DNA of 64,000 nucleotides from positions 1-64,000 of the forward strand of contig JAACMV010000019.1 of assembly GCA_010909725.1 (NCBI GenBank), given 5' to 3'. The notes beneath the pieces are model-generated. The model saw only the letters and a list, made by a program, of their open reading frames with translations, did no database searches and was not told the DNA's origin. This DNA comes from Picochlorum sp. 'celeri' (taxonomy: Eukaryota; Chlorophyta; Trebouxiophyceae). This document shows positions 1 through 64,000 of the stretch, one piece after another. How positions within the stretch are numbered: the stretch's first letter is position 1; each line of letters begins with the position of its first letter. Both the position numbers and the translations under genes were made by a program.

Positions 1-239
1 TATACCCTGTGCCTACGTCGTTCTCCCGGGCCAAGGGTAATGAGGGTAAATAACGCAGTACTAGCACCCACTCCGCCACACAAACAAAAAATTAACACAA
101 TTTCTAAATAAAAAAATAATAAACTACCCAAAAAGAAGAAAACATCACAAAAATCAAAAATTAAGCCAAGAAAAAACACCACCAAAAAGACCAAAATACC
201 CTAACCAAAAAAAACACACCAACCAAAAATAACAACAAA

Positions 240-790
240 ATAGCTCATAATACTCCTCTTCATTGATAATGACAACAATACATGCACAACAATAATCCAC
301 ACCACCAAGAATAACACGACACGACACGACACGATGAAACACACGACAAGAAGAACAACCTGGAGAGAGATAGGATACACTCACAGACAACATCTGAGAG
401 ATAGAGGAGAGTAAGTGGTGCAATAATAGTAGTAGTAGTAGTAGTAGTAGTATATATGAAAAAAATAAATAAATAAATAAAAGACATGAAAAAATCATGA
501 AACGAGAAAGAATGAAAAACGTATTGTCTGTTGGTTCACAACAACACAAGCACCTACTAGAGGAACCAACCTCACACCGTTGGTGTTTGGAGTATTTCAA
601 GTAGCTTATCATACAAGAAGGCACGCGTACGTACTTACTTATGTACTTGAAACGTCGACCTTCATGAGGAGTCGCAATGAGGACTGTAATAATATACAAG
701 TCGCGACGCCTTCTTGGAAAAGGAAGACCTCGTTGGGTTACAGTACACAAGAAAGGAAGAAAGAACTAAACCAAGACCAACACAAAAGCA
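240..790. repeat. diverged segmental duplication A, copy 1
   Basis: This copy is collinear with copy 2 at about 1365-1840. Shared landmarks in the same order are an (AGT)n tract, an AAATAAATAAATAA stretch, GACATGAAAAAATCATGAAAC, a CACAACAACA block, GTATTTCAAGTAGCTTATCAT, GGCACGCGTAC followed by TTACTTA repeats, and GTCGCAATGAGGA. Several indels separate the two copies, so the duplication is not recent. Confidence 0.7.
427..451. repeat. (AGT)n microsatellite
   Basis: About eight uninterrupted AGT units lie inside duplication A, copy 1. A matching tract is present in copy 2 at 1354-1376. Confidence 0.9.
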
Positions 791-1364
791 AAGCAAAATC
801 AAAAGATAAAAATCTCGATTATGGTATGGATGATAATGACACAAGCAACAATCGATACTATGCTATGCCTATGCATGAATGAAAAGAATATCTGTCCTTC
901 TTCTTCTTCACAACAACAACAACAACAACAGAAGGACACAATAAGTAAGGCAGAGTAAGAGTAAGAAGGTAAGAAGAATACCAATTATAAGAAATAATAA
1001 ACACCCATCATAAAAAAAAAACCGTCGCACACCCAGGGCAAAACAACAAACAGTGGTCTGCTGCCACATGTCTGAAGAAGAGGGAGCTTCTCGGAACAAG
1101 AAGAAGAATGGCGATCTTCCCATCACCCCCTTGACTTGACTGGGACCACCAAAAATATACCAACCAAACCAATCAAAAGGGTGTTGTAACCAACAAAAAA
1201 AAAAGCACTCATCAAAGCGTTGCACACTACGTGAAACAACAACTCGGGCACCACACACGACGAGCTCTGCTACTGCTGCTACAACACTAGACAACACACA
1301 CCAACCAACCAAAGAAGCAGAGCAATCAAGAGGAGAAAGTAGATATCTCATAATAGTAGTAGTA

Positions 1365-1840
1365 GTAGTAGTAGTAATGATAACAACATGCACAACAATC
1401 TACACGAACAATAATACCAACCAATAATAACAGAACAGAACAGAACAAAGCACACAAGTCTCATGCATGCACAAGCAGAACCAGGAGCTACCCTACACAG
1501 ACAACATGTGAGATTCTCTAGAGAAAGAGTTATAACAATACCTGTGAAATGAATAAATAAGGAAAAGACATCATGAAACAAGAATGGAATGAAAACAAAT
1601 CGTCTGCTTCACAACAACAACAACAACAAGAAGTAAGCTGTGGCAAGCACTGGAGGTATGTCACACCCATAGTTGAGTATTTCAGTATCTTATCATGCAA
1701 GGCACGCGTACTTACTTACTTACTTACTTACATAGACTTGATGAGTTGCAATCAGGATAGTAATAGTAGTATGCAACTGCGCAGCGTCTTTGAATGGGGA
1801 AGATCTCGTCGTGTTTTTACCCAGCAAAGAGAGACTCTCT
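1365..1840. repeat. diverged segmental duplication A, copy 2
   Basis: Second copy of the unit at about 240-790, in direct orientation roughly 1.1 kb away. Matching landmarks include the (AGT)n tract at 1354-1376, AAATGAATAAATAA, GACATCATGAAACAAGAATG, CACAACAACAACAA, GTATTTCAGTATCTTATCATG, GGCACGCGTAC and GAGTTGCAATCAGGA. No coding capacity is conserved between the copies. Confidence 0.7.
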
Positions 1841-2390
1841 CCTCCTGACTGCTGTGTGCTCCACATATCCAGGCGCTCCCATCAGAAGAGGTCTTCGATA
1901 GGAGGAAGACGAAAAAGAACAACGGAAAAAGAAACTACCATCATTATCCCCGGTCAAATTTTCCTTGTGATGGGAGATGAAAAAAGCACGCTGAGTGTGG
2001 CCGAGCGGGTAAAAGCGTGTGGTTTCATGGTCGTCATTTTTTATTATCCTCATTTACGGACGGACACGCCTGAAAAAAAAAAGAAAAAAGGTCGACTTCA
2101 CCGATCGGTCCAATACCATGTCGGACCGATGCCTTCAGTCTATCTACCCTCTCCATAAGAAGATGGATAAAAAAGACCTTTGAAGAAGAGCTACACCTTT
2201 TGTTCTTCTTCTTCTCTACAACTATTATTGTTGGTTTACTACTAAAAACAAACAACAATAATTACTGCTGTAGCTGCTCGAGAGGTAGAAAAGAACGAAG
2301 GGAGTAGTAGTCGCAATAGCACACAATGTGTGCTCACCCACCATCCACAGAGTCAACCAACAAAACAGCAAAGCAGCTCCATACATATCT

Positions 2391-2412
2391 CCACACACAC
2401 ACACACACACAC
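2391..2412. repeat. (CA)n microsatellite
   Basis: Eleven perfect CA dinucleotides in non-coding low-complexity DNA. Confidence 0.95.
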
Positions 2413-3581
2413 TGATTCGTGGATCCAGAAAACACAACAATAACACGAATAATCAAAAAAATGTGTTCTAATCCATCTACTCTATCGTATGCTAAGGAGT
2501 AGGACGACGTGTGAATATAGGATGGATGTGGACACTCACACTCACATGCACAGAGATCTGTTGGGAATCATGCAACACCCCCTGCTGTCCTGACACGCGA
2601 CTGCTTTTTGAGCAGTATTTCTAGTAGTATGTCGTATCCTTGTACAACAATACAAGAACAAAAGATATATAGCAGAATCAATCTGGTTTTGATTGAAATG
2701 ATAGGTGTTGTCTGTCCAGCAGACACTAGGAATGAATGTGGCCACCACAAGAGCTGCTCTGACCTGGATGAATGAATGTAGGAGCTACAACTACAGAAAA
2801 TAAATAAAAATTAAGGCTTCTCTGCTACACAACAACAATCAAAACGAAAACAAAGAACAAACAGAATATATTCCCATGCGTTTGTATATACCAGTCATCA
2901 TCAACATTGATTGGAACAACAATACAACAAGAGCCTGTGACAAAAGAAAGGAGGTGAGCTCACCCTCACCAATAGGTTGGTTAATGAATGGGGCTCCACT
3001 AGTATTTTCCACCGTGTCGAATAGTCGAGGTACAAAAGGCTGCCAAGCAACAAGAAAAGGAGTTGAAAAGATGATTGCAACAGCAGGCACAGCCCCAAAC
3101 CGAGGCAAAAGAAGAAAAAAAAGAAGCCACGCGCCAGGCTCGCAGGACAAATCGATCCATCTGTTCGAAAAAGAAAAGAAAAATTAAGAGCGGAAAGCAC
3201 AGAGGGAAAGTGCAACGTTCGACGACAAACAAAGGGGTAGTTTCACCACAAGAGGCCCAGAGGTGCATCCCACAACCACTGGCCTACAACATGTACTGTC
3301 CATACTAGGGGCAAATTATCGCCTGGTAAGATCTATATATAATTCAATGCCCCTCTCAATATTGCCGTCACTGCCCCCAACTTGGACGAGGCACAGCATA
3401 CCTCACAGGATGCGTCATCATACCTCGTGATGCGAAATCAGTCCGTGAATTTGGAACAAGCATGCGTCACCCATGCGTTATTGCCACCACTGTATCTGGG
3501 ACCTCATCACGCAAGGGACCGCAACATTCGACGCATCAAAAATTTGGCATCGTGACATGAGCTAATGTTCTACTATAGACA

Positions 3582-4140
3582 TGTCGTCGTCAATTCCACT
3601 CGCAGCGCAGCATTTGGGAGTCGCTCCCCAGGGGGATAAGAAAAAGAAGAGCCATGAATACGATTCATGTATTCATAATAATAAATCAATTTTGATAGTA
3701 TAACACCAGCGCATGGCTACAGAGGGAGAAAACTGTCCCCCCCAACCGTTCACGACAAAGCCACGGCAACATGCCACGACGTCGAGGAACCTCTTCTCCT
3801 GGTGGGTTTCAGTATTTATCGTTGATTGTCAGTCCACCATCTAAAAATAGTATCGAATCAAGTCAACGAGACGACAGAAGAAAGAAAACCAAGCAGGAGG
3901 GTGGCAGTGAGTGTGTTGTGCCAAGAGCACGCTAGCTTGTTCAACCCTGTGGGTCTCACTGAACTGTGTCCGCTCCTGTCATCCATTCGACCGGAGACAC
4001 AATTTCAACAACGATCGTCGTATTATAATGCCGTAAAAAGACACAATAAAAAAATGCGACCACGCGACAAGTTTGACAAGTTTGGCAAGTTTGGCAAGTT
4101 TGGCAAGTTTGGCAAGGTCACGATTTTTTATTGTGTTCAA
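3582..4140. repeat. diverged segmental duplication B, copy 1
   Basis: This unit is collinear with 4408-5165. Landmarks shared in order are GTCGTCGTCAATTC, an AT-rich ATTCAT palindrome, ATGGCTAC plus a GAGA-rich stretch, GCAACATGCCACGACGTC, GGTGGGTTTC, GAATCAAGTCAACGAGACG, GTGTCCGCTCCTGTCATCCA, CGACCGGAGA, and an inverted-repeat unit with a minisatellite centre. It is clearly related to copy 2 but diverged. It contains a hairpin (ATGAATAC/GTATTCAT) at about 3655-3677. Confidence 0.7.
4040..4137. repeat. inverted-repeat unit with 9-bp minisatellite
   Basis: The left arm at 4040-4060 (GACACAATAAAA...TGCGAC) is the imperfect reverse complement of the right arm at 4116-4137 (GGTCACGATT...TTGTGTTC). 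Between them, 4066-4116 holds five and a half tandem copies of a 9-mer, GGCAAGTTT (first two GACAAGTTT). The arms could fold into a long stem with the tandem repeat as loop. Confidence 0.8.
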
Positions 4141-4167
4141 TTACAGCAAAAAGCACTCGGTTGAAAT

Positions 4168-4262
4168 CGTTAAAATTGTCGTTAAAATTGTCGTTAAAAT
4201 TGTCGTTAAAATTGTCATTAAATCTGAAAGGTCGCGACTTTTTATTGTGTTCAATTACAGCA
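4168..4262. repeat. 12-bp minisatellite with right-arm copy
   Basis: Four perfect copies of CGTTAAAATTGT (4168-4215) and a partial copy are followed at 4230-4262 by GGTCGCGACTTTTTATTG and TGTTCAATTACAGCA, nearly identical to the right arm and tail of the unit just upstream (4116-4148). This looks like a third, half-unit version carrying yet another tandem repeat. Confidence 0.75.
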
Positions 4263-4309
4263 GAAAAACTCTTGGGTACTGGGAATGTGTGTCGATCAGT
4301 CTACTAGAG

Positions 4310-4328
4310 TGTTCAATTGCATTGAACA
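4310..4328. repeat. short perfect hairpin
   Basis: TGTTCAAT and ATTGAACA form an 8-bp stem with a 3-nt loop. The sequence resembles the TGTTCAATTA end of the adjacent inverted-repeat units. Confidence 0.7.
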
Positions 4329-4917
4329 TGGGATTATACTTGCATAAACGTCCTGTTGACACCGCGACGAATGAAAGTCCCTATTAAAAACACAGCCTGT
4401 GTGGGTGGTCGTCGTCAATTCTGTTCACATAAGTTGGGAGGAGGAGGAGGGGCCTGCAGAGCTGTCACCCATGGGCAGGAAGGGCCATTCATATGATTCA
4501 TACTAAACCAATTATACCACCCATGTATGGCTACTTCCAGAGAGCGAGCGAGAGCGAGAGAGTGGTGTCCTTGACCGTTCCACAGCATTGCCTTAGCAAC
4601 ATGCCCCGACGTCCAGGACCTTCTTATGGTGGGTTTCTGTACGAATCGCTCATTGATTTTCATTCCAACCCCTCTGAATCAAATCAAGGAGACGGCAGAC
4701 TACTCCAAAGCTCAAGGAAGCGAATGGTTGCGTGTGTGTGTGTTGGCACGAATGCCAACAACTAATGCGACGCTTGCTTGTTGAGAGGAGTATCTGTGGT
4801 TGGCTTGCAAAATTGTGGACTCATAAACCATGTAACAGGTTAATCCTGGTGTTTATTACTCTCAAGAGGAGGAGGAGTACTTGATGGGAGCGGAGTAGAG
4901 GAGAGTCTGTGTGTTGG

Positions 4918-4955
4918 TTGGTCTATAGACCAAGATGTCAGATAGCTATCTGACA
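4918..4955. repeat. two adjacent perfect palindromes
   Basis: TTGGTCTATAGACCAA (4918-4933) and TGTCAGATAGCTATCTGACA (4936-4955) are both perfect palindromes, separated by two bases. No coding or promoter context explains them. Confidence 0.9.
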
Positions 4956-5014
4956 GTGTCCGCTCCTGCCATCCACTCGACCGGAGATATCACGCATAGT
5001 ACTTTTCTCTCGTC

Positions 5015-5039
5015 GTCTCTCTCTCTCTCTCTCTCTCTC
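5015..5039. repeat. (TC)n microsatellite
   Basis: About twelve TC dinucleotides beside the inverted-repeat unit of duplication B, copy 2. Confidence 0.9.
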
Positions 5040-5051
5040 CGTCCGTAAACA

Positions 5052-5161
5052 GACACAATAAAAACAGGCGACCACCGGCACACCGGCACACCGGCACACC
5101 GGCACACCGGCACACCGGCACACCGGCACACCGGCCATGGGTCATGATTTTTATTGTGTTC
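5052..5161. repeat. inverted-repeat unit with 8-bp minisatellite
   Basis: The left arm (5052-5072, GACACAATAAAAACAGGCG...) and right arm (about 5139-5161, GGGTCATGATTTTTATTG...) are reverse complements and match the arms at 4040 and 4116. The centre, about 5073-5135, is about eight tandem CCGGCACA units, unrelated in sequence to the 9-mer in the matching unit. Confidence 0.8.
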
Positions 5162-5240
5162 AATTAAGTTGTCAAGGAAATTGCACGTGATAGACAACAA
5201 GATCATACTCATTGGAGTTATTATGTATTTTCATCTCGCA

Positions 5241-5248
5241 TATATATA
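5241..5248 (+). promoter_or_regulatory. TATA-like box of LSM1
   Basis: TATATATA lies 26 bp before the LSM1 ATG. The same spacing recurs at other genes in this window (for example the KAR5-like gene and the Derlin), implying very short 5' leaders. Confidence 0.5.
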
Positions 5249-5266
5249 CGTATCAGAGGATGAACA

Positions 5267-5777
5267 ATGGATCAAATAGTGCTGCCACCGTCCATTGACG
5301 ACGTTCCTCCCCCAGGCATGGGGCTCGTAGAGGAACTCGACAAGCTTCTCATGGTCCAGCTTCGAGATGGTAGAAAAGTTATTGGGGTAATGAGATCTTT
5401 CGATCAGTTTGCCAACATAGTGCTGGAAGGTGAGCCACGAATTTCACATTCGCAATACGCAATCCTACTAAAGAGAAACGCGCTGTTTTCATCTCAGACC
5501 AGATTTTCTGACGCATATATCGTCACATATACGTGTAGGTGCAAAAGAAAGAATAATAGTAGGCAACCAGTTTGGTGAAATAGAACTCGGGGTGCATTTG
5601 ATTCGAGGGGAGAATGTGGTCCTGCTCGGAGAGGTAGACCAGGAGAGAGACCCCCCGCCAAGCCTGCAACGAGTCTCCGAGGCGGAGATCAAGCAGGCAA
5701 GGAAAGCTGAGCAGGAGGCAGACAAGATGAAGGGGCTGATACGGACGAGATTTGACTTTCTGGATGGCCTGGAATGA
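5267..5777 (+). CDS. LSM1: Sm-like protein LSm1 (mRNA decapping activator)
   Basis: Two exons, 5267-5429 and 5539-5777, joined across a 109-bp intron (GTGAGC...GTGTAG), give 133 residues. The fold starts with [14 protein letters not shown] (Sm1 motif) and continues as [17 protein letters not shown]. The second exon carries the Sm2 motif [13 protein letters not shown]. The intron falls between the two Sm motifs and the splice restores the family sequence exactly. LSm1 is the subunit that distinguishes the cytoplasmic Lsm1-7-Pat1 ring, which binds the 3' end of deadenylated mRNA and promotes decapping. The acidic, helical C-terminal tail is typical of LSm1 rather than LSm8. The start is the first ATG that gives the conserved N-terminus, and a nearby ATG at 5260 is out of frame. 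Confidence 0.93.
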
Positions 5778-6034
5778 GTTGGTTCTTTTTTCTTTTCACT
5801 GCTGTGCTGAAATCTCCTCGAATGGCATCTGGTTGGTTTTCTTTCTTGACAATATGAACTCTTGTGTAACAACTAAAATCAAACATAGTGAAAGAAACAC
5901 GGTAACGAACGACGATATGGGACAATAACTAATAATTTCCTCGGAAGCTCGTTTGTTCTCGTAAGGGTAGCAGCAGCAGCAGCAGCAGTAGTAGAGATAC
6001 GAACGACGCATCGGAATTTTTTCATCGTGATACT
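5778..6034. other. intergenic region with CAG microsatellite
   Basis: The space between LSM1 and the MFS gene has no gene that I recognise. A short GCA/GTA triplet run lies at about 5969-5992. Confidence 0.6.
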
Positions 6035-6052
6035 ATGGTGCGGGCGCCATGA
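6035..6052 (+). promoter_or_regulatory. five-codon upstream ORF overlapping the next start
   Basis: ATG at 6035 opens a five-codon frame (M-V-R-A-P) ending with TGA at 6050-6052. Its stop overlaps the ATG of the transporter as ATGA. If the leader includes it, the main protein would need leaky scanning or reinitiation. Confidence 0.45.
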
Positions 6053-7512
6053 GAATAGGCACTAGGAAGAGCTCGGGCGAAAGCGCTCCGCTGATTGGGT
6101 CTTCTTCTCTTGGCCAGGTGCAGGCGTCTGACGCTGCGCTGCAGGAGGAGAGATGCGTGTCATTTTCCTGGGAATTCTCTTCAATCTATCCGGTGGCGAT
6201 ATTCTGCATCACGTCGGCCCTGCTGTTTGCGGACCAGAATTTGATGGCTCCCAATCTGACTGAGATTGCCAAATCGTTTGGATTCGATGATCACGAGAGG
6301 GACAAATATCTAGGGGGCTATATTGGCGCTGCATTTTATATTTTTGGTGCTCCAGCTGCCCTGGTGTTTGGGTATTTGTCCCACTTTATGAGCAGGCGCT
6401 TGCTCTTTCTGGTTGCTGTGCTGCTTGGGGAAGGCCCTTGTCTGTTGACGATATTTGTGTCACAGTACTGGCAATTATTCATCCTACGGCTTTTGACGGG
6501 TATCTCAATTGGAGGCTGCTTGCCTCTCATATTCAGCCTGCTGAGTGACATGTATGTGCACAGGCATAGGTCTCTGGTGTCTGCTGTCGTGCAGGTTGCT
6601 GTGGGGGCGGGAATCGCTGCTGGGCAGGGCGTGGCGGGATATGTTGGCCCGGCGTTGGGGTGGAGGTGGCCCTTTGTTATTGTGGCTGTGCCGGCTATCG
6701 TGTCAGCGCTCTTGATGTACGCGACGACCCAGGAACCAGAGCGAGGGGCCACAGAGGAGGCATTTCAGAGGGAGAATCGGGACAAGAAGCACCACTACTC
6801 GTACGATGCCGAGCTCAGTATGAAAAAGATTGGGATTTTAATGTCGATCCGAACGAATATCTATTCTATAGGGCAAGGGCTCTTTGGGTGCCTTCCCTGG
6901 GGAATGCTTCTGACCTTTCTGAATGACTATCTTGCCCAAGAGAAGGGGCTGTCAGTGTCCTCAGCCACCTCCCTCGTTTTGGCCATTGGGATTGGGGGTG
7001 CGTTCGGCGTTATTGGAGGCGGTGCAATGGGACAGTTTCTGTACAATAAAAGCCCGCGATTGATGCCAGTATTCATCGGGTCATCCACTGTGATGGGAAC
7101 CTTTCCCATGTGGTATCTTGTCAAAGGGGATGTGAAGCAGCACTATAGCATGTCCTTTTTCTTCGCCCTGCTGAGTGGCATGTTGAGCAGTACCGTCGGA
7201 CCAAACGTAAGGGCGATGATCATGAATGTGAATGAGCCCGAAACGAGAGGTGTTGCATTGGCCTTGCAAACCACACTGGATGACCTGGGAAAAGGGCTTG
7301 GACCAGCCATTGTCGCATTCATGATTTCAGGCCTTGGGAGAGAGCGCGCTTTTTTCTGGGCCACAGCTGGATGGATCCCATGTGGTCTTATGCTGATTGT
7401 CATATTTCGATTCTTAGAAGATGACGAAAGAGCAATGCAACACCGGCTGCAGCGAGGCTTGTCGGAGCAGGATGCCCCACACGTCTTGGAAATGGAGTCT
7501 CTCAATGAATGA
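6049..7512 (+). CDS. MFS transporter, spinster-like
   Basis: An intronless gene of 487 residues with about twelve predicted membrane segments in two halves. The first half has the MFS inter-helix loop at about residues 105-118 (GYLSHFMSRRLLF), though the usual acidic residue is replaced. The stretch from YVHRHRSLVSAVVQVAVGAG to GWRWPFVIVAVP is typical of the family. A charged central loop lies around 230-255. The second half ends with NEPETRGVALALQTTLDDLGKGLGP, which resembles spinster/SPNS-type lysosomal lipid or sugar exporters. The cytosolic N-terminus carries SAPLIGSSSL, which could act as an endolysosomal or vacuolar sorting signal. The substrate cannot be read from sequence. Confidence 0.85.
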   Translation: MRIGTRKSSGESAPLIGSSSLGQVQASDAALQEERCVSFSWEFSSIYPVAIFCITSALLFADQNLMAPNLTEIAKSFGFDDHERDKYLGGYIGAAFYIFGAPAALVFGYLSHFMSRRLLFLVAVLLGEGPCLLTIFVSQYWQLFILRLLTGISIGGCLPLIFSLLSDMYVHRHRSLVSAVVQVAVGAGIAAGQGVAGYVGPALGWRWPFVIVAVPAIVSALLMYATTQEPERGATEEAFQRENRDKKHHYSYDAELSMKKIGILMSIRTNIYSIGQGLFGCLPWGMLLTFLNDYLAQEKGLSVSSATSLVLAIGIGGAFGVIGGGAMGQFLYNKSPRLMPVFIGSSTVMGTFPMWYLVKGDVKQHYSMSFFFALLSGMLSSTVGPNVRAMIMNVNEPETRGVALALQTTLDDLGKGLGPAIVAFMISGLGRERAFFWATAGWIPCGLMLIVIFRFLEDDERAMQHRLQRGLSEQDAPHVLEMESLNE

Positions 7513-7529
7513 ATTCCTACAGATTTTTT

Positions 7530-8624
7530 TTAAAAATATACCATGTTACACACCATAGGCATAATTACAGGTTCCAAGGCAAATCTAGACAAGAAGTAGA
7601 ACAGCGTGGCAAGAGCCACACTGATTGGCAACGCTGGGAGGGCCCTTCTCGAGATTGAGAGCCACAAGAGGGTGCACCCCAGGCCAGCCAAGATGGCGAC
7701 AAAACATGCAGCCGTCGTGAGTGCATCGAACATTGCTGCTCGACCAACCAAAACTGAATAGAAAATGAAATCTCCGAGGCCCAATTTGATGCCACTCAGC
7801 GAATGTTCATGGCCATCGGCCTCTTCTACCTGAACAAGAGGCTCGCTGTCTTCTTCTCCGCCCTCCTGTGGCCGAGGGCTCGACATTCCCGCGCCTTCCT
7901 GCTCTGGCACAACAGCATGGTCAGTTTCTATTCGTTCTCGAGACACATTCTTCGATGTGGACGGCCTTGATTGATACACAAGCGCTGGAATGTCCTCGTC
8001 CCTCTCCTCCGCAAGCTCCACCAACTTTTTCAGTGGGCCCACATCCACCAGAACAGCAAACAAGTCATACGCAGACATACCCAGCAATAGAACCCATGCC
8101 GTCCATTCTGGTATAAAGGTGAAAATGTAGGCCACGGAGCAAGAAAGGACGATCAAATATGTCTGTTTGAGCAGCAAGGGTGCTGGCATGGCAAAGAGAG
8201 TGACGCCGCCAACAAGTGCAAAGTTTGTGAGGAGGATGACGAAAGAAACCCAGTCCACACCAATCTCAGCCCTTTGTAACAGTTCTAAAATGATAGCACC
8301 AGAAATCACAAAAAATGTCGTAAACCCCGAGAATCCCAAGTAGTAAAAAATCCACTTGGTATACCCATGCTTGAGCAGCAGGACAAGCCCGTAGGTCATG
8401 GCAGCAACAATCACCACAAACGCCATGGCATTGATCATGGACCCTTCAAATTTCGTCCAAATTGAATCCGAGGCATCCTCATGGTAGTAAATCGATGCAA
8501 TGTACACCGCATCAGCGTTGCTCCTTCCAACGGGGTTGAGCGTCTTGACCAGGAAGACTGTAAGCAACATGCAGACGGACACAGGGAAGCACAATCCCGT
8601 CACCCCCTCTCCCAGATTCTCCAT
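7530..8624 (-). CDS. PSEN: presenilin (intramembrane aspartyl protease)
   Basis: A 364-residue single exon and the catalytic subunit type of gamma-secretase. Both catalytic aspartates are present: D187 in SAYDLFAV (the YD motif) and D285 in KLGLGDFIFYS (the GxGD motif). The PALP motif is at 330-333. Nine membrane segments are expected, six before and three after a large polar loop (about 205-275) that is rich in Glu, Ser and Pro. The N-terminus is short compared with animal presenilins. In plants and algae, presenilin has reported protease-independent roles as well as membrane proteolysis. The gene converges on the MFS gene with a gap of only 17 bp, so their 3' ends probably overlap. Confidence 0.95.
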   Translation of the reverse strand: MENLGEGVTGLCFPVSVCMLLTVFLVKTLNPVGRSNADAVYIASIYYHEDASDSIWTKFEGSMINAMAFVVIVAAMTYGLVLLLKHGYTKWIFYYLGFSGFTTFFVISGAIILELLQRAEIGVDWVSFVILLTNFALVGGVTLFAMPAPLLLKQTYLIVLSCSVAYIFTFIPEWTAWVLLLGMSAYDLFAVLVDVGPLKKLVELAEERDEDIPALVYQSRPSTSKNVSRERIETDHAVVPEQEGAGMSSPRPQEGGEEDSEPLVQVEEADGHEHSLSGIKLGLGDFIFYSVLVGRAAMFDALTTAACFVAILAGLGCTLLWLSISRRALPALPISVALATLFYFLSRFALEPVIMPMVCNMVYF

Positions 8625-9033
8625 ATCTTACGTATTCACAATACTCATGCGCATGATCAGCGGTATCTCTCTATCTCTCTCTCAGCAGATATCGTTCCAT
8701 GGCCTGGCAGTCCATTCAAACCCACCCAATGTCGAAATCGCAATCAGCACCACCCAAACCTGGTATCAATATTTCTTAATTATTAATTTATGGTACGCAC
8801 TGACGCCACTCAGGAACAAGTGCCCGAATTTGACCAGGGTGGTGCCATTGGCGATGCATGGCTCGAATGATCCAGAGCGGTCTGGCTGACATATGGATGA
8901 CCCAACGGATCTCAGATCATTCATAATACTAGTCATATGGTTGCTTGGGATACTGCGAGATTGCCAGAGCTGTCTGTACTGCGAGACAAGACAGCAACAA
9001 AGTCTACTGACTGACTCTCTTGGACAGAGTGGG
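8625..9033. other. divergent intergenic region presenilin/ARL2
   Basis: About 400 bp between two divergent genes, with a short TCTC run at about 8665-8685. No conserved gene or RNA is seen. It presumably holds both promoters. Confidence 0.5.
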
Positions 9034-9713
9034 ATGGGGCTGCTGACAATCATACGCAAGGTGAAGAGGAATGAGAGAGAAATACGCATATTGTTGGTGT
9101 GCGTTGTTTGTCTGCCTGTCGTTGTTCTCAGAATGGCACCTGGTTTATTTTTGTCCAAACCTGTTGGTTGGTTGCTTTGAATGTAGTATGTGAGGGGTGT
9201 TTTCTCATGGGCTGCAGGGGTTTAGATAATGCTGGTAAGACGACAATAGTAAAGAAATTATGTGGAGAAGATATTTCGACCGTCAGCCCGACGCTGGGCT
9301 TTCAGATCAAAACAGTCCACAGGGGTGGGTATGCACTTAATATTTGGGATATTGGCGGTCAAAAGTCGTTGCGTTCGTATTGGAGAAATTATTTCGAAAA
9401 GACAGACGCGCTAATTTGGGTGGTAGACAGTGCTGATGTGGTGCGGATGAGGGATTGCGAGGAGGAACTGCACAAGTTGCTGAAGGAGGAGAGGCTGTCT
9501 GGGGCCACACTCCTTGTGTTGGCGAATAAGCAGGACATGAAGGGGAGCTTGAGTGTGAGTGACATTGAAAAAGTAGAACTGAAATTAGATACACTGGATG
9601 CCAAGAGGCACTGGGCGATTTACGGGAGTAGTGCCGTCACAGGGCAAGGGCTGGACAATGCCTTTGACTGGCTGATTAGGGATGCTGGCAGCAGGCTGTT
9701 TTTGCTCGATTAG
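9034..9713 (+). CDS. ARL2: ADP-ribosylation factor-like GTPase 2
   Basis: Exons 9034-9098 and 9218-9713 (intron GTGCGT...CTGCAG, 119 bp) encode 186 residues. The spliced N-terminus, [19 protein letters not shown] followed by [12 protein letters not shown], fits the ARL2 amphipathic helix and P-loop. Switch regions follow: [10 protein letters not shown], then [22 protein letters not shown] and SAVTG are the guanine-specificity motifs. The downstream ORF alone lacks the start of the G domain, so the first exon is needed. ARL2 acts with tubulin cofactors in tubulin folding and in mitochondrial and ciliary trafficking. The first residues after Met form the amphipathic helix, and myristoylation is not typical for this subfamily. 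Confidence 0.93.
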
Positions 9714-9799
9714 AAGGCTTTCTATTTCATTTCACACATACTAATGTAATAACATTGCCCTTGTGACTGGGCTACTACTAAATATTAGAGTCTATTCAA

Positions 9800-10761
9800 T
9801 CAAACGGCAACGGTGTGATAATGACGGCTCTTTCCCTCGAAAACGTGCTCTGGCTTGCGCTTCTCCAGGGATCCATGGGCATTCAAGAGCTGCACATGGA
9901 TTCCCTCATTCAGGAGGCGCCCAGACTTCTTCAGGTGGAGGTACTCCTCACGAGTGAATGGAGTGAAGCCCCAGTTTCTTGAGGCAACCACCTTTTGGCG
10001 TCCTGGGAACTTGAACTTGGCACGGCGAAGAGCTTCCTCGGCTAAATGGGCATGTGCATCACGGCATCTGATAGACATGAGGATCTTTCCGATGGACACA
10101 CGAGCGCAGAGTCCGTATGGCTTTCCGAAAGCACCACGCATTCCAGTCTGGAGTCTATCAGCTCCAGCACATGAAAGCATCTTGTTGATACGAAGCACGT
10201 GATATGGATGCACACGCACACGGAGATGGAAAGATTCCTTTCCAGCCTTGGTCACCATGTACTTGTTAGCAGCAATACGAGCAGCCTCAAGAGATTCTGA
10301 GGAAATATTCTCCTTCTCCCAACTGCAGCACATCACATACCATGGTCAGTCACCTGGTGAGGCATAAAGAAGGACCGCCGCACACAGCCCGGTCGCGGGT
10401 GGACACGGAAAAGCCTCCGCGAGGCCCTCGGCAGAAAATTAAAACACATAAACATACCTCACAAGATGGACGCAGTGTGGGAACACATCGACGCCAGTCT
10501 TCTTGGCGCCGGCATCATAGATACGAATTTTTGGGTCTGGCACACCACGGCAGTAGCGAGACTTTGGATAAGGCTTATCCTTAATCTGCCTATAACACTT
10601 GAATGGACCTGCAATAAGGATACGAATGCTTGTCAGTCTACCACACTTTGAAACGCCTTGGCCCTGGTTCCTCGAACGCGCCGGCGGAGACCAAGGACAC
10701 CTCTGGCGGAACGCATTGCATAACCACCACTCCAATTCAATATGAACGTACGTCTTCCCAT
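9800..10761 (-). CDS. RPL10: large-subunit ribosomal protein eL10/uL16 (QM)
   Basis: Three exons on the minus strand, 10752-10761, 10458-10608 and 9800-10322, give 227 residues starting M-G-R-R-P-F-K-C-Y-R. The first exon is only 10 nt. Donors are GTACGT and GTATGT, and acceptors are TTGCAG and CTGCAG. The protein carries [39 protein letters not shown] and [12 protein letters not shown], all hallmark segments of the 60S protein that joins late and forms the P-site loop. Neither reading frame alone contains the whole protein, and all three exons join in phase. It is divergent from GAR1, with about 300 bp between start codons. Confidence 0.95.
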
Positions 10762-11064
10762 TTTTATTGTACTTATTGGATAAAAGTGCACAGCGGTGTG
10801 AGGCAGTGCCTGGGTGCTTGTTTCCTGTGGGAGTGCAACGCAATGCTCTCTCAGGAGTGGTCACCGCTCCAAGCGAGCCTTTGATTGGGTATCGCTGATT
10901 GATCGAGTTCCCATCGATGCCTCTGCGGACTTTGTCCCATCTGAGCGATCGAATGGCATTCAGAGAGTAAAAAAGATAAACGAGCATCAGCAGTATTTGC
11001 ACGAGTGAGCTCGACCGTTCAATTGTTTCTACGTGCGACTGATAGAGGTCCAGCCTGCGTACTC
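10762..11064. other. divergent promoter region eL10/GAR1
   Basis: About 300 bp between two ribosome-related genes transcribed away from each other. A coregulated bidirectional promoter is possible but not shown. No other gene is seen. Confidence 0.5.
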
Positions 11065-11796
11065 ATGAGGCCCCCGAGAGGAAGGGGCGGCTTTGGTCGC
11101 GGTACGGAGGGGTTTAAAAAGTATATAAATGATTCATGAACGCGATTTGTTCCCATCGCTGGGGGTATAGGGTGGTGTCGGTGGTGTGGGTTGGGCATGC
11201 ATGTTGGTTGTCGGAGAAGCATGTCGTATCTGACGAGGGCTTTCGTTATCTTTTGTGCAGGAGATCGCGGTGGATTTCGTGGTGGGCGTGGAAGAGGGGG
11301 ATTCGAGCCGCAGGGACCACCAGCCCAGGTAGTAGAGGCAGGCATGTTTGAACACCCCTGTGAAGGTGAAGCGGTGTGCAAGCTGACCAACACAATGATC
11401 CCGTATTTCAATGCCCCCATATTTTTGGAGAATAAAACACAGATTGGCAAAGTGGAGGAGGTTTTTGGCCCGATTAATTCAGTGTATTTTACAATAAAGA
11501 TGTCTGAAGGGGTGGTTGCCACATCGTATTCCTCAGGGGACAAGTTCTTCATTGATCCCAACAAGCTGTTGCCACTAGAGAGGTTCTTACCGAAACCGAA
11601 AGGGGCACCCAAAGGTCGTGGAGGAGGTCGTGGAGGAGGCCGCGGCGGCGGTCGTGGCGGATTTGGAGGTCGAGGAGGAGGCCGTGGAGGCTTTGGAGGT
11701 CGTGGAGGGGGAGGTCGTGGTGGTTTTGGGGGCCGTGGGGGTGGAGGTCGAGGTTTTGGTCGTGGCGGTTTTAGAGGGGGAAGAGGAAGGGGTTGA
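11065..11796 (+). CDS. GAR1: H/ACA snoRNP protein GAR1
   Basis: Exons 11065-11101 and 11261-11796 join to give 190 residues. The first exon encodes the N-terminal Gly-Arg segment ([12 protein letters not shown]) and the second continues [15 protein letters not shown]. The globular core, about residues 35-110 ([60 protein letters not shown]), is the GAR1 beta-barrel that binds CBF5. The C-terminus is a long RGG domain. GAR1 works in H/ACA RNPs that pseudouridylate rRNA. Its partner dyskerin/CBF5 is encoded at 37.1-38.6 kb. It is convergent with UTP5, with a 49-bp gap. Confidence 0.95.
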
Positions 11797-11845
11797 TAGC
11801 GTTCCAATAATGATAATAATAATAATGATAATGTTAGGTAATTTA

Positions 11846-13852
11846 TCAATCATCTTCCTCCATGAGGTCATCCTCATCACTCTCTTCCTCACTTTCTTCT
11901 TCGTCTTCCTCGCTATCTGACTCAAAACCAATCGCCGCAGCTGCGTCCTGGACTTCAAGGGCGCCCGAATCATCAATATCCACTGTCACTAATGGAGCAT
12001 CGACCCCGTTGCTAGAATACTGACCAGCGAATTTGGCGCTAGACAGCACAACATCCAGTCTACCGCTCAATGCCACCAAGGATTGATATGATGCAAGCCG
12101 TGATTCGATAATTTGGTGTAAATTTCCCAAATACTCTTTGCAAGCACCTGTTCCAGCAAAATATCCCGCATGATGGATCAAGATGGCTCTAATCCACGAG
12201 GCCAGTTGTGTTCCTCGCCGAGGAGCTGCTTGCAGCTTTTGAACCAGGATCTTCACGAGGACCGTGGCATCACCAGGCTGCAAATTCCTGGCAGTTTTGC
12301 CAATTGTCTTTGCATTCCTGACACTCAAACATTTCTCCAAGAGTCCCTTATCTTCGTTGGCTATCGCTTGGCCCAGCAAGACAGCGAGTGAATCCGCTTT
12401 TGGTTGCGTGAAGTCCTCCTCAGGCTCCTGGGGTGCTGGAGCATGCTGGTCCTTCTGCTTCAGGGCTCCTATTCTTTCCGCAAAGGTCAAGTTTCTCTCA
12501 GGGTCCTCGTCATCACTCATTTCATCTACGTGGTCAAAGTCCTCCTCTTCCTCAACATTTTCAGAGGGTGGGTGGAGGACCACAGTTTCATTCTCCTCGG
12601 CAACCGCCAAGGGAACGTGGGCAGACTTGTTGCTAGTCTGATTGCCTGCCGTTGAGGTTCCTTTCATCAATATATCATCATCCGTCTCATCTGCTTTTAC
12701 TATCTCTAAAATAGAACCATCTTGTGGTGCTGTGATTTTCATTCTCGTGACACGAGGTTTGACCACAGTGCCAAAGGCAATTGTCAACTGCAGACTATCC
12801 TCATCTGCATTATCAATTGCAACCTGTGCCACGGAGGGGCCTCCACTCTCCGACGCCGCCCATTCCTGAATTTCTACTACATCAATCGCTGACGATTTCG
12901 TCTTATTTTCCAAAGCTCTGCACCGGCAAACATGAATATCCCCTGACAATGTGACAGCCACCACATGGAATAATGAAGGCGACACTCTTGCCATGTGCAC
13001 CTGTGCAACTGGGTGGTTTAGACTTGTTTGGGCAATCGCCGCCTTTGTACACAGCTTACCAGCAGGAGTTGTCCTCGCGCTCCACACAGCAATAGTTCTA
13101 TCGCCAGTAGCCGCTGAACAAAAGTACTGCTCTGCTGCTGTCAAGTCAATCACGGGCGTTGTATGCCCTGTCCACTTACCAAGGCGAGCTCCTGTCGTGC
13201 TATCCACCATAGTAATGGCACTTCCAGCCAGTAATATGCGCCCATCGGGCAACGACGCCATCTTTGTCACATCAAACTTTGTGGGGGCAGACCAACTAGC
13301 CAGCTCATTACCAGACTTCATGTCCAACACAAACGCTTTGCTCGACTTTGTCATCACCAACACACTCTTCGAACCATGGATGTTCACCATGCCTGTAATC
13401 GCCCCCTCTCGCCTCGATGCCCTCCATACGACAGCCATTCTACTCGCATCGTAGGCAATCACCGACCCATCAACCGCTCCGGCAACCATCACATTCTCAT
13501 ATGGCCCCTGTAGTAATAAAATAGGAAATTGAACTTCATGTATCACAAATGTGTCTCCCATCGCCCCAGAGCTTCTGTCAAATATCAAACATACATGTCA
13601 TGCATGGCAAGACAACCCCGTCTCACGCACCTTTGGACACCAATTGACGCATGAATATATAGAATGTGATATCTGTCCTTCTTGTATGCTTCCCTCGGCT
13701 AATTGACTCGTGATATCCTTCACTCGAGTCGAACCAGAGTCAATGTAAAATATTCGCACTTTTCCATCAGCTGTTACCCATGCCAATTTTGATGCAGAGC
13801 AATCAAAACAGGGTTGAATGGATTCTATATTGACTGCACTTGTCATGGTCAT
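11846..13852 (-). CDS. UTP5: U3 snoRNP (t-UTP) protein UTP5/WDR43
   Basis: Two exons are clear. Exon 1, about 13852-13631, encodes MTMTSAVNIESIQPC...SCVNWCPK. The second, from about 13574 to 11846, encodes WD40 repeats (AGAVDGSVIAYD, GDRTIAVWSARTTP) and a Utp12-type C-terminal helical domain (SLAVLLGQAIANEDKGLLEK to SLVALSGRLDVV). It ends in a strongly acidic, Ser-rich nucleolar-type tail. The protein belongs to the t-UTP subcomplex, which couples rDNA transcription to 18S processing. The obvious donor (AAG|GTGCGT) and acceptor (TTGACAG) do not join in frame, see findings. An ATG at 13945 is also in frame, but a TATA-like sequence just upstream of it favours the inner start. Confidence 0.85.
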
Positions 13853-14183
13853 TGAGGGCTCTTGGCGGTGTTGCTTGCAAGAGTTGCCCAACTCGCTGGA
13901 GGCAGCAATGCAGTCAGCAATGGAATCTCGATATGAACAGTGCAAGGCACCGATATATAGTATTAATTATTTTTGATATGGCATGCTTGGATTTTTGAAC
14001 ACCAGTGGTGCACCAGTGGAGACTGGGATCTCCTTGCAGAATTCCCTACTGAGATCTCAGCCTTCGAAGGCCTGCAAGCAGCAACATGACCATCTGGATC
14101 ATGCTCCATTGTGATTTTTAAAGGAATGCACGCCCGATCTCGATTCACTCGTATATGAATTCATTGGAATAGTAGGAGATAGG
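13853..14183. other. divergent intergenic region
   Basis: About 330 bp between UTP5 and the plastid membrane protein. It holds a TATATA motif for the UTP5 direction at about 13950 and no other recognisable gene. Confidence 0.5.
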
Positions 14184-15269
14184 ATGCATCAGATTCAGTT
14201 GACACGCATACCGAGTGCTGGAGTCAGGGCCCACGGTCCCCTCGTCGGTATGTCACAATGTGCACGCCCATTTTCTGCACGCGGTATGTATCACCATTTT
14301 GTATTTGATGTCGTAGGATTTCACCATCGGAGGCCAGTTCTGTCGATTCGGACCATCGTCAGAGCCGGTGACGATATCTCGGCAGATGGCAGCAATGCTG
14401 CTGGGGATGGGGGCGAATCCCCTGCTTCAGAGGACAGGATAGAGGAAAAGAGTAATCTTGAGGCTGTGGCAGAAGTGGAAGAGTCGACAGTGGAGGGTCA
14501 GCAGGAGGAGGAGGTGCTGGTCGGGGACCCAGAAGTGGAGACGGTGCCAGAGGCTTCTGGGCCTGTCATGAAGGCTCGGGAGTTTGTTCATTCGAATCCC
14601 ATTGCAGGGTATTCGATTATGGGAATAGCTGGGTTTTTGGGAATTACATTTGTCATAGCCGTGGTAAAGACTGCAGCCAAAGGGTTTGGCAAGAAGGGGA
14701 GGAGAACAAAGACAGTCAACAAGAACAAGCTTGTGATTCAGGAATTGAACAAATTTCTTCCCGAGGACCGCGAAAACCTAAAGGGAAATTCCATCACAGG
14801 GATTCGTCTGCGCACAGGCTTTACACCGACGGAAATATTCAGAAAGTATTTGTGGTACCTGCTCAGGGAAAGGAAGTTTGACAATGATGCCCTAGCTGAT
14901 GTGATCGAGCTCAAAGCGTGCCTTAAACTTTCTGATGAAGAAGTTGCCGAGGCTCTCAAGGAAAGGGCGTCGAGAATCTTTGAAAAGTACGGAACGGTCA
15001 TGCTGGACACCTCGGGCATGAGTCCAGCTGGGGTGGAGAGGAAGGCAACTTCTAGGGCTCTGTTTTCAAAGATGTTGTATCTTGTAGAATGTGACGATGT
15101 ATTGGATGTGGACCATAGAAAGAATGTAGATTTGAGGGATATTTTTGGGGCGACTGAGGATGACGTGGCCAGATTGAGGATTGCTTCCCTGTATGAGGTT
15201 GACTTGGATGCAGCACTGAACAAGCCCAGCGCTGAACCTATGCATGAGTCAGAGGACGAAGACAACTGA
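14184..15269 (+). CDS. predicted plastid membrane protein of unknown function
   Basis: 361 residues. The first about 60 are basic and Ser/Arg-rich with few acids and end near RTIVRAGDD, a VRA-type plastid cleavage context. Residues about 62-125 are acidic and low-complexity. One or two membrane segments lie at about 140-165 (IAGYSIMGIAGFLGITFVIAVV). A basic stretch (GKKGRRTKTVNKNK) and a helical domain of about 180 residues follow, with a segment FRKYLWYLLRERKFDNDALAD and LKLSDEEVAEALKERA. These weakly resemble the helical repeats of TIC110-like envelope proteins, which is inference only. A 33-nt in-frame stretch at 14284-14316 starts GTATGT and ends GTAG, so a tiny intron cannot be excluded. 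Confidence 0.65.
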   Translation: MHQIQLTRIPSAGVRAHGPLVGMSQCARPFSARGMYHHFVFDVVGFHHRRPVLSIRTIVRAGDDISADGSNAAGDGGESPASEDRIEEKSNLEAVAEVEESTVEGQQEEEVLVGDPEVETVPEASGPVMKAREFVHSNPIAGYSIMGIAGFLGITFVIAVVKTAAKGFGKKGRRTKTVNKNKLVIQELNKFLPEDRENLKGNSITGIRLRTGFTPTEIFRKYLWYLLRERKFDNDALADVIELKACLKLSDEEVAEALKERASRIFEKYGTVMLDTSGMSPAGVERKATSRALFSKMLYLVECDDVLDVDHRKNVDLRDIFGATEDDVARLRIASLYEVDLDAALNKPSAEPMHESEDEDN

Positions 15270-15312
15270 TTGATTGATACAATAATAAACAAAGGGAATT
15301 ATAAAAAGGTAT

Positions 15313-18305
15313 TTAATCTTCATCATCGTCAATGTCTCCGTATTCCCAAATACCCACGTGGTCTTGTCGGGCAAGCTTTTCCACCTTTCCAAGGTCCTCA
15401 AGCGCCCTTTTAGATTCACTGGACAGCGGCTCTTTTGTACCTTTTACTTTCCCCAACCCGTCGGCCACAATTTGGCCGTTTATCGAGACTGATATGTCGT
15501 CCTTGATCTCACCGGGAAACAGGGTCAGCTGGAGCACTGTTGTTGCACTCTGGGCAGCCTTGGATCCCCAGGCTGCAGTCTCGGTCTCCATTGATCTTGA
15601 TTCCGCTTCCTTGAATCCACTCAGCTCTTTAGAACCATTATTCGTGAGCATAGCGATTTTATTCATCGCTGCGAAACCGACATCGTCCCGCAGCTCCACT
15701 GGTACATGTGTAAAGGCCAGAGTTGCGGCATGGGCCTGAGGAGGAACAGCAGACAGTGCCTGCGGCATTACCCGCAGTGTGTCATTTGTCGCTCTACCTT
15801 TATTTCCGAAATCCATGAAAAAGACATCATACTTTGGAGTGGTAGGATCTGCAAGGTCGACGTGGCGTATTTTGGCTCTGTACCACTGATTGTCAACATC
15901 AAATTTGGCAAGGCACAATGCTCCAGGCTTCAAATTGCCCTGTGGTGATGGAGAAGCATCCAGATCCAACGATTTCAATTGATCTGCAATCCATTGTGCT
16001 CTAGGCTCATTCGTGTACTGGACATAAAATGTGTTGGCATCCACCATCTCTGTGATGACCACTGACACCTCCTCGCGAGCAACAGGACTTGCTTTGCTCG
16101 CCTGGGGCTCAGGGCGTGCCTCTTGCTCCTTGCTCCAAATTCCAATCTTCCTAGCCTGCGCTTTCTCCTGGGCTGCTGCGAGAGCTTGTCCATTCAGCAG
16201 TTCCGTCATCTGGTGCAGTTTTGCCAAACCAGATTCAAGCAACGACTCTCCTAAATCAATCTTGGTGCCACCACTTTCAATGGTGATGCTTCCTAAAAAC
16301 GTTCCGATTTTATCCACGTTTTCGACAGTGATCTCAACATTCCTTTGAAGAGCCTTGGATCTCGTGAATGCAATGGCGTCAGCTGAAAATTCCTCGTCTT
16401 TCCCGGGACATTTGACTCCACTTGGGGAGAATGCGATTGAAACACTCTGTTTTGGTACAAAAATCTTCAACCTGCTGCCACTCATGACAAACTCACACAC
16501 TCCAGATACCTTGCCAGCACGCTGCAAGAATGGCAAGTGCTGCCGAGCCTTGGCAGAGGAACCTGGTACACTCAAGTCATTGACTCTGGTTACCGGTGCT
16601 TCCTTGGCGCTATGTAAACCCTTCTTTCCTTTCTTACCAACCTCCTCCGCGTTGACTAAATTTTCAAAGAACGCGCTCCGTTCCTCGTCTCCTCTATGCC
16701 TCACAGTTGTGGCAAGGCCTCTGACAAGGAGCAGCTCTGCAACATTATTCACCTTTTCTCCATCTTTGCTCTTCTCAGTTATTTGAACCGTACCAAAATT
16801 CATTATTCTCTCTTCAGTATTGGATTGAGTTGATGTCGGTGCTGCAGGGATCTTCCTAGAGTAGTCCATGTTGACTGCAACAACCTTGCCGATCAGCCGC
16901 TGGCGAAGGAATTCCTTTGCCTCTGTACCCCAAGGCTCGGCCGGCTTATCTCTCGTAGCAGGTCGGGGAGCCCGTACGGAAGAAAGCATTACACGTCTCT
17001 CCGTGCCATTGGCGCGATCCATGATGATCAGGCAGTCTCCAGACACAATTTCCATCACCTTGCCCGAGAATGTGTCCTGTAACTTTGCCGAATTGCCCGT
17101 CTGAGGAACATGGTTGTGCCAAATGCCACGACGAGCTGCTCTAGCTGCTCTCTCTGCCTCTCTCAATTTGAATGAACCAGTTGTCATCATATTCAGGCTC
17201 CATTCAGCACACCTGGCCATCCCAGCAGTGACTAAAGCCAGTCCCAAATCTCCAACTTCTCCATCCACTCCGTTCTCGCCTTGCAAAGGATATTTTAAAC
17301 TTGCAATAAGTCCTCCGTATTGGTTCACGCCCTCGATAACGAGCTTGACATCCCTATTCAGACAGAGCGACTCTGCAAGATGGCGACCCTCCCTTGCAAA
17401 GGGCTCTGGGCCTTCATTTACTTCGGCCCCGTCTGCTTGGGCTTTCTTTCCCATGCTTGGGCATTGAATTCCCGCGACCATCACGGTCTGGGGTCTCTTG
17501 GAGGGTGTCAGGGTCACCCTCAGTAGAGAGCCGGAAATGAAACCGTCAACAATAGCGCCAATCATTGTCCCCTTGCCATGAGCCGAGAGGAGACTCGTGG
17601 CATCCTCCTCCACAGTATCTTCTCGAACAGCTTCTTGAAGAGCCTTTGGGTCGTCATTATGAACTCCATGACCTTTTGCTTTGGCCTGTTGCTGTGCCTG
17701 CAGCAGTTGGTCATAGAATGGGCTTTGTTGAGCCCCACTCTCTCTCACGGCCGCCCACCCGGCGGTAACGACAGCCATCGAGACATTTTCCTTGTCGTTC
17801 ACAAATACGGTTCCAAATTCTTTCCCGCCCGCAATGTCCAGCTTGTAATCCACTCGGAAAACGCAAGGCTTGCCAACAGCAAGCTTTCTCAAAAACTCTT
17901 TCGACTGCCAGGCGAAAGGCTCGTCCCGAGTGGTGCCATCCCTTCTTCCCTACAGAAGTATTACAAAAGAAAAAAATCAGTCAGCACGCAAAAGGAGACG
18001 AGGGGTCGAACATGGACAGATCAACCTGGGCCGGTATTCGTTGAAGCGATCAAGATCAACCAATGTTGCAACTCATCAGCCTCATCCGATCTCACCAGGA
18101 ATCAATTCACATGTTCAGAAAGCCATCGACACAAGCGTACCAGTTTCGGCGCCATCAGAGAAGACAGAGTCAGCCGTTTCTCGGGAGGGATCCCAGCCTT
18201 CACCGCAGCCATGACGACGAGTGTATCGCCACTGATGACCTCTTTCACAACTCCTCTGAGCCATCCATCTCTTGGTGCTGTCATTGTACAGGGGAACGAA
18301 GACAA
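15313..18305 (-). CDS. SND1: Tudor staphylococcal nuclease (Tudor-SN/SND1)
   Basis: Exon 1 (18305-18141) and exon 2 (17949-15313) join with donor GTACGC and acceptor CTGTAG to give 933 residues. Exon 1 starts the first SN domain (WLRGVVKEVISGDTLVV). Four SN-like domains follow in tandem (segments KLAVGKPCVFRVD, LLRVTLTPSKRPQTVMVAGI, CLIIMDRANGTERRVMLSSV, RLKIFVPKQSVSIAFSPSG). A Tudor domain near the C-terminus contains LAKFDVDNQWYRAKIRHV and YDVFFMDFGN, and a partial fifth SN segment ends the protein. Tudor-SN is a cytoplasmic RNA-binding scaffold of stress granules, with roles in splicing, mRNA stability and stress. An in-frame ATG six codons in (18287) is an alternative start. Confidence 0.93.
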
Positions 18306-18506
18306 GAAGACGCCGCTTGTCTCACACGCGTAGACTTGTGATCACAGTGGTACGTCCAACGCGGTGTCGGATACGATATGTGTATCTTTGTGAAGGATAT
18401 CCACAAGAAATAATTAAAGTTTCAAAATTCAGTATGAGGGAAACAGACTGCATGAGCTGGAAATATCATCATTGCTACCTTGTCGATTACTCATCTCAGA
18501 TGAGCC

Positions 18507-19283
18507 TCATCTGCGATCGCTGCATCTCGCCAAATGCATCTCGCCAATATTAATATGGGCTATCTTGTCTGTATTCAGTACGAGAGACTGTAGAGCGCGT
18601 GAAAATTCCGGATTCACAGGTGCAGTGGAAAGTTTCTTTTGGCATTCCAACGTGCTGCAACCCTCCATGTCTATCAAAAGTTCACATCTAAAACTCATGG
18701 GGAGCTCAAGGTCGAGTCCGGACACTTCTCCCAGACAGGAAGAGATGCTCTTGACTTTTTCATCTGTTAATGCCACAGGAGATTTCAAGTTGAGTTCATC
18801 TCCCCCGGAAACCTCACAAAGCACAAACAAATGCTTGGATCCTGCAGACCGGAAGCAGAGCAAAGCGACATTCCAAGAAGCATCCCTGGTGCAATCGCGA
18901 TACGTTTCAAGCAGGGTGCCTGTGAAACATTCTGGCTCCTTGGTGCCAGTGGGCCCGTCCTTGATCAGCCTCCCTGACAGAGAGCCATCCTCTTGCACCA
19001 AGATGATGCAACCGCTCTGGACATGGTACAATGCATCAGAAGATGTGGTATCTGCACATGTGCGCATCCTCTCCTGGTCTTGGCTCTCCAATCTGCTACA
19101 AAGAGGGTTCACCAAGTCTTCCTCCACCTGGGGCTGTCTGGTCAGGACCAGCGGTTCTTCCACGACCATGTGCGGCGAGGGAGTCCCATCCGACTTGGTC
19201 TGAAAATCTTCCTTGCACATCCAAGGGGATACTGAAAAGTGCGCTCGAGAGGAGGCAACTCCCCTTGTTTTCACTTTGGGCAT
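18507..19283 (-). CDS. unknown 258-residue protein
   Basis: I do not recognise this family. It is a single open frame of 258 residues. A TTTATAG motif stands about 25 bp before the ATG, a spacing seen at other genes here. The N-terminal 85 residues look disordered. The region from about 88 to 235 alternates hydrophobic and polar residues (ALYHVQSGCIILVQEDGSLS, WNVALLCFRSAGSKHLFVLCE) like a beta-rich fold. It has nine cysteines and no membrane segment or targeting signal. It sits between the Tudor-SN promoter and the kinase-PP2C gene on the same strand. Confidence 0.55.
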   Translation of the reverse strand: MPKVKTRGVASSRAHFSVSPWMCKEDFQTKSDGTPSPHMVVEEPLVLTRQPQVEEDLVNPLCSRLESQDQERMRTCADTTSSDALYHVQSGCIILVQEDGSLSGRLIKDGPTGTKEPECFTGTLLETYRDCTRDASWNVALLCFRSAGSKHLFVLCEVSGGDELNLKSPVALTDEKVKSISSCLGEVSGLDLELPMSFRCELLIDMEGCSTLECQKKLSTAPVNPEFSRALQSLVLNTDKIAHINIGEMHLARCSDRR

Positions 19284-19374
19284 TCGAAGTCGGGTTTCGT
19301 GTCTATAAACAATGCATTAGCTTCCTCTTATTATTAAATAAGCGAATAAAGAAATGAATAAATACCCACTAGTA

Positions 19375-21408
19375 TTACTCTGTCGAAGAAGAACCAAAGA
19401 CCCGCTCTGCTGTGGTGACCTTTGCCAGGAAGACAACGATGGCAGAGGCATTATCATCGCTTCCTCGTGTCAGAGCCTCGGTTACAATCCTTTGGGCGCA
19501 CATTGCCGGCTGTTTCACAGTTTGTTGTACTATCTGTATGACATCCGCTCCAGTCAAGGTGTCCCAGACTCCATCAGTGGCAATGACTGCAAAGGAGTCA
19601 GACTGGGGGCATATCTGGGTGTCACTCATCTCTGGTTCAGCAATGACACCCTGCTGCTTCATATCTATGTCTCCAATGCTGCGAGTGACCGCGAGTCCAA
19701 CCGATCCAACTCTCCACTCTCCCTCATGTTGCTTGAGGGTGTGACCAGATGCCTGAATCCTTGCCCTCTCGTCCACCCTGTCTGCCACCTGGTCTGATGT
19801 GAGGGCATATGGTTTCCCATCGCGACAAAGAATGGCTCGGCTATCTCCAATATTGGCAATGGTAAGGTTATTATTGCAGAGAATCATACACAGTGCTGTG
19901 CTGCCCGGAAACCTCGCTTTTGGTGCAGATATGTTCTGCTTGTTGCACACAGTCTCAAATTCCTTCTCAGCCTCTCTCAGTGCTGCTACCAGAAGATGGG
20001 AAGGACTCTCGCTTTCGGTCCAAAACTTTTTTAGTAAGCTTTCTAAATTAGATGCCAGGTATGTGGATGCCTCTGGCCCTCTGTGGCCATCGAAGACGGC
20101 GGACACCAAGACATTCTGGGCACCAAATGGCTGCCGTAAGATGATGCTTCTGTCCTCCATACTGTCCTCTCCTCGTCGACCAGCGGTCGCAAAAACTCCT
20201 ATCGGAATGCCAGTGGTTGGAAGCCCCATCAAAGCCCACGGGGGTGGATCAGGAATGCTCCATGACCCTGATGTCTCTTGGCTTACAACTTTGGACTCTG
20301 CCCGAGCAAGGATGCGCTGAATCACTCTTTCCACACCTCGCACATCTTCCTCAGTCGATGGCGTGGCGAATGAAGCGGCCAAGAGACAAAATTGTCTCGC
20401 CATGCTTGCTGCAGAGGGCCTCTGCGCTGGGTCAACATGCCAACCAGATCTGAGAAGCGCACAGATCTCTGGGGGTGTCAGAGCAGGTATGGACGGCCGC
20501 AGTCCCTCTGCAGCCACGGCCACCGCCAGCTCATGGCGACCGTATCCCATTTCAAGAATCGTATGGGCTAGAGGATTATCTCTGGTGCAATCTGAGTATG
20601 GCACGGTCTTTGTCAGCATCTCGTTTATAGCAACACTTAACGCAAAGACATCAGAGGCAGGAGAGGCTGGTGCACTCTTCATCAAAATTTCCGGCGCCAT
20701 ATACTCCAATGTGCCGAGCATTTTGGCCTTATGAAAGCCCCCACTCGGACTTTTTCCTGATTTGTTGCCGTAAAAATCGGAATCGATCTCTTCCCTCGAA
20801 GCAGCCAATCCAAAATCTGCAATGCATGCTTTGATGGATTGATCGGGGCCGTCTGCCATCAAGATGTTTCCAGGTTTTACATCTCGGTGAACAATTCCAT
20901 GAGAGTGTAAATAGTCCAATCCTAAAGCTATTTGGGCGCCAATTTGGAGGATATCACTCAAAGAAGGTATCCATCCTCCCTGGTACAGTGCAGAACCTGC
21001 ACTGGTGGGGTAGTACTCCATCAGCAGCATGTAGTCAGGCGGGAGCATCCTGGCACCCACAAAACCCACAATGTTTTCATGGTCAAGTCCTGCAATCAGG
21101 CCTACTTCCCTCCGAAACCGAATCAGATCTTCAGATTCCCGAATGATCCCCCGCTTGATGGCAATCGACTTGCCAGACCACGCCCCTCTTGAAACAGAGG
21201 CCTGTGAACCTTCCGACACGACGCCATCGTACTCAATATCTTGCTTTCGTACAGCCAAAGGCACACGAAGTTCTCCATCAGGACCTTTTGTCTCATGGAC
21301 GCCTCCAATGTCCTCTGCCTTTTGAAAATCGCCACGACGAACCGCTTCTGCCATGGACTCGAGCCGTTCAATGACGGAGCTCAGCGCATTGCTCCGAGCC
21401 TCTCCCAT
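19375..21408 (-). CDS. protein kinase-PP2C two-domain protein
   Basis: 677 residues with a kinase and its opposite activity in one chain. The kinase (about 58-345) has the invariant lysine K85 (SIAIKRG), HRDVKPGNIL (174-183, catalytic D176), DFG (198-200) and APE (238-240), so it looks active. The PP2C domain (about 400-670) has EDSMEDR (414-420), VFDGHRG (438-444), GDSRAILCRDG, DGVWDTL and GSDDNASAIVV, which supply the metal-binding acids. Plants have a protein of the same architecture (Arabidopsis At2g40860 type). The two activities could set a bistable or self-resetting switch, but the substrate is unknown. There is no targeting peptide and no intron. Confidence 0.92.
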   Translation of the reverse strand: MGEARSNALSSVIERLESMAEAVRRGDFQKAEDIGGVHETKGPDGELRVPLAVRKQDIEYDGVVSEGSQASVSRGAWSGKSIAIKRGIIRESEDLIRFRREVGLIAGLDHENIVGFVGARMLPPDYMLLMEYYPTSAGSALYQGGWIPSLSDILQIGAQIALGLDYLHSHGIVHRDVKPGNILMADGPDQSIKACIADFGLAASREEIDSDFYGNKSGKSPSGGFHKAKMLGTLEYMAPEILMKSAPASPASDVFALSVAINEMLTKTVPYSDCTRDNPLAHTILEMGYGRHELAVAVAAEGLRPSIPALTPPEICALLRSGWHVDPAQRPSAASMARQFCLLAASFATPSTEEDVRGVERVIQRILARAESKVVSQETSGSWSIPDPPPWALMGLPTTGIPIGVFATAGRRGEDSMEDRSIILRQPFGAQNVLVSAVFDGHRGPEASTYLASNLESLLKKFWTESESPSHLLVAALREAEKEFETVCNKQNISAPKARFPGSTALCMILCNNNLTIANIGDSRAILCRDGKPYALTSDQVADRVDERARIQASGHTLKQHEGEWRVGSVGLAVTRSIGDIDMKQQGVIAEPEMSDTQICPQSDSFAVIATDGVWDTLTGADVIQIVQQTVKQPAMCAQRIVTEALTRGSDDNASAIVVFLAKVTTAERVFGSSSTE

Positions 21409-21623
21409 TTTAATACCTCATACTCTATTTAAAAAAATTGCTGAGCACTATCGCTGGGTCAGCCGACGTGGTATCAATGTGTGGGTGCCGAACCCACCAG
21501 TGGGCTGTGCAGATTGCCATGCAATGCAAGTTGATTGTTGATCATACACACAGGATGTATAGGGGTACGTTACAAGCAAATCGTCTACAGAATAAATTTG
21601 AAAAGTAGCCACTCGCACAATGC

Positions 21624-22215
21624 TTATTGCTGTCCTTCATCGCCAAGAACATCTGCAAACAGGTCATCTGGAGTTCCGAACATGTCGTTGAAGGGAGAAG
21701 GCTCTGGTGCCATGGTCTGGCTATACGTGCGTGGAGGGAACTTCCTATCACGACGGGTCTTGATTCTGCAGTCTTTTTCTTTTCTCTTCCTGGCATCCAC
21801 AGAGTTTTCAAAGTAGCGGCGACGGCGAACTTCCTGCACAAGTCCAGCAGACATGACCTCTCTTCTAAATCTCTTCATAGCACTATCCTGAGGTTCATCT
21901 GGACCAACCACAATCTGCAGATCACAAACAATATCACCGTAAGACAATGCTCCGAAGATTGAGCCGGAATAAGGGAGTTCCCAACCGGCAGCCTCGCAGT
22001 GTCCCACGAGGGTCCGCTCCCAGCATCCTCGGAAGCAGATGAGAGACTCATTCGCGGATCCACCTATATATTCGAAATGTATCACGTACGTCCACTTGGT
22101 AGCTCTGCTTTCCTTTCATGGACAACCTACGCTCAGTAGCGTTAGACACCACCGCCACTCTTCTAGCACCACCCAGGGGTGCGATAAAGCTACTCTTGGT
22201 CTGGATTAACTGCAT
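21624..22215 (-). CDS. RPS21: plastid ribosomal protein bS21
   Basis: Exon 1 (22215-22090) encodes a 42-residue transit peptide rich in Ser, Arg and Ala (starts MQLIQTKSSFIAPLGGARR). Exon 2 (21914-21624) encodes the bS21 core, IVVGPDEPQDSAMKRFRREV, GLVQEVRRRRYFE and a basic tail (DARKRKEKDCRIKTRRDRK). An acidic C-terminal extension (about 30 residues) is not typical of bacterial bS21. The intron (GTACGT...CTGCAG, 175 bp) is in phase 0 and falls almost exactly at the transit/mature border. bS21 belongs to the platform of the 30S subunit near the anti-Shine-Dalgarno end of 16S rRNA. The gene is nuclear, consistent with transfer from the plastid. Confidence 0.9.
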
Positions 22216-22853
22216 TTTCCTACTGTAAAGTCAATAATCTGGATGGAGCCGAGAGCATGGTGAACTTTATCTGTGGTGCTTTGGATGCCGTGGTAGAGGC
22301 TTGGTTCTGTGGCGCTGACTTTTGTTCCCATGGCAAAGGCTCTGCGATGGGGGCCAATCGAGGCTCTTGCAAGAGGATGCGTGACCTATTGCTCGACCAC
22401 CTGTTCTCCTCAGACTGCTCAGGTCGCACTTCTAATTCGGGCAAACCATTGAAACCGCCGACCTCGGTAGGATATTCGACTCAGCACTTTCGTCAGTCGC
22501 TCACTGTTTTGTACACTCACAATTTCACTCGTTCACTCGTGAATGCAAAATTTTCTGTGTAGTGGCGAATACAGGGGCGATTGGACGCGAACCTACCTAT
22601 TCTAATACCAGTCTTATTTCATATTTGTTTTGGTTGGGGATTGATTTATCGAGAATTGCAGTACAATACCACCTGAAGGAAACAAAGGGGGCGGTTTCTG
22701 GCAGGCGAGCGGCTTTACTTTCACACAACCCAGGATTCAAATTCATTTATTCTGGTGGATCATTTTTGATTGGATGAGTATATTCCTTCACTAGGAACGC
22801 TATTTTTCTGAGAGACCTCGACGAGCTGTAAGGTCAACATTGACAAGGTCTGC
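22216..22853. other. intergenic region with possible unassigned exon
   Basis: About 640 bp between bS21 and the DnaJ-type gene. A minus-strand open stretch (about 22495-22220) reads EYPTEVGGFNGLPELEVRPE at its start and stays Pro/Glu/Ser-rich to a stop. It has no good ATG and could be an exon of an unmodelled gene or chance. No RNA gene is seen. Confidence 0.35.
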
Positions 22854-23600
22854 ATGGCTTGTGTGTATGGATCTGTGTTACCCGGTGCTGGGGCTAGCCG
22901 GAAAGGGGTTTTAGTTGTATATGGAAAGCGACGGAGGCCTTCTGTGAGTCCAGTGAGAGCCGTGTCTTACCCAGAAGAGCTGCCTGTAGTGGAGAGCGAG
23001 ACACTCGACTCGGTTGAAGGAGCGCCCATGGCATCGCTATCCAGAGCAATGTATCAATCTGGGGCAGTAATAGGATCGCAGTCTATGCGAGTGTCGCGTG
23101 GATCCATGGGTCTAGGAAGTTCTGCTGCCCCAGGTGGAGGAGGCACCCGCCCATTGGCTCCGGCAATATCCTCTGCTGTGGTCATCAGCATCACAGTTGG
23201 GACGGCCGTGATCGCCGCTATTAGAAGTAAAATAAAATCTGTCCGAGAATGTACCGTGTGCCAAGGATACGGGGTTCAAAGATGCCGGCTTTGTTCAGGC
23301 AAAGGTACTATAGATTGGGAGGGCAAGATGGCTCACAGAGAGCCTTGTCCCATGTGCCTGGGCAGGCGACTGCATAAATGTACGGCATGCGGCGGAGGAA
23401 TACTCCTATCGAGATCTTTATTCAATCACAAGGCTAATAAAGGTGAGGCGGCATTGATGGAAACCCTTCAGACATTGGCAACTCCAGGCAATGCAGGAGG
23501 CCGAATTGGTTTACGAAATCTGTTGTTTGGCAAGAGGCCTGATGAAGATGAGCGCCTCCTGGCATCTGACGAGTATGCAAGCGAAGTTATCACTGATTGA
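22854..23600 (+). CDS. plastid DnaJ-type zinc-finger protein
   Basis: 248 residues without a J domain. A basic N-terminal region with VRAVSYPEE near residues 33-41 looks like a plastid transit peptide. A hydrophobic segment (about 103-122, AISSAVVISITVGTAVIAAI) follows, then four CxxC-type motifs: CTVCQGYG, CRLCSGKG, CPMCLGRR and CTACGGG. These form a DnaJ-like cysteine-rich domain as in plastid BSD2/ORANGE-type holdases. Such proteins help fold or assemble Rubisco, photosystem or carotenoid enzymes, and the client here is unknown. The membrane segment before the zinc fingers favours an envelope or thylakoid anchor. Confidence 0.75.
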   Translation: MACVYGSVLPGAGASRKGVLVVYGKRRRPSVSPVRAVSYPEELPVVESETLDSVEGAPMASLSRAMYQSGAVIGSQSMRVSRGSMGLGSSAAPGGGGTRPLAPAISSAVVISITVGTAVIAAIRSKIKSVRECTVCQGYGVQRCRLCSGKGTIDWEGKMAHREPCPMCLGRRLHKCTACGGGILLSRSLFNHKANKGEAALMETLQTLATPGNAGGRIGLRNLLFGKRPDEDERLLASDEYASEVITD

Positions 23601-23755
23601 CATGTACATTTTATTATTTTCATTGGATTTTTATTCTTTCCATGTAATGTATCAGACAATACTATTGACAAGCTGAATGCAACGTAAGTACATGTATTCG
23701 TGGAGGTCTTTTTCTTTTATTCGATAACAATTCATAGTACTAGATGTCGTAATCA

Positions 23756-24436
23756 ATGTCCATCGGCAAGGATGAAGTTATCTCGAAGGACCTCCCTCGA
23801 GTGAAGTTTGGAGCGACGCGAGTTGGAAAGCCTCGGTTGACCGATCCATCGCTGATATCCCAATTACAAGAGTTGGGAGCTTTGCAGCATCACTTGGAAG
23901 AGATAGGTGTTGTGCCCATTCTGGATGATGGTCTAGTGGGGGGAAATTGTTCGCTCAAATCTCAAACAGGTGTTTTTGTTTCACCTTCTGGGAAAGAACC
24001 TCTCATGGAGCTCCAGGGCAGAGATTTCGTAGAGATTGAAAATTTTGATCGCACAGGGTGGTGTTGTGAATTCAGATCATTTTGCGAGACTCGAAAACCC
24101 ACCTCAGATTTGCCTCTCCATGTGGCAGCCCTCCTTGGCCAAGGGAGCGAGTCCACCTCCTGTTGGCCAAGGCTCCCCAATGTTGTTGTTCACGGGCACG
24201 CTTTGGCAGATGGAGCGGGTCTTGATGCAGCGAAGCGGAGTGGGTTTCCGATATCCGATCGAGAGACGTTGTTTTCGACTCCCGATGATCTTGTGGAGTT
24301 GGAAAACTTGTTTGAGCACCACCCATATCCTGCAAATCAGTGCTACATTAGGCGTGGACACGGATTCTTAGTGCTGGCGGATAGCGTGAAAGACGCATCA
24401 GATTTTATCTCAAATAAGGTGGAACCTCTTCTGTAG
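23756..24436 (+). CDS. class II aldolase/adducin-like domain protein
   Basis: 226 residues. GLVGGNCSLKSQTGVFVSPSG (about 59-79) matches the start of the class II aldolase/adducin fold, and NVVVHGHALADGAG (about 143-156) occupies the place of its metal-binding His-x-His. RRGHGFLVLADSVKDASDFI near the end matches the usual GHG-hV-h-G strand and helix. The residues between are divergent, so the reaction (aldolase, epimerase or dehydratase) cannot be named. It has no targeting peptide. Its stop lies 113 bp before the acyltransferase start on the same strand. Confidence 0.6.
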   Translation: MSIGKDEVISKDLPRVKFGATRVGKPRLTDPSLISQLQELGALQHHLEEIGVVPILDDGLVGGNCSLKSQTGVFVSPSGKEPLMELQGRDFVEIENFDRTGWCCEFRSFCETRKPTSDLPLHVAALLGQGSESTSCWPRLPNVVVHGHALADGAGLDAAKRSGFPISDRETLFSTPDDLVELENLFEHHPYPANQCYIRRGHGFLVLADSVKDASDFISNKVEPLL

Positions 24437-24549
24437 ACTCTCGGGAAGAAAAACGGACGAAAGGCCTGGAGCGACTGGTCACAAGTGTTGGGGCATTGAC
24501 CGAGGGGACAGTCTCTTGTGGATGACTGTTCAATTTAATCTGAAAAATC

Positions 24550-26357
24550 ATGGCACAGGTGATCCATCCCTGTGATAATGGTAGAAGCGTCATGAATAAA
24601 GAGGAAGAAGCATATTCCGTCAGTTTGGAGAAGATTAATGTCCTGAGGGTCTTCGGAAGTTTGTGTGTTGTCCTGTTCCATAGTCTCCTCTATTGGGCCG
24701 TCTTGTTTCCTTTGGAAGACGCCATCGAGGTAATTTTATGATTAAAGTTTGATATGTAATAGCTTGATCAAGATACCTTTGTCTTTGCACAGGAAATGAA
24801 CCGTCACAGCATCCTCAAATTGATTGCTCATGGAAATTTCGCTGTCGACCTGTTTATAACCATATCTGGGTTCTTAGCAGCGTGGCACGTACAGCCTTTA
24901 TTCAAATCACCATCGAATTCTTCCCGGTTTTCAGTAATATCGTATCTATGGTGAGTTTGTTTGATTTATACTCGAGATCTTGTGTGCCAACTCAACGTTT
25001 ACTTGTCTCGCAGGGGTCGGTGCAAAAGATTGCTGGTACCATACTTTGCTACCCTTGTGGCGATCCATTTCATGCTCCCAGAACAACAGGTCTGAAATGA
25101 TGTCTTAACACGTACATCGATTTCATGTCATGACACCTTCACATCCGATGCAGGAAATTCCAGAGAGAATGAAAGCATCATATGATGTCATGTTTTCACA
25201 CTGTCAGCAAACCATGCCTTTGTCCTTTGTCCTGCTGAATAATTTTGTGGGCTTTGGGGGCTGTGGAGTCGTACGTTTTTATTTATATCGGGTGTTATCG
25301 ACGTATCTACCAACGTTCTATGTACTGCAGCATCTATGGAGTGTCGCTGTGCAAATGCACCTGTTTGTGATCTTTGGTGTGCTGGTCAAACTGTTTGCCC
25401 CAAGGTGCGTATGTACTTGCACCGCATATGTTCCACAAGCATTGCTGATCAGTATGTTTGACACGCAGCTCTTCTAGAATGATTGCTGCTTCTTCTTGCG
25501 TATTTCTTCTGGGTGCCGCGATAAGGGTTTGTTTGTCATTCTTCATCGGGACGGCTGTGCCCTTGCCTGCATTTGACCATCCAAATCTTTCATCACGTCT
25601 GAAAGATAGAGCATTTTACTTTTATCACACCCTGTACTTTTCTACTCCATCTCGTTTGTGCAACTTTTTTGCAGGAGTACTGCTCGCCTCCTTTTTGCAG
25701 TCTTCCACGTATCGGGAGATGACAGCATCCAGGAAAGTGAGACAAACCGTGCACGTGTTGGTGACAGCAATTCTTGCAGCAGCGCTCGCCGCATATAGGG
25801 ATTTGATTGTTTCAATTAAATATGACGGGATGGAGATGAGTGAATGGAAGCTTTCGAACGCCTGGGCAGCATGGGTGCTGCATGGCTCTCCTATGCTTTC
25901 AGTTGTTTTTGCACTTGTCACCTTTCTCACTGTCACTGCGGACAGGCGGGTAAAGGAAGTCTCCTGGCGTTCCAACATAGCGTTGTGGGTGCAGTATTTG
26001 AGCAAGGTCCGTCACATGAAGTGTTGCATGTATTTCATCTGTACCAACTTCTTCTTGTGGATGCAGTGTTCGTATGGTGTTTACCTCATCCATCCAGTTA
26101 TCTTTTACTGGAATCAGTATGTGATGCACAAGCAGATCACGTCACTATGTGTTAAAAATCCTTTTGGGTGCCTGTTTGCGTTGTTTACAGCAGGCTATGT
26201 GGGCTCAGTCATAGCCGTGGGGCTCATCTCGTTCTTTTGGGGCTTGCTGCTGTCAAGGCGCCACCGGTGGCCACCCAACAACCCACTTGGCACTTGGCGC
26301 AAAAGCCGCAGCAATATCATCCCAAACGTCTTTGAAAAATCCAATAAAATCAAATAA
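24550..26357 (+). CDS. multi-pass membrane acyltransferase (acyltransferase 3 family)
   Basis: Seven exons are needed: 24550-24729, 24793-24950, 25014-25089, 25154-25270, 25331-25404, 25469-26006 and 26067-26357. All introns are 60-64 bp and GT-AG, and all phases match, giving 477 residues. The protein has about ten membrane segments. Family marks are RVFGSLCVVLFHSLLYW (R and H in the first helix), NFAVDLFITISGFLAAW (the VDLFFVISGF-type motif) and CSYGVYLIHPVIFYW near the end. These enzymes move acyl groups from CoA to sugars, lipids or proteins across membranes (OafA, NRF-6 relatives). The last 60-bp intron is in frame and free of stops, so a retained form would also be translated. Its intron density is far above that of its neighbours. 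Confidence 0.85.
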
Positions 26358-26493
26358 TAAGATTTTCAGAGGAACGCATTGGATACATATCCGAGATCTG
26401 TTGGTCTGTCCTGCTTAGATCCACAGGAACAATCTCAACGGCAACTTGACGTTGTCACGTGACGATATGAACTAGCGCATGTAATCGCACGCA

Positions 26494-27642
26494 ATGCTGT
26501 ACAAATTATATTACGAAATCGCCATCATTTGGCTGTTCCTCGGCTTGTGCACGGCAGGTGCAGAGCTCCTGGCAGGAGGTACAAACAGAGAGCTTGACCA
26601 AATGACAATGGCGTATTACAATGCCAGGCCACCACGTTTAAAGCCTCATGGCGAGATAGAAGATGCTATTAAACAGATGAAACTAGCTCAAGGAAGTCCG
26701 GCTGTCGCCGATCAGTTTCCTTTTGCTGCGTCGTTATACATAAATGGTGTTCATGCATGTGGGGCTGTTTTGGTGGACTTCAAAGTTGTGTTGACAGCCG
26801 CACATTGTGTGACTAATTTCCAGGACAACACCCTGAGAAGGCCAAGGACCATGGCCGTGTATGTAGGCAACACGGAGCGAGGAGAGGGGAGTGAGTATTT
26901 GGTTGACCAGGTTGTGGTGCCAGAGATTTTCAATCTTGAACAAAACGGATTTCTCGGAGATATTGCTCTGTTGGAGTTATCAAAAAGTGTGAACAAGACG
27001 GAAGCAATCATTTCCAAAGAGCCCATCGACGAGAGCATTCTGACCGCAGTGGGATGGGGTTACACATCAGAGAATGGGGTCTTGTCAACTTGGTTGCAGC
27101 ATACCCTGCTGACAAAGCTATCAGATGAGGTATGCGACCAGTTTCACACGACAAAAAATCTAGGTCAGCGGCCTGTGGATCATTTCTGCGCTGGTGATAT
27201 GTCAACAGGAGCAGACACGTGTCGTGGGGATTCAGGTGGTCCACTGCTGGAAGGAGACAGCCATCTCGTTGGCCTGACGAGCTACGGGTCATTTGATTCC
27301 AAATGTGGCCGGGTGAATTCAACTGGAGTATATACGAGTGTTGAATACTGGTATCCATGGATAAATGACACAATGGTTTTGTACAATATGGAAGGGGAAT
27401 CCAAGCCTTCGAGACTGATCCAACCAGATTTCAAAACATGTTGGGACATGAATGGAGCAGAAAATCTGTTATCTAGGGCGATCACAGATTCAGTCGGAGC
27501 ATGCGCGTCCTATTGCCGCGACGAGTCAAGCTGCCGAAGTTGGCAGTGGGAATTTGGTACGGGGCGATGCTCAATGTCATCAAGCGGATTTGTGAGCAAA
27601 CTTGTTTCTGACCACTGCCACACTGGCGAGGTCGTCGATTAA
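26494..27642 (+). CDS. secreted trypsin-like serine protease with C-terminal PAN-like domain
   Basis: 382 residues with an N-terminal signal peptide or anchor (about 1-22). The S1 triad is complete: H104 in TAAHC, D156 in LGDIALLEL and S247 in CRGDSGGPL. D241, six residues before the serine, predicts cleavage after Lys or Arg. The mature start lacks the standard IVGG. The equivalent region reads KLAQGSPAVADQFPFAASL, so zymogen activation must differ or be absent. The last about 80 residues hold paired cysteines (KTCWDMNGAENL, ACASYCRDESSC, CSMSSSGFV) like an Apple/PAN adhesion domain. It is probably a vacuolar or extracellular protease. No inhibitor or partner gene is adjacent. Confidence 0.88.
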   Translation: MLYKLYYEIAIIWLFLGLCTAGAELLAGGTNRELDQMTMAYYNARPPRLKPHGEIEDAIKQMKLAQGSPAVADQFPFAASLYINGVHACGAVLVDFKVVLTAAHCVTNFQDNTLRRPRTMAVYVGNTERGEGSEYLVDQVVVPEIFNLEQNGFLGDIALLELSKSVNKTEAIISKEPIDESILTAVGWGYTSENGVLSTWLQHTLLTKLSDEVCDQFHTTKNLGQRPVDHFCAGDMSTGADTCRGDSGGPLLEGDSHLVGLTSYGSFDSKCGRVNSTGVYTSVEYWYPWINDTMVLYNMEGESKPSRLIQPDFKTCWDMNGAENLLSRAITDSVGACASYCRDESSCRSWQWEFGTGRCSMSSSGFVSKLVSDHCHTGEVVD

Positions 27643-27788
27643 TGTTTCTAGTTTTTTAAAAGTGTTTTTTAAAAGTTACACATAAGAATCTCAATGGAAT
27701 AAATTGGCGTTAGGCCAAGCCTGTCCACACAAAAACCTATAAATTTCCAGTCAGCACACAGGTCTGAGACTTGGAAAGAGGAGAGAAT

Positions 27789-29174
27789 TTAGTAGGTGTA
27801 ACCCTTCTCGAACATACCCTTGGCGGCCTCTGCGGACTCTCCATCGGCGGTGTACTTTCCGAGCTGAGCAGCAGAGTTGGCCTGGGCACGCTTGATGAGA
27901 GCCTCCTGGGCAGCAGCTGCGTTGGCATCCTCTCCCTTCCAGGTCTTGAGAACAGAGTTCTGGAGAGCACGGGCATAGGAGAAGGACACGTGCCATGGGT
28001 TTGGTGACTGGTTCATGGCGTTGAGGTTCATGGTAGCCTCGAGCTCAGACTGTCCTCCAGACAAGAACATGATTCCTGGAACAGCTGGTGGCACACGGCG
28101 GTTGAGCATCTTGAGAGTGTACTCAGCAACCTCCTCAGCTCCAGCCCTGCGGCTGCACTCAGCTCCTGGGGTAACCATAGATGGCTTGAGGAGAATACCC
28201 TCGAACATGACTCCGTTGTCGGCCATGTACTTGAAGGTCTCAGCCCAGGTCATCTCAGCAACCTCGAGGGTGCGGTCAATGTCGTGGTCTCCATCGAGGA
28301 GAATCTCTGGCTCAACAATTGGCACAAGTCCAGCGTTCTGGGCAATGGCAGCATAGCGAGCAAGTCCATAAGCGCAGTCACGCACAGCGATGGTGGATGG
28401 TCCAGCTGGGATGGAAACAACAGATCTCCACTTGGCGAAACGAGCTCCAGCCTTGTAGTAGTCAGCGCATCTCTGGGCGAGTCCATCGAGTCCAGAGCAC
28501 CAAGACTCTCCGTTGGAGTTGGCAAGTGGGTGAAGACCCTTGTCAACCTTGATTCCTGGGACAATTCCCTGCTCATTCAAGCAGTCCACCATGGTCTTTC
28601 CTGGGGTACGGGTCTCCTGGTAGAGGGTCTCCTCGAAGAGGATAGCTCCAGAGATGTACTCTCCGAGTCCTGGGGTGGTCACAAGGAGCTCACGGTATCT
28701 CTGACGGTTCAACTCGGTGTTCTCCAGGCCAATAGATTCCAAACGCTTTCCGCAGGTGGCGTTGGACTCGTCCATGGCGAGAATACCCTTGCCGGCGGAG
28801 GCAATCTTGTTCTGCAACGCACATTGTCATCATTTGTTGGTCAAAATAATCGCATATAACCGATACATTCCAGTTTTTTGGATTGATCATGCATGGAGCG
28901 GTGCAGCATTCGTTTGTGGACCTTATCCTCGGTCATCTGGATAAGACGCCCACAAACGAGGTTCCTACCACGGCATCGGCATCACCGGTGCAGTCCCCAC
29001 AACAATGACCAAAGTAAACAATATGCAAAATGTACGTACAGCAGTCTGAACAAGCTCCTCATCGTATGCTCCAGCGCGCACGACGACAGCGGAGTTGCGC
29101 TGAGCCTTAGATGGGCGGACAGCGGTGAAGTTGGCAGTGGCAGCCTTAGAGAACATGGTCATTTGCTGGGCCAT
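27789..29174 (-). CDS. FBA1: class I fructose-bisphosphate aldolase, plastid
   Basis: Exon 1 (29174-29040) encodes MAQQMTMFSKAATANFTAVR and continues to SAVVVRAGAYDEELVQTA. Exon 2 (28811-27789) starts NKIASAGKGILAMDESNATC. The total is 385 residues. The Schiff-base and phosphate-binding segments are typical (AGARFAKWRSV, GLVPIVEPEILLDGDHD, LLKPSMVTPG, FLSGGQSELEAT), and the chain ends in KGYTY, whose last tyrosine is characteristic of class I enzymes. The enzyme interconverts fructose-1,6-bisphosphate with two triose phosphates in the Calvin cycle and glycolysis. The transit peptide has no signal peptide before it. The intron is 228 bp (GTACGT...TTGCAG) and contains a hairpin listed separately. 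Confidence 0.97.
28911..28958 (-). other. hairpin in the aldolase intron
   Basis: A 9-bp outer stem (28911-28919 with 28950-28958) and a 6-bp inner stem (28923-28928 with 28939-28944) close a 10-nt loop. It lies inside the spliced-out intron of the aldolase gene. I see no clear snoRNA C/D or H/ACA boxes, so its function is open. Confidence 0.4.
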
Positions 29175-29536
29175 TTTTGTTATCTTGAAGAACGTATACA
29201 AATTGATGAGTCTGTGCAATTTTACTGATTTATCAGAGGGCCATCATGGCTGGCATCGACGCCTTTGTCCTCGCATCCAGGGCATGCTGTCGAAAATTCT
29301 ACGACTGCCTCCTATCAAAGGGACCCTTTGAAGGGATGAAAATGCCTCATTCCCAGAGGTGGTGGATGCAAACCAGTCTGCATTGGAGGCCTCTACTACC
29401 ATGGAGAGAGCATGACTCCTGGCGGCAGAAGCTTCTTGAGAAGAAAGAGAGGCCTCGCTCAGTCGAAAATGGTGATACTTCTTTATATTACACGTGCATG
29501 GTCAAAATGCAATGACAGAAGCAAAACAAGATGAAT
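29175..29536. other. intergenic region upstream of aldolase
   Basis: About 360 bp between the aldolase start and the phytoene synthase stop, both on the minus strand. GTATAC on the minus strand about 25 bp before the aldolase ATG may serve as TATA element. An open plus-strand frame here has no family resemblance and is probably chance. Confidence 0.45.
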
Positions 29537-30781
29537 CTACTTTGACACTTTGATCGGCACTCTGGCAGCCATGAGTGCTAGAGGTAAACTGGCCAACTTT
29601 CTCCACTTTGGAACATAGGCTCTCTTTGTGAAATTATTGTATTCGTTGACTTCTATACCATCCAGAATTTGGCGATACAATATCAGGGCTGACCATACTG
29701 GCCACCGAGCATCAGCATCGAGCAGGTTCACTCCTGCCTCAGCCTCCGCAAAGTAATCTCGAGCTCTCTGGATCTGGAACTGCATGAATGCACGCCATCT
29801 ATCGTCTATCTTCCCAGTTGTTGGTGCAAACATGCCACGCAATACTTCGTCCTCTGAGATGCCAAACTTGTCCAGTTCATCCAGAGGGAGATACACTCTA
29901 GACCTGGTCATGGCATCCTCTCCAACATCTCGAAGAATATTTGTCAGCTGGTTTGCTGTCCCTAACGCTAATGCCGCCTTATAAACTGGCTCTAATGGTC
30001 CCTTGTACGTAGGATCGACTCCCATGACTGGTGTGCTCATCAAGGCCACAGTTCCTGCCACGCGATAGCAATATTCGTATAATTCATCATAGTTTTCGTA
30101 TCTGTTCTTGTATAGATCCATTCTCATTCCTCCGATCATATCACGGAAAGGCTGGATATCCACGGGGAACTTGGTCAATGTGTCCGTAAGTGTGGCATCT
30201 AGGGAGTCATATGGGCGCCCATCAAACAGGGCTTCCAGCCTCTCCTCCCACCTGTCCAGTGCTGCGGGGGTGATTCTCGCGGAATTTGGCCCATCAACTA
30301 ATTCGTCTGTTCTTCTGCACCAGACGTAGATCGCCCAAATAGCACGCGCTTTCTCTGGTGTCATGAGTTGTGTTCCTAGGTAAAATGTCTTTGCATACTC
30401 AGAGGTTACCTCTCCTGACCTCGAGTAGGCCTCCTCCAACATCTGCCCCGACCATTTATGTGAAACTGGCAATCCATTTGGAAAAGCTTTGTGCAACTCG
30501 ATCTGAGACCTCGTGGCTGCAGCCTCAATTTCATGCCCAGACATTGGTTGTGTCACTGGAACTTTCCCACTGCTCGCAGGTGACGAAGGTGTGCTCGACG
30601 ATACTTTGGCTGCTGCTGCTGATGTCTTGCGAGTTTGGGAATCTTTCGAGCCACTCCCACCCACCGATGCAGATGCGCATTGGACTCTCCTCCCCACAAG
30701 GGCACACGACCTGCTGGTGAAGCCGGGTCTACAGTCTAGAGCCCCGTGCATAGACATCGATATCGGCAATGCATGTGCCAT
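29537..30781 (-). CDS. PSY: phytoene synthase
   Basis: 414 residues, intronless. The first about 75 residues are Ser/Ala/Arg-rich and plastid-transit-like. The two prenyl-diphosphate motifs are [12 protein letters not shown] and [17 protein letters not shown]. The segments [20 protein letters not shown] and [16 protein letters not shown] are standard for the squalene/phytoene synthase fold. The enzyme joins two geranylgeranyl diphosphates to phytoene, the committed step of carotenoid synthesis in the plastid. It is followed on its promoter side by the Fanzor locus. Regulation cannot be read from the upstream sequence. Confidence 0.96.
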
Positions 30782-31733
30782 CCTCCTATTAAATAGTCTC
30801 TAGACGCAGATGGATAGTGCCAAATCCCGTTTCAGGACAGAAATCCAGAACCTGTTATCCTGTTCTGACGGACTCACTCCTTGAGGCTTCGACGCGTATC
30901 TTCTGCAAAACGACATGAGACTGGTGAGTTGACGCACATTGTATTCCACATAGATGAAATAATATTTCTAAGAGGGTGCATCGGACAATGGGCAAAGACG
31001 AGCCAGGTACGTCACCGTTGGGGGCGGTGCAAACGTTACTCGAGTGCACGAGGCAGGCCTCTTTTACATACCTAATGATACCTCTCAAATACGAAATGAA
31101 AATAAAACCTCGATAATTGGTTCTAAGCCAACGCCATCGATCAATCAATTCTCAAGTCACTGGATCGGTCATGGAGTTGATATGCTGTGACAATTCCTGT
31201 CAGGCTCGGTTTTTTTTTTTTTTTGTGAGAATTATCTCGTCCCAAACTGACGTCTGTCAACGGCATCTCGCGAAGAAACATAGCTTCACTGGGGTAGGCT
31301 ACTACAGTAACGATAGTATAGACTCGGACGACGACTGGCGTGGTCGTGCGTTTCCGACCCTTGGTCTCGTCGTCTCGTATTATCAAAGTAGTAGAGTTTA
31401 TATACGAATTACAGTTCCATAAAAGGACCGCCGGTGCTGTTGTTGCTGGGCGTGCGGTTGGTTGTTGAGTTGAATACCAGTTGTTGTTGTTAGTTTTTTG
31501 CACGGGCGTTGACCCAGCAGCTCTGATCAACGCCCGTGGAGGCCGCGCGCTGATCAGCCGAGCCTGTTCGGACGGTTACAGAGACAACTATTGCACACAC
31601 AAGGTACGAATCCCATACAGACATGAAGGACCACGTTTGATAGCAAGGGAGTTACGATCAGTTTCCTTGTGTAGGTGACAAAAAAACCGTGGCGCGTGTG
31701 TGAGGAGGAAGAGATAAAAATACGGTAGTGCCA
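30782..31733. other. intergenic region between phytoene synthase and Fanzor
   Basis: About 950 bp that must contain the phytoene synthase promoter and the 5' flank of the Fanzor gene. It holds an isolated exon-like start (ATG at 30988 followed by a GTACGT donor at 31007), a T15 run at about 31210-31224, a 12-bp perfect hairpin (31501-31538) and a GCTGATCAGC palindrome (31549-31558). There is no other protein gene. Confidence 0.5.
31501..31538 (+). other. 12-bp perfect hairpin upstream of Fanzor
   Basis: CACGGGCGTTGA (31501-31512) pairs perfectly with TCAACGCCCGTG (31527-31538) around a 14-nt loop, about 195 bp before the Fanzor ATG. It could be a terminal structure of the element, part of a guide-RNA scaffold, or a regulatory hairpin. 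Confidence 0.55.
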
Positions 31734-34700
31734 ATGGAAAAAGGGTTCGTTAATCAAGGTCCTATCGTCGCAACATCGACGCCTGGAGGGGAGGCTCCCC
31801 ACATGGTGTGTGATGCCCCAACAGGGTCCAGACCTACAGGAGACCACAGGAAAGAGGCAAAATTCAGGACTGAAAAGTTAGGTCTCTATAGAAAAACACG
31901 GGGGAAACAGAGTAAATACGCGCAAGAAGTGAGGAAGGTGATAAAACCTGGATCTCTGGGCGGGTATCAAGACCACAACCGTAAGAACAAGGGACAGTGG
32001 AGGGGTATTGCTCGCACATCCAGAACCAAAGAGCTTCTGTATGACACGGCCACGATGGTGGGCCACATATCCGTCGAAGCCACCCAAGCTGCTCACTACC
32101 ACGTGTACCGATGCCTCGAGGAAGGTATTGATCTGGGGAAGATGGATTACAACAATTTTTGGAACTACATCTTTGATGCCATCAAAGACCTCAGGTATGG
32201 GGACGGCCTCAAACAGGACATCAGGACACCCCTGTACGACTCGCTCCGACAGTATGCAGAAGAGGCTCCACTACCTCAGGCAGGAGAGTCTCTGAGATGG
32301 GACGTTGACGGTCACACGGCCTGGCGTCGGCATTGCCTCAAAGCTGCGGCGGATGCAAAGGCTCAGAATTTGCACATTATTCTGCACCACAATGCGTATC
32401 ACAACCTTTGCAAGATTGTCAAGGTTCGGCTTGCACGCACCTTTGGGGCACGGTACGCGGATGACTTTCGTTCTTTGGTGTCTGCCGTTGCCGCCGCTGT
32501 GTGGGAGGACGTGGATTTCCGTGGTGTGAAGGAAGGGTACGACAGATTGAAGAATCTAACCGAGGAAGAGGTCCGAGACATCCAGGAGACAATCGTCAAC
32601 CCTATTCGGGAGAAATTCCCGGATCAGGAAGGCCGAAAGGAAAATGCCAAGATGATGGAATTCGTGCACTTCGTTGCGGGTGAGGTGATGGAATACAACC
32701 GCCACCGTTCTGAGCAGTCCGGCCCGGGGAGCCCACCGCAGGCCATCGAGTTAGTGAATATATGTGTAGGAGAAAAACTGGCGGTGGCCATTGAGCGAGA
32801 TTTGAGGAAAGGATCGCTCACTAAGAAGGAGTTTGTCCACCACGTGAAGCATGCGCTGGACATATTCCGACAGTGTTCTGGTCCAGACTTGTTCACCACC
32901 CGCACGGACCAGGGATTCCGGAGTGGGGACAACGGACAACGTGTCGTGGACCGAAACGACAGGTATCGGGGACAAATTTTGTGCCTTCTGTCGGAGAGGA
33001 TTCTGTACCAGAGTCAGAAGGGTGGTGCCGAATTCCTGAGCCAAGACCAAGTGGGTTGGATCGATGGCATCTCGTCTGAACTGCGCCTCCCTTCGTCCTT
33101 GGCCGACTACGACATGACCAAGAATGATTTTGCCGACTATATGGAGAGGGTCATTCTGCCCAAGCTCCGCTCGTCGTTCTTGTTCGTTGCTCCGAGGAGA
33201 GGCAACGATGCAAAGGCCCCATGGGGAAAGCGAATCCAGGTGCCGTCCGTCCTCCCCCTGGCAAAGAAGAGGGCCTGTCATATCAGCATTCCGAATGTGG
33301 CTATCACCGGCCTCGCAGAGGGCCTGGCACTGGAGTGTAGTGACATTGCTGAAGCGATACACGGCCCCCAGGAGACACTGCGCGAGGCACGACAAAGGGT
33401 GAAGTCAATCGAGTCGAGAATCGTGGACATGGACAAAGAAAACTGGTTGACCGACGAGCAACAGAAGGTTAAACAGGAACTTGACGAGAATAAGAAAAAA
33501 AGCAAGCTCGAATTTGAGCAGACCCCGACTGGAAAGCGGCACCGGTACAAGAAGTCTGACAAGGAAAAGAAGCTGTGCAAGGAAGTGACAGACAGGAAGA
33601 ACGCGTTATTGAATGGCAGTCAAGAGTACTTGGATGCTCGAGAAGAAGTGGAAAAGGCTGCGTTGCGGTATCAAGAGTGCTGTTGGACGGCCCTGTTCAA
33701 TATCAAAGTCAGAAGGTGCCAAAACGGACACCAGTGGCTGTTTGGAGGGCAGCTGTCCACGGACGGTGTCGACGTGTCGATGCAGTATTATCGTCTGAAG
33801 ACGGACGACGAAATTCGTGCCGACGAGGAGGAAAAGGAAAGGATAAAGGCCAGGGCGGCGGAGAAGGCGACGGGGTCTTCGACAGGAAAGCCGAGGAAGC
33901 GAAAACGAACGAGTAGGGCGGGGCCAGGCACCCCGCAGTCCTCGAATGTCTCCAGTCGAGGGAATCTGGACAGAGCAAAAGACCTGCTGGCCGCATCGCC
34001 CGACAACGCATGGGTCTTCGATCCAGGGCCCGATGGCCACGTGGGCATCAGGCTGGAGCAGGGCAAGATGAGGGAGCTCTGCCAGGAGAACAAGCGACAC
34101 GGGGACTACGACCCGTTCGAGACGATGAGCCTGACCAACCACGAGATGCAGTCGCGTGCGGGCATCCTCAAACGAAAGGCGCTGGAACGGGCGTGGTCGC
34201 AGGCCAGGCCAGGCATCGGGGCATGGAAACAGGAGGCACCCACCAGAAAGGTCGGAACAGCAAGGGATATGTTGGCGTTCTGCAGAACGACCAATAGCCA
34301 CCTGAACACGGTGTATGGATTTTATTCCCAGAACTGTTTCCGGAGGCAAAGGTTCTCTGTGTACACGAGGACGCAACGAATGCTGGACTCCATGGTTGAA
34401 CGGATCTGCGGGACGAAGGACAGGGAGGCTCAGAGCAAGACCGTCGTTGTATTTGGGGACGCCTCGATCAACTCGGGGAAGCACGGAAAACAGAGGGTCT
34501 GCTTTCGGGCCCTCAAGGACCTGCTGCGGCAGAGGTGCTGTTTCATCGAGATTGGCGAGTTCCGAAGTAGCCAGTACTGCTGTGCCTGCCATGCCAAATT
34601 GGAGGACCCCCCCGCGGTGGGGCTTCACAAGCGCTGGAAAGTACGCCGTTGTATGAACAATGGATGTGAGCGTGCTTTCTGGCAACGAGACGTGAATGCA

Positions 34701-34808
34701 GCCATCAATCTCGCCAAGTTTTTCCTGTGGGAACTCAACGGCGAGGAGAAACCAACAGTCTTCCAAAGGCCTCGGACACGAGCAGAGGAGGACATCCCCG
34801 ACGTGTGA
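31734..34808 (+). CDS. Fanzor RNA-guided nuclease (eukaryotic TnpB relative)
   Basis: A single intronless frame of 1024 residues. The C-terminal third is a TnpB/Fanzor RuvC nuclease: FDPGPDGHVGI carries the first catalytic Asp (D763), FIEIGEFRSSQYC the Glu (E942) and QRDVNAAINLAKF the last Asp (D986). Between the last two lies the zinc ribbon, CCACH...CMNNGC. VVVFGDASINSG is the usual strand before the ribbon. The long N-terminal part (about 760 residues) includes a lysine-rich coiled-coil stretch (about 545-640) and a basic, nuclear-localisation-like run (KPRKRKRTSR). Length and layout fit Fanzor1 rather than the shorter IS607-linked Fanzor2. Related proteins cut DNA with a guide RNA encoded next to the gene. 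ATG at 31734 is chosen because upstream in-frame codons soon meet TGA (31701). Codon use seems more G/C-rich than in the neighbours. Confidence 0.93.
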   Translation: MEKGFVNQGPIVATSTPGGEAPHMVCDAPTGSRPTGDHRKEAKFRTEKLGLYRKTRGKQSKYAQEVRKVIKPGSLGGYQDHNRKNKGQWRGIARTSRTKELLYDTATMVGHISVEATQAAHYHVYRCLEEGIDLGKMDYNNFWNYIFDAIKDLRYGDGLKQDIRTPLYDSLRQYAEEAPLPQAGESLRWDVDGHTAWRRHCLKAAADAKAQNLHIILHHNAYHNLCKIVKVRLARTFGARYADDFRSLVSAVAAAVWEDVDFRGVKEGYDRLKNLTEEEVRDIQETIVNPIREKFPDQEGRKENAKMMEFVHFVAGEVMEYNRHRSEQSGPGSPPQAIELVNICVGEKLAVAIERDLRKGSLTKKEFVHHVKHALDIFRQCSGPDLFTTRTDQGFRSGDNGQRVVDRNDRYRGQILCLLSERILYQSQKGGAEFLSQDQVGWIDGISSELRLPSSLADYDMTKNDFADYMERVILPKLRSSFLFVAPRRGNDAKAPWGKRIQVPSVLPLAKKRACHISIPNVAITGLAEGLALECSDIAEAIHGPQETLREARQRVKSIESRIVDMDKENWLTDEQQKVKQELDENKKKSKLEFEQTPTGKRHRYKKSDKEKKLCKEVTDRKNALLNGSQEYLDAREEVEKAALRYQECCWTALFNIKVRRCQNGHQWLFGGQLSTDGVDVSMQYYRLKTDDEIRADEEEKERIKARAAEKATGSSTGKPRKRKRTSRAGPGTPQSSNVSSRGNLDRAKDLLAASPDNAWVFDPGPDGHVGIRLEQGKMRELCQENKRHGDYDPFETMSLTNHEMQSRAGILKRKALERAWSQARPGIGAWKQEAPTRKVGTARDMLAFCRTTNSHLNTVYGFYSQNCFRRQRFSVYTRTQRMLDSMVERICGTKDREAQSKTVVVFGDASINSGKHGKQRVCFRALKDLLRQRCCFIEIGEFRSSQYCCACHAKLEDPPAVGLHKRWKVRRCMNNGCERAFWQRDVNAAINLAKFFLWELNGEEKPTVFQRPRTRAEEDIPDV

Positions 34809-34883
34809 TACAACGGAAAACACTACAGTCACATAGCTATATGCATATGATGTACGAATAAGTACTATTATAGAGCTTGCTCA

Positions 34884-35885
34884 TCACCGAAGCTTGTACT
34901 CCTGCTTACCATGCCACGATCCCTCTCCATTCGATAGCTGGTATTCGATATTGATGTCTAGATCCCTTGGGTTCTTCTGATTTGGGCCTGAAGACAGAGT
35001 GACCATGATGGAATCCCCTGGGTTGACAATCAGGGTGTCCTTCAAGTAGAAAACAGTCTGCTTCCAATGCGTGGATGTTGCTCTCGGCGATGTTGAAAAT
35101 CCAATAGGCTTGTGACAGTCATTGAATATCACATCAAAGTATGCTACGAACGCATGAACGTAGTCCTTCCTCGTTACTGGAATCCTGAAAGACGACGTGA
35201 ATGCTGCATCCTCCTTCTTCATTGTCTTGATATCGAATCTGGCCATGACCGCTGGTTGTGAGCAAATTTGATTCGGCTCCACAATGTCCACGAGGGGCTC
35301 CATCATGGCAACTTTTCCGATGCAGTCCATATTAAAACCATATACATTGCTCCACCAATCAATCTTCTCATTCTTGTACTCCCCATCTTCGATGGCGACC
35401 ATGTGCAAAACTGCTGTATCAGGAAATACGAGTCCATCTGGCTTGAGCCACTTGTCTCTGGCGTAAATTACCGTGTCCAACATGCTTTCGTACAGCAGAA
35501 AGTATCCCATCCACTCTGATATGATAATATCAACCTTCTCCGGGAGACTGACGTCCTCCATTTTCCCCTTGATGATTGTCACTCTATCTTCATACCCGTT
35601 GTTCCTCACAATTTCTTTGGCAGAGTCCGCGATGGCAGACATATCTATGCCATAGACGTGCCTGGCCCCTGCTTTGGATGCAAACAGGCTCAGGATCCCT
35701 GTCCCGCACCCAACATCCAAAACAACTTTATCCTTAAATATGTGACTATTGTTGAGAATTGAGTTCATGTATGTCTTCGTTCTAACTTCATCTTTGAGCA
35801 TCTCCTCGTGAATTCCGAAATGCCCATAGGAATCTGCGTAATAGTCAGCAGCAGTGAGCTCTTCTACGTTCGATGCATCACCCAT
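34884..35885 (-). CDS. PRMT1: protein arginine methyltransferase 1
   Basis: 333 residues from the ATG at 35885 (MGDASNVEELTAADYYADSY). SAM-binding motif I is VVLDVGCGTGILSLFASKAG, and the double-E hairpin is SEWMGYFLLYESMLDTVIYARD. The THW loop is present as STHWKQTVFY. The order and length match type I PRMT1, which makes asymmetric dimethylarginine on RGG proteins and histone H4 R3. The RGG protein GAR1 in this window is a plausible kind of substrate (inference). It is intronless and convergent with the Fanzor gene, with 75 bp between stop codons. Confidence 0.97.
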   Translation of the reverse strand: MGDASNVEELTAADYYADSYGHFGIHEEMLKDEVRTKTYMNSILNNSHIFKDKVVLDVGCGTGILSLFASKAGARHVYGIDMSAIADSAKEIVRNNGYEDRVTIIKGKMEDVSLPEKVDIIISEWMGYFLLYESMLDTVIYARDKWLKPDGLVFPDTAVLHMVAIEDGEYKNEKIDWWSNVYGFNMDCIGKVAMMEPLVDIVEPNQICSQPAVMARFDIKTMKKEDAAFTSSFRIPVTRKDYVHAFVAYFDVIFNDCHKPIGFSTSPRATSTHWKQTVFYLKDTLIVNPGDSIMVTLSSGPNQKNPRDLDINIEYQLSNGEGSWHGKQEYKLR

Positions 35886-36122
35886 GGTTACGTTGATCCC
35901 CAATAATTAGTTTTATTGCGTGAAAATGGTTTGATCTATGCACAAGCGGTCCCCTGATGACCATTCTTCGCATAGTCCAGTGCAATTTTACAGATGGCCT
36001 TTCAACAGCGGATTTGATGGGAGAAGGATGAGGTCGGATGGGCCCTCCATTCGAGAGGCGCACTACTTTGTCTCGTCCATTCCGAGTTCCACTACATACA
36101 TTTTTAGATATATACATTCACA

Positions 36123-36727
36123 ATGGCAAAGTCAAAGGTGCGGTTGCAATCTCAATGTCGCAGGGAAAGAACCTCCACGTACCACGAAGCGGACCGAGGA
36201 CACACGTTGCACGGCCTATCAGGTCGATGGGGCCGTGATACAGGAAAATATATTACTTTAGGTCAATATGAAAGCACACAACTGCCCATGTATCGGCGTG
36301 ATACCCTGCTCTTGGGAGATTGCGGTCGAGTGCCGCCGTCTGCTTTTGTTTGACTCAGAGTCGCGTATGTAGCCGCATAGGCCCTCGTATCGATCATCTA
36401 ATATGTCTTGAAATACTTGAGATTGAGATGTGTGGGCTATGTGGGTGCGAAGCAATCCTTGCAGCGTGGTTTGGCTCGGTCTGCCGGCGGTGGTGGAGGT
36501 GGAGAGAGCAACGTCATGGTTGCCACTGGTGGTATCTGGTCTGCTCACCCGTTCGTATATGTATCCTGCAGAACCATACAGCTCATAATCAAACTAGGAA
36601 GGCCCACAGAAATGGGATCAAGAAGCCAAAGAAGCAGAGATACTCTTCCAGGAAGGGTATGGACCCAAAGTTTCTGAGAAACCAAAAGTTTGCTCAGAAG
36701 AACTGCAAGGCTTCCAAATCAGAGTAA
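36123..36727 (+). CDS. RPL29: large-subunit ribosomal protein eL29
   Basis: Exon 1 is five codons (36123-36137, MAKSK). Exon 2 is 36572-36727 and begins [18 protein letters not shown], ending [11 protein letters not shown]. The 56-residue product matches the core of eL29 ([13 protein letters not shown]). The intron is 434 bp (GTGCGG...CTGCAG), far longer than most here, and I see no recognisable snoRNA boxes in it. The splice joins MAKSK|NHT exactly as in other eukaryotes. AGATATATAC precedes the ATG. Confidence 0.94.
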
Positions 36728-37105
36728 ACGCTGATGTGTAGAATCAATCTATACTTTGTTCACGAAGACAGGTACCTAAACATGTAATAATTATTGATAA
36801 AGAGTATTCAGCCAATATTGGCTTGCAAGCCAGCGTAAGGCAATTGCCTCAGGGTCGGTCACATGTCGCCTTTGACAGGAATGAATGCAGCCTGTGCTGC
36901 ATGCATTGAAGGAGAACATGTCAGCATATTATCACACATACAATCATTTAAATATTGCTACACGTGATTAATCTGACTATCGCTAGTGTATTTTGCGATA
37001 GCGAATTCCTATCGAAACCTGTGAGGCGGTTTTCTTGTATTCAGCCATCGGCCTCCGCCAGTGCTACGAATTGGTTTCGTTCTCGATCGTGGGTGCTATT
37101 GTCAA
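36728..37105. other. intergenic region eL29/CBF5
   Basis: About 380 bp between two genes on the same strand. No further gene or RNA is recognised. Confidence 0.5.
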
Positions 37106-38604
37106 ATGGGTTCCTCTTCTAAAAAGAGTGATAAACAGAAAGATGGTGGGGAGGGTGCGTGAAGATTTCGGTCGTGGCCATTGTGCATGCGAGCGCATAC
37201 GTTGCAGGTTCTGGTTGGGTGTGCGGACTACAGATGACACGTGTGGTATTTTTGGATGCAGATTTAGTTATCAAGCCACAATCAACGACTCCTCCTTTGG
37301 ATACCTCTAAATGGCCGCTCTTGTTGAAGAACTACTCGTCCCTGCATATTCGCACGGGGCACTATACCCCGATTCCATCGGGAAACACGCCTTTGAGGCG
37401 GCCAATCCAGGAGTATGTTAGGTATGGGGTGATTAATCTTGATAAGCCTAGCAATCCGAGTTCACACGAGGTGGTGGCTTGGATCAAGAGAATTTTGAGG
37501 GTTGAGAAGACTGGGCATTCGGGAACTCTGGATCCAAAGGTTACAGGAAACCTGATTGTTTGCGTAGATCGCGCTACTCGTTTGGTGAAAAGTCAGCAAG
37601 GAGCAGGAAAAGAGTACGTGTGCATCGCCAGGTTCCATTCCGCCGTTGAGGGGGGTGCCCAGCGTGTATCAAGAGCGCTTGAGCAACTGACTGGGGCCCT
37701 CTTTCAGCGACCACCTCTCATCTCAGCTGTGAAGAGGCAGCTCCGTATCCGAACTATTTACAAGGCAAAGTTGCACGAATACGATGACGAGCGTCACCTG
37801 GCAGTCTTTTGGATTTCGTGTGAGGCTGGAACATATGTGAGGACGTTGTGTGTCCATTTGGGTTTGTTGCTTGGAGTGGGAGGACACATGCAAGAGCTTC
37901 GCCGTGTCCGTTCTGGAATCCTGGGAGAGAAGGATAATATGGTGACAATGCATGATATATTGGATGCTCAGTGGGTGCATGATAATCACAAGGATGAAGA
38001 ATACCTTCGACGTGTGATTATGCCTCTGGAGACGTTGTTGACCAACTACAAGCGCTTGGTTCTGAAGGATTCTGCCATCAATGCTGTATGTTATGGAGCA
38101 AAACTGATGATTCCTGGTTTGCTCCGTTTCGAGGACGGTATAGAAGTCGACGAGGAGATTGTGATCATGACCACAAAGGGAGAGGCTGTTGCCATTGGTA
38201 TTGCGCAGATGACAACAGCAACCATGGCCTCTTGCGATCATGGCGTCGTTGCAAAAATCAAGAGAGTCATCATGGAAAGAGACACATATCCTAGAAGGTG
38301 GGGCTTGGGCCCTCAGGCTTTGAAGAAGAAGCAGCTCATTGCCGAGGGGCTGTTGAGCAAGCATGGCAAGCCAAATGAAAAGACGCCCAAAGAATATTTG
38401 CGTTCCATGGCTGAGCCAGAGCAGGCGACGCCTGCAAAAGTCTCTAGTGAAGATAGTGATGAGCCTGTGACTCCCGCAAGTGACAAAAAGAAGAAGAAGG
38501 AGAAGAAATCCGAGAAGAAGGAAAAGAAGAGGAAAGATGCCGATACTCCTGGCTCAGAGAAGAAGGAAAAGAAGAAGAAGAAGAAGAAGGACAGCAGCGA
38601 GTAA
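37106..38604 (+). CDS. CBF5: dyskerin/CBF5, H/ACA pseudouridine synthase
   Basis: Exon 1 (37106-37154) encodes [16 protein letters not shown]. Exon 2 (37262-38604) continues [20 protein letters not shown]. The total is 463 residues. The TruB-type catalytic segment [20 protein letters not shown] holds the catalytic Asp, and [20 protein letters not shown] and [19 protein letters not shown] are family hallmarks. The PUA domain is at about 280-360 ([37 protein letters not shown]). The C-terminus is a long Lys/Glu/Ser-rich nucleolar tail. CBF5 is the catalytic core of H/ACA snoRNPs with GAR1, also encoded here, plus NOP10 and NHP2. Confidence 0.97.
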
Positions 38605-38681
38605 CCTTTTCTGAATATATGTATGTACTGTAATGATTTTCTACTCGCCTATCGCACCACACTCTGGAGCTGCCAGTCTCC

Positions 38682-38936
38682 ATGTGGAGAAAAAATCTCC
38701 ATCGTTCCTGGCCAGGCAGGCCTCGCATGCGAGGATTCCTCCCTCTTTTGGGAGACGGTGATTATAGGCCCTTATGTACGGCAATTCCGTTTCCAAGAAC
38801 TATTTTAAAAACTATTTTCCCAGAATTTGAGGCCACATTGTCCGTTTTGAGCAGAGAAGAACTTCTGTGGGAGGAAGCGAGAATTTGCGATAGGATTCTC
38901 GCCAAGAACGAAGCACAAGGACTCTTTCCTTACTGA
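38682..38936 (+). CDS. small basic protein, possibly mitochondrial
   Basis: 84 residues. The N-terminus (MWRKNLHRSWPGRPRMRG) is Arg-rich without acids, like a mitochondrial presequence. The C-terminal half (FPRTILKTIFPEFEATLSVL, REELLWEEARICDRILAKNE, ending AQGLFPY) reads like a conserved small domain, but I cannot name the family. It is tucked between CBF5 and ThrRS on the same strand, with a TATATG motif at about 38616 upstream. It could be a small organellar ribosomal or respiratory subunit, which is inference. Confidence 0.45.
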   Translation: MWRKNLHRSWPGRPRMRGFLPLLGDGDYRPLCTAIPFPRTILKTIFPEFEATLSVLSREELLWEEARICDRILAKNEAQGLFPY

Positions 38937-38941
38937 TAAGA

Positions 38942-41023
38942 ATGATGAAATCAACATTACAAGTAAGGAGCACAATGAGCCTGTATCGCCACCATAGAAG
39001 CCTGTGCAGCCTGGTGGGCTCCGGTGCCTGCAACAGGACCAGCAGCAAAGGGACCGCGAGAGTCTGTGAGAGAATTTTTTTGCATTGCAAAGGATCATAT
39101 AACAATTTACTTGGGTTAATGCTAAAAAATAAGGGACATATGGGGCGTTTCTGCTCTGTGCGAGGTTGTGCAGCTCAGACCCCCACAGCTGAGGCTGAAG
39201 TTGTGGCAGAGGAAGAAGCGCCCATGTTGACCCTGCAAGATCTGCCAACGAGTGACGAAAGCGATACGATGCTTAGAGTACGTCACAGTTGTGCCCATAT
39301 CATGGCCATGGCCGTGCAGAAATTGTTCAGGGGAGCACAGTGCACCATTGGTCCATGGATTGATCATGGGTTCTACTATGACTTTGCCATGGAAGAGCCA
39401 CTGACCAGAAAATCTCTGCCAAGAATTAAGAAGGAGATGCAAAAGATTATTAAGAAGAAACTCCCATTCGTTAAGGAGGAGGTGTCTGTTGAGGAGGCTC
39501 GTGCAAGGATTGAAGAAATTGGAGAGACGTACAAGTTGGAGATTTTAGACTCGATTGTGGCCAGGGATCCAAATGCGCCGATTACGATTTACCACATTGG
39601 AGAGCCTGGAGAAAAGGGATCATGGTGGGATCTTTGTGCGGGTCCTCATGTGGAGAACACGGGCGACATTGACCCCAATGCAATTAGTCTGGATGATGTA
39701 GCAGGTGCTTATTGGAGGGGGGATGAGGACAACGCCCAGCTGCAGAGAATATACGGTTGTGCATTTTCTAATGCTACAGAGTTGGAAGCGTATCATAAGA
39801 TTAGGGAAGAGGCTGCGAAGAGGGATCACAGGCAACTAGGAAAGGAGTTGGATCTGTTCTCCATCACAGATGACGTAGGGGGTGGTTTGGTATTTTGGCA
39901 TCCCAAAGGAGCCATGATTCGTCACACTCTGGAGCAGTTTTGGAAAGAAATTCATTTGAAGCAGGGCTATCAATTGTTATATACGCCTCATATTGCCAAG
40001 GTGGATCTTTGGAAAACATCTGGTCACTTTGATTTTTACAGCGAATCAATGTTTGATCAAATGGATGTCGAGGACGAAGAATACCAGCTTAAACCTATGA
40101 ATTGCCCATTTCATGTTGCAATTTATAAAGATGGTTATTATTCGTACAGAGACCTTCCTCTTCGATGGGCAGAACTGGGGACGGTTTACAGGTATGAGCG
40201 AAGTGGCACGATGCATGGCTTGTTCAGGGTCCGAGGTTTTACGCAGGATGATGCGCATATTTTCTGTCTCCCGGATCAAATTGCTCCGGAAATTGTTGGT
40301 GTATTGGATTTAATTGAGGAGCTGTTGTCCACGTTTGGTTTCTCCGAGTATGAGGTGAATTTATCAACAAGGCCAGAAAAGAGTGTAGGATCTGATGAAA
40401 TTTGGGACAAGGCAGAGGCTGCCCTCATCCAGGCTCTGGATACTAAAGGCTGGGGATATACCATCGATAACGGGGGAGGTGCATTCTATGGCCCGAAGAT
40501 TGATATCAAGATACGAGACGCGCTTGGCAGGCAATGGCAATGCTCAACCGTGCAGCTGGATTTCAATCTTCCAGAGCGCTTTGACATGTCATATATTACA
40601 CCAGAGAATACGAAAGAAAGACCCATAATGATTCACAGGGCAATCCTTGGGTCTTTAGAGAGATTTATGGGAATTTTGATCGAGAACTATGCAGGTGCTT
40701 TCCCTGCATGGCTTGCCCCAGTCCAAGTGTCCTTGCTTGCTGTCACCGATGCAGTCATGCCGTATGTAGAAGATGTAGCGAAAAAAATGAGGGAAGATGG
40801 AATTCGAGTGGAGACAGTTGGAGGAATGTCCATAGGTAAAGCAATTAGAAATGCAGAGAAGGCAAAAATACCCGTGATGTGTGTGATCGGAGAGAGGGAA
40901 GCAGAAGGAAACACCTTGTCTGTGAGAACGTATGCCAATGGTGAGATAGGAACCATGCCAGCTGATGCTGTCAGGGAAAAAGTCGCCAAGGCCGCACATG
41001 ACAGGACGCAAATAGAATTTTAG
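38942..41023 (+). CDS. organellar threonyl-tRNA synthetase
   Basis: 693 residues with a targeting region of about 90 residues. The editing domain has RHSCAHIMAMAVQKL (the HxxxH zinc site). The class II core has motif 2 RYERSG, and motif 3 in GSLERFMGILIENYAGAFPAW. The anticodon-binding domain closes the protein. The N-terminal TGS domain of cytosolic and most bacterial enzymes is absent, as in cyanobacterial-type ThrRS. Together with the leader this predicts a plastid or dual plastid/mitochondrial enzyme. The usual Met/Leu-rich region around residues 35-60 could mark the cleavage zone. There is no intron. Confidence 0.93.
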   Translation: MMKSTLQVRSTMSLYRHHRSLCSLVGSGACNRTSSKGTARVCERIFLHCKGSYNNLLGLMLKNKGHMGRFCSVRGCAAQTPTAEAEVVAEEEAPMLTLQDLPTSDESDTMLRVRHSCAHIMAMAVQKLFRGAQCTIGPWIDHGFYYDFAMEEPLTRKSLPRIKKEMQKIIKKKLPFVKEEVSVEEARARIEEIGETYKLEILDSIVARDPNAPITIYHIGEPGEKGSWWDLCAGPHVENTGDIDPNAISLDDVAGAYWRGDEDNAQLQRIYGCAFSNATELEAYHKIREEAAKRDHRQLGKELDLFSITDDVGGGLVFWHPKGAMIRHTLEQFWKEIHLKQGYQLLYTPHIAKVDLWKTSGHFDFYSESMFDQMDVEDEEYQLKPMNCPFHVAIYKDGYYSYRDLPLRWAELGTVYRYERSGTMHGLFRVRGFTQDDAHIFCLPDQIAPEIVGVLDLIEELLSTFGFSEYEVNLSTRPEKSVGSDEIWDKAEAALIQALDTKGWGYTIDNGGGAFYGPKIDIKIRDALGRQWQCSTVQLDFNLPERFDMSYITPENTKERPIMIHRAILGSLERFMGILIENYAGAFPAWLAPVQVSLLAVTDAVMPYVEDVAKKMREDGIRVETVGGMSIGKAIRNAEKAKIPVMCVIGEREAEGNTLSVRTYANGEIGTMPADAVREKVAKAAHDRTQIEF

Positions 41024-41045
41024 AATTTACAGGTATAACGAAACA

Positions 41046-41798
41046 TTACTCTTCATCTGGCCTTTCCTGGTTCTCCCAGGTAGCGGTCCACTGTTTATCG
41101 TAGAATGTTGCCTCGTCGATCAAATTCTTGATCGAATCAATATCAGCAACATTTCTGACAAACAGCACTCCAAAGACGCAAATGTGAAGGGCAATCTTGC
41201 CCAAGAAACTCTCCTGCTGATCAATCAACCCAGCACCTGTCAACTTGTCGACAAAGATAGCCAACACATATCCCAACATGGCAGCCCTTCCGTTGAGCTT
41301 TTCAGCCTCTGGGAGATGGAAACGTCTCACCCATGCCCACCATGGAATCTCAGCTGTATCGAACAGAACTGGCTCCTCGTTGGTGGAAGGAATTGGGGTG
41401 TCTTCTAAGAGCTTCCTACGAGCCATCTCGGCATCAATCACAAGGTCCCAATCAATTTCACCGTCAGATCCTTTGAATGCGGCACTCTTCAAATCCCATC
41501 TTCCGTTAGACCATCTGTAATCTCTGAATTTTCCATCTTCAGTGATCTGCATGACTGGTCCAGAGATCTCTACACCCTCAGCCATGGCCTTGAACTTGTC
41601 AGAGGCATCCTTACCTGCAGCGGCAGCTCCAGAAAGGGTTCCTCCTCGCTCCAGTGGAGAAGGTTTGCGCTCTTTCACGGCGGTGTTGCCATTGTCATCC
41701 GCATCAGCGCGCACAATGACGCGGTTCACTCTGGAACCAGTCACACGGACAACTCTCTGGTGGCTTGGTGCCCCCTTCAACGCAATGGATCGCTGCAT
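41046..41798 (-). CDS. LIL3: light-harvesting-like protein LIL3
   Basis: 250 residues from ATG at 41798. The basic transit peptide (MQRSIALKGAPSHQRVVRV) ends near VIVRADADD. The middle holds ITEDGKFRDYRWSNGRWDL. The membrane part has IPWWAWVRRFHLPEAEKLNG followed by RAAMLGYVLAIFVDKLTG, the chlorophyll a/b-binding-like helix, and a second helix (GKIALHICVFGVLFVRNV). It ends with IKNLIDEATFYDKQWTATWE. This is LIL3, a thylakoid protein that holds geranylgeranyl reductase and protochlorophyllide oxidoreductase for chlorophyll and tocopherol synthesis. To my knowledge it is confined to the green lineage. A 5'-leader intron (about 41953-41808) is likely because an acceptor lies 9 nt before the ATG. 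Confidence 0.92.
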   Translation of the reverse strand: MQRSIALKGAPSHQRVVRVTGSRVNRVIVRADADDNGNTAVKERKPSPLERGGTLSGAAAAGKDASDKFKAMAEGVEISGPVMQITEDGKFRDYRWSNGRWDLKSAAFKGSDGEIDWDLVIDAEMARRKLLEDTPIPSTNEEPVLFDTAEIPWWAWVRRFHLPEAEKLNGRAAMLGYVLAIFVDKLTGAGLIDQQESFLGKIALHICVFGVLFVRNVADIDSIKNLIDEATFYDKQWTATWENQERPDEE

Positions 41799-42392
41799 TT
41801 CAATATTCTGCAATAAAAATAATAGCACACTTAGGTACTGCCTCAACATACAGCTTTGGGGAACACACCCCAACAAAGAACCCAGCCGCTCAGATAAAAC
41901 ATTGCTTGTCTACACCTCAGACAGCCGCATTGTGCACAGCCGATACCCCATACCTTAATGTGAAGCCTAAAGAGAAAATTTACTATCAAACCATTGGAGA
42001 ATGCGGGCACAGCAGGCAATATAGACCATCTTATCCACCAACGCTATCCGGATGATGCTGTCTGATCGAATAATCGAAATCGATAGTCATGTCCCATCAC
42101 ATGGGTGACTGTGTGGGAGAACCGTGATTCTATCGGCGTTCTGATCAGATCTTCCCACTCTTCATTTCATTGATGGGAGGGTTGAATTGTGACGCGATAA
42201 TACCCAGGAAACTCGTTGCGCCTGCTGGATGCTGTTCGATTGCATTCTCCGTGATTCTGAATGCACTTTTTAAAAATTTTTGATACGCACTTCTGGCATT
42301 GTCTGTTAGATAGGTCCCTGGCGATTGAAACAGTCAGCTTGACGGAAGAAACATAGTTATCTGAGAGCATTTAGGCAATTTCATCATTCAAA
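41799..42392. other. divergent region LIL3/KAS I
   Basis: About 600 bp shared by two plastid-protein genes transcribed apart. It contains the presumed LIL3 leader intron. No other gene is recognised. Confidence 0.5.
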
Positions 42393-44048
42393 ATGCAATT
42401 GACAACCAGTAAAGTGACAAACAAAGCTTCATTTGCCTCTTCAAGAGGTCAAAGAGTCAATGTGGCTAAAGGTACGTGTGCAGTCACATGCTCAGCGAAC
42501 TTCCACTCTGGCTGTCCTCTGGCGACGCGGTGAATATTGCTGCTGCTGTGCATCTCAAATGATTTTAAATTACATAAAATCGCTTTCGATACCAAATGTG
42601 CCACAATATGTGGAAATTTGTCTCGGAGCGGTCGTCGACACATCCTGGAATCTGTTGTGTTGATTTTGCCTCCCCGTGCGAGGCCTTGCGGCTTATCAAA
42701 CTCACGACTAACAAGATAAATGGTTTTATATACTTCAGGAAGAAAAGTGTGTGTTGTTCGCGCTGCCGCACAGGCTGATCCAAAGAAGAGGGTGGTGGTG
42801 ACAGGAATGGGCATTGCTTCAGTGTTTGGAAATGACTATGACACCTATTACAATCAGTTGCTTGAAGGTGTATCTGGTGTGGATCACATTACTCGCTTTG
42901 ATGCATCCGAATTTCCAACCAACTTCGCCGCCCAGATCAAGGATTTTGACAATGAGGGTCTGATTGACAAGAAGAATGCTCGTCGATATGATGACTGCCT
43001 CTCATACACCATGGTGGCCGGTAAGAAGGCTCTCCGTGACGCTGGTATTGAGAAGGAAGGAAATCCAGAAGGGTACGAGAAGCTTGACAAGTCGAGAGTC
43101 GGCGTGCTCATCGGTTCCGGTATGGGAGGACTCCAAGTTCTCCAGGACGGAGTGACCAACCTGGTGCAGAAAGGATATAAGAAGATGAGTCCTTTCTTTA
43201 TCCCATATGCCATCACTAACATGGGTGGAGGATTGCTGGCCATCGATCAAGGGCTGATGGGTCCAAATTACTCCATCTCCACTGCCTGTGCCACTGCCAA
43301 CTATGCCTTTGTGGCAGCAGCAAACCACATCCGTAACGGAGATGCAGATGTCATTGTCGCTGGTGGTTCCGAGGCTCCAGTCATCCCAATTGGATTGGGA
43401 GGATTCGTGGCATGCCGTGCTCTCTCCCAGCGCTGCGACGAGCCACAGCGTGCTTCCAGACCATGGGACAATGACCGTGATGGATTTGTCATGGGTGAGG
43501 GAGCTGGAGTGTTGGTCTTGGAGAGCTTGGAGCACGCACAGGCCCGTGGAGCTACAATCTTGGCAGAATACCTCGGAGGGGCCTTGACCTGCGATGCACA
43601 TCACATGACAGACCCCCACCCAGATGGTCTGGGAGTGTCAACTTGCATCGAGTTGGCTCTCAAGGATGGCAACATTGACAAGGATGCTGTCAACTACATC
43701 AACGCTCATGCGACATCGACTCTTGTAGGAGATAAAGCCGAAATCAAGGCAATTAAGAAGGTATTTTCTCCAGACCAGCTCAAGAACACCAAACTGAATG
43801 CCACGAAGAGTATGATTGGACACTGCCTTGGAGCTGCAGGAGGCATGGAAGCCATTGCCACCATCCAGGCAATCCGAACAGGATACGTCCATCCAACCAT
43901 CAACCACGAGTCCCCAATCGAAGAAGTGCATGACATGGACGTTGTACCAAATGCCAAGGCCCAGCACGAGATCAATGTGGGCATCTCCAACTCCTTTGGA
44001 TTCGGAGGACACAACTCTGTAGTCGCATTCGCTCCATTCCGCGAGTAG
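42393..44048 (+). CDS. KAS1: 3-oxoacyl-[ACP] synthase I (KAS I type), plastid
   Basis: Exon 1 (42393-42471) gives the transit peptide (MQLTTSKVTNKASFASSRGQ). Exon 2 (42739-44048) starts in RKVCVVRAAAQADPKKRVVV. The total is 462 residues. The catalytic triad is visible: Cys in STACATANYA, His in NAHATST and His in SMIGHCLGAAGG. The glycine-rich GFGGHNSVVAF closes the fold. The enzyme elongates acyl-ACP by Claisen condensation with malonyl-ACP in plastid fatty-acid synthesis. The intron is 267 bp (GTACGT...TTCAG) and splits the transit peptide from the mature part. Confidence 0.96.
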
Positions 44049-44076
44049 AATCATTCCTCTTCTTAACTAAATGTAA

Positions 44077-44619
44077 TTAATTATCAGTAACAGCATATCT
44101 AGGATTAATTTTCTTCAACGATTTCGTCACGTTCGCAGAAACACCGATGTCGGACCCTTTGGGGCCCACCATGGCAGAGCGCCGAGCCAAGTCTTGCTTG
44201 GCTGTACAAGAATCCTCTTCTAGATCAACCACAACGATCGGCCTCGCACTCGCCCCGACAATACCCTGCGACGCCCGTTTTATAAACGACGCACTAAACC
44301 GTGATCCCAGCATCCCCTCGTGACTCTGTGTCTGTTGATGCTCCATCTCTCTCTTCTGGTGCAGTCTATACCGACGAAACCCTCTCCAAGTGAAAAACAC
44401 TGCCACAATAAAAAAGCTCCCGATGATACCAATCACAACCCAAAACCACCATCGATGCTCTAGATCCTCTTCATCATCCCCCAAAATATCATCAATGATT
44501 GGAAGCGGCACTTTTATATCGACACCCTGTGCCAAACACTCCGTCACCAGCCCCCCCTTGTTCCTCCAACCAAAGGGCAATAGAATACCCAACAACCATA
44601 GGGCAGCTATCCCTCCCAT
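44077..44619 (-). CDS. single-pass membrane protein of unknown function
   Basis: 180 residues. The hydrophobic start (GGIAALWLLGILLPFG) may be a signal peptide. A short lumenal or outside part follows, then a clear membrane helix (WWFWVVIGIIGSFFIVAVFF) flanked by a basic WRGFRRYRLHQKR stop-transfer stretch. The remaining about 90 residues are polar and probably cytosolic. No family is recognised. The stop codon lies 29 bp from the KAS I stop codon. Confidence 0.6.
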   Translation of the reverse strand: MGGIAALWLLGILLPFGWRNKGGLVTECLAQGVDIKVPLPIIDDILGDDEEDLEHRWWFWVVIGIIGSFFIVAVFFTWRGFRRYRLHQKREMEHQQTQSHEGMLGSRFSASFIKRASQGIVGASARPIVVVDLEEDSCTAKQDLARRSAMVGPKGSDIGVSANVTKSLKKINPRYAVTDN

Positions 44620-44900
44620 GGCAATATTATATGACTATATAATATATACGTGAACAGAACCCTGCCAATGCTGACATGCCATGTTTCAGGAATAAATAAA
44701 ACAAAAGAAATGCCGTCAGCAGGCCTTGCTTGCGATGGAAAGCCCCCAGAGATTGGCTCTGCCCAGATCTGGGCTGACATTGCTCAAGCATAGACCCGTA
44801 CATTTCATTCGAAATTTTAAATATATTGAGACAAAGAGATGGATGGATGCCCATGTGCAGAATAAAGTGCGATTGAGACTAGACGAGAGTCAGTTACGCC

Positions 44901-46112
44901 ATGTCCGAAACGGATGGGGAAACTGCTGCTACGACAGCACCTACTATTGGTGAATGGATATGGGATTCTATTCTGGGGGTGGTGACGTCGTCATGGATCA
45001 GCTATTGGAGTCCTGAGCCAGAGTTGAGGAAGAAATTTCCAAAGAGGCACAGTGATTTCAGGGATTCAACGCCTCCATCGATTGATGATGTTGTGGAAGC
45101 ATACAAATTGCACGTTAAAGAGAAGAGGTGGACGTTTGGGTTGTTGGAGATGTGGAATCCGAAGGCAAAGTATGTGAAACATGCTGTGCATGTTCCTTGT
45201 TGGGACTCGTTCAGGCTGAATCCGTTCGCATGGCGAGGTGTGTGGTTCGGGAGGACGTGGAATGAGTGCTTGTTTACGGGTTTTAGGCAGATGCGCTGGG
45301 CTAGAGCGACGTACTCTGGGGCACTAGGGAAGGAGTATGTTATGCCAGTGTATGAGGTTGGTCGCCATGGGTATCTATCTGATATCAGGGCTCTGTTTGG
45401 GCTGTACTGCGGCATGTCCTGCGTGCTTTCCTGTGGGATAGGTCAGGTGTTCAGCCTGTGCGGAAATTTAGGCTGCAATTTCGGCGCTTGGTACTCGTGT
45501 CACTCGAGGGAAAAGCTCAGGAGGAGGTATCAACTGCCATCAGCGTTTTGCTTACCCCCGGGCATTGACGATTTCCTCGTACATTTCTTCTGCTTTTATT
45601 GCTCCAGTCATCAGGAGATGAGGGAGTTGGCGGTGAGGGGAGTGGACGGTCCAGGAGCGCACATTTTAGATGTCTGCCCAGAGAGCTATGAGAAGGCTCC
45701 TGGCATTGCCAAGGCAATGGAGGAGAGGGCTGCGATACGAAATTCGATGATAGATCGGCCTCCTGATATATTCAAGTCTCGAGTGCCATATGAATCTACG
45801 AGACGGGCTCTCATGGCGAGATTAGAACAAGGATTTCACTCCACTGCCGTGAACACATATGATACTGTGAAGCAAACACTGCTCTTGCAACGAGAATCTT
45901 GCAATGCCTTGGGGTGGTCTCCGGCATGTAGCAAAGCCCCTCAGATCCAAACTATGAAGAGAACTCAATCCGACCCCATCATCGGGGCAACGACCAAAGC
46001 GAGACTGGAAGTGGCCAATGTCTACGGCCCTTGCTTTTTGAGGGCATCAGAGGACGCCCTCCGAGAAGAGGCGGATTCAGGAGCCTCGAAGGCGTGGTCA
46101 CTCGCATTCTAA
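44901..46112 (+). CDS. PLAC8-family cysteine-rich protein
   Basis: 403 residues. The central part carries the PLAC8 signature: CGNLGCNFGAWYSCHSREKL, RRRYQLP, then DDFLVHFFCFYCSSHQEMRE. Two hydrophobic stretches (LFGLYCGMSCVLSCGIGQVF and DFLVHFFCFYC) suit a membrane association. PLAC8 relatives act in cell size control, metal (cadmium) resistance or calcium handling, depending on the member. The N-terminal about 150 residues, Trp-rich, and the C-terminal about 130 are outside the domain and unassigned. No targeting peptide is obvious. Confidence 0.8.
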   Translation: MSETDGETAATTAPTIGEWIWDSILGVVTSSWISYWSPEPELRKKFPKRHSDFRDSTPPSIDDVVEAYKLHVKEKRWTFGLLEMWNPKAKYVKHAVHVPCWDSFRLNPFAWRGVWFGRTWNECLFTGFRQMRWARATYSGALGKEYVMPVYEVGRHGYLSDIRALFGLYCGMSCVLSCGIGQVFSLCGNLGCNFGAWYSCHSREKLRRRYQLPSAFCLPPGIDDFLVHFFCFYCSSHQEMRELAVRGVDGPGAHILDVCPESYEKAPGIAKAMEERAAIRNSMIDRPPDIFKSRVPYESTRRALMARLEQGFHSTAVNTYDTVKQTLLLQRESCNALGWSPACSKAPQIQTMKRTQSDPIIGATTKARLEVANVYGPCFLRASEDALREEADSGASKAWSLAF

Positions 46113-46140
46113 AAATATTTATTGGTTTAAGAAATGAATA

Positions 46141-48169
46141 ATGCATAAGAAAAAGGCTTCGTTAGTTCCTTTGATTAACGAAGAAGATCTGCCGAGCGAT
46201 GACCAGCAGGTTGTCGGGTCTCCGATGAAGAGCGTGAATAGCGCATCAAGTCCGTCCTTATTGCTTCCTGGGGACTCGGATACGAATTCATATTTTGTTT
46301 CACCCCAAAAACTGTTGACGAGACGGTCTCAGAGGATACAGACACATTTGTACGTCCATTTTGTCTACAATGTTTTCTTGTGTCGCACGTGGGTGGGTGT
46401 TGCGTTCCGTGGTCGTTCTTAATTGGAATGGGTTTACTTCATACATGTAGGTCAGAGGCGAAGAGCTTGCCTGAGCCCGGTTCCGAGCATGGTCCTGGGG
46501 GAAGATTGGATGGCCTGTCTCCCACTTCCCAGTCACATGACGATGCATGCACCTTGGGGTCACCAATTGGGACACTTTCTGTGCAGAAATCTTCTGGTAG
46601 TTCTTTCAGAGGTGGTGTGAAGATGTGTGTGGATGGGAGAGCTGCAAGTGTGAGCCTGACGAGCGAGTCTGTGTTTATCAAGTACAATGGCAATGGTTCA
46701 TTGGTGTCGTGCTGTTTGGGGGTTGGGAACGAGGATATTCCATTTAGCGAGATTGTCTCTACAGAGTTGAAGGGGCAGCGAAAGTCGAAATGGTTGGGAT
46801 CTCCATTTGCAGAGAATGTCTATGAACTGCACGTGTATTCATTTGCACGGGCAGCAAGCAAGCCATCTGTGTGGCTGCCTAGGACGATAGTGTTTTCTAG
46901 CCCAGCCGAGAAATTGATTGAATCGTGGAAGCAGGGAATCGACGAGTCTCTCGCCAAAGTTTCTGATCGCCGCCCAAAGGTGTTGTTGGTATTGATAAAT
47001 CCCTTTGGTGGGAAGAAGAAGGCCTCCTCCGTGTATGATGAGGTAGTGGCCCCGGTGTTTACTAGAGCTGGGATAAAGGCATCTCCTTTGGTCACGAAAT
47101 GCAGTGGAGATGCTCGGGAAACGATTGCGAATTTGTCAATACCAGAGTTGGAGCAATTGGATGGCATTGTTGCTGTGGGCGGGGATGGTTTATTTCATGA
47201 AATAGTGAATGCATTGTTAGAAATTCGATCGAGACAAGGGGACTCGTCTCATGTTGCAAGCAAGATACGAGTCGGCCATATTCCAGCGGGGTCAACGGAT
47301 GCAGTTGCATGCACGCTCAATGGGACACGATCTGCATTCACTGCAGCCATGCATGTTGCCCTTGGGGACGGTGTGCCGTTGGATGTTCTTCGAATAGACT
47401 CAGAGGAAGGAAAGACAGAATTTGCGGTTAGTATGGCTAGTTACGGTTTCATGGGTGATCTGATGGAAGCCAGTGAGAAGGTGAGGTGGATGGGTCCTGT
47501 GCGGTATGAGATTGTTGGTGCCAGAATGTTGGCGGCTAATAGGTCATACCATGCGCGAATAGAATATCTTCCAGCCCCAGAGGTACGTTGTGAGATGTCG
47601 CTCAATACTAGGAGAGGTATGTTATCAAACTTTTGTGTAGTTGCTCAATGCAGGATCACCCAAGCCTATCATCTCGTGTGTGCACAAGCAACTGCTTGAT
47701 TTGCTCTCAATCCTCACATAGTAGACTAAACTCGGCGAATAAGAGTTTTTCATATCACGCTAAAGAAAGTCTGACCCGACTGCCCGAGGAGTGGAAGGTA
47801 GTTGAAGGAGATTATGCCGGAATCATGCTGGTCATCATGCCATGCCGATCCGAAAAGTCGTCCAAGGGAGTTGCCAAGTATGGCCACTTGAGCGACGGTA
47901 ATATTCACCTTGTGATGGTGAAGAGGTGCTCGCGATGGCAATATTTGAGGTTTTTGATGAGCTTATCCTCCAACGGGCTGGAGGCTGGAACAAGCAGTGA
48001 GTTTGTTGATGTTGTGCATGCTGTTGCAGTGAAGATCACGCATTCGCGAAATACAGAGGAGAACAGCACATGGAATATTGACGGCGAATTGATGAAATCA
48101 AATGGTATTGTGGCGGAAACGCACCGCGGCGTGATTCAAGTTTTTGCAAGAGGGGTAGAACATATTTAA
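46141..48169 (+). CDS. CERK: ceramide kinase-like lipid kinase
   Basis: Exons 46141-46349, 46451-47582 and 47654-48169 join in phase to 618 residues. A PH-like region (about 105-220) precedes the DAGK/sphingosine-kinase catalytic domain (PKVLLVLINPFGGKKKA, then GDGLFHEIVNALLE). The start of exon 3 supplies CTSNCLIC, the CxxxCxxC motif that is typical of ceramide kinases, and this appears only if the 71-bp second intron is removed. The family phosphorylates ceramide or long-chain bases and controls cell death and membrane signalling. The N-terminal about 100 residues are Ser-rich and disordered. Confidence 0.88.
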
Positions 48170-48185
48170 AACAACAACAATGCAA

Positions 48186-50332
48186 TTAATTTCCTCCCAT
48201 TTCTGCCATGAACTTTTCGTACTCACTTTGAACGTTACTTTCATTTGGCCCCCCTTCCTCTGGAGGAGGCGGAGGAGGTGGCTCCTCCTCTGGCAATGGC
48301 GGAGGTTCCTCCTCTGGCATCGGTGGTGGTGGGGGTAATTCTTCCTCAGGCAGGGGTGGAGGCTGCTCGTAGTACTGGCCATATTGGTACTGATCCGCCA
48401 TGTACGTTTGCTGAGGAGCATAGCCAGACACAGGGTATCCTGGTTGCCCATACCCTCCATATACGGGTTGTTGTGGGGGCACTGCATGGTATCCACCTTG
48501 AGGCTCTCTGCCAAACGCTGCACGTCCAGAGGACGAACGGTCTCTATTGTCTGCTAGCCTGACTACGAGTGGACGTCCCATGGGATCAAATCCAAGAAAA
48601 CCGTTCATATTAGCGATGGCAGCCATTGCCTGTCTTGGATCCCCCATGACTACAAATCCAAATCCCTTGGAGGCATGAGTCTCCCTATCATACACAACTT
48701 TTGCCGATAAGACCTGCCCGCATCGTTCAAATTCTCTCTGTAGTGTAACACCATCAATATGAGGTGGAATACCAGAAACAAACAACTTGCAATCAGGAGG
48801 ATGGTCATCTTCTGGCTGCCTTCTCCTCTTCTCAAAAACTCCCTTTTGTCTAACAGCAATCTGTCTATCATGGACCATTTTGCCATTCATCGCCTCGACA
48901 GCCTTGGCAGCCATACTCTCTTCAGTGAAGTGAACAAAGCCAAAACATCTATCCCCGCCTGACGAGTCCTGCTTCACTTGAGCAAGAGTCACAGTGCCAA
49001 ATGGTTCAAACATGGCTTTCAAGGTGGCATCGTCAACACTGGGAGATAGATTGCCAATCCAAACTTTCAAAGTATCGGGCCCATGATTTTTATTATTATA
49101 TCCTAATCCAACGCGATTCGCTCCTGTCGTTTGGGCTCGAGGGTCGGTGCCTCCTAGAGACTCCATAAAGCTCTTATACTCTTCGTCATTTTTCAGAGCC
49201 TCCCCAGGATTCATTCGAGCCAAATCTCGAGCATATTGCTCTTCAACCTTTTCTTGAATAGCATCAGGTAATCTATAAACGTCCAGTTGCTTCTGTGGGC
49301 AGTCTATCTGCCTGTGTCCAGGATCTCCACATAAATGACAGCCCGTGTCTTCTTTCAGAGTTCCATTGATCAGTGCCAGCTCTCTCAACTGAGCCTTTTT
49401 ATGCTCGTTGAGCTCTTCATCTACAGGAACTAACAATTTCTCAATCATTTCTGCAGCCTTGTCGACATCCTCCTGTCGATCTCCTGTGATGAGAACATGC
49501 AACTCCTCATCATCCTGACTAGAGTACTTTTGAGCCCTAGATGCTCCATCCTTCACACTTCCCTTTCCGCGAATGGCGATTCTGGTATTCGTCTCTTCTT
49601 GCATCCTCTTTTGCGTGTTACCTCGAGGACCGATGATCAATCCAATAAAATTCGCATCAGGGTATTCTTTGTATGGAATGAATATTTTCCGAGATTTCTT
49701 CTCTGGTCTGTAGTCTGCTGGCGGTTTAAATGTCTCATCCCGTTTCAAAAGCTCTTCAATCATCTCATTACGCTTTCTCGTAAGCTTCTCCTTCATCCGC
49801 ACCTCCCTCGTATTCAACCGCACACCCTGAGAGTCATAAATTGGAGGAGGACTTGGCGACCGCTCATGCTCTGGCCTCGTATCCTCCACCCCTTGCCTAA
49901 TTTTCCTATCAATCTCTGCCAACTCTTGGTGCATACGCACTATTTCTGGATCCCCAGATACATGGCGCCCCGTCAGAGCAGGCGGAAGAACAACCTTGAT
50001 CCCATTTGAGAGCACAATCTCACCAGGAAACAGCATAATTTCCTTCCCATTCGCCTGTCCACCAGTACTCGCTGCATCATTACTTTCTTCAATAGGCTCC
50101 CATCGAGATTTACGCTTCTTCTTACGCTTCCGGCCCCGGTCTTCCGCGTTCACGACAGACTCGGCCTTCACCTGCTGCCCGGCTTCCGGAATTGGACCCC
50201 ACCGAAACAGGGAGCTGCACCATGTGTCAAACATATTAAATGATACCATTCGAATGGAGAAGCATGCAAGCACTGAAACAGTCCGTACCTTGCCGTATTT
50301 GCAGATTTACGTCTTCTTCCTCTGGCAACCAT
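48186..50332 (-). CDS. SF1: splicing factor 1 / branchpoint-binding protein, with two RRMs
   Basis: Exon 1 (50332-50289) and exon 2 (50214-48186) give 690 residues. A U2AF-ligand motif is near the N-terminus (RKRKKKRKSRWEPIEES). The helix-hairpin and KH-QUA2 core has FIGLIIGPRGNTQKRMQEET. One CCHC knuckle is CHLCGDPGHRQIDC. Two RRMs follow (VWIGNLSPSVDDATLKAMF and CFGFVHF; then LFVSGIPPHIDGVTLQREF and KGFGFVVM). The C-terminus is Pro/Gly/Tyr-rich with PPPLPEEE repeats. SF1 recognises the branch-point sequence in early spliceosomes. Plant SF1 carries one RRM to my knowledge, so a second one is unusual. Another SF1-like paralogue cannot be excluded. Confidence 0.9.
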
Positions 50333-50556
50333 GACGCAGCGCACGAATGAATGCCAATACAATTGTCCTGAAATTTTAAGAAAAAATTCTATGCAATAAT
50401 GGAACAAGGCATGGAGTATTTGAGCAACAAATGGCATTCTTCAATTTTTGCATTCGAAATAAGAAACAAGTTGCATGCTGCGGCCGATTCAGTGGGTGAT
50501 GTTGACAAGAAACTGTCCCGTGAAGACTCTATATTTCATAATAAAGTAGAAATAAC

Positions 50557-53164
50557 ATGGTATTGCCTCGGATAGGTGGTGGACAGCTTACCAGGCGACC
50601 CAACACTCTGACCCACAGTGGAGAGTTGTTGGTCGTCTGTAATGCCGAACGAATACGAGTATACAGTGCATTGACTGGAGAATTTGTTTTTGAGATGAAA
50701 GGACATGCAGATGAGGTGACTGGGGTGTGCATGCATCCATATGTAGATGACAAGGTGCGGAACAAACATGCATTCGGGGGTGTATCATTGCATCGATGGC
50801 TGATCTGTGCCGTTCTTAATGATGAACTCGTAATATTATATATAGGTATATTCCTGCTCGAGGGATGGGACGGTCAAGCTGTGGAATCTAGACGACGGGA
50901 CATGCTCTTCCTCTTGGGAAATTCCTCACCACCTTCCGATAGAGAGTATGACTGTGGTGGGGGATATGGCGTATATGAGTTGTTTTTGGAGGGGAGGGGA
51001 GGCTGGTAGGGCTCTTGCGTTTGATTTTGTGGAGGGGGAGGCCAAGGAGGTGAGGGTAAAACTGTCGACACCAAGGCAAGTGGTGTCTTCTCATAGTTCT
51101 GCACAGAATCCAATCATAGCGACACATGATAGACATACTATTCTTGTATGGGATACAAAGTCGTTTGGGAGCAAGTCGCCCCTGGCTCTGCATCATACCA
51201 AGGCATTCACATGTGTTGCTGTGAGCCCTGATGGGACCAAGGTTGCTGCGGGGGATGTGAGCGGAAGGATTCTGATTTGGCATGATGTGCAAGAGGCTTT
51301 GACGCTCCGAAGTATGCAAGGTGAAGAGGAGGAAAATGACGAGAGGCCATGGGCATATGTGGAGCCTCCTGCAGCCACGGTGCATTGGCATGCCCATCCG
51401 GTGGGTTGCGTGTCCTTTAGTATGGATGGAAAATACATCCTTTCTGGCGGACAAGAGGCAGTCCTGGTGCTGTGGGACGTCCGTTCGGGATCGAGGGCAT
51501 ATTTACCAAGGCTTGGAGGTCCACTGACTGGTATCTCTTCCTGCAGGATGGATCCAGCAAAGTACTGCCTCCGCCAGTTGGATAACACCATCCGCATTGT
51601 CAATACTGCTTCCATGGTCATCGACTCGTCGATTCACGGTGTGCGTCCTTTGCCAGATGTTCCTGGACACCCTGCAGCTGTTTTCGAATCCCATGCCGGG
51701 AATGCTGTGGTTGTGGGCCCTCATGCTGTGTTGCAATTTTATGACGTGTACAAAGATGTCCATGTTGATAGATTGCAGCTATCAAGGAGAAATATCGTCT
51801 CCATGTCGGAAAGCCACGAGAAAGAGTTGAGTTTGACATCCATGGACGCGGATGTACAGTGCCTTGCATTTAGCCAGGATGCCAGTCTTCTTGTGACAGT
51901 AGAAAGCAAGCCCGATGCATCTGGAGCATCGAGTTCTGCCAACATCATGAAATTCTGGGACAGGGTGCCCGACGAGTCCAGGCAGTATGGCGCCCCATAT
52001 ACATTGAACACCATATCAGAAAATCCACATAGATCATCTTCAGGCACGCATGCCATCACTGGCGTCGCGATCAACCCAAGCCTGGATATTGTTGGCACCT
52101 CGAGCAGCTCTGGGGAGTTTGCACTATGGGGCACTCATGAGACAGAGTCTTCTGGACAGGGGCGCATTCGTACATGGAGAAAAATAGCAATGATTCCAGG
52201 ACATAGAGGAGATCCCCTGACGAGTATTGCATTCTCCATGGACGGCACCGTGGTCGCAGTGTCTGGTGCACAACACGCATCAGGAGGCGTGTCTCTCTGG
52301 GACACGGCAACATGCGCCTTCATTGGGGAACTTCCTCCTGCCTTTGCTTGTCACGATGCGCCAGAAAAATCCAACTCCTCAGAACGGGACTCATTATTCT
52401 TCCTGCCAGACTCACCGACGCTCGTGTTTGTCTGCCAGCATGGCATTGCAGTGTACAATGTCCTGTCCATGAGCATTGTGTGGTCAGCAGATATCAGCAA
52501 CATCTGCACGGTCGCCCCCGACCCATATTCACAACACTGGGCCATCGTCATGGGAAATGACGTATGTAAAGGGCCCATGGCGAAGGAACAGTATGCTTCT
52601 GGCGCAGTGCTACTGTTCCATGGAGAGGATGACCACCCAAGGGCAGCATGGATGATTCGCAGGCAGCACAGCTCACTGGAAAAGCCAGCAGTCTTGAATC
52701 CAGCCTCCACACCAAAGGACCACCGATCCATTCGATCAGCCTGTGATCAGCCAAATGTATCTAGATGCAGAACAGAAATAGCCTTCGTCCCACCAAAGAC
52801 GCGGCCATACGAGCATGCAAGGCCACTCTCCATTCCAGGGTGCAGTCCCCTCCTTGTCTTCTCTCAGGACAGAGAGTTCAGCTTGGCCATATCCCCAGAG
52901 ATCACTGATATAGAAGAAATTGTACAATCTCTGGCAGATCACGGGATCGCAGCAGCTCCCCCAGCAGAGGCGGGAGGTGCCAGGCAGAGCGGGTATGAGC
53001 AGATTTTTGGTTCACAGGCACGCCATCACACCACCGACAGCAGCCCTGTGCTCAAGGGTGCCACTCTCCCTGCCCACACCAAACTTTTTGATGCTCCATC
53101 ACACGCACTTCCTCCAATGACAACATTATGTACCGAATTCTTGTCTCATTTGTTGACCAAGTAA
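50557..53164 (+). CDS. WDR75: WDR75/UTP17 (NAN1), U3 snoRNP t-UTP protein
   Basis: Exons 50557-50754 and 50846-53164 (91-bp intron, GTGCGG...TATAG) encode 838 residues. The join gives ...HPYVDDK|VYSCSRDGTVKLWNL, a typical WD repeat in this family. Two beta-propellers are expected: repeats such as HTILVWDTKSFG, SGRILIWHD and GGQEAVLVLWDVRSGSRAYL in the first half, and SSGEFALWGTHE and GGVSLWDTATC in the second. Like UTP5 here, the protein is part of the t-UTP complex that joins nascent 35S pre-rRNA. No nuclear signal is obvious. Confidence 0.9.
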
Positions 53165-53302
53165 GTAAAATCAAATCGATTCGAATGTTTTAATTAACAG
53201 ATGACATCATCCATCATGATTCATCAGGATATCCAAGCCACGATTCCGACACATATCTTTTCTGAACATATTCCTAAAACTCAATTGAACTTCAAGAATA
53301 TC

Positions 53303-53885
53303 ATGGCCAAATACGCACTACTCTTCCTCCTGGCAACTGCCGTGTGTCTCGGATCTGCCCTTGCCGCGTGCCCAAAAGGCAGCAACACGGCCACCACCCA
53401 AGACGGAAAGCCAATTTGCATCTACTGCGCTGATGGCTCAGGAGTGACCGAGAACTTTGGTGGCGATGGAATGTCATGCTCATGCCCTGGAGGAAAGGAG
53501 TGTCTCGTTACGGTACGTCACGATGATGTCATGAGATTGAGAAGGGTGACGACACCTTTGGTGTGAGGCTAGATCATCATACTGATGACTGAATATGTGT
53601 GACATGCAGATTGATGGAAAGGAAGCCACCTTTGCTGATTATATCAAGACCACTGAAGTATCTACGCCAGAGGACACTGCCTCTGTCATTGCAGAAGAGT
53701 CTTCTTCTTCTTCCTCCTCCTCTTCTTCTGAAGAGACGAGCGAGTCCTCATCATCCACCTCTTCCTCAACGACAACCACCAGTCCAGAGCCAGTGTCTGA
53801 TTCCGAGGCTGCTGCATCTTCTGCTCAGTTGTTGAAGGGGGCCTTGGTTGCTGTTGTTGGAGCCATGGTTGCTGTTGCCATGTAA
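53303..53885 (+). CDS. small secreted, GPI-anchored-like Ser/Thr-rich protein
   Basis: Exons 53303-53512 and 53610-53885 give 161 residues. A signal peptide (MAKYALLFLLATAVCLGSAL) is followed by a small Cys-rich domain (CPKGSNTATTQDGKPICIYC and CSCPGGKEC), then a Ser/Thr/Glu-rich stalk encoded by a TCT/TCC repeat. A C-terminal hydrophobic tail (LLKGALVAVVGAMVAVAM) after AAASSA suits a GPI-attachment signal. It is likely a cell-surface or wall glycoprotein. The family is unknown. Confidence 0.75.
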
Positions 53886-54269
53886 TCATTGTAGATGTGT
53901 TTCGCAAAGATCAATGCTTTGCATATTCCATGTAACACACGCATCAGTCACTTATGTTTATGTCGAACCGAAGGCAGGGTCTCATGGCAATCTCATCATG
54001 AGAGATTGAAGCTTGTTCAATTCTTGAAGAATCCTTCTCATGCCATCAAAGACAAGTCCCTCGGCTCAATAGTACATTCTGTGTACTATAAATATATTTT
54101 AAATACCAACGAGCATTAAAAATCCACGTGAAGAGCTGTGTTGGCAAAGGTCGTGATTTGGGTTGACGGTTGGAGATTCATCGGTATACCTGTGGCAGAG
54201 GACGCAGGCGTCGATTTGTTGATTCATAGTGTATATATTAGTTCATGTATCCTATCCAATAGCCTAAAA
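53886..54269. other. intergenic region before kinesin-13
   Basis: About 380 bp. TATATATT at 54232-54239, 38 bp before the kinesin ATG, is a likely TATA element. No other gene is seen. Confidence 0.5.
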
Positions 54270-56483
54270 ATGACGATGGGAGAGAGGTCAAGCACCTGTG
54301 GCGTTGTGCAAGGGGTCTTGGCGGAAGCTGGGTTGGAGCACCTGAGGGAGGGATTCCGTGGGGTGGATGTGGAACGATTTCGAGGATTGATGATTCAGGA
54401 CTATGAGAAGTATGGGGTGTATGATATCGAGGATAAACAGGCGTTGTTCAAAGTGGTCAAGGACCTGGACACGTATGTGGACCTGCACGTGGAGCAGGCA
54501 CGGCATGGTGATGGCGATGCTGTACAGGAGGAAAAGGACGACGAGGTCGTGACTACTCGCGCTGTGGATGGTGGGGAGGTGGTGTCGGAGGAGGAAGAGG
54601 AGGATTTGGATGGAGTGGATTTGGTTGATCTGAGCGTGGATCCTTCGTTTCTGCTGGATGATGATAACGGAGGTTTGAATACCATTGTGAATGAAGCTGG
54701 GGCGTTGATGGATGATGTTCGAGGGGATGAACTGTTGTCGTCGTCTCCAGACAGGATGGGTCGTGAGTACCAGCACGACGTTGTGGGTGCGCCATTGTTG
54801 AATCTCTCTCATATCACTGACCCTCCGCGGATTCGCGTGATTGTGAGGAAGAGACCTCTGAACGACAAAGAGGCCGAAAAGGGAGATATTGATGTGATTC
54901 AATGTGACTCGGATGGTGCCGTGCTGACTGTGTATGAGCCAAAGACCAAGGTAGATATGACAAAGTATATTGAGACGCATCAGTTTCGGTTTGACGATGT
55001 GTTTGATACTGATGTGGACAACGACTCACTCTACGCTCAGACGGTGAGGCCATTGATCGCGACCGTATTCAAGTATGGTAGGGGTACATGCTTTGCATAT
55101 GGACAGACTGGGTCTGGGAAGACGTATACGATGCAGCCTCTGCCCTTGAGGGCAGCTGTTGATATCTTCCAAATCTCTCGCACTGTTCCAGAGTTTCAGG
55201 ATGCATCTTTACATATTGCGTGCTACGAGATTTATGGTGGAAAAGTCTTCGATTTGCTGAATGATAGGCAACGACTGGAAGTGCGGGAAGATGCCAAGCG
55301 ACGGGTGCAGGTTGTGGGCTTGAAGGAGATACATGTCGATACTCTGGAGGATCTGTCCAAGCTTTGTGATCATGCTGCTTGCTCTAGATCCACTGGATCC
55401 ACTGGAGCGAATGATGAATCCTCGAGATCTCATTCAATCATGACCTTTTCCATACGCGTACCCAAAGAAGAGACCATTGCCGCCAAGAATAATAGGAAAA
55501 TTAGTGCCAGGTATGGTGGGGAGAGCGACAATGTGCCAATGAAGACTGTAGGGAAGCTCTCATTTATTGATCTTGCTGGGAGTGAGCGAGGGGCCGATAC
55601 ATACGAGAACGACAAGCAGACGCGGATTGAGGGGGCAGAAATCAACAAGAGCTTGCTGGCTCTGAAAGAATGCATTCGGGCACTGGATATGGATGCTGGC
55701 CATGTTCCTTTCAGAGGATCAAAATTAACTTCTGTGCTAAGAGATTCATTCATCGGAAAGAATGCACGAACTGTCATGATTGCAAACGTCTCCCCCAGTT
55801 CGAGCTCTTGTGAGCACACATTGAACACACTTCGGTACGCTGATCGGGTGAAGGAGATGAAGAAGGAAGCAAAGCCTTCTGCCAGGAGTAAGCCCACCTC
55901 GCCGGATGCGGTTTCCAAATTATTGGTGAAACTCCCTGCGCCAGATGTGCCTGCGGTGAACACGACAGCGACCAGGGGAAATGCCAACAGTGATGGATCT
56001 CGAACTGCTCGAACAAGCAGAAGATCAAGCATTGTCCCCCCAGATGATACGGCTCCAAAGACGTCAAGAAGTCGCAGCAAATCGACACGAAAGAGCATTG
56101 CGATCACTCACGGAAGAGATGATGTCATACCCAAGAGTTCCAGGGGAAGGCCGTCCATGTTGACGACGCACCCTGTTGAGCCAACCTATTCTGATAGCAC
56201 ACCGGAGAACTGCTCTCCCTTGGACTCAAACGTTGACAGTGGACTCTTGTACGAAGATGATTTGGCATGTGCCCATAGACAGCATATTGAAAATATGATG
56301 GCTGGACTCAGACAGGAAATGGATTTGTTGGCCAAGACGGATCCGACAACCAACAGCACAATCGGCATGGACGAGTATGTGGAAGAACTGGGAAATGTTC
56401 TGATTGAAAGAGCCGCAGCAATTGCATCTCTCCAACAAAAGGTCTCATTGTACAAAAAGCATTTGAAATCATTGAAACAATAA
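54270..56483 (+). CDS. KIN13: kinesin-13 microtubule depolymerase
   Basis: 737 residues from ATG at 54270. The motor domain starts PPRIRVIVRKRPLNDKEAEK, with VDMTKYIETHQFRFDDVFD, typical of the kinesin-13 (KIF2/MCAK) group. The P-loop is AYGQTGSGKTYTM, switch I NDESSRSHSI and switch II FIDLAGSERG. It is a central motor, with about 180 residues before it and a basic Ser-rich tail. A coiled-coil-like segment ends the protein. Kinesin-13s depolymerise microtubule ends in spindles and control flagellar length. An upstream in-frame TTG extension was rejected because the TATA box lies in it. Confidence 0.93.
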   Translation: MTMGERSSTCGVVQGVLAEAGLEHLREGFRGVDVERFRGLMIQDYEKYGVYDIEDKQALFKVVKDLDTYVDLHVEQARHGDGDAVQEEKDDEVVTTRAVDGGEVVSEEEEEDLDGVDLVDLSVDPSFLLDDDNGGLNTIVNEAGALMDDVRGDELLSSSPDRMGREYQHDVVGAPLLNLSHITDPPRIRVIVRKRPLNDKEAEKGDIDVIQCDSDGAVLTVYEPKTKVDMTKYIETHQFRFDDVFDTDVDNDSLYAQTVRPLIATVFKYGRGTCFAYGQTGSGKTYTMQPLPLRAAVDIFQISRTVPEFQDASLHIACYEIYGGKVFDLLNDRQRLEVREDAKRRVQVVGLKEIHVDTLEDLSKLCDHAACSRSTGSTGANDESSRSHSIMTFSIRVPKEETIAAKNNRKISARYGGESDNVPMKTVGKLSFIDLAGSERGADTYENDKQTRIEGAEINKSLLALKECIRALDMDAGHVPFRGSKLTSVLRDSFIGKNARTVMIANVSPSSSSCEHTLNTLRYADRVKEMKKEAKPSARSKPTSPDAVSKLLVKLPAPDVPAVNTTATRGNANSDGSRTARTSRRSSIVPPDDTAPKTSRSRSKSTRKSIAITHGRDDVIPKSSRGRPSMLTTHPVEPTYSDSTPENCSPLDSNVDSGLLYEDDLACAHRQHIENMMAGLRQEMDLLAKTDPTTNSTIGMDEYVEELGNVLIERAAAIASLQQKVSLYKKHLKSLKQ

Positions 56484-56525
56484 AAGTTGCGCACGTTTTT
56501 TCATGTTACAATCTACTTCATGCAT

Positions 56526-56889
56526 TCATCCGCTCTTGTACAGCAGTATAGCCAGTTTGTTCAAATAAAAGTAAATGAAATGCCTACTTTCATGCGTCAC
56601 ATACGACCCAAAGTTGGATCCTACGATGCAGTGCCATGTTGGGCCATATTTAGCGTCAAAGTCCTTCTTCAGACTCGCGGCAATATCCCGTTCTGTGTCC
56701 CACTTGCTTGTACTCTGCACACACCAACCACCAGTTGGGACCAGCTGAGCTTCTTGACCGCATCGATACCAACAAACGTACCTCTATCGCCATATCAATG
56801 GCATCTTTTTGCATTTCATCACTCATATCACTAGCTTTGACGGCGTATTTCGCTCCGGAGGAGTGACTGTTTGAAGCTGGCTGTTGCAT
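56526..56889 (-). CDS. DYNLL: dynein light chain LC8
   Basis: Exons 56889-56782 and 56714-56526 (67-bp intron, GTACGT...TGTGCAG) give 98 residues. [20 protein letters not shown] joins to [20 protein letters not shown], then [20 protein letters not shown] and [18 protein letters not shown]. This is the full LC8 fold with about nine extra N-terminal residues. LC8 is a dimer hub in dynein and many other complexes. It is convergent with kinesin-13, with 42 bp between stop codons. Confidence 0.95.
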
Positions 56890-57306
56890 CGCGACTCTTG
56901 AGGGGTTCTTCCTTTTCAAAGATACTAGTTTTTAAATTATAAATGCGTATACCTGCAAAGATTCTGTGGAAATGGTGAAAGTGTTCGTTTCAACCTCGGA
57001 ACAGAACCAACCACCGTGGTTGCTTCTTGGGGGTTGGGAAAATCATTGACAACAACGCACTATGGATACATCTATTTGCAGATGAATGATAAAAACATAT
57101 AACAAAATATTTCGGAATCTGGAGTTGGTATATGCGTCTCTGAAATCCTCGGTCAACTTGGGGCATGGCCTTTACAAATTCAGCAAGCAGCAGAAGATTC
57201 TTGCATTATGACCACTGGGAGACAGTCGCCTGATGTACGAAGGATGCCTTATGGGTGGTATTTGAGTTCATACAGAGTCTATAGAATATGTATAGAATGT
57301 CAAGTC
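56890..57306. other. divergent region LC8/KAR5-like gene
   Basis: About 420 bp. TATAGAAT at 57280-57287 is 27 bp before the next ATG. No further gene is recognised. Confidence 0.5.
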
Positions 57307-58941
57307 ATGGGTGTGTTGGCAGTCATACTGTTATTCTTGGGGTGTCTGGCCTCTCACAATGCCTTTGACTCTCAGACACCCGTGGAGTACTTGCCCACAT
57401 TTTCCTCTGGATCTTGTGGTATGTATAGTAGTTGTAAATCGACGGACATGGACATACAAAGGAGAGGAAGGGGGTTTTTGGATGCCATCCAGAGAGCCTC
57501 AAACCAGGAGACCATGATGGATTATCTGTGGGGTACAAATTGTCATAGTAAAGCGCTGTCCGCGCTTAAAAAAGAATGTAGAGATTTAAGACCTACGGAG
57601 AAGTCGAGACTGGCACTCATGCTCTTGTTCTGCCAGCTAGTTCATGTTCAGGAGCATCATGAAGCTGCAGAGAGGCTCACATGCAGGCAGGGTGACCTGC
57701 TCAAGGTTTGCGTCAATCGGCTCAGCGATCGGGAACATTCAATGTATGTAGAGATGCTGACTCATATTGATACGATGTGTCTGTACATTCAGAACCAGGA
57801 TTTTGAAAAGTTTGCCGAGCACATGCTCAACAAAATTGTCCGGGGCTCTCATGCAGTTGCCCAGCGGATGACAGATATTGAAAAGGATCTTGGCATCATT
57901 CGGGATACCATTCGTCATCAACGAGATATGCATAAAAATATGTATCGAAATATGTCGACAGGGATTGAGATGATGGAACAATATTTTCAGAGGCAAAAGG
58001 TTGTCATGCAAGCAATGTCCTCAATATATTCCCATTCCATGAGACTGGTGCAAGAATCCACGAAACGATTAGAGCACATGATGGAAAGTTCATCGAATAA
58101 AATTCATGGGACCTTTCAAGCCATCAGAGAAGAAGCGAGCGAAGCGGCAATGGCGCAGGAGGCCATCAAGCATGATTTGAAAGTCATTCAAGAGTCCACA
58201 ACCACCATAGGATCACTCTTTCAATCGATGCATGAATATCAAAGAAGAACAGATAGAGCATTATCTAAAATTTTGGGTTCATCGTACAGTCTTCAGGACG
58301 GATTGTTTTTTGGGTTTGGAATTCTTATGGTGGTTGCCATGGGGAGTGTTGGAATATCCTTGGAGACAAGGGCCTATGTCTGTCTATGGCTCGGTATATC
58401 GCTCATCCTGGAACGATCTATCATGAATCTCTCGGATATATTCAAATATAATTTGGGATTCTACACCGAGTATGGTATCATTTCAGATTGGCTTCAAGGT
58501 ATCATCCTTCCCCAGTGGGCCTGCTCTCAGCAATTTGTCAAGACTGCAATCCGAAAAATAGCAGGAGCCATCGTATTTTACGTGTGGTTGAGGCAATCAA
58601 ATCTTTCCTTCAGATGGGGGAGATCCCCGTCACACGAGCGAATGGGGCAAACAAGAGACCAAAATCAACTCATTCCTACAAGGCGTCCCTTGTGCCCTGC
58701 TGGAAGAAGGGCCTTCTCAGAGCAAGTACTTCGTCCACACCATGCGCAGGGGATGGTAGATGACACTGACGATGCACAGTCAATGCCAAGGTATGTAGCA
58801 TCGCATGGAAAGAATGGTCGTCGCCCTCCCGTGGACATGGGTCCACAATTGGGTGCCGTGTCGTCAAAACGACATGTGGTGACCAGATCAATGCTCCGCA
58901 TGAACCCGAAGCAATCAACTTTCTCACGCCCTGATTCATAA
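57307..58941 (+). CDS. GEX1: KAR5/GEX1/Brambleberry-type nuclear fusion protein
   Basis: 544 residues from ATG at 57307. A signal peptide (MGVLAVILLFLGCLAS) precedes the cysteine-rich domain (about 65-165: TNCHSKALSALKKECRDLRP, EKSRLALMLLFCQLVHVQEH, CVNRLSDREHSMYVEMLTHI). A long coiled-coil region (about 190-340) follows, then two or three membrane segments (LFFGFGILMVVAMGSVGISL, AYVCLWLGISLILE, and possibly KIAGAIVFYVWL). The C-terminus is basic and disordered. Family members sit in the nuclear envelope and fuse gamete nuclei after cell fusion. The order of domains matches, although sequence identity outside the Cys domain is likely low. Confidence 0.85.
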   Translation: MGVLAVILLFLGCLASHNAFDSQTPVEYLPTFSSGSCGMYSSCKSTDMDIQRRGRGFLDAIQRASNQETMMDYLWGTNCHSKALSALKKECRDLRPTEKSRLALMLLFCQLVHVQEHHEAAERLTCRQGDLLKVCVNRLSDREHSMYVEMLTHIDTMCLYIQNQDFEKFAEHMLNKIVRGSHAVAQRMTDIEKDLGIIRDTIRHQRDMHKNMYRNMSTGIEMMEQYFQRQKVVMQAMSSIYSHSMRLVQESTKRLEHMMESSSNKIHGTFQAIREEASEAAMAQEAIKHDLKVIQESTTTIGSLFQSMHEYQRRTDRALSKILGSSYSLQDGLFFGFGILMVVAMGSVGISLETRAYVCLWLGISLILERSIMNLSDIFKYNLGFYTEYGIISDWLQGIILPQWACSQQFVKTAIRKIAGAIVFYVWLRQSNLSFRWGRSPSHERMGQTRDQNQLIPTRRPLCPAGRRAFSEQVLRPHHAQGMVDDTDDAQSMPRYVASHGKNGRRPPVDMGPQLGAVSSKRHVVTRSMLRMNPKQSTFSRPDS

Positions 58942-59032
58942 TCTATAATATAGATAAAGACCTAGAATACAACGTTGGTATCATCATGAATGATGATATC
59001 GTATCAGTAGTGTAGTTTCGTCGAATTGTACA

Positions 59033-60112
59033 ATGTATATAATGCACTGCTACAGCATCATCATTGGCATTGCCATCATCTCTCTGGTGATTGGAAAATC
59101 GACTGATGCTGGGCCCATTGTCATAAACACTTGGCCCTTCACGGTGGCGACGGCAACGGCGTTCGAGACTCTCTCCAAGAAGGGTGGGTCAGCCATGGAT
59201 GCGGTCGTTGAGGGATGCACTCGTTGCGAAAAGGACCAATGCGATCACACGGTGGGTTTTGGAGGTAGCCCAGATGAGAGTGGTGAGACGAGTTTGGATG
59301 CTTTATTGGTGGATGGGGATACATTGAATGTTGGTGCAGTGGCAAATTTGAGACGAGTGAGGGATGCAATTAAAACTGCCAGGGCAGTTTTAGAGAAGAC
59401 ACATCATTCCATTCTCGCGGGAGAGGAAGCCACGGCCTTTGCCTCTCAGTTTGGAATCAAGGTGTATGATACATTGGCGACTGATGAATCGAAAAGGGAA
59501 TCCCAGGAGTGGAAAGCACACAACTGCCAGCCAAATTTTTGGAAGAAGGATGCAGGCCTTGTTCCAGATCCTGCAACGCATTGTGGGCCGTATCACAATC
59601 ACAAGGTGTCCGTGTCAAAATCACATAGCAATCAATACCAATCGCAACCTGGAGGTCATGACACCATTTCGATGATTGCTGTGGATGGAAAGAATTCCAT
59701 TGTAGCCGGCTCATCCACAAATGGGCTCAAGTACAAAATTCCTGGACGAGTCGGGGACGCTGCTGTTCCAGGGGGATCTGCATATGCCGATTCAAAAATC
59801 GGAGCTTGCGCTGCCACGGGTGATGGTGATACGCATCTGAGATTCCTTCCGTGCTTTCATGTGTACATGAACATGAGGAATGGTATGCATGTCCAACAGG
59901 CAACAGACGATGCCATGGCCAGAATCGTCAGCGTCATTGGCCATGATACCGGCTTCCAGGGCGCTGTCGTCGCATTTGACGCCAGGACGAGGGAAATAGG
60001 GGCGACAAGCGTTGGCAACTGGAACTTTTCGTATTCATACCAAGACCAATCGATGCTGAAACCGAAAGTAGTCCTGGTGGATGCATTCCACCCACAGAAA
60101 TCAGAGCACTGA
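59033..60112 (+). CDS. AGA: N4-(beta-N-acetylglucosaminyl)-L-asparaginase
   Basis: 359 residues with a signal peptide (about 1-26). The Ntn-hydrolase precursor is cut before T211 in GGHDTISMIAVDG, and this Thr becomes the nucleophile of the beta subunit. Substrate-binding residues lie in GRVGDAAVPGGSAYAD and AATGDGDTHLRFLPC. The alpha part has GFGGSPDESGETSLDALLVD. Lysosomal or vacuolar glycosylasparaginase cleaves the GlcNAc-Asn bond of N-glycoproteins. The signal peptide supports the secretory route. Length matches the family. Confidence 0.95.
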   Translation: MYIMHCYSIIIGIAIISLVIGKSTDAGPIVINTWPFTVATATAFETLSKKGGSAMDAVVEGCTRCEKDQCDHTVGFGGSPDESGETSLDALLVDGDTLNVGAVANLRRVRDAIKTARAVLEKTHHSILAGEEATAFASQFGIKVYDTLATDESKRESQEWKAHNCQPNFWKKDAGLVPDPATHCGPYHNHKVSVSKSHSNQYQSQPGGHDTISMIAVDGKNSIVAGSSTNGLKYKIPGRVGDAAVPGGSAYADSKIGACAATGDGDTHLRFLPCFHVYMNMRNGMHVQQATDDAMARIVSVIGHDTGFQGAVVAFDARTREIGATSVGNWNFSYSYQDQSMLKPKVVLVDAFHPQKSEH

Positions 60113-60149
60113 CAATGTGCTATTCTTAAACGTAAATTATAATAAAAAA

Positions 60150-60155
60150 ATGTAG
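60150..60155 (+). promoter_or_regulatory. start-stop upstream ORF
   Basis: ATGTAG, an AUG directly followed by a stop, lies one base before the transporter ATG (60157). If transcribed, it could slow or regulate initiation. Confidence 0.4.
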
Positions 60156-60156
60156 A

Positions 60157-61106
60157 ATGAGATTGAATGGACTGCTATTGCAGTCAATGAGCACGCTGTT
60201 CCAAGCAATAATGCAAACTCAGGCCAAATTGCTCAGTGCCAGAGGGTTCAGCGTTCTCCAGACTGTATTCTGTCGGAGTATCATCTTATTAAACTTTGCC
60301 ATGTATTTGACATGGGTGAATGCAAAGAACCCATTCAGATCCGAAAGGTTCGCCATTTTTTCCCTTCTTGTCTTGTCTTCTGACCAACTGGTTTTAATAA
60401 CGTATTCAGTGCCTGCAGAAAGCTTCTCTTGCTCGTTCGAGGGATATTTGGATTCCTGACAGTGACATCTGTCTACTGGTCAGTGCATGTCATGCCGCTG
60501 CAGGACGCAACAGTGTTGATGTTTCTGTCACCCTGCCTTGTGGCTCTAGCAAGTCCCTTCATTCTCGGGCAACCAGTGAACAAAGCAGTCTTCTTCTCCA
60601 TACCAGTTGCATTTGCAGGAGTTATTCTTGTTGCACAGCCTCCTGCGATATTCGGCAGCCAGGAAGGAGGCATGTCTCTGAAGAACTTCTTGATTGGCAG
60701 CAGCCAGGCAATCACTGCAAGCGTCGCCAAGCTTTCTGTCTCTTTCTTGGGCAAGAGCGAGCCTACTGCTCATATCATCATGAGTATGGCTCTGGTGTCG
60801 TGCATGGGAAGTTCCTTTGGGTCGCTCTTGAATTGGAAATTCCCACATGACCCACTTGAGTTACTGTTCCTCCTTGGGGTTGGAGTCTGTGCATGCCTCG
60901 TCCAATTCACTGCCACGCTGGCATTAAAACGCAGCAATACTGCCTCTGTCATGTCAATTAGCTACCTCGGCATCGTGTGGTCAATACTCATAGACTATAT
61001 TGTGTTCGGTATGGCCCCAAACCTGCTCTCCATCTGTGGGTCCAGCCTAGTGATTGTGTCCAATCTCTGCCTGATTCTTTATGAGCGACTAGCGTCACCG
61101 ATGTGA
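60157..61106 (+). CDS. EamA/DMT-family transporter (SLC35G-like)
   Basis: Exons 60157-60347 and 60419-61106 (71-bp intron, GTTCGC...CTGCAG) encode 292 residues with about ten membrane segments. Characteristic stretches are QAKLLSARGFSVLQTVFCRS, FLTVTSVYWSVHVMPLQDAT followed by VLMFLSPCLVALASPFILGQ, and in the second repeat ALKRSNTASVMSISYLGIVW and YIVFGMAPNLLSICGSSLV. DMT members carry nucleotide-sugars, purines or metabolites, and the substrate is not clear. The last 75 bp around the stop codon are exactly duplicated at 63258-63332. Confidence 0.85.
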
Positions 61107-61111
61107 CGAGA
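61037..61111. repeat. 75-bp direct repeat, copy 1
   Basis: Runs from within the last codons of the EamA gene to 5 bp beyond its stop (TGGGTCCAGCCT...TGTGACGAGA). It is identical to 63258-63332. Confidence 0.95.
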
Positions 61112-61342
61112 ATTAAGGTATAATAATTAGTATCAGCATCAGGTTATATATTTTGTATGTAAATTATATCCACTGGTAAACAAGGGGCAATGCTGTGCAT
61201 AAGACCAAGCTTCAGAGTGTGAGTTGGTCTTCTCCATGCTGAATTAAGTACATCTTCTTGCCATCCCAAATGTCCCATCCACACTACCTGAGGCCTTCAA
61301 AGGATTCCAACTCGTCCAAGGGGAAAGGTATTGGATATCAAG

Positions 61343-61498
61343 ATGAACAAAGGGACATCACTTCCAACAGTCGACCCGGACAGGACCATGCATGCTCATA
61401 TACATGGTGAGCATGCACATTCCTGTGAACATCATCATCTGGCAGGGCAGGATTTCATGTCTCCGCATTTATGGGCGGAAAAGCCACCGCGCATGTAA
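61343..61498 (+). CDS. possible 51-residue histidine-rich peptide
   Basis: ATG at 61343 opens 51 codons containing HAHIHGEHAHSCEHHH, then ends in KPPRM. Nine histidines in a row of sixteen residues could bind metal ions. There is no signal peptide and no homologue that I recognise. The stop codon overlaps a GTAAGA donor-like sequence, so it may be an exon, or a chance frame. Confidence 0.3.
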   Translation: MNKGTSLPTVDPDRTMHAHIHGEHAHSCEHHHLAGQDFMSPHLWAEKPPRM

Positions 61499-61578
61499 GA
61501 ATACAACATTGCACATATAATATAGAGTATAGATACACAGAAATTGACTTAAAACTTAATAAGGCATAGCAACACACA

Positions 61579-63126
61579 ATGCATCCAAGGGTACTAGTGC
61601 TGTGTTGGTTTGTTCAGTTGCTGAGTCAGCAGGGTTGGAATACTCTTTTGGTTTTTGGGATGTCGCCTTGGTATGACGTTCACCAGACAGAAGAATTTTA
61701 CTGTGGTATTGATGAGAATGGAACGCAAGTTCGAGAACCACTTGACTGGGTGCCGTGTGACGACCCACATGGATTTAAATCAGCACCTGAATCTGGGGAC
61801 TACACTGGTACCCTATTCAGAGGAACTCCGGGTTCAGGCAGAATAGTTGGACATGTCAGTTATTATCAAATTTCTCATAAGTATATAGGATATGCCTGTG
61901 ATGGAGTGCTGCTGTTCGACACGTGGTACAAAATACGGAGGCCAGAGAATGTGTCCAGAGGCAGTCGGCCAAACATGGCTGCTGAGCAGGTCCAGACTCA
62001 TGGGGAATATGGCTTTGGGCATTACGGATATCCTAGTGTACTTGGAATGCGTTGTCTTGTAAATCCGTTGGTAAAATTCGATGATGAGAATCCTAACCTC
62101 TTTTCTGTCAAGCATGGCACAATATCTCAATGCACAATTTGTGACGAGAAGAGTCCTTTTGATTGTCCAACAGAATTTGAACATTGGTACTTGGACGCTG
62201 AGCTTACCTATCGAGAAGGAACTATATGTGACGAAAAGAGCAATTCTAGTTCGAAACCTAGTGACAGAATCTGGTTCCACTATGTGGACACCTACTATGA
62301 TCCGACTATTGACATTTTCCTGGCACAGAGTAGTTACTCATCCCTGGGAAGACGTCATCCATTTATGCCCGGAGTTTTATGCAGTGATGGAAACTGTACT
62401 TGCTCTCTTGAGGGTCCCGTATACCCAGATCATCTTTTTGGAGGAGAAAACCCAACATGGTCTCTCCCTATAACACTCAAGGGGTACACTCATCATGGGA
62501 GGACCCTTGGGCAAATTCTAGTCGGCGATTGCGATCATGTAGTAGTTCAATCTGTCTTCAAGATCGATAGTGATAGTTCGTGGGGAAAGAATATTTCAGT
62601 GGAGTACGGAGGGATCAACGCGACCAATATGGTTGATCTTGAGGATCTCAGAAAGAATCACCTAACACCTGGGTTGTATGTGCCAACCACTGAAATTTTG
62701 AAAGAGCCGCAAATCCCAAACTATGCAGGACTTTTGAATCCACATCTTTTCAAGTATCCTGAAGACAATGTCACTCTTATTCGCTGTTTAATAGAGCCCA
62801 GTGATCAATGGGGAAACGAGAAGGGTACATACGCCCAAGGAACACCCTATGGATGTATTCAGTGCTGGAGTTTGTCACCATGTGCGACTCCCAGAATCAA
62901 AAATGGATCATCAACTTGGATACTGGATACAGTTCGGAACTTGAATCCAATGACGTTTGTACCAGGTATTCACGTCCCGCCAGGCTATAACTTGACTCTT
63001 TTGGCGTACAATGCATCATCTGAGTCGTCTTGGACCTCCTCTCACCCTCTCCCTGCTCCTGTGAATGCAACCAATCTGAAGAATGACCACGATAGGCATT
63101 GGATTCCTTTTCAAATTATGGAATGA
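61579..63126 (+). CDS. secreted cysteine-rich glycoprotein, unknown family
   Basis: 515 residues. The N-terminus (MHPRVLVLCWFVQLLSQQGW) is signal-peptide-like. The body has about 22 cysteines in spaced pairs (CGIDENGTQ, CDDPHGF, CTICDEKSPFDC, CSDGNCTCSLE, CIQCWSLSPC) and at least eight N-glycosylation sequons. It has no membrane segment, GPI signal or catalytic motif that I know. Tandem similarity is hinted at by the two CDEKS segments. It lies inside a 2.2-kb segment bracketed by a 75-bp perfect direct repeat and could be a recent insertion. Confidence 0.7.
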   Translation: MHPRVLVLCWFVQLLSQQGWNTLLVFGMSPWYDVHQTEEFYCGIDENGTQVREPLDWVPCDDPHGFKSAPESGDYTGTLFRGTPGSGRIVGHVSYYQISHKYIGYACDGVLLFDTWYKIRRPENVSRGSRPNMAAEQVQTHGEYGFGHYGYPSVLGMRCLVNPLVKFDDENPNLFSVKHGTISQCTICDEKSPFDCPTEFEHWYLDAELTYREGTICDEKSNSSSKPSDRIWFHYVDTYYDPTIDIFLAQSSYSSLGRRHPFMPGVLCSDGNCTCSLEGPVYPDHLFGGENPTWSLPITLKGYTHHGRTLGQILVGDCDHVVVQSVFKIDSDSSWGKNISVEYGGINATNMVDLEDLRKNHLTPGLYVPTTEILKEPQIPNYAGLLNPHLFKYPEDNVTLIRCLIEPSDQWGNEKGTYAQGTPYGCIQCWSLSPCATPRIKNGSSTWILDTVRNLNPMTFVPGIHVPPGYNLTLLAYNASSESSWTSSHPLPAPVNATNLKNDHDRHWIPFQIME

Positions 63127-63257
63127 GTATACATGGGTAGGGTAGTCTTGAGTCTGTTTTCAACATGTCACATGGAATTTAAGATTGAAATGTGCTGCTC
63201 CATGCATGATCCATAGTATGGATGCCCAGATACTCACCTCGAGGTGAGCCAGAGCTC

Positions 63258-63332
63258 TGGGTCCAGCCTAGTGATTGTGTCCAATCTCTGCCTGATTCTT
63301 TATGAGCGACTAGCGTCACCGATGTGACGAGA
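63258..63332. repeat. 75-bp direct repeat, copy 2
   Basis: Identical to 61037-61111, the 3' end of the EamA transporter gene, here in non-coding context 62 bp before the Derlin ATG. Confidence 0.95.
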
Positions 63333-63393
63333 CTAAATAAAATAACAATAATTCTAGAAAATATAGTTGTATGTGAAACACAGGAGAGGACAA

Positions 63394-64000
63394 ATGGATG
63401 TGGTAGACGGATACAATTCCTTACCAGTCGTGACTCGAGTGTATGTGACACTCGTGGTCATAACCTCTGCTCTGTGTGCTTTAGATGTACGTATCTACTT
63501 ATATGTGACCTGGCATGAAAGAATGGCACTCTGACATGGACAATGCCGCAGGTGATCTCTCCATTTTACTTGTATTTCAACTCAAAACTGATCTTATACA
63601 AGCACGAGTACTGGCGATTGCTGACAAACTTTCTATACTTTGGAAATATTGGCATAGATTTCATATTTCACCTATTCTTCCTGATACGATACTCCAAGTC
63701 CTTGGAGGAGGGGTCCTTTAGGAACAAGAGTGCAGACTTCTTATGGATGCTCGTCTTTGGGGGAATCATGCTCACGGCAATGGCCCCCGTTGCCAAGGTA
63801 CAATTCTTAGGAACATCCCTTAACTTTATGCTTGTGTATGTGTGGGCTCGGCGGCATCCTAACGTTCCATTGTCGTTCCTGGGGATTTTCACCTTTGGAG
63901 CAGCATACCTGCCGTGGGTGTTGATGGCGTTTTCTGTGCTCATCGGGGGCAGCCCGATCTTGGATATCCTTGGGATGATAGCAGGGCATACGTACTATTA
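63394..64000 (+). CDS. DERL: Derlin, 5' part (cut by window end)
   Basis: Exon 1 (63394-63486) starts MDVVDGYNSLPVVTRVYVTL and exon 2 begins at 63552 (VISPFYLYFNSKLILYKHEY, WRLLTNFLYFGNIGIDFIFH). The intron is 65 bp (GTACGT...CCGCAG). About 180 residues are visible: first membrane helices, EEGSFRNKSADFLWMLVFGG, PNVPLSFLGIFTFGAAYLPW, and a final GMIAGHTYYY. The rhomboid-like Derlins form part of the ERAD channel that moves misfolded proteins out of the ER. ATATAG 32 bp upstream is a likely TATA element. The window ends before the stop codon. Confidence 0.93.

Follow-up and report, generated by a model that had tools for sequence, protein, structure and literature searches.

The Fanzor1 gene and its surroundings

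The window, that is, the whole stretch of 64 kb analyzed here, forms the start of contig 19 (C19) of a genome of 27,412,692 bases in 30 contigs. It contains a Fanzor gene flanked by genes for phytoene synthase and an arginine methyltransferase. The coding frame of 1,024 codons runs without a stop from the ATG at 31734 to the stop codon ending at 34808 on the forward strand, as the earlier note had reported, and is also open from a GTG at 31728. Such a frame is not due to chance: it is likewise uninterrupted in the C11 allele (99% identical) and in the C14 copy (58% identical), and pS between C19 and C14 is saturated while pN is not. The features of the frame that bear on its family are as follows.

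31734..34808, forward strand: Fanzor1 coding frame, 1,024 aa, uninterrupted
33759..33767, forward strand: TDG motif of the Fanzor1 WED domain, residues 676-678, kept in all 18 aligned proteins
33888..33917, forward strand: basic cluster KPRKRKRTSR, residues 719-728, read from the sequence
34020..34022, forward strand: catalytic D763 (RuvC-I, DPG), aligned to SpuFz1 D383
34557..34559, forward strand: catalytic E942, the displaced ("Ealt") glutamate, six residues ahead of the ribbon, aligned to SpuFz1 E541
34578..34667, forward strand: C4 zinc ribbon C949, C952, C973 and C978 (TNB domain), PF07282 match over residues 934-993
34689..34691, forward strand: catalytic D986 (RuvC-III), aligned to SpuFz1 D606

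The basic cluster is what we take to be a possible nuclear localization signal. Fanzor1 belongs to eukaryotes and is related to Cas12, a CRISPR nuclease.

Assignment to Fanzor1

An alignment of 18 proteins was made from the window protein, five other frames of the genome and the proteins P0001 to P0012. D763 was found in all 18 proteins; E942, C952, C973, C978 and D986 were each found in 17, P0001 ending before them, and C949 was found in 16 (it is P in P0012, and the region is absent from P0001). The three acidic residues lie in FDPG, GEFRSS and RDVNAA, and the ribbon has the spacing E942-x6-C949-x2-C952 and then C973-x4-C978, followed by D986; all of them stood where the earlier note had read them. 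The Pfam Cas12f1-like TNB model matched residues 934-993 of the window protein (E value of 8e-5), with 23.1 bits against a cut-off of 26.3, and thus below it, for the single protein and 27.7 bits, above the cut-off, in a six-frame scan. The same model matched 16 of the 18 aligned proteins at an E value of 0.01 or less.

When the alignment profile was compared with solved structures, it matched SpuFz1 (1.4e-24), GtFz1 (1.3e-23) and PpFz1 (2e-14). In the profile alignment, D763, E942 and D986 stood opposite D383, E541 and D606 of SpuFz1, with a numbering offset of the fusion chain that was constant, at 394, for all three; these are the residues named as catalytic for SpuFz1 (PMC11423790, excerpt). 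The DPG motif, the displaced glutamate and TDG are given as marks of Fanzors and Fanzor1s (PMC10711439, excerpt). A predicted model of the window protein (pLDDT, 69.1; pTM, 0.63) displayed the two-lobed Fanzor1 fold. Its best PDB matches with both aligners were solved Fanzor1s, among Foldseek's own candidates, a list in which the absence of a family proves nothing. The fold alignments to Fanzor1s started at residue 62-64 and spanned 519 to 546 residues in total. The identification as a Fanzor nuclease in the earlier note was thus borne out by both profile and fold, with SpuFz1 as the best profile match, the D/E/D residues on the SpuFz1 active site in the profile alignment and Fanzor1 folds first for the model. 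The same note could name no motif in the N-terminal 760 residues, but they are not motif-free: they contain TDG, the fold alignments to Fanzor1s already start within them, and the N-terminal parts of SpuFz1 and GtFz1 give weak profile matches as well. Judged from its sequence and predicted fold, the window gene is a genuine full-length Fanzor1.

The IS607 serine recombinase, an associate of Fanzor2, was not found in the element, where frames outside the gene reach at most 129 aa; four of the remaining frames in the region (408, 214, 129 and 101 aa) matched no Pfam family above its cut-off. Since IS607 is also absent from some Fanzor2s (PMC10711439, excerpt), its absence alone is no bar to Fanzor2. 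Fanzor1 is favored because of the TDG motif and the fold ranking. Among predicted viral structures, 19 matched at an E value of 0.001 or less, the best being a Gaeavirus protein named transposase (3.6e-17); the fold is therefore shared by giant-virus proteins.

Relatives and clade-specific insertions

Twelve relatives were retrieved with words drawn from residues 640-1024. When the full-length protein or a profile of six sequences served as the query, P0001 was the only hit among the 7,994 candidates sharing most words. Single-sequence searches of the PDB gave nothing convincing for the window protein (Guillardia Fanzor1 at an E value of 5.7 only) and likewise nothing convincing for the 783-aa protein of the same genome, and NCBIfam gave a single match, to an unrelated family far below its cut-off (E value of 0.41). 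No relative was detected in prokaryotic or viral contigs scanned with two short long-clade patterns each, a scan that distant relatives could escape. Unlike the pattern scan of viral contigs, the structure search of viral models picks up Fanzor-like folds.

A maximum-likelihood tree was built from 17 of the 18 proteins (P0001 left out) and 331 columns. The window protein, the C11 and C14 proteins, P0002 and P0003 formed one clade with 100% ultrafast bootstrap support, and the 783-, 809- and 857-aa proteins, which this genome also encodes, lay in another with 99%. The nearest named protein is P0001 (M9434_000408, a hypothetical protein of Picochlorum sp. BPE23), which is 96% identical to the C14 copy over 748 residues and 53% identical to the window protein. 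It differs from the latter in that it has 759 aa as deposited, stops soon after the first catalytic D and is not named Fanzor. The metagenomic proteins P0002 (948 aa) and P0003 (949 aa) are 43% and 41% identical, respectively, to the window protein over its C-terminal 385 residues; like it, they carry most of both insertions described below, but they lack the N-terminal extension. The solved proteins SpuFz1, GtFz1 and PpFz1 (8gkh, 9cer, 9cf0 and relatives) share with the window protein the RuvC triad, the displaced glutamate, the C4 ribbon, TDG and the fold. In contrast to them, the window protein has 1,024 aa and two extra insertions, with 762 residues ahead of the catalytic D against 382 in SpuFz1, and its third catalytic residue is D where that of GtFz1 is N (PMC11423790, excerpt). 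Most Fanzor1 proteins have 600 to 700 aa (PMC11423790, excerpt).

32628..33209, forward strand: insertion 1, residues about 299-492, helical, no fold assigned (18-protein alignment and standalone model)
33390..33656, forward strand: insertion 2, residues about 553-641, long helices (18-protein alignment and predicted model)

Insertion 1 consists of the stretches 299-359, 369-442, 452-459 and 475-492, and insertion 2 of 553-608 and 616-641. Among the 12 shorter relatives, no more than 3 had these stretches, yet most members of the long clade did. Folded alone from five sequences, insertion 1 reached a pLDDT of 46.5, too poor for a fold-search query. In a Pfam scan, the sole match for the window protein was to ribosomal S13, below its cut-off (18.2 versus 31 bits), and the C14 protein had none. 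Because the model was poor and the Pfam match was below the cut-off, no function was assigned to insertion 1, and the new target- or RNA-binding module envisaged in the earlier note cannot be claimed. The clade of large Fanzor1s (about 950 to 1,024 aa) is distinct and includes full-length, conserved algal members.

The 3.7-kb element, its copies and its ends

31170..34872, forward strand: Fanzor1 element, 3.7 kb, common to C19/C11 and C10/C16, with a right end less sharp than the left
31188..31202, forward strand: small left-end hairpin TGACA-N5-TGTCA, weak (64 of 200 shuffles fold equally well)
31501..31538, forward strand: 12-bp perfect inverted repeat in the 5' noncoding part, no role assigned (z of -3.95)
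34827..34848, forward strand: conserved right-end motif AGTCACATWGCTACATGCATAT, here with one mismatch, 13 genomic places
34849..34872, forward strand: copy-specific 3' tail, predicted hairpin at chance level (227 of 500 shuffles as good)

We infer that C19/C11, C10/C16 and C14/C18 are homologous chromosome pairs. In a blastn comparison of the window with 17 loci, 31170-34872 was common to C19/C11 and C10/C16 (96%), whose similarity did not extend past it within the stretches compared. The element is found at two unrelated loci, each occupied on both haplotypes; a 601-base 5' query hit four places only, at these two loci, and the other three copies begin at the identical base. The C19 and C11 copies are open. 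Those on C10 and C16 (96%) each have one extra homopolymer base shifting the frame, in A and C runs and each on one haplotype only. The genome resembles the published phased diploid assembly of Picochlorum celeri (27.43 Mbp, 15 scaffolds in each of two sets), for which polishing relied on long reads alone (PMC7225527, excerpt); these frame shifts may therefore be sequencing or polishing errors.

Besides the open C14 copy, C-terminal partial matches were found on C3/C23, C4, C27, the ends of C18 and C14, and C15/C27. The comparison of copies proposed in the earlier note thus revealed a multicopy element, with two loci, the 58% identical C14 copy and C-terminal fragments. C18, the homologue of C14, retains the final ~110 bp and, in diverged form, the 5' part, and the gene is gone. 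C18 was considered as an empty site for the C14 copy and rejected as such, since what remains marks it as an allele that has decayed or been replaced. On C8/C17, a decayed piece was spotted by eye. No target-site duplication was found on C19, C11, C10 or C14, a single 5-nt match on C11 being judged chance.

We consider it probable that the window gene encodes a Fanzor1 RNA-guided DNA endonuclease and is the sole recognizable gene of a nonautonomous transposon moved by a transposase from elsewhere. As to the mover, a Helitron2-like rolling-circle element of the kind described for Chlamydomonas Fanzor1s is a possible, though somewhat doubtful, carrier and would be compatible with this explanation. 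The Helitron2-like model has asymmetric terminal repeats, a 3' hairpin, no target-site duplication and many 5'-truncated copies (PMC3627910, excerpt). The 22-base right-end motif occurred at 13 places with at most two mismatches, compared to none for the reversed control; right ends therefore outnumber left ends (four places at two loci), as reported for Chlamydomonas Fanzor1 elements (PMC3627910, excerpt). This overabundance of 3' ends, the position of the right motif about 24 bp from the right end and the occurrence of Helitron Rep genes in the genome (eight matches, with Helitron elements at 646-648 kb of C10) all speak for such a carrier. So do the tail hairpins in part: of 500 shuffles, 12 were as good for C2, 37 for the ends of C18/C14, 42 for C8, 56 for C14, 95 for C10/C16, 227 for C19 and 407 for C27, seven lineages in all, and among alleles the numbers were 37 (C14e), 95 (C16) and 69 (C18 interior). 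However, the hairpins of C19 and C27 are at chance level, as are the DNA folds of the ends, and the terminal repeats are weak (290 of 2,000 shuffles as good for the C11 left with the window right end, 62 for C10 and 107 for C14). The terminal inverted repeats of the window element were not significant in a shuffle test, and none of the 13 right-end sites (two mismatches or fewer) lies near any of the eight Rep matches. CRe-1, 2 and 3 of Chlamydomonas reinhardtii resemble the window element in being from a green alga, with many 5'-truncated copies and intact 3' ends; their ends resemble verified Helitrons and their genes have multiple exons, whereas the window element has a single open frame and no demonstrated Helitron link (PMC3627910, excerpt).

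On C2/C22, the right-end motif directly follows the stop codon of another gene, whose C terminus resembles a DNA-repair metallo-beta-lactamase (Pfam E value of 0.0012, below the cut-off).

Selection on the Fanzor1 protein

Over 994 codons compared between C19 and C14, pS was 0.80 (saturated) and pN was 0.28, and pN was well under pS in all six blocks, the insertion region included. The protein was therefore functional over a long time, and these sequence comparisons indicate that purifying selection is a long-term feature of the C19 and C14 lineages. Between the C19 and C11 alleles, 20 changes gave a ratio of 0.39, and one block, with 3 changes, was above 1; such small numbers cannot demonstrate constraint on the present-day copy.

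These data bear on whether the gene is a Fanzor1 derivative that no longer performs RNA-guided cutting in the alga, being either an inert relic or kept for another role, such as regulating transposition. The few copies and truncated fragments would suit such a gene, as would the frame-shifted C10 and C16 copies, the missing gene on C18 and the little recent constraint between alleles. We nevertheless regard it as unlikely, since the catalytic and ribbon residues are intact in C19, C11 and C14, pN is far under pS in every C19/C14 block, and the homopolymer frame shifts may be errors left by long-read polishing. For the RNA-guided endonuclease that we prefer, nuclease activity of the window protein is presumed from its intactness and past selection. 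The 783-aa Fanzor family elsewhere in the genome is the likelier candidate for a currently mobile system. Prokaryotic contamination by a TnpB or Cas12 gene has a negligible chance of being correct: the TNB ribbon is indeed common to Cas12f and TnpB, but the gene sits on a 1.19-Mb contig between the two flanking genes named above, the two long-clade patterns found no relative in either the prokaryotic or the viral contigs, Fanzor1 folds rank first, and no closely and regularly spaced repeat family (CRISPR array) was present in 31000-35050.

Candidate guide RNA and proposed mechanism

34803..34834, forward strand: 7-bp stem GTGTGAT/GTCACAT over the stop codon, candidate part of a guide-RNA scaffold

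The stem was kept in 62 of the 63 cells of nine aligned 3' ends, with a loop length varying from 9 to 26 nt. The first stem also has seven base pairs in three solved Fanzor1 RNAs (PMC11423790, excerpt). No compensatory change or covariation was seen across the nine sequences, one arm is under coding constraint, and the folding energies were unexceptional (z of -1.43 and 0.19 for two stretches of the window and -2.21 for C14); for these reasons, the stem is rated only as a candidate part of the scaffold. Synonymous constraint from an RNA overlapping the gene end was not visible in the last two blocks (pS of 0.84 and 0.67, 245 codons).

The reading as a transposon-borne endonuclease draws on family membership, intact catalytic residues, the two-locus 3.7-kb unit, purifying selection and a 3' end conserved from the stop codon on, all of which were observed. 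Homology gives the nuclease class of the protein; its guide, target and outcome would be those expected of the family. The 3' end of the element would be transcribed as omega RNA, with the DNA just right of the element as the guide. The protein-RNA complex could then cut element-free copies of the right flank, on the other haplotype or at a site left by excision, and repair off the element-bearing chromosome would restore or spread the element. The presence on both haplotypes at two loci and the remnant opposite a third fit such homing but are equally expected of old insertions.

Rearrangement next to the element

29488..31171, no strand assigned: phytoene synthase segment, inverted on the C11 haplotype, with one breakpoint at the left end of the element

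The inversion breakpoint and the left end of the element coincide within about 3 bp. At one C11 junction there is a 68-bp copy of 29314-29381 (98.5%). About 260 bp lie at the second, some of them 96% identical to C24, and a partial duplication affects 29488-29531. The inversion looks like the repair of a chromosome break at the left end of the element. The fillers suggest that the C11 arrangement is derived, and the sequence ATGCATG at the left end in C11 and C10, versus GGTCATG in C19, suggests that it is not. The inversion may also be an assembly error, and the element is not established as its cause. A wider proposal, which we offer as speculation and consider improbable, is that this is the first recognized green-algal lineage of an undescribed large-Fanzor1 subfamily, that the insertions add a function, for example contact with a host factor or a longer duplex, and that cutting leaves breaks at element ends that reshape subtelomeric haplotypes, the inverted segment with phytoene synthase being one instance.

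Fanzors in Picochlorum and other green algae

The window protein is an enzyme of a known kind, larger than most known Fanzors. A Fanzor element is the most abundant repeat of the green alga Auxenochlorella, and diverse Fanzors are sporadic in green algae (PMC12633428, excerpt); algal Fanzor transposons as such are therefore already known. No description of Picochlorum Fanzors was found in the portions of the literature retrieved for Fanzor or TnpB with Picochlorum and for algal Fanzor transposons, and a term search found neither "Fanzor" nor "TnpB" in the SENEW3 genome paper. Cas9 editing has been reported for P. celeri (PMC10820777, table); if the genome is that of this species, a native Fanzor could therefore be tested in its own host. 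The genome encodes at least four Fanzor families, namely, those of the window protein (1,024 aa) and of the 783-aa (20 near-identical copies), 809-aa and 857-aa proteins. Because the flanks and both haplotypes can be read and one family has 20 copies, the genome can be used to ask what Fanzors do for transposons.

Other Fanzor1 genes of the genome

The genome carries a second Fanzor1 element, which spans about 2.57 kb and codes for a 783-aa protein. It was present in 20 near-full copies with 98 to 100% identity, 17 with a full 5' end and 3 shorter. A contig end lay within about 70 kb in 14 of the 18 copies for which the distance could be computed. The element also has a strong terminal inverted repeat, which none of 2,000 shuffles equaled in the single copy tested. 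This element looks recently mobile.

L053:2887-5477, copy of the 783-aa Fanzor1 element, with 19 further places
G000:C29:12996-15571, example copy (whole assembly, contig C29)
C22:1203103-1205678, example copy (contig C22)

A 790-aa gene that encodes a DDE_1 transposase domain (E value of 4.8e-13) is followed, 266 bp further downstream, by a third Fanzor1, of 809 aa. The two genes possibly form an autonomous Fanzor transposon. At L048, the allele of this locus, the transposase was split over two frames, and among the frames listed there, none of at least 250 aa was Fanzor. A fourth, divergent Fanzor1-like frame has 857 aa.

L047:3626-6055 (-) and 6322-8694 (-), 809-aa Fanzor1 and 790-aa DDE_1 gene
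L049:2296-4869 (+), 857-aa Fanzor1-like frame in which the D, E, D and TDG residues are kept

C14 and C18 alleles, and structure of the window element

The flanks of the C14 Fanzor gene (L042) were 94 to 98% identical to those of the other haplotype on C18 (L056), whereas the identity in the 5' part of the element was only about 70 to 83%, and the Fanzor gene itself was gone on C18. Judged from these alignments, the C18 allele has either degenerated or given way to a diverged copy.

The Fanzor gene of the window contains a long antisense open frame, for which Pfam gave no match. Antisense frames of 328 to 395 aa with an ATG start were also open in the C11, C10, and C16 copies. However, no antisense frame of at least 150 aa was found among those listed inside the C14 gene, and the frame is therefore probably a codon-bias shadow.

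33606-34832 (-), 408-aa antisense open frame
31501-31538, 12-bp perfect inverted repeat with a 14-nt spacer, in the 5' non-coding part of the element

The phytoene synthase segment (window positions 29488 to 31171) has opposite orientations on the two haplotypes, and its junctions contain fillers; one breakpoint coincides with the left end of the Fanzor element.

Right-end motif and candidate mover

Helitron Rep domain matches were found at G000:C10:646694-647242 and seven more places in the genome, two of them within one 1,674-aa open frame. Such genes are a possible source of the enzyme moving the Fanzor element. The 22-base right-end motif of this element, followed by a hairpin-prone tail, also occurs next to a gene that resembles a DNA-repair metallo-beta-lactamase, lying just past its stop codon.

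L065:313-400 (G000:C2:111262-111349), right-end motif and tail, with an allele on C22
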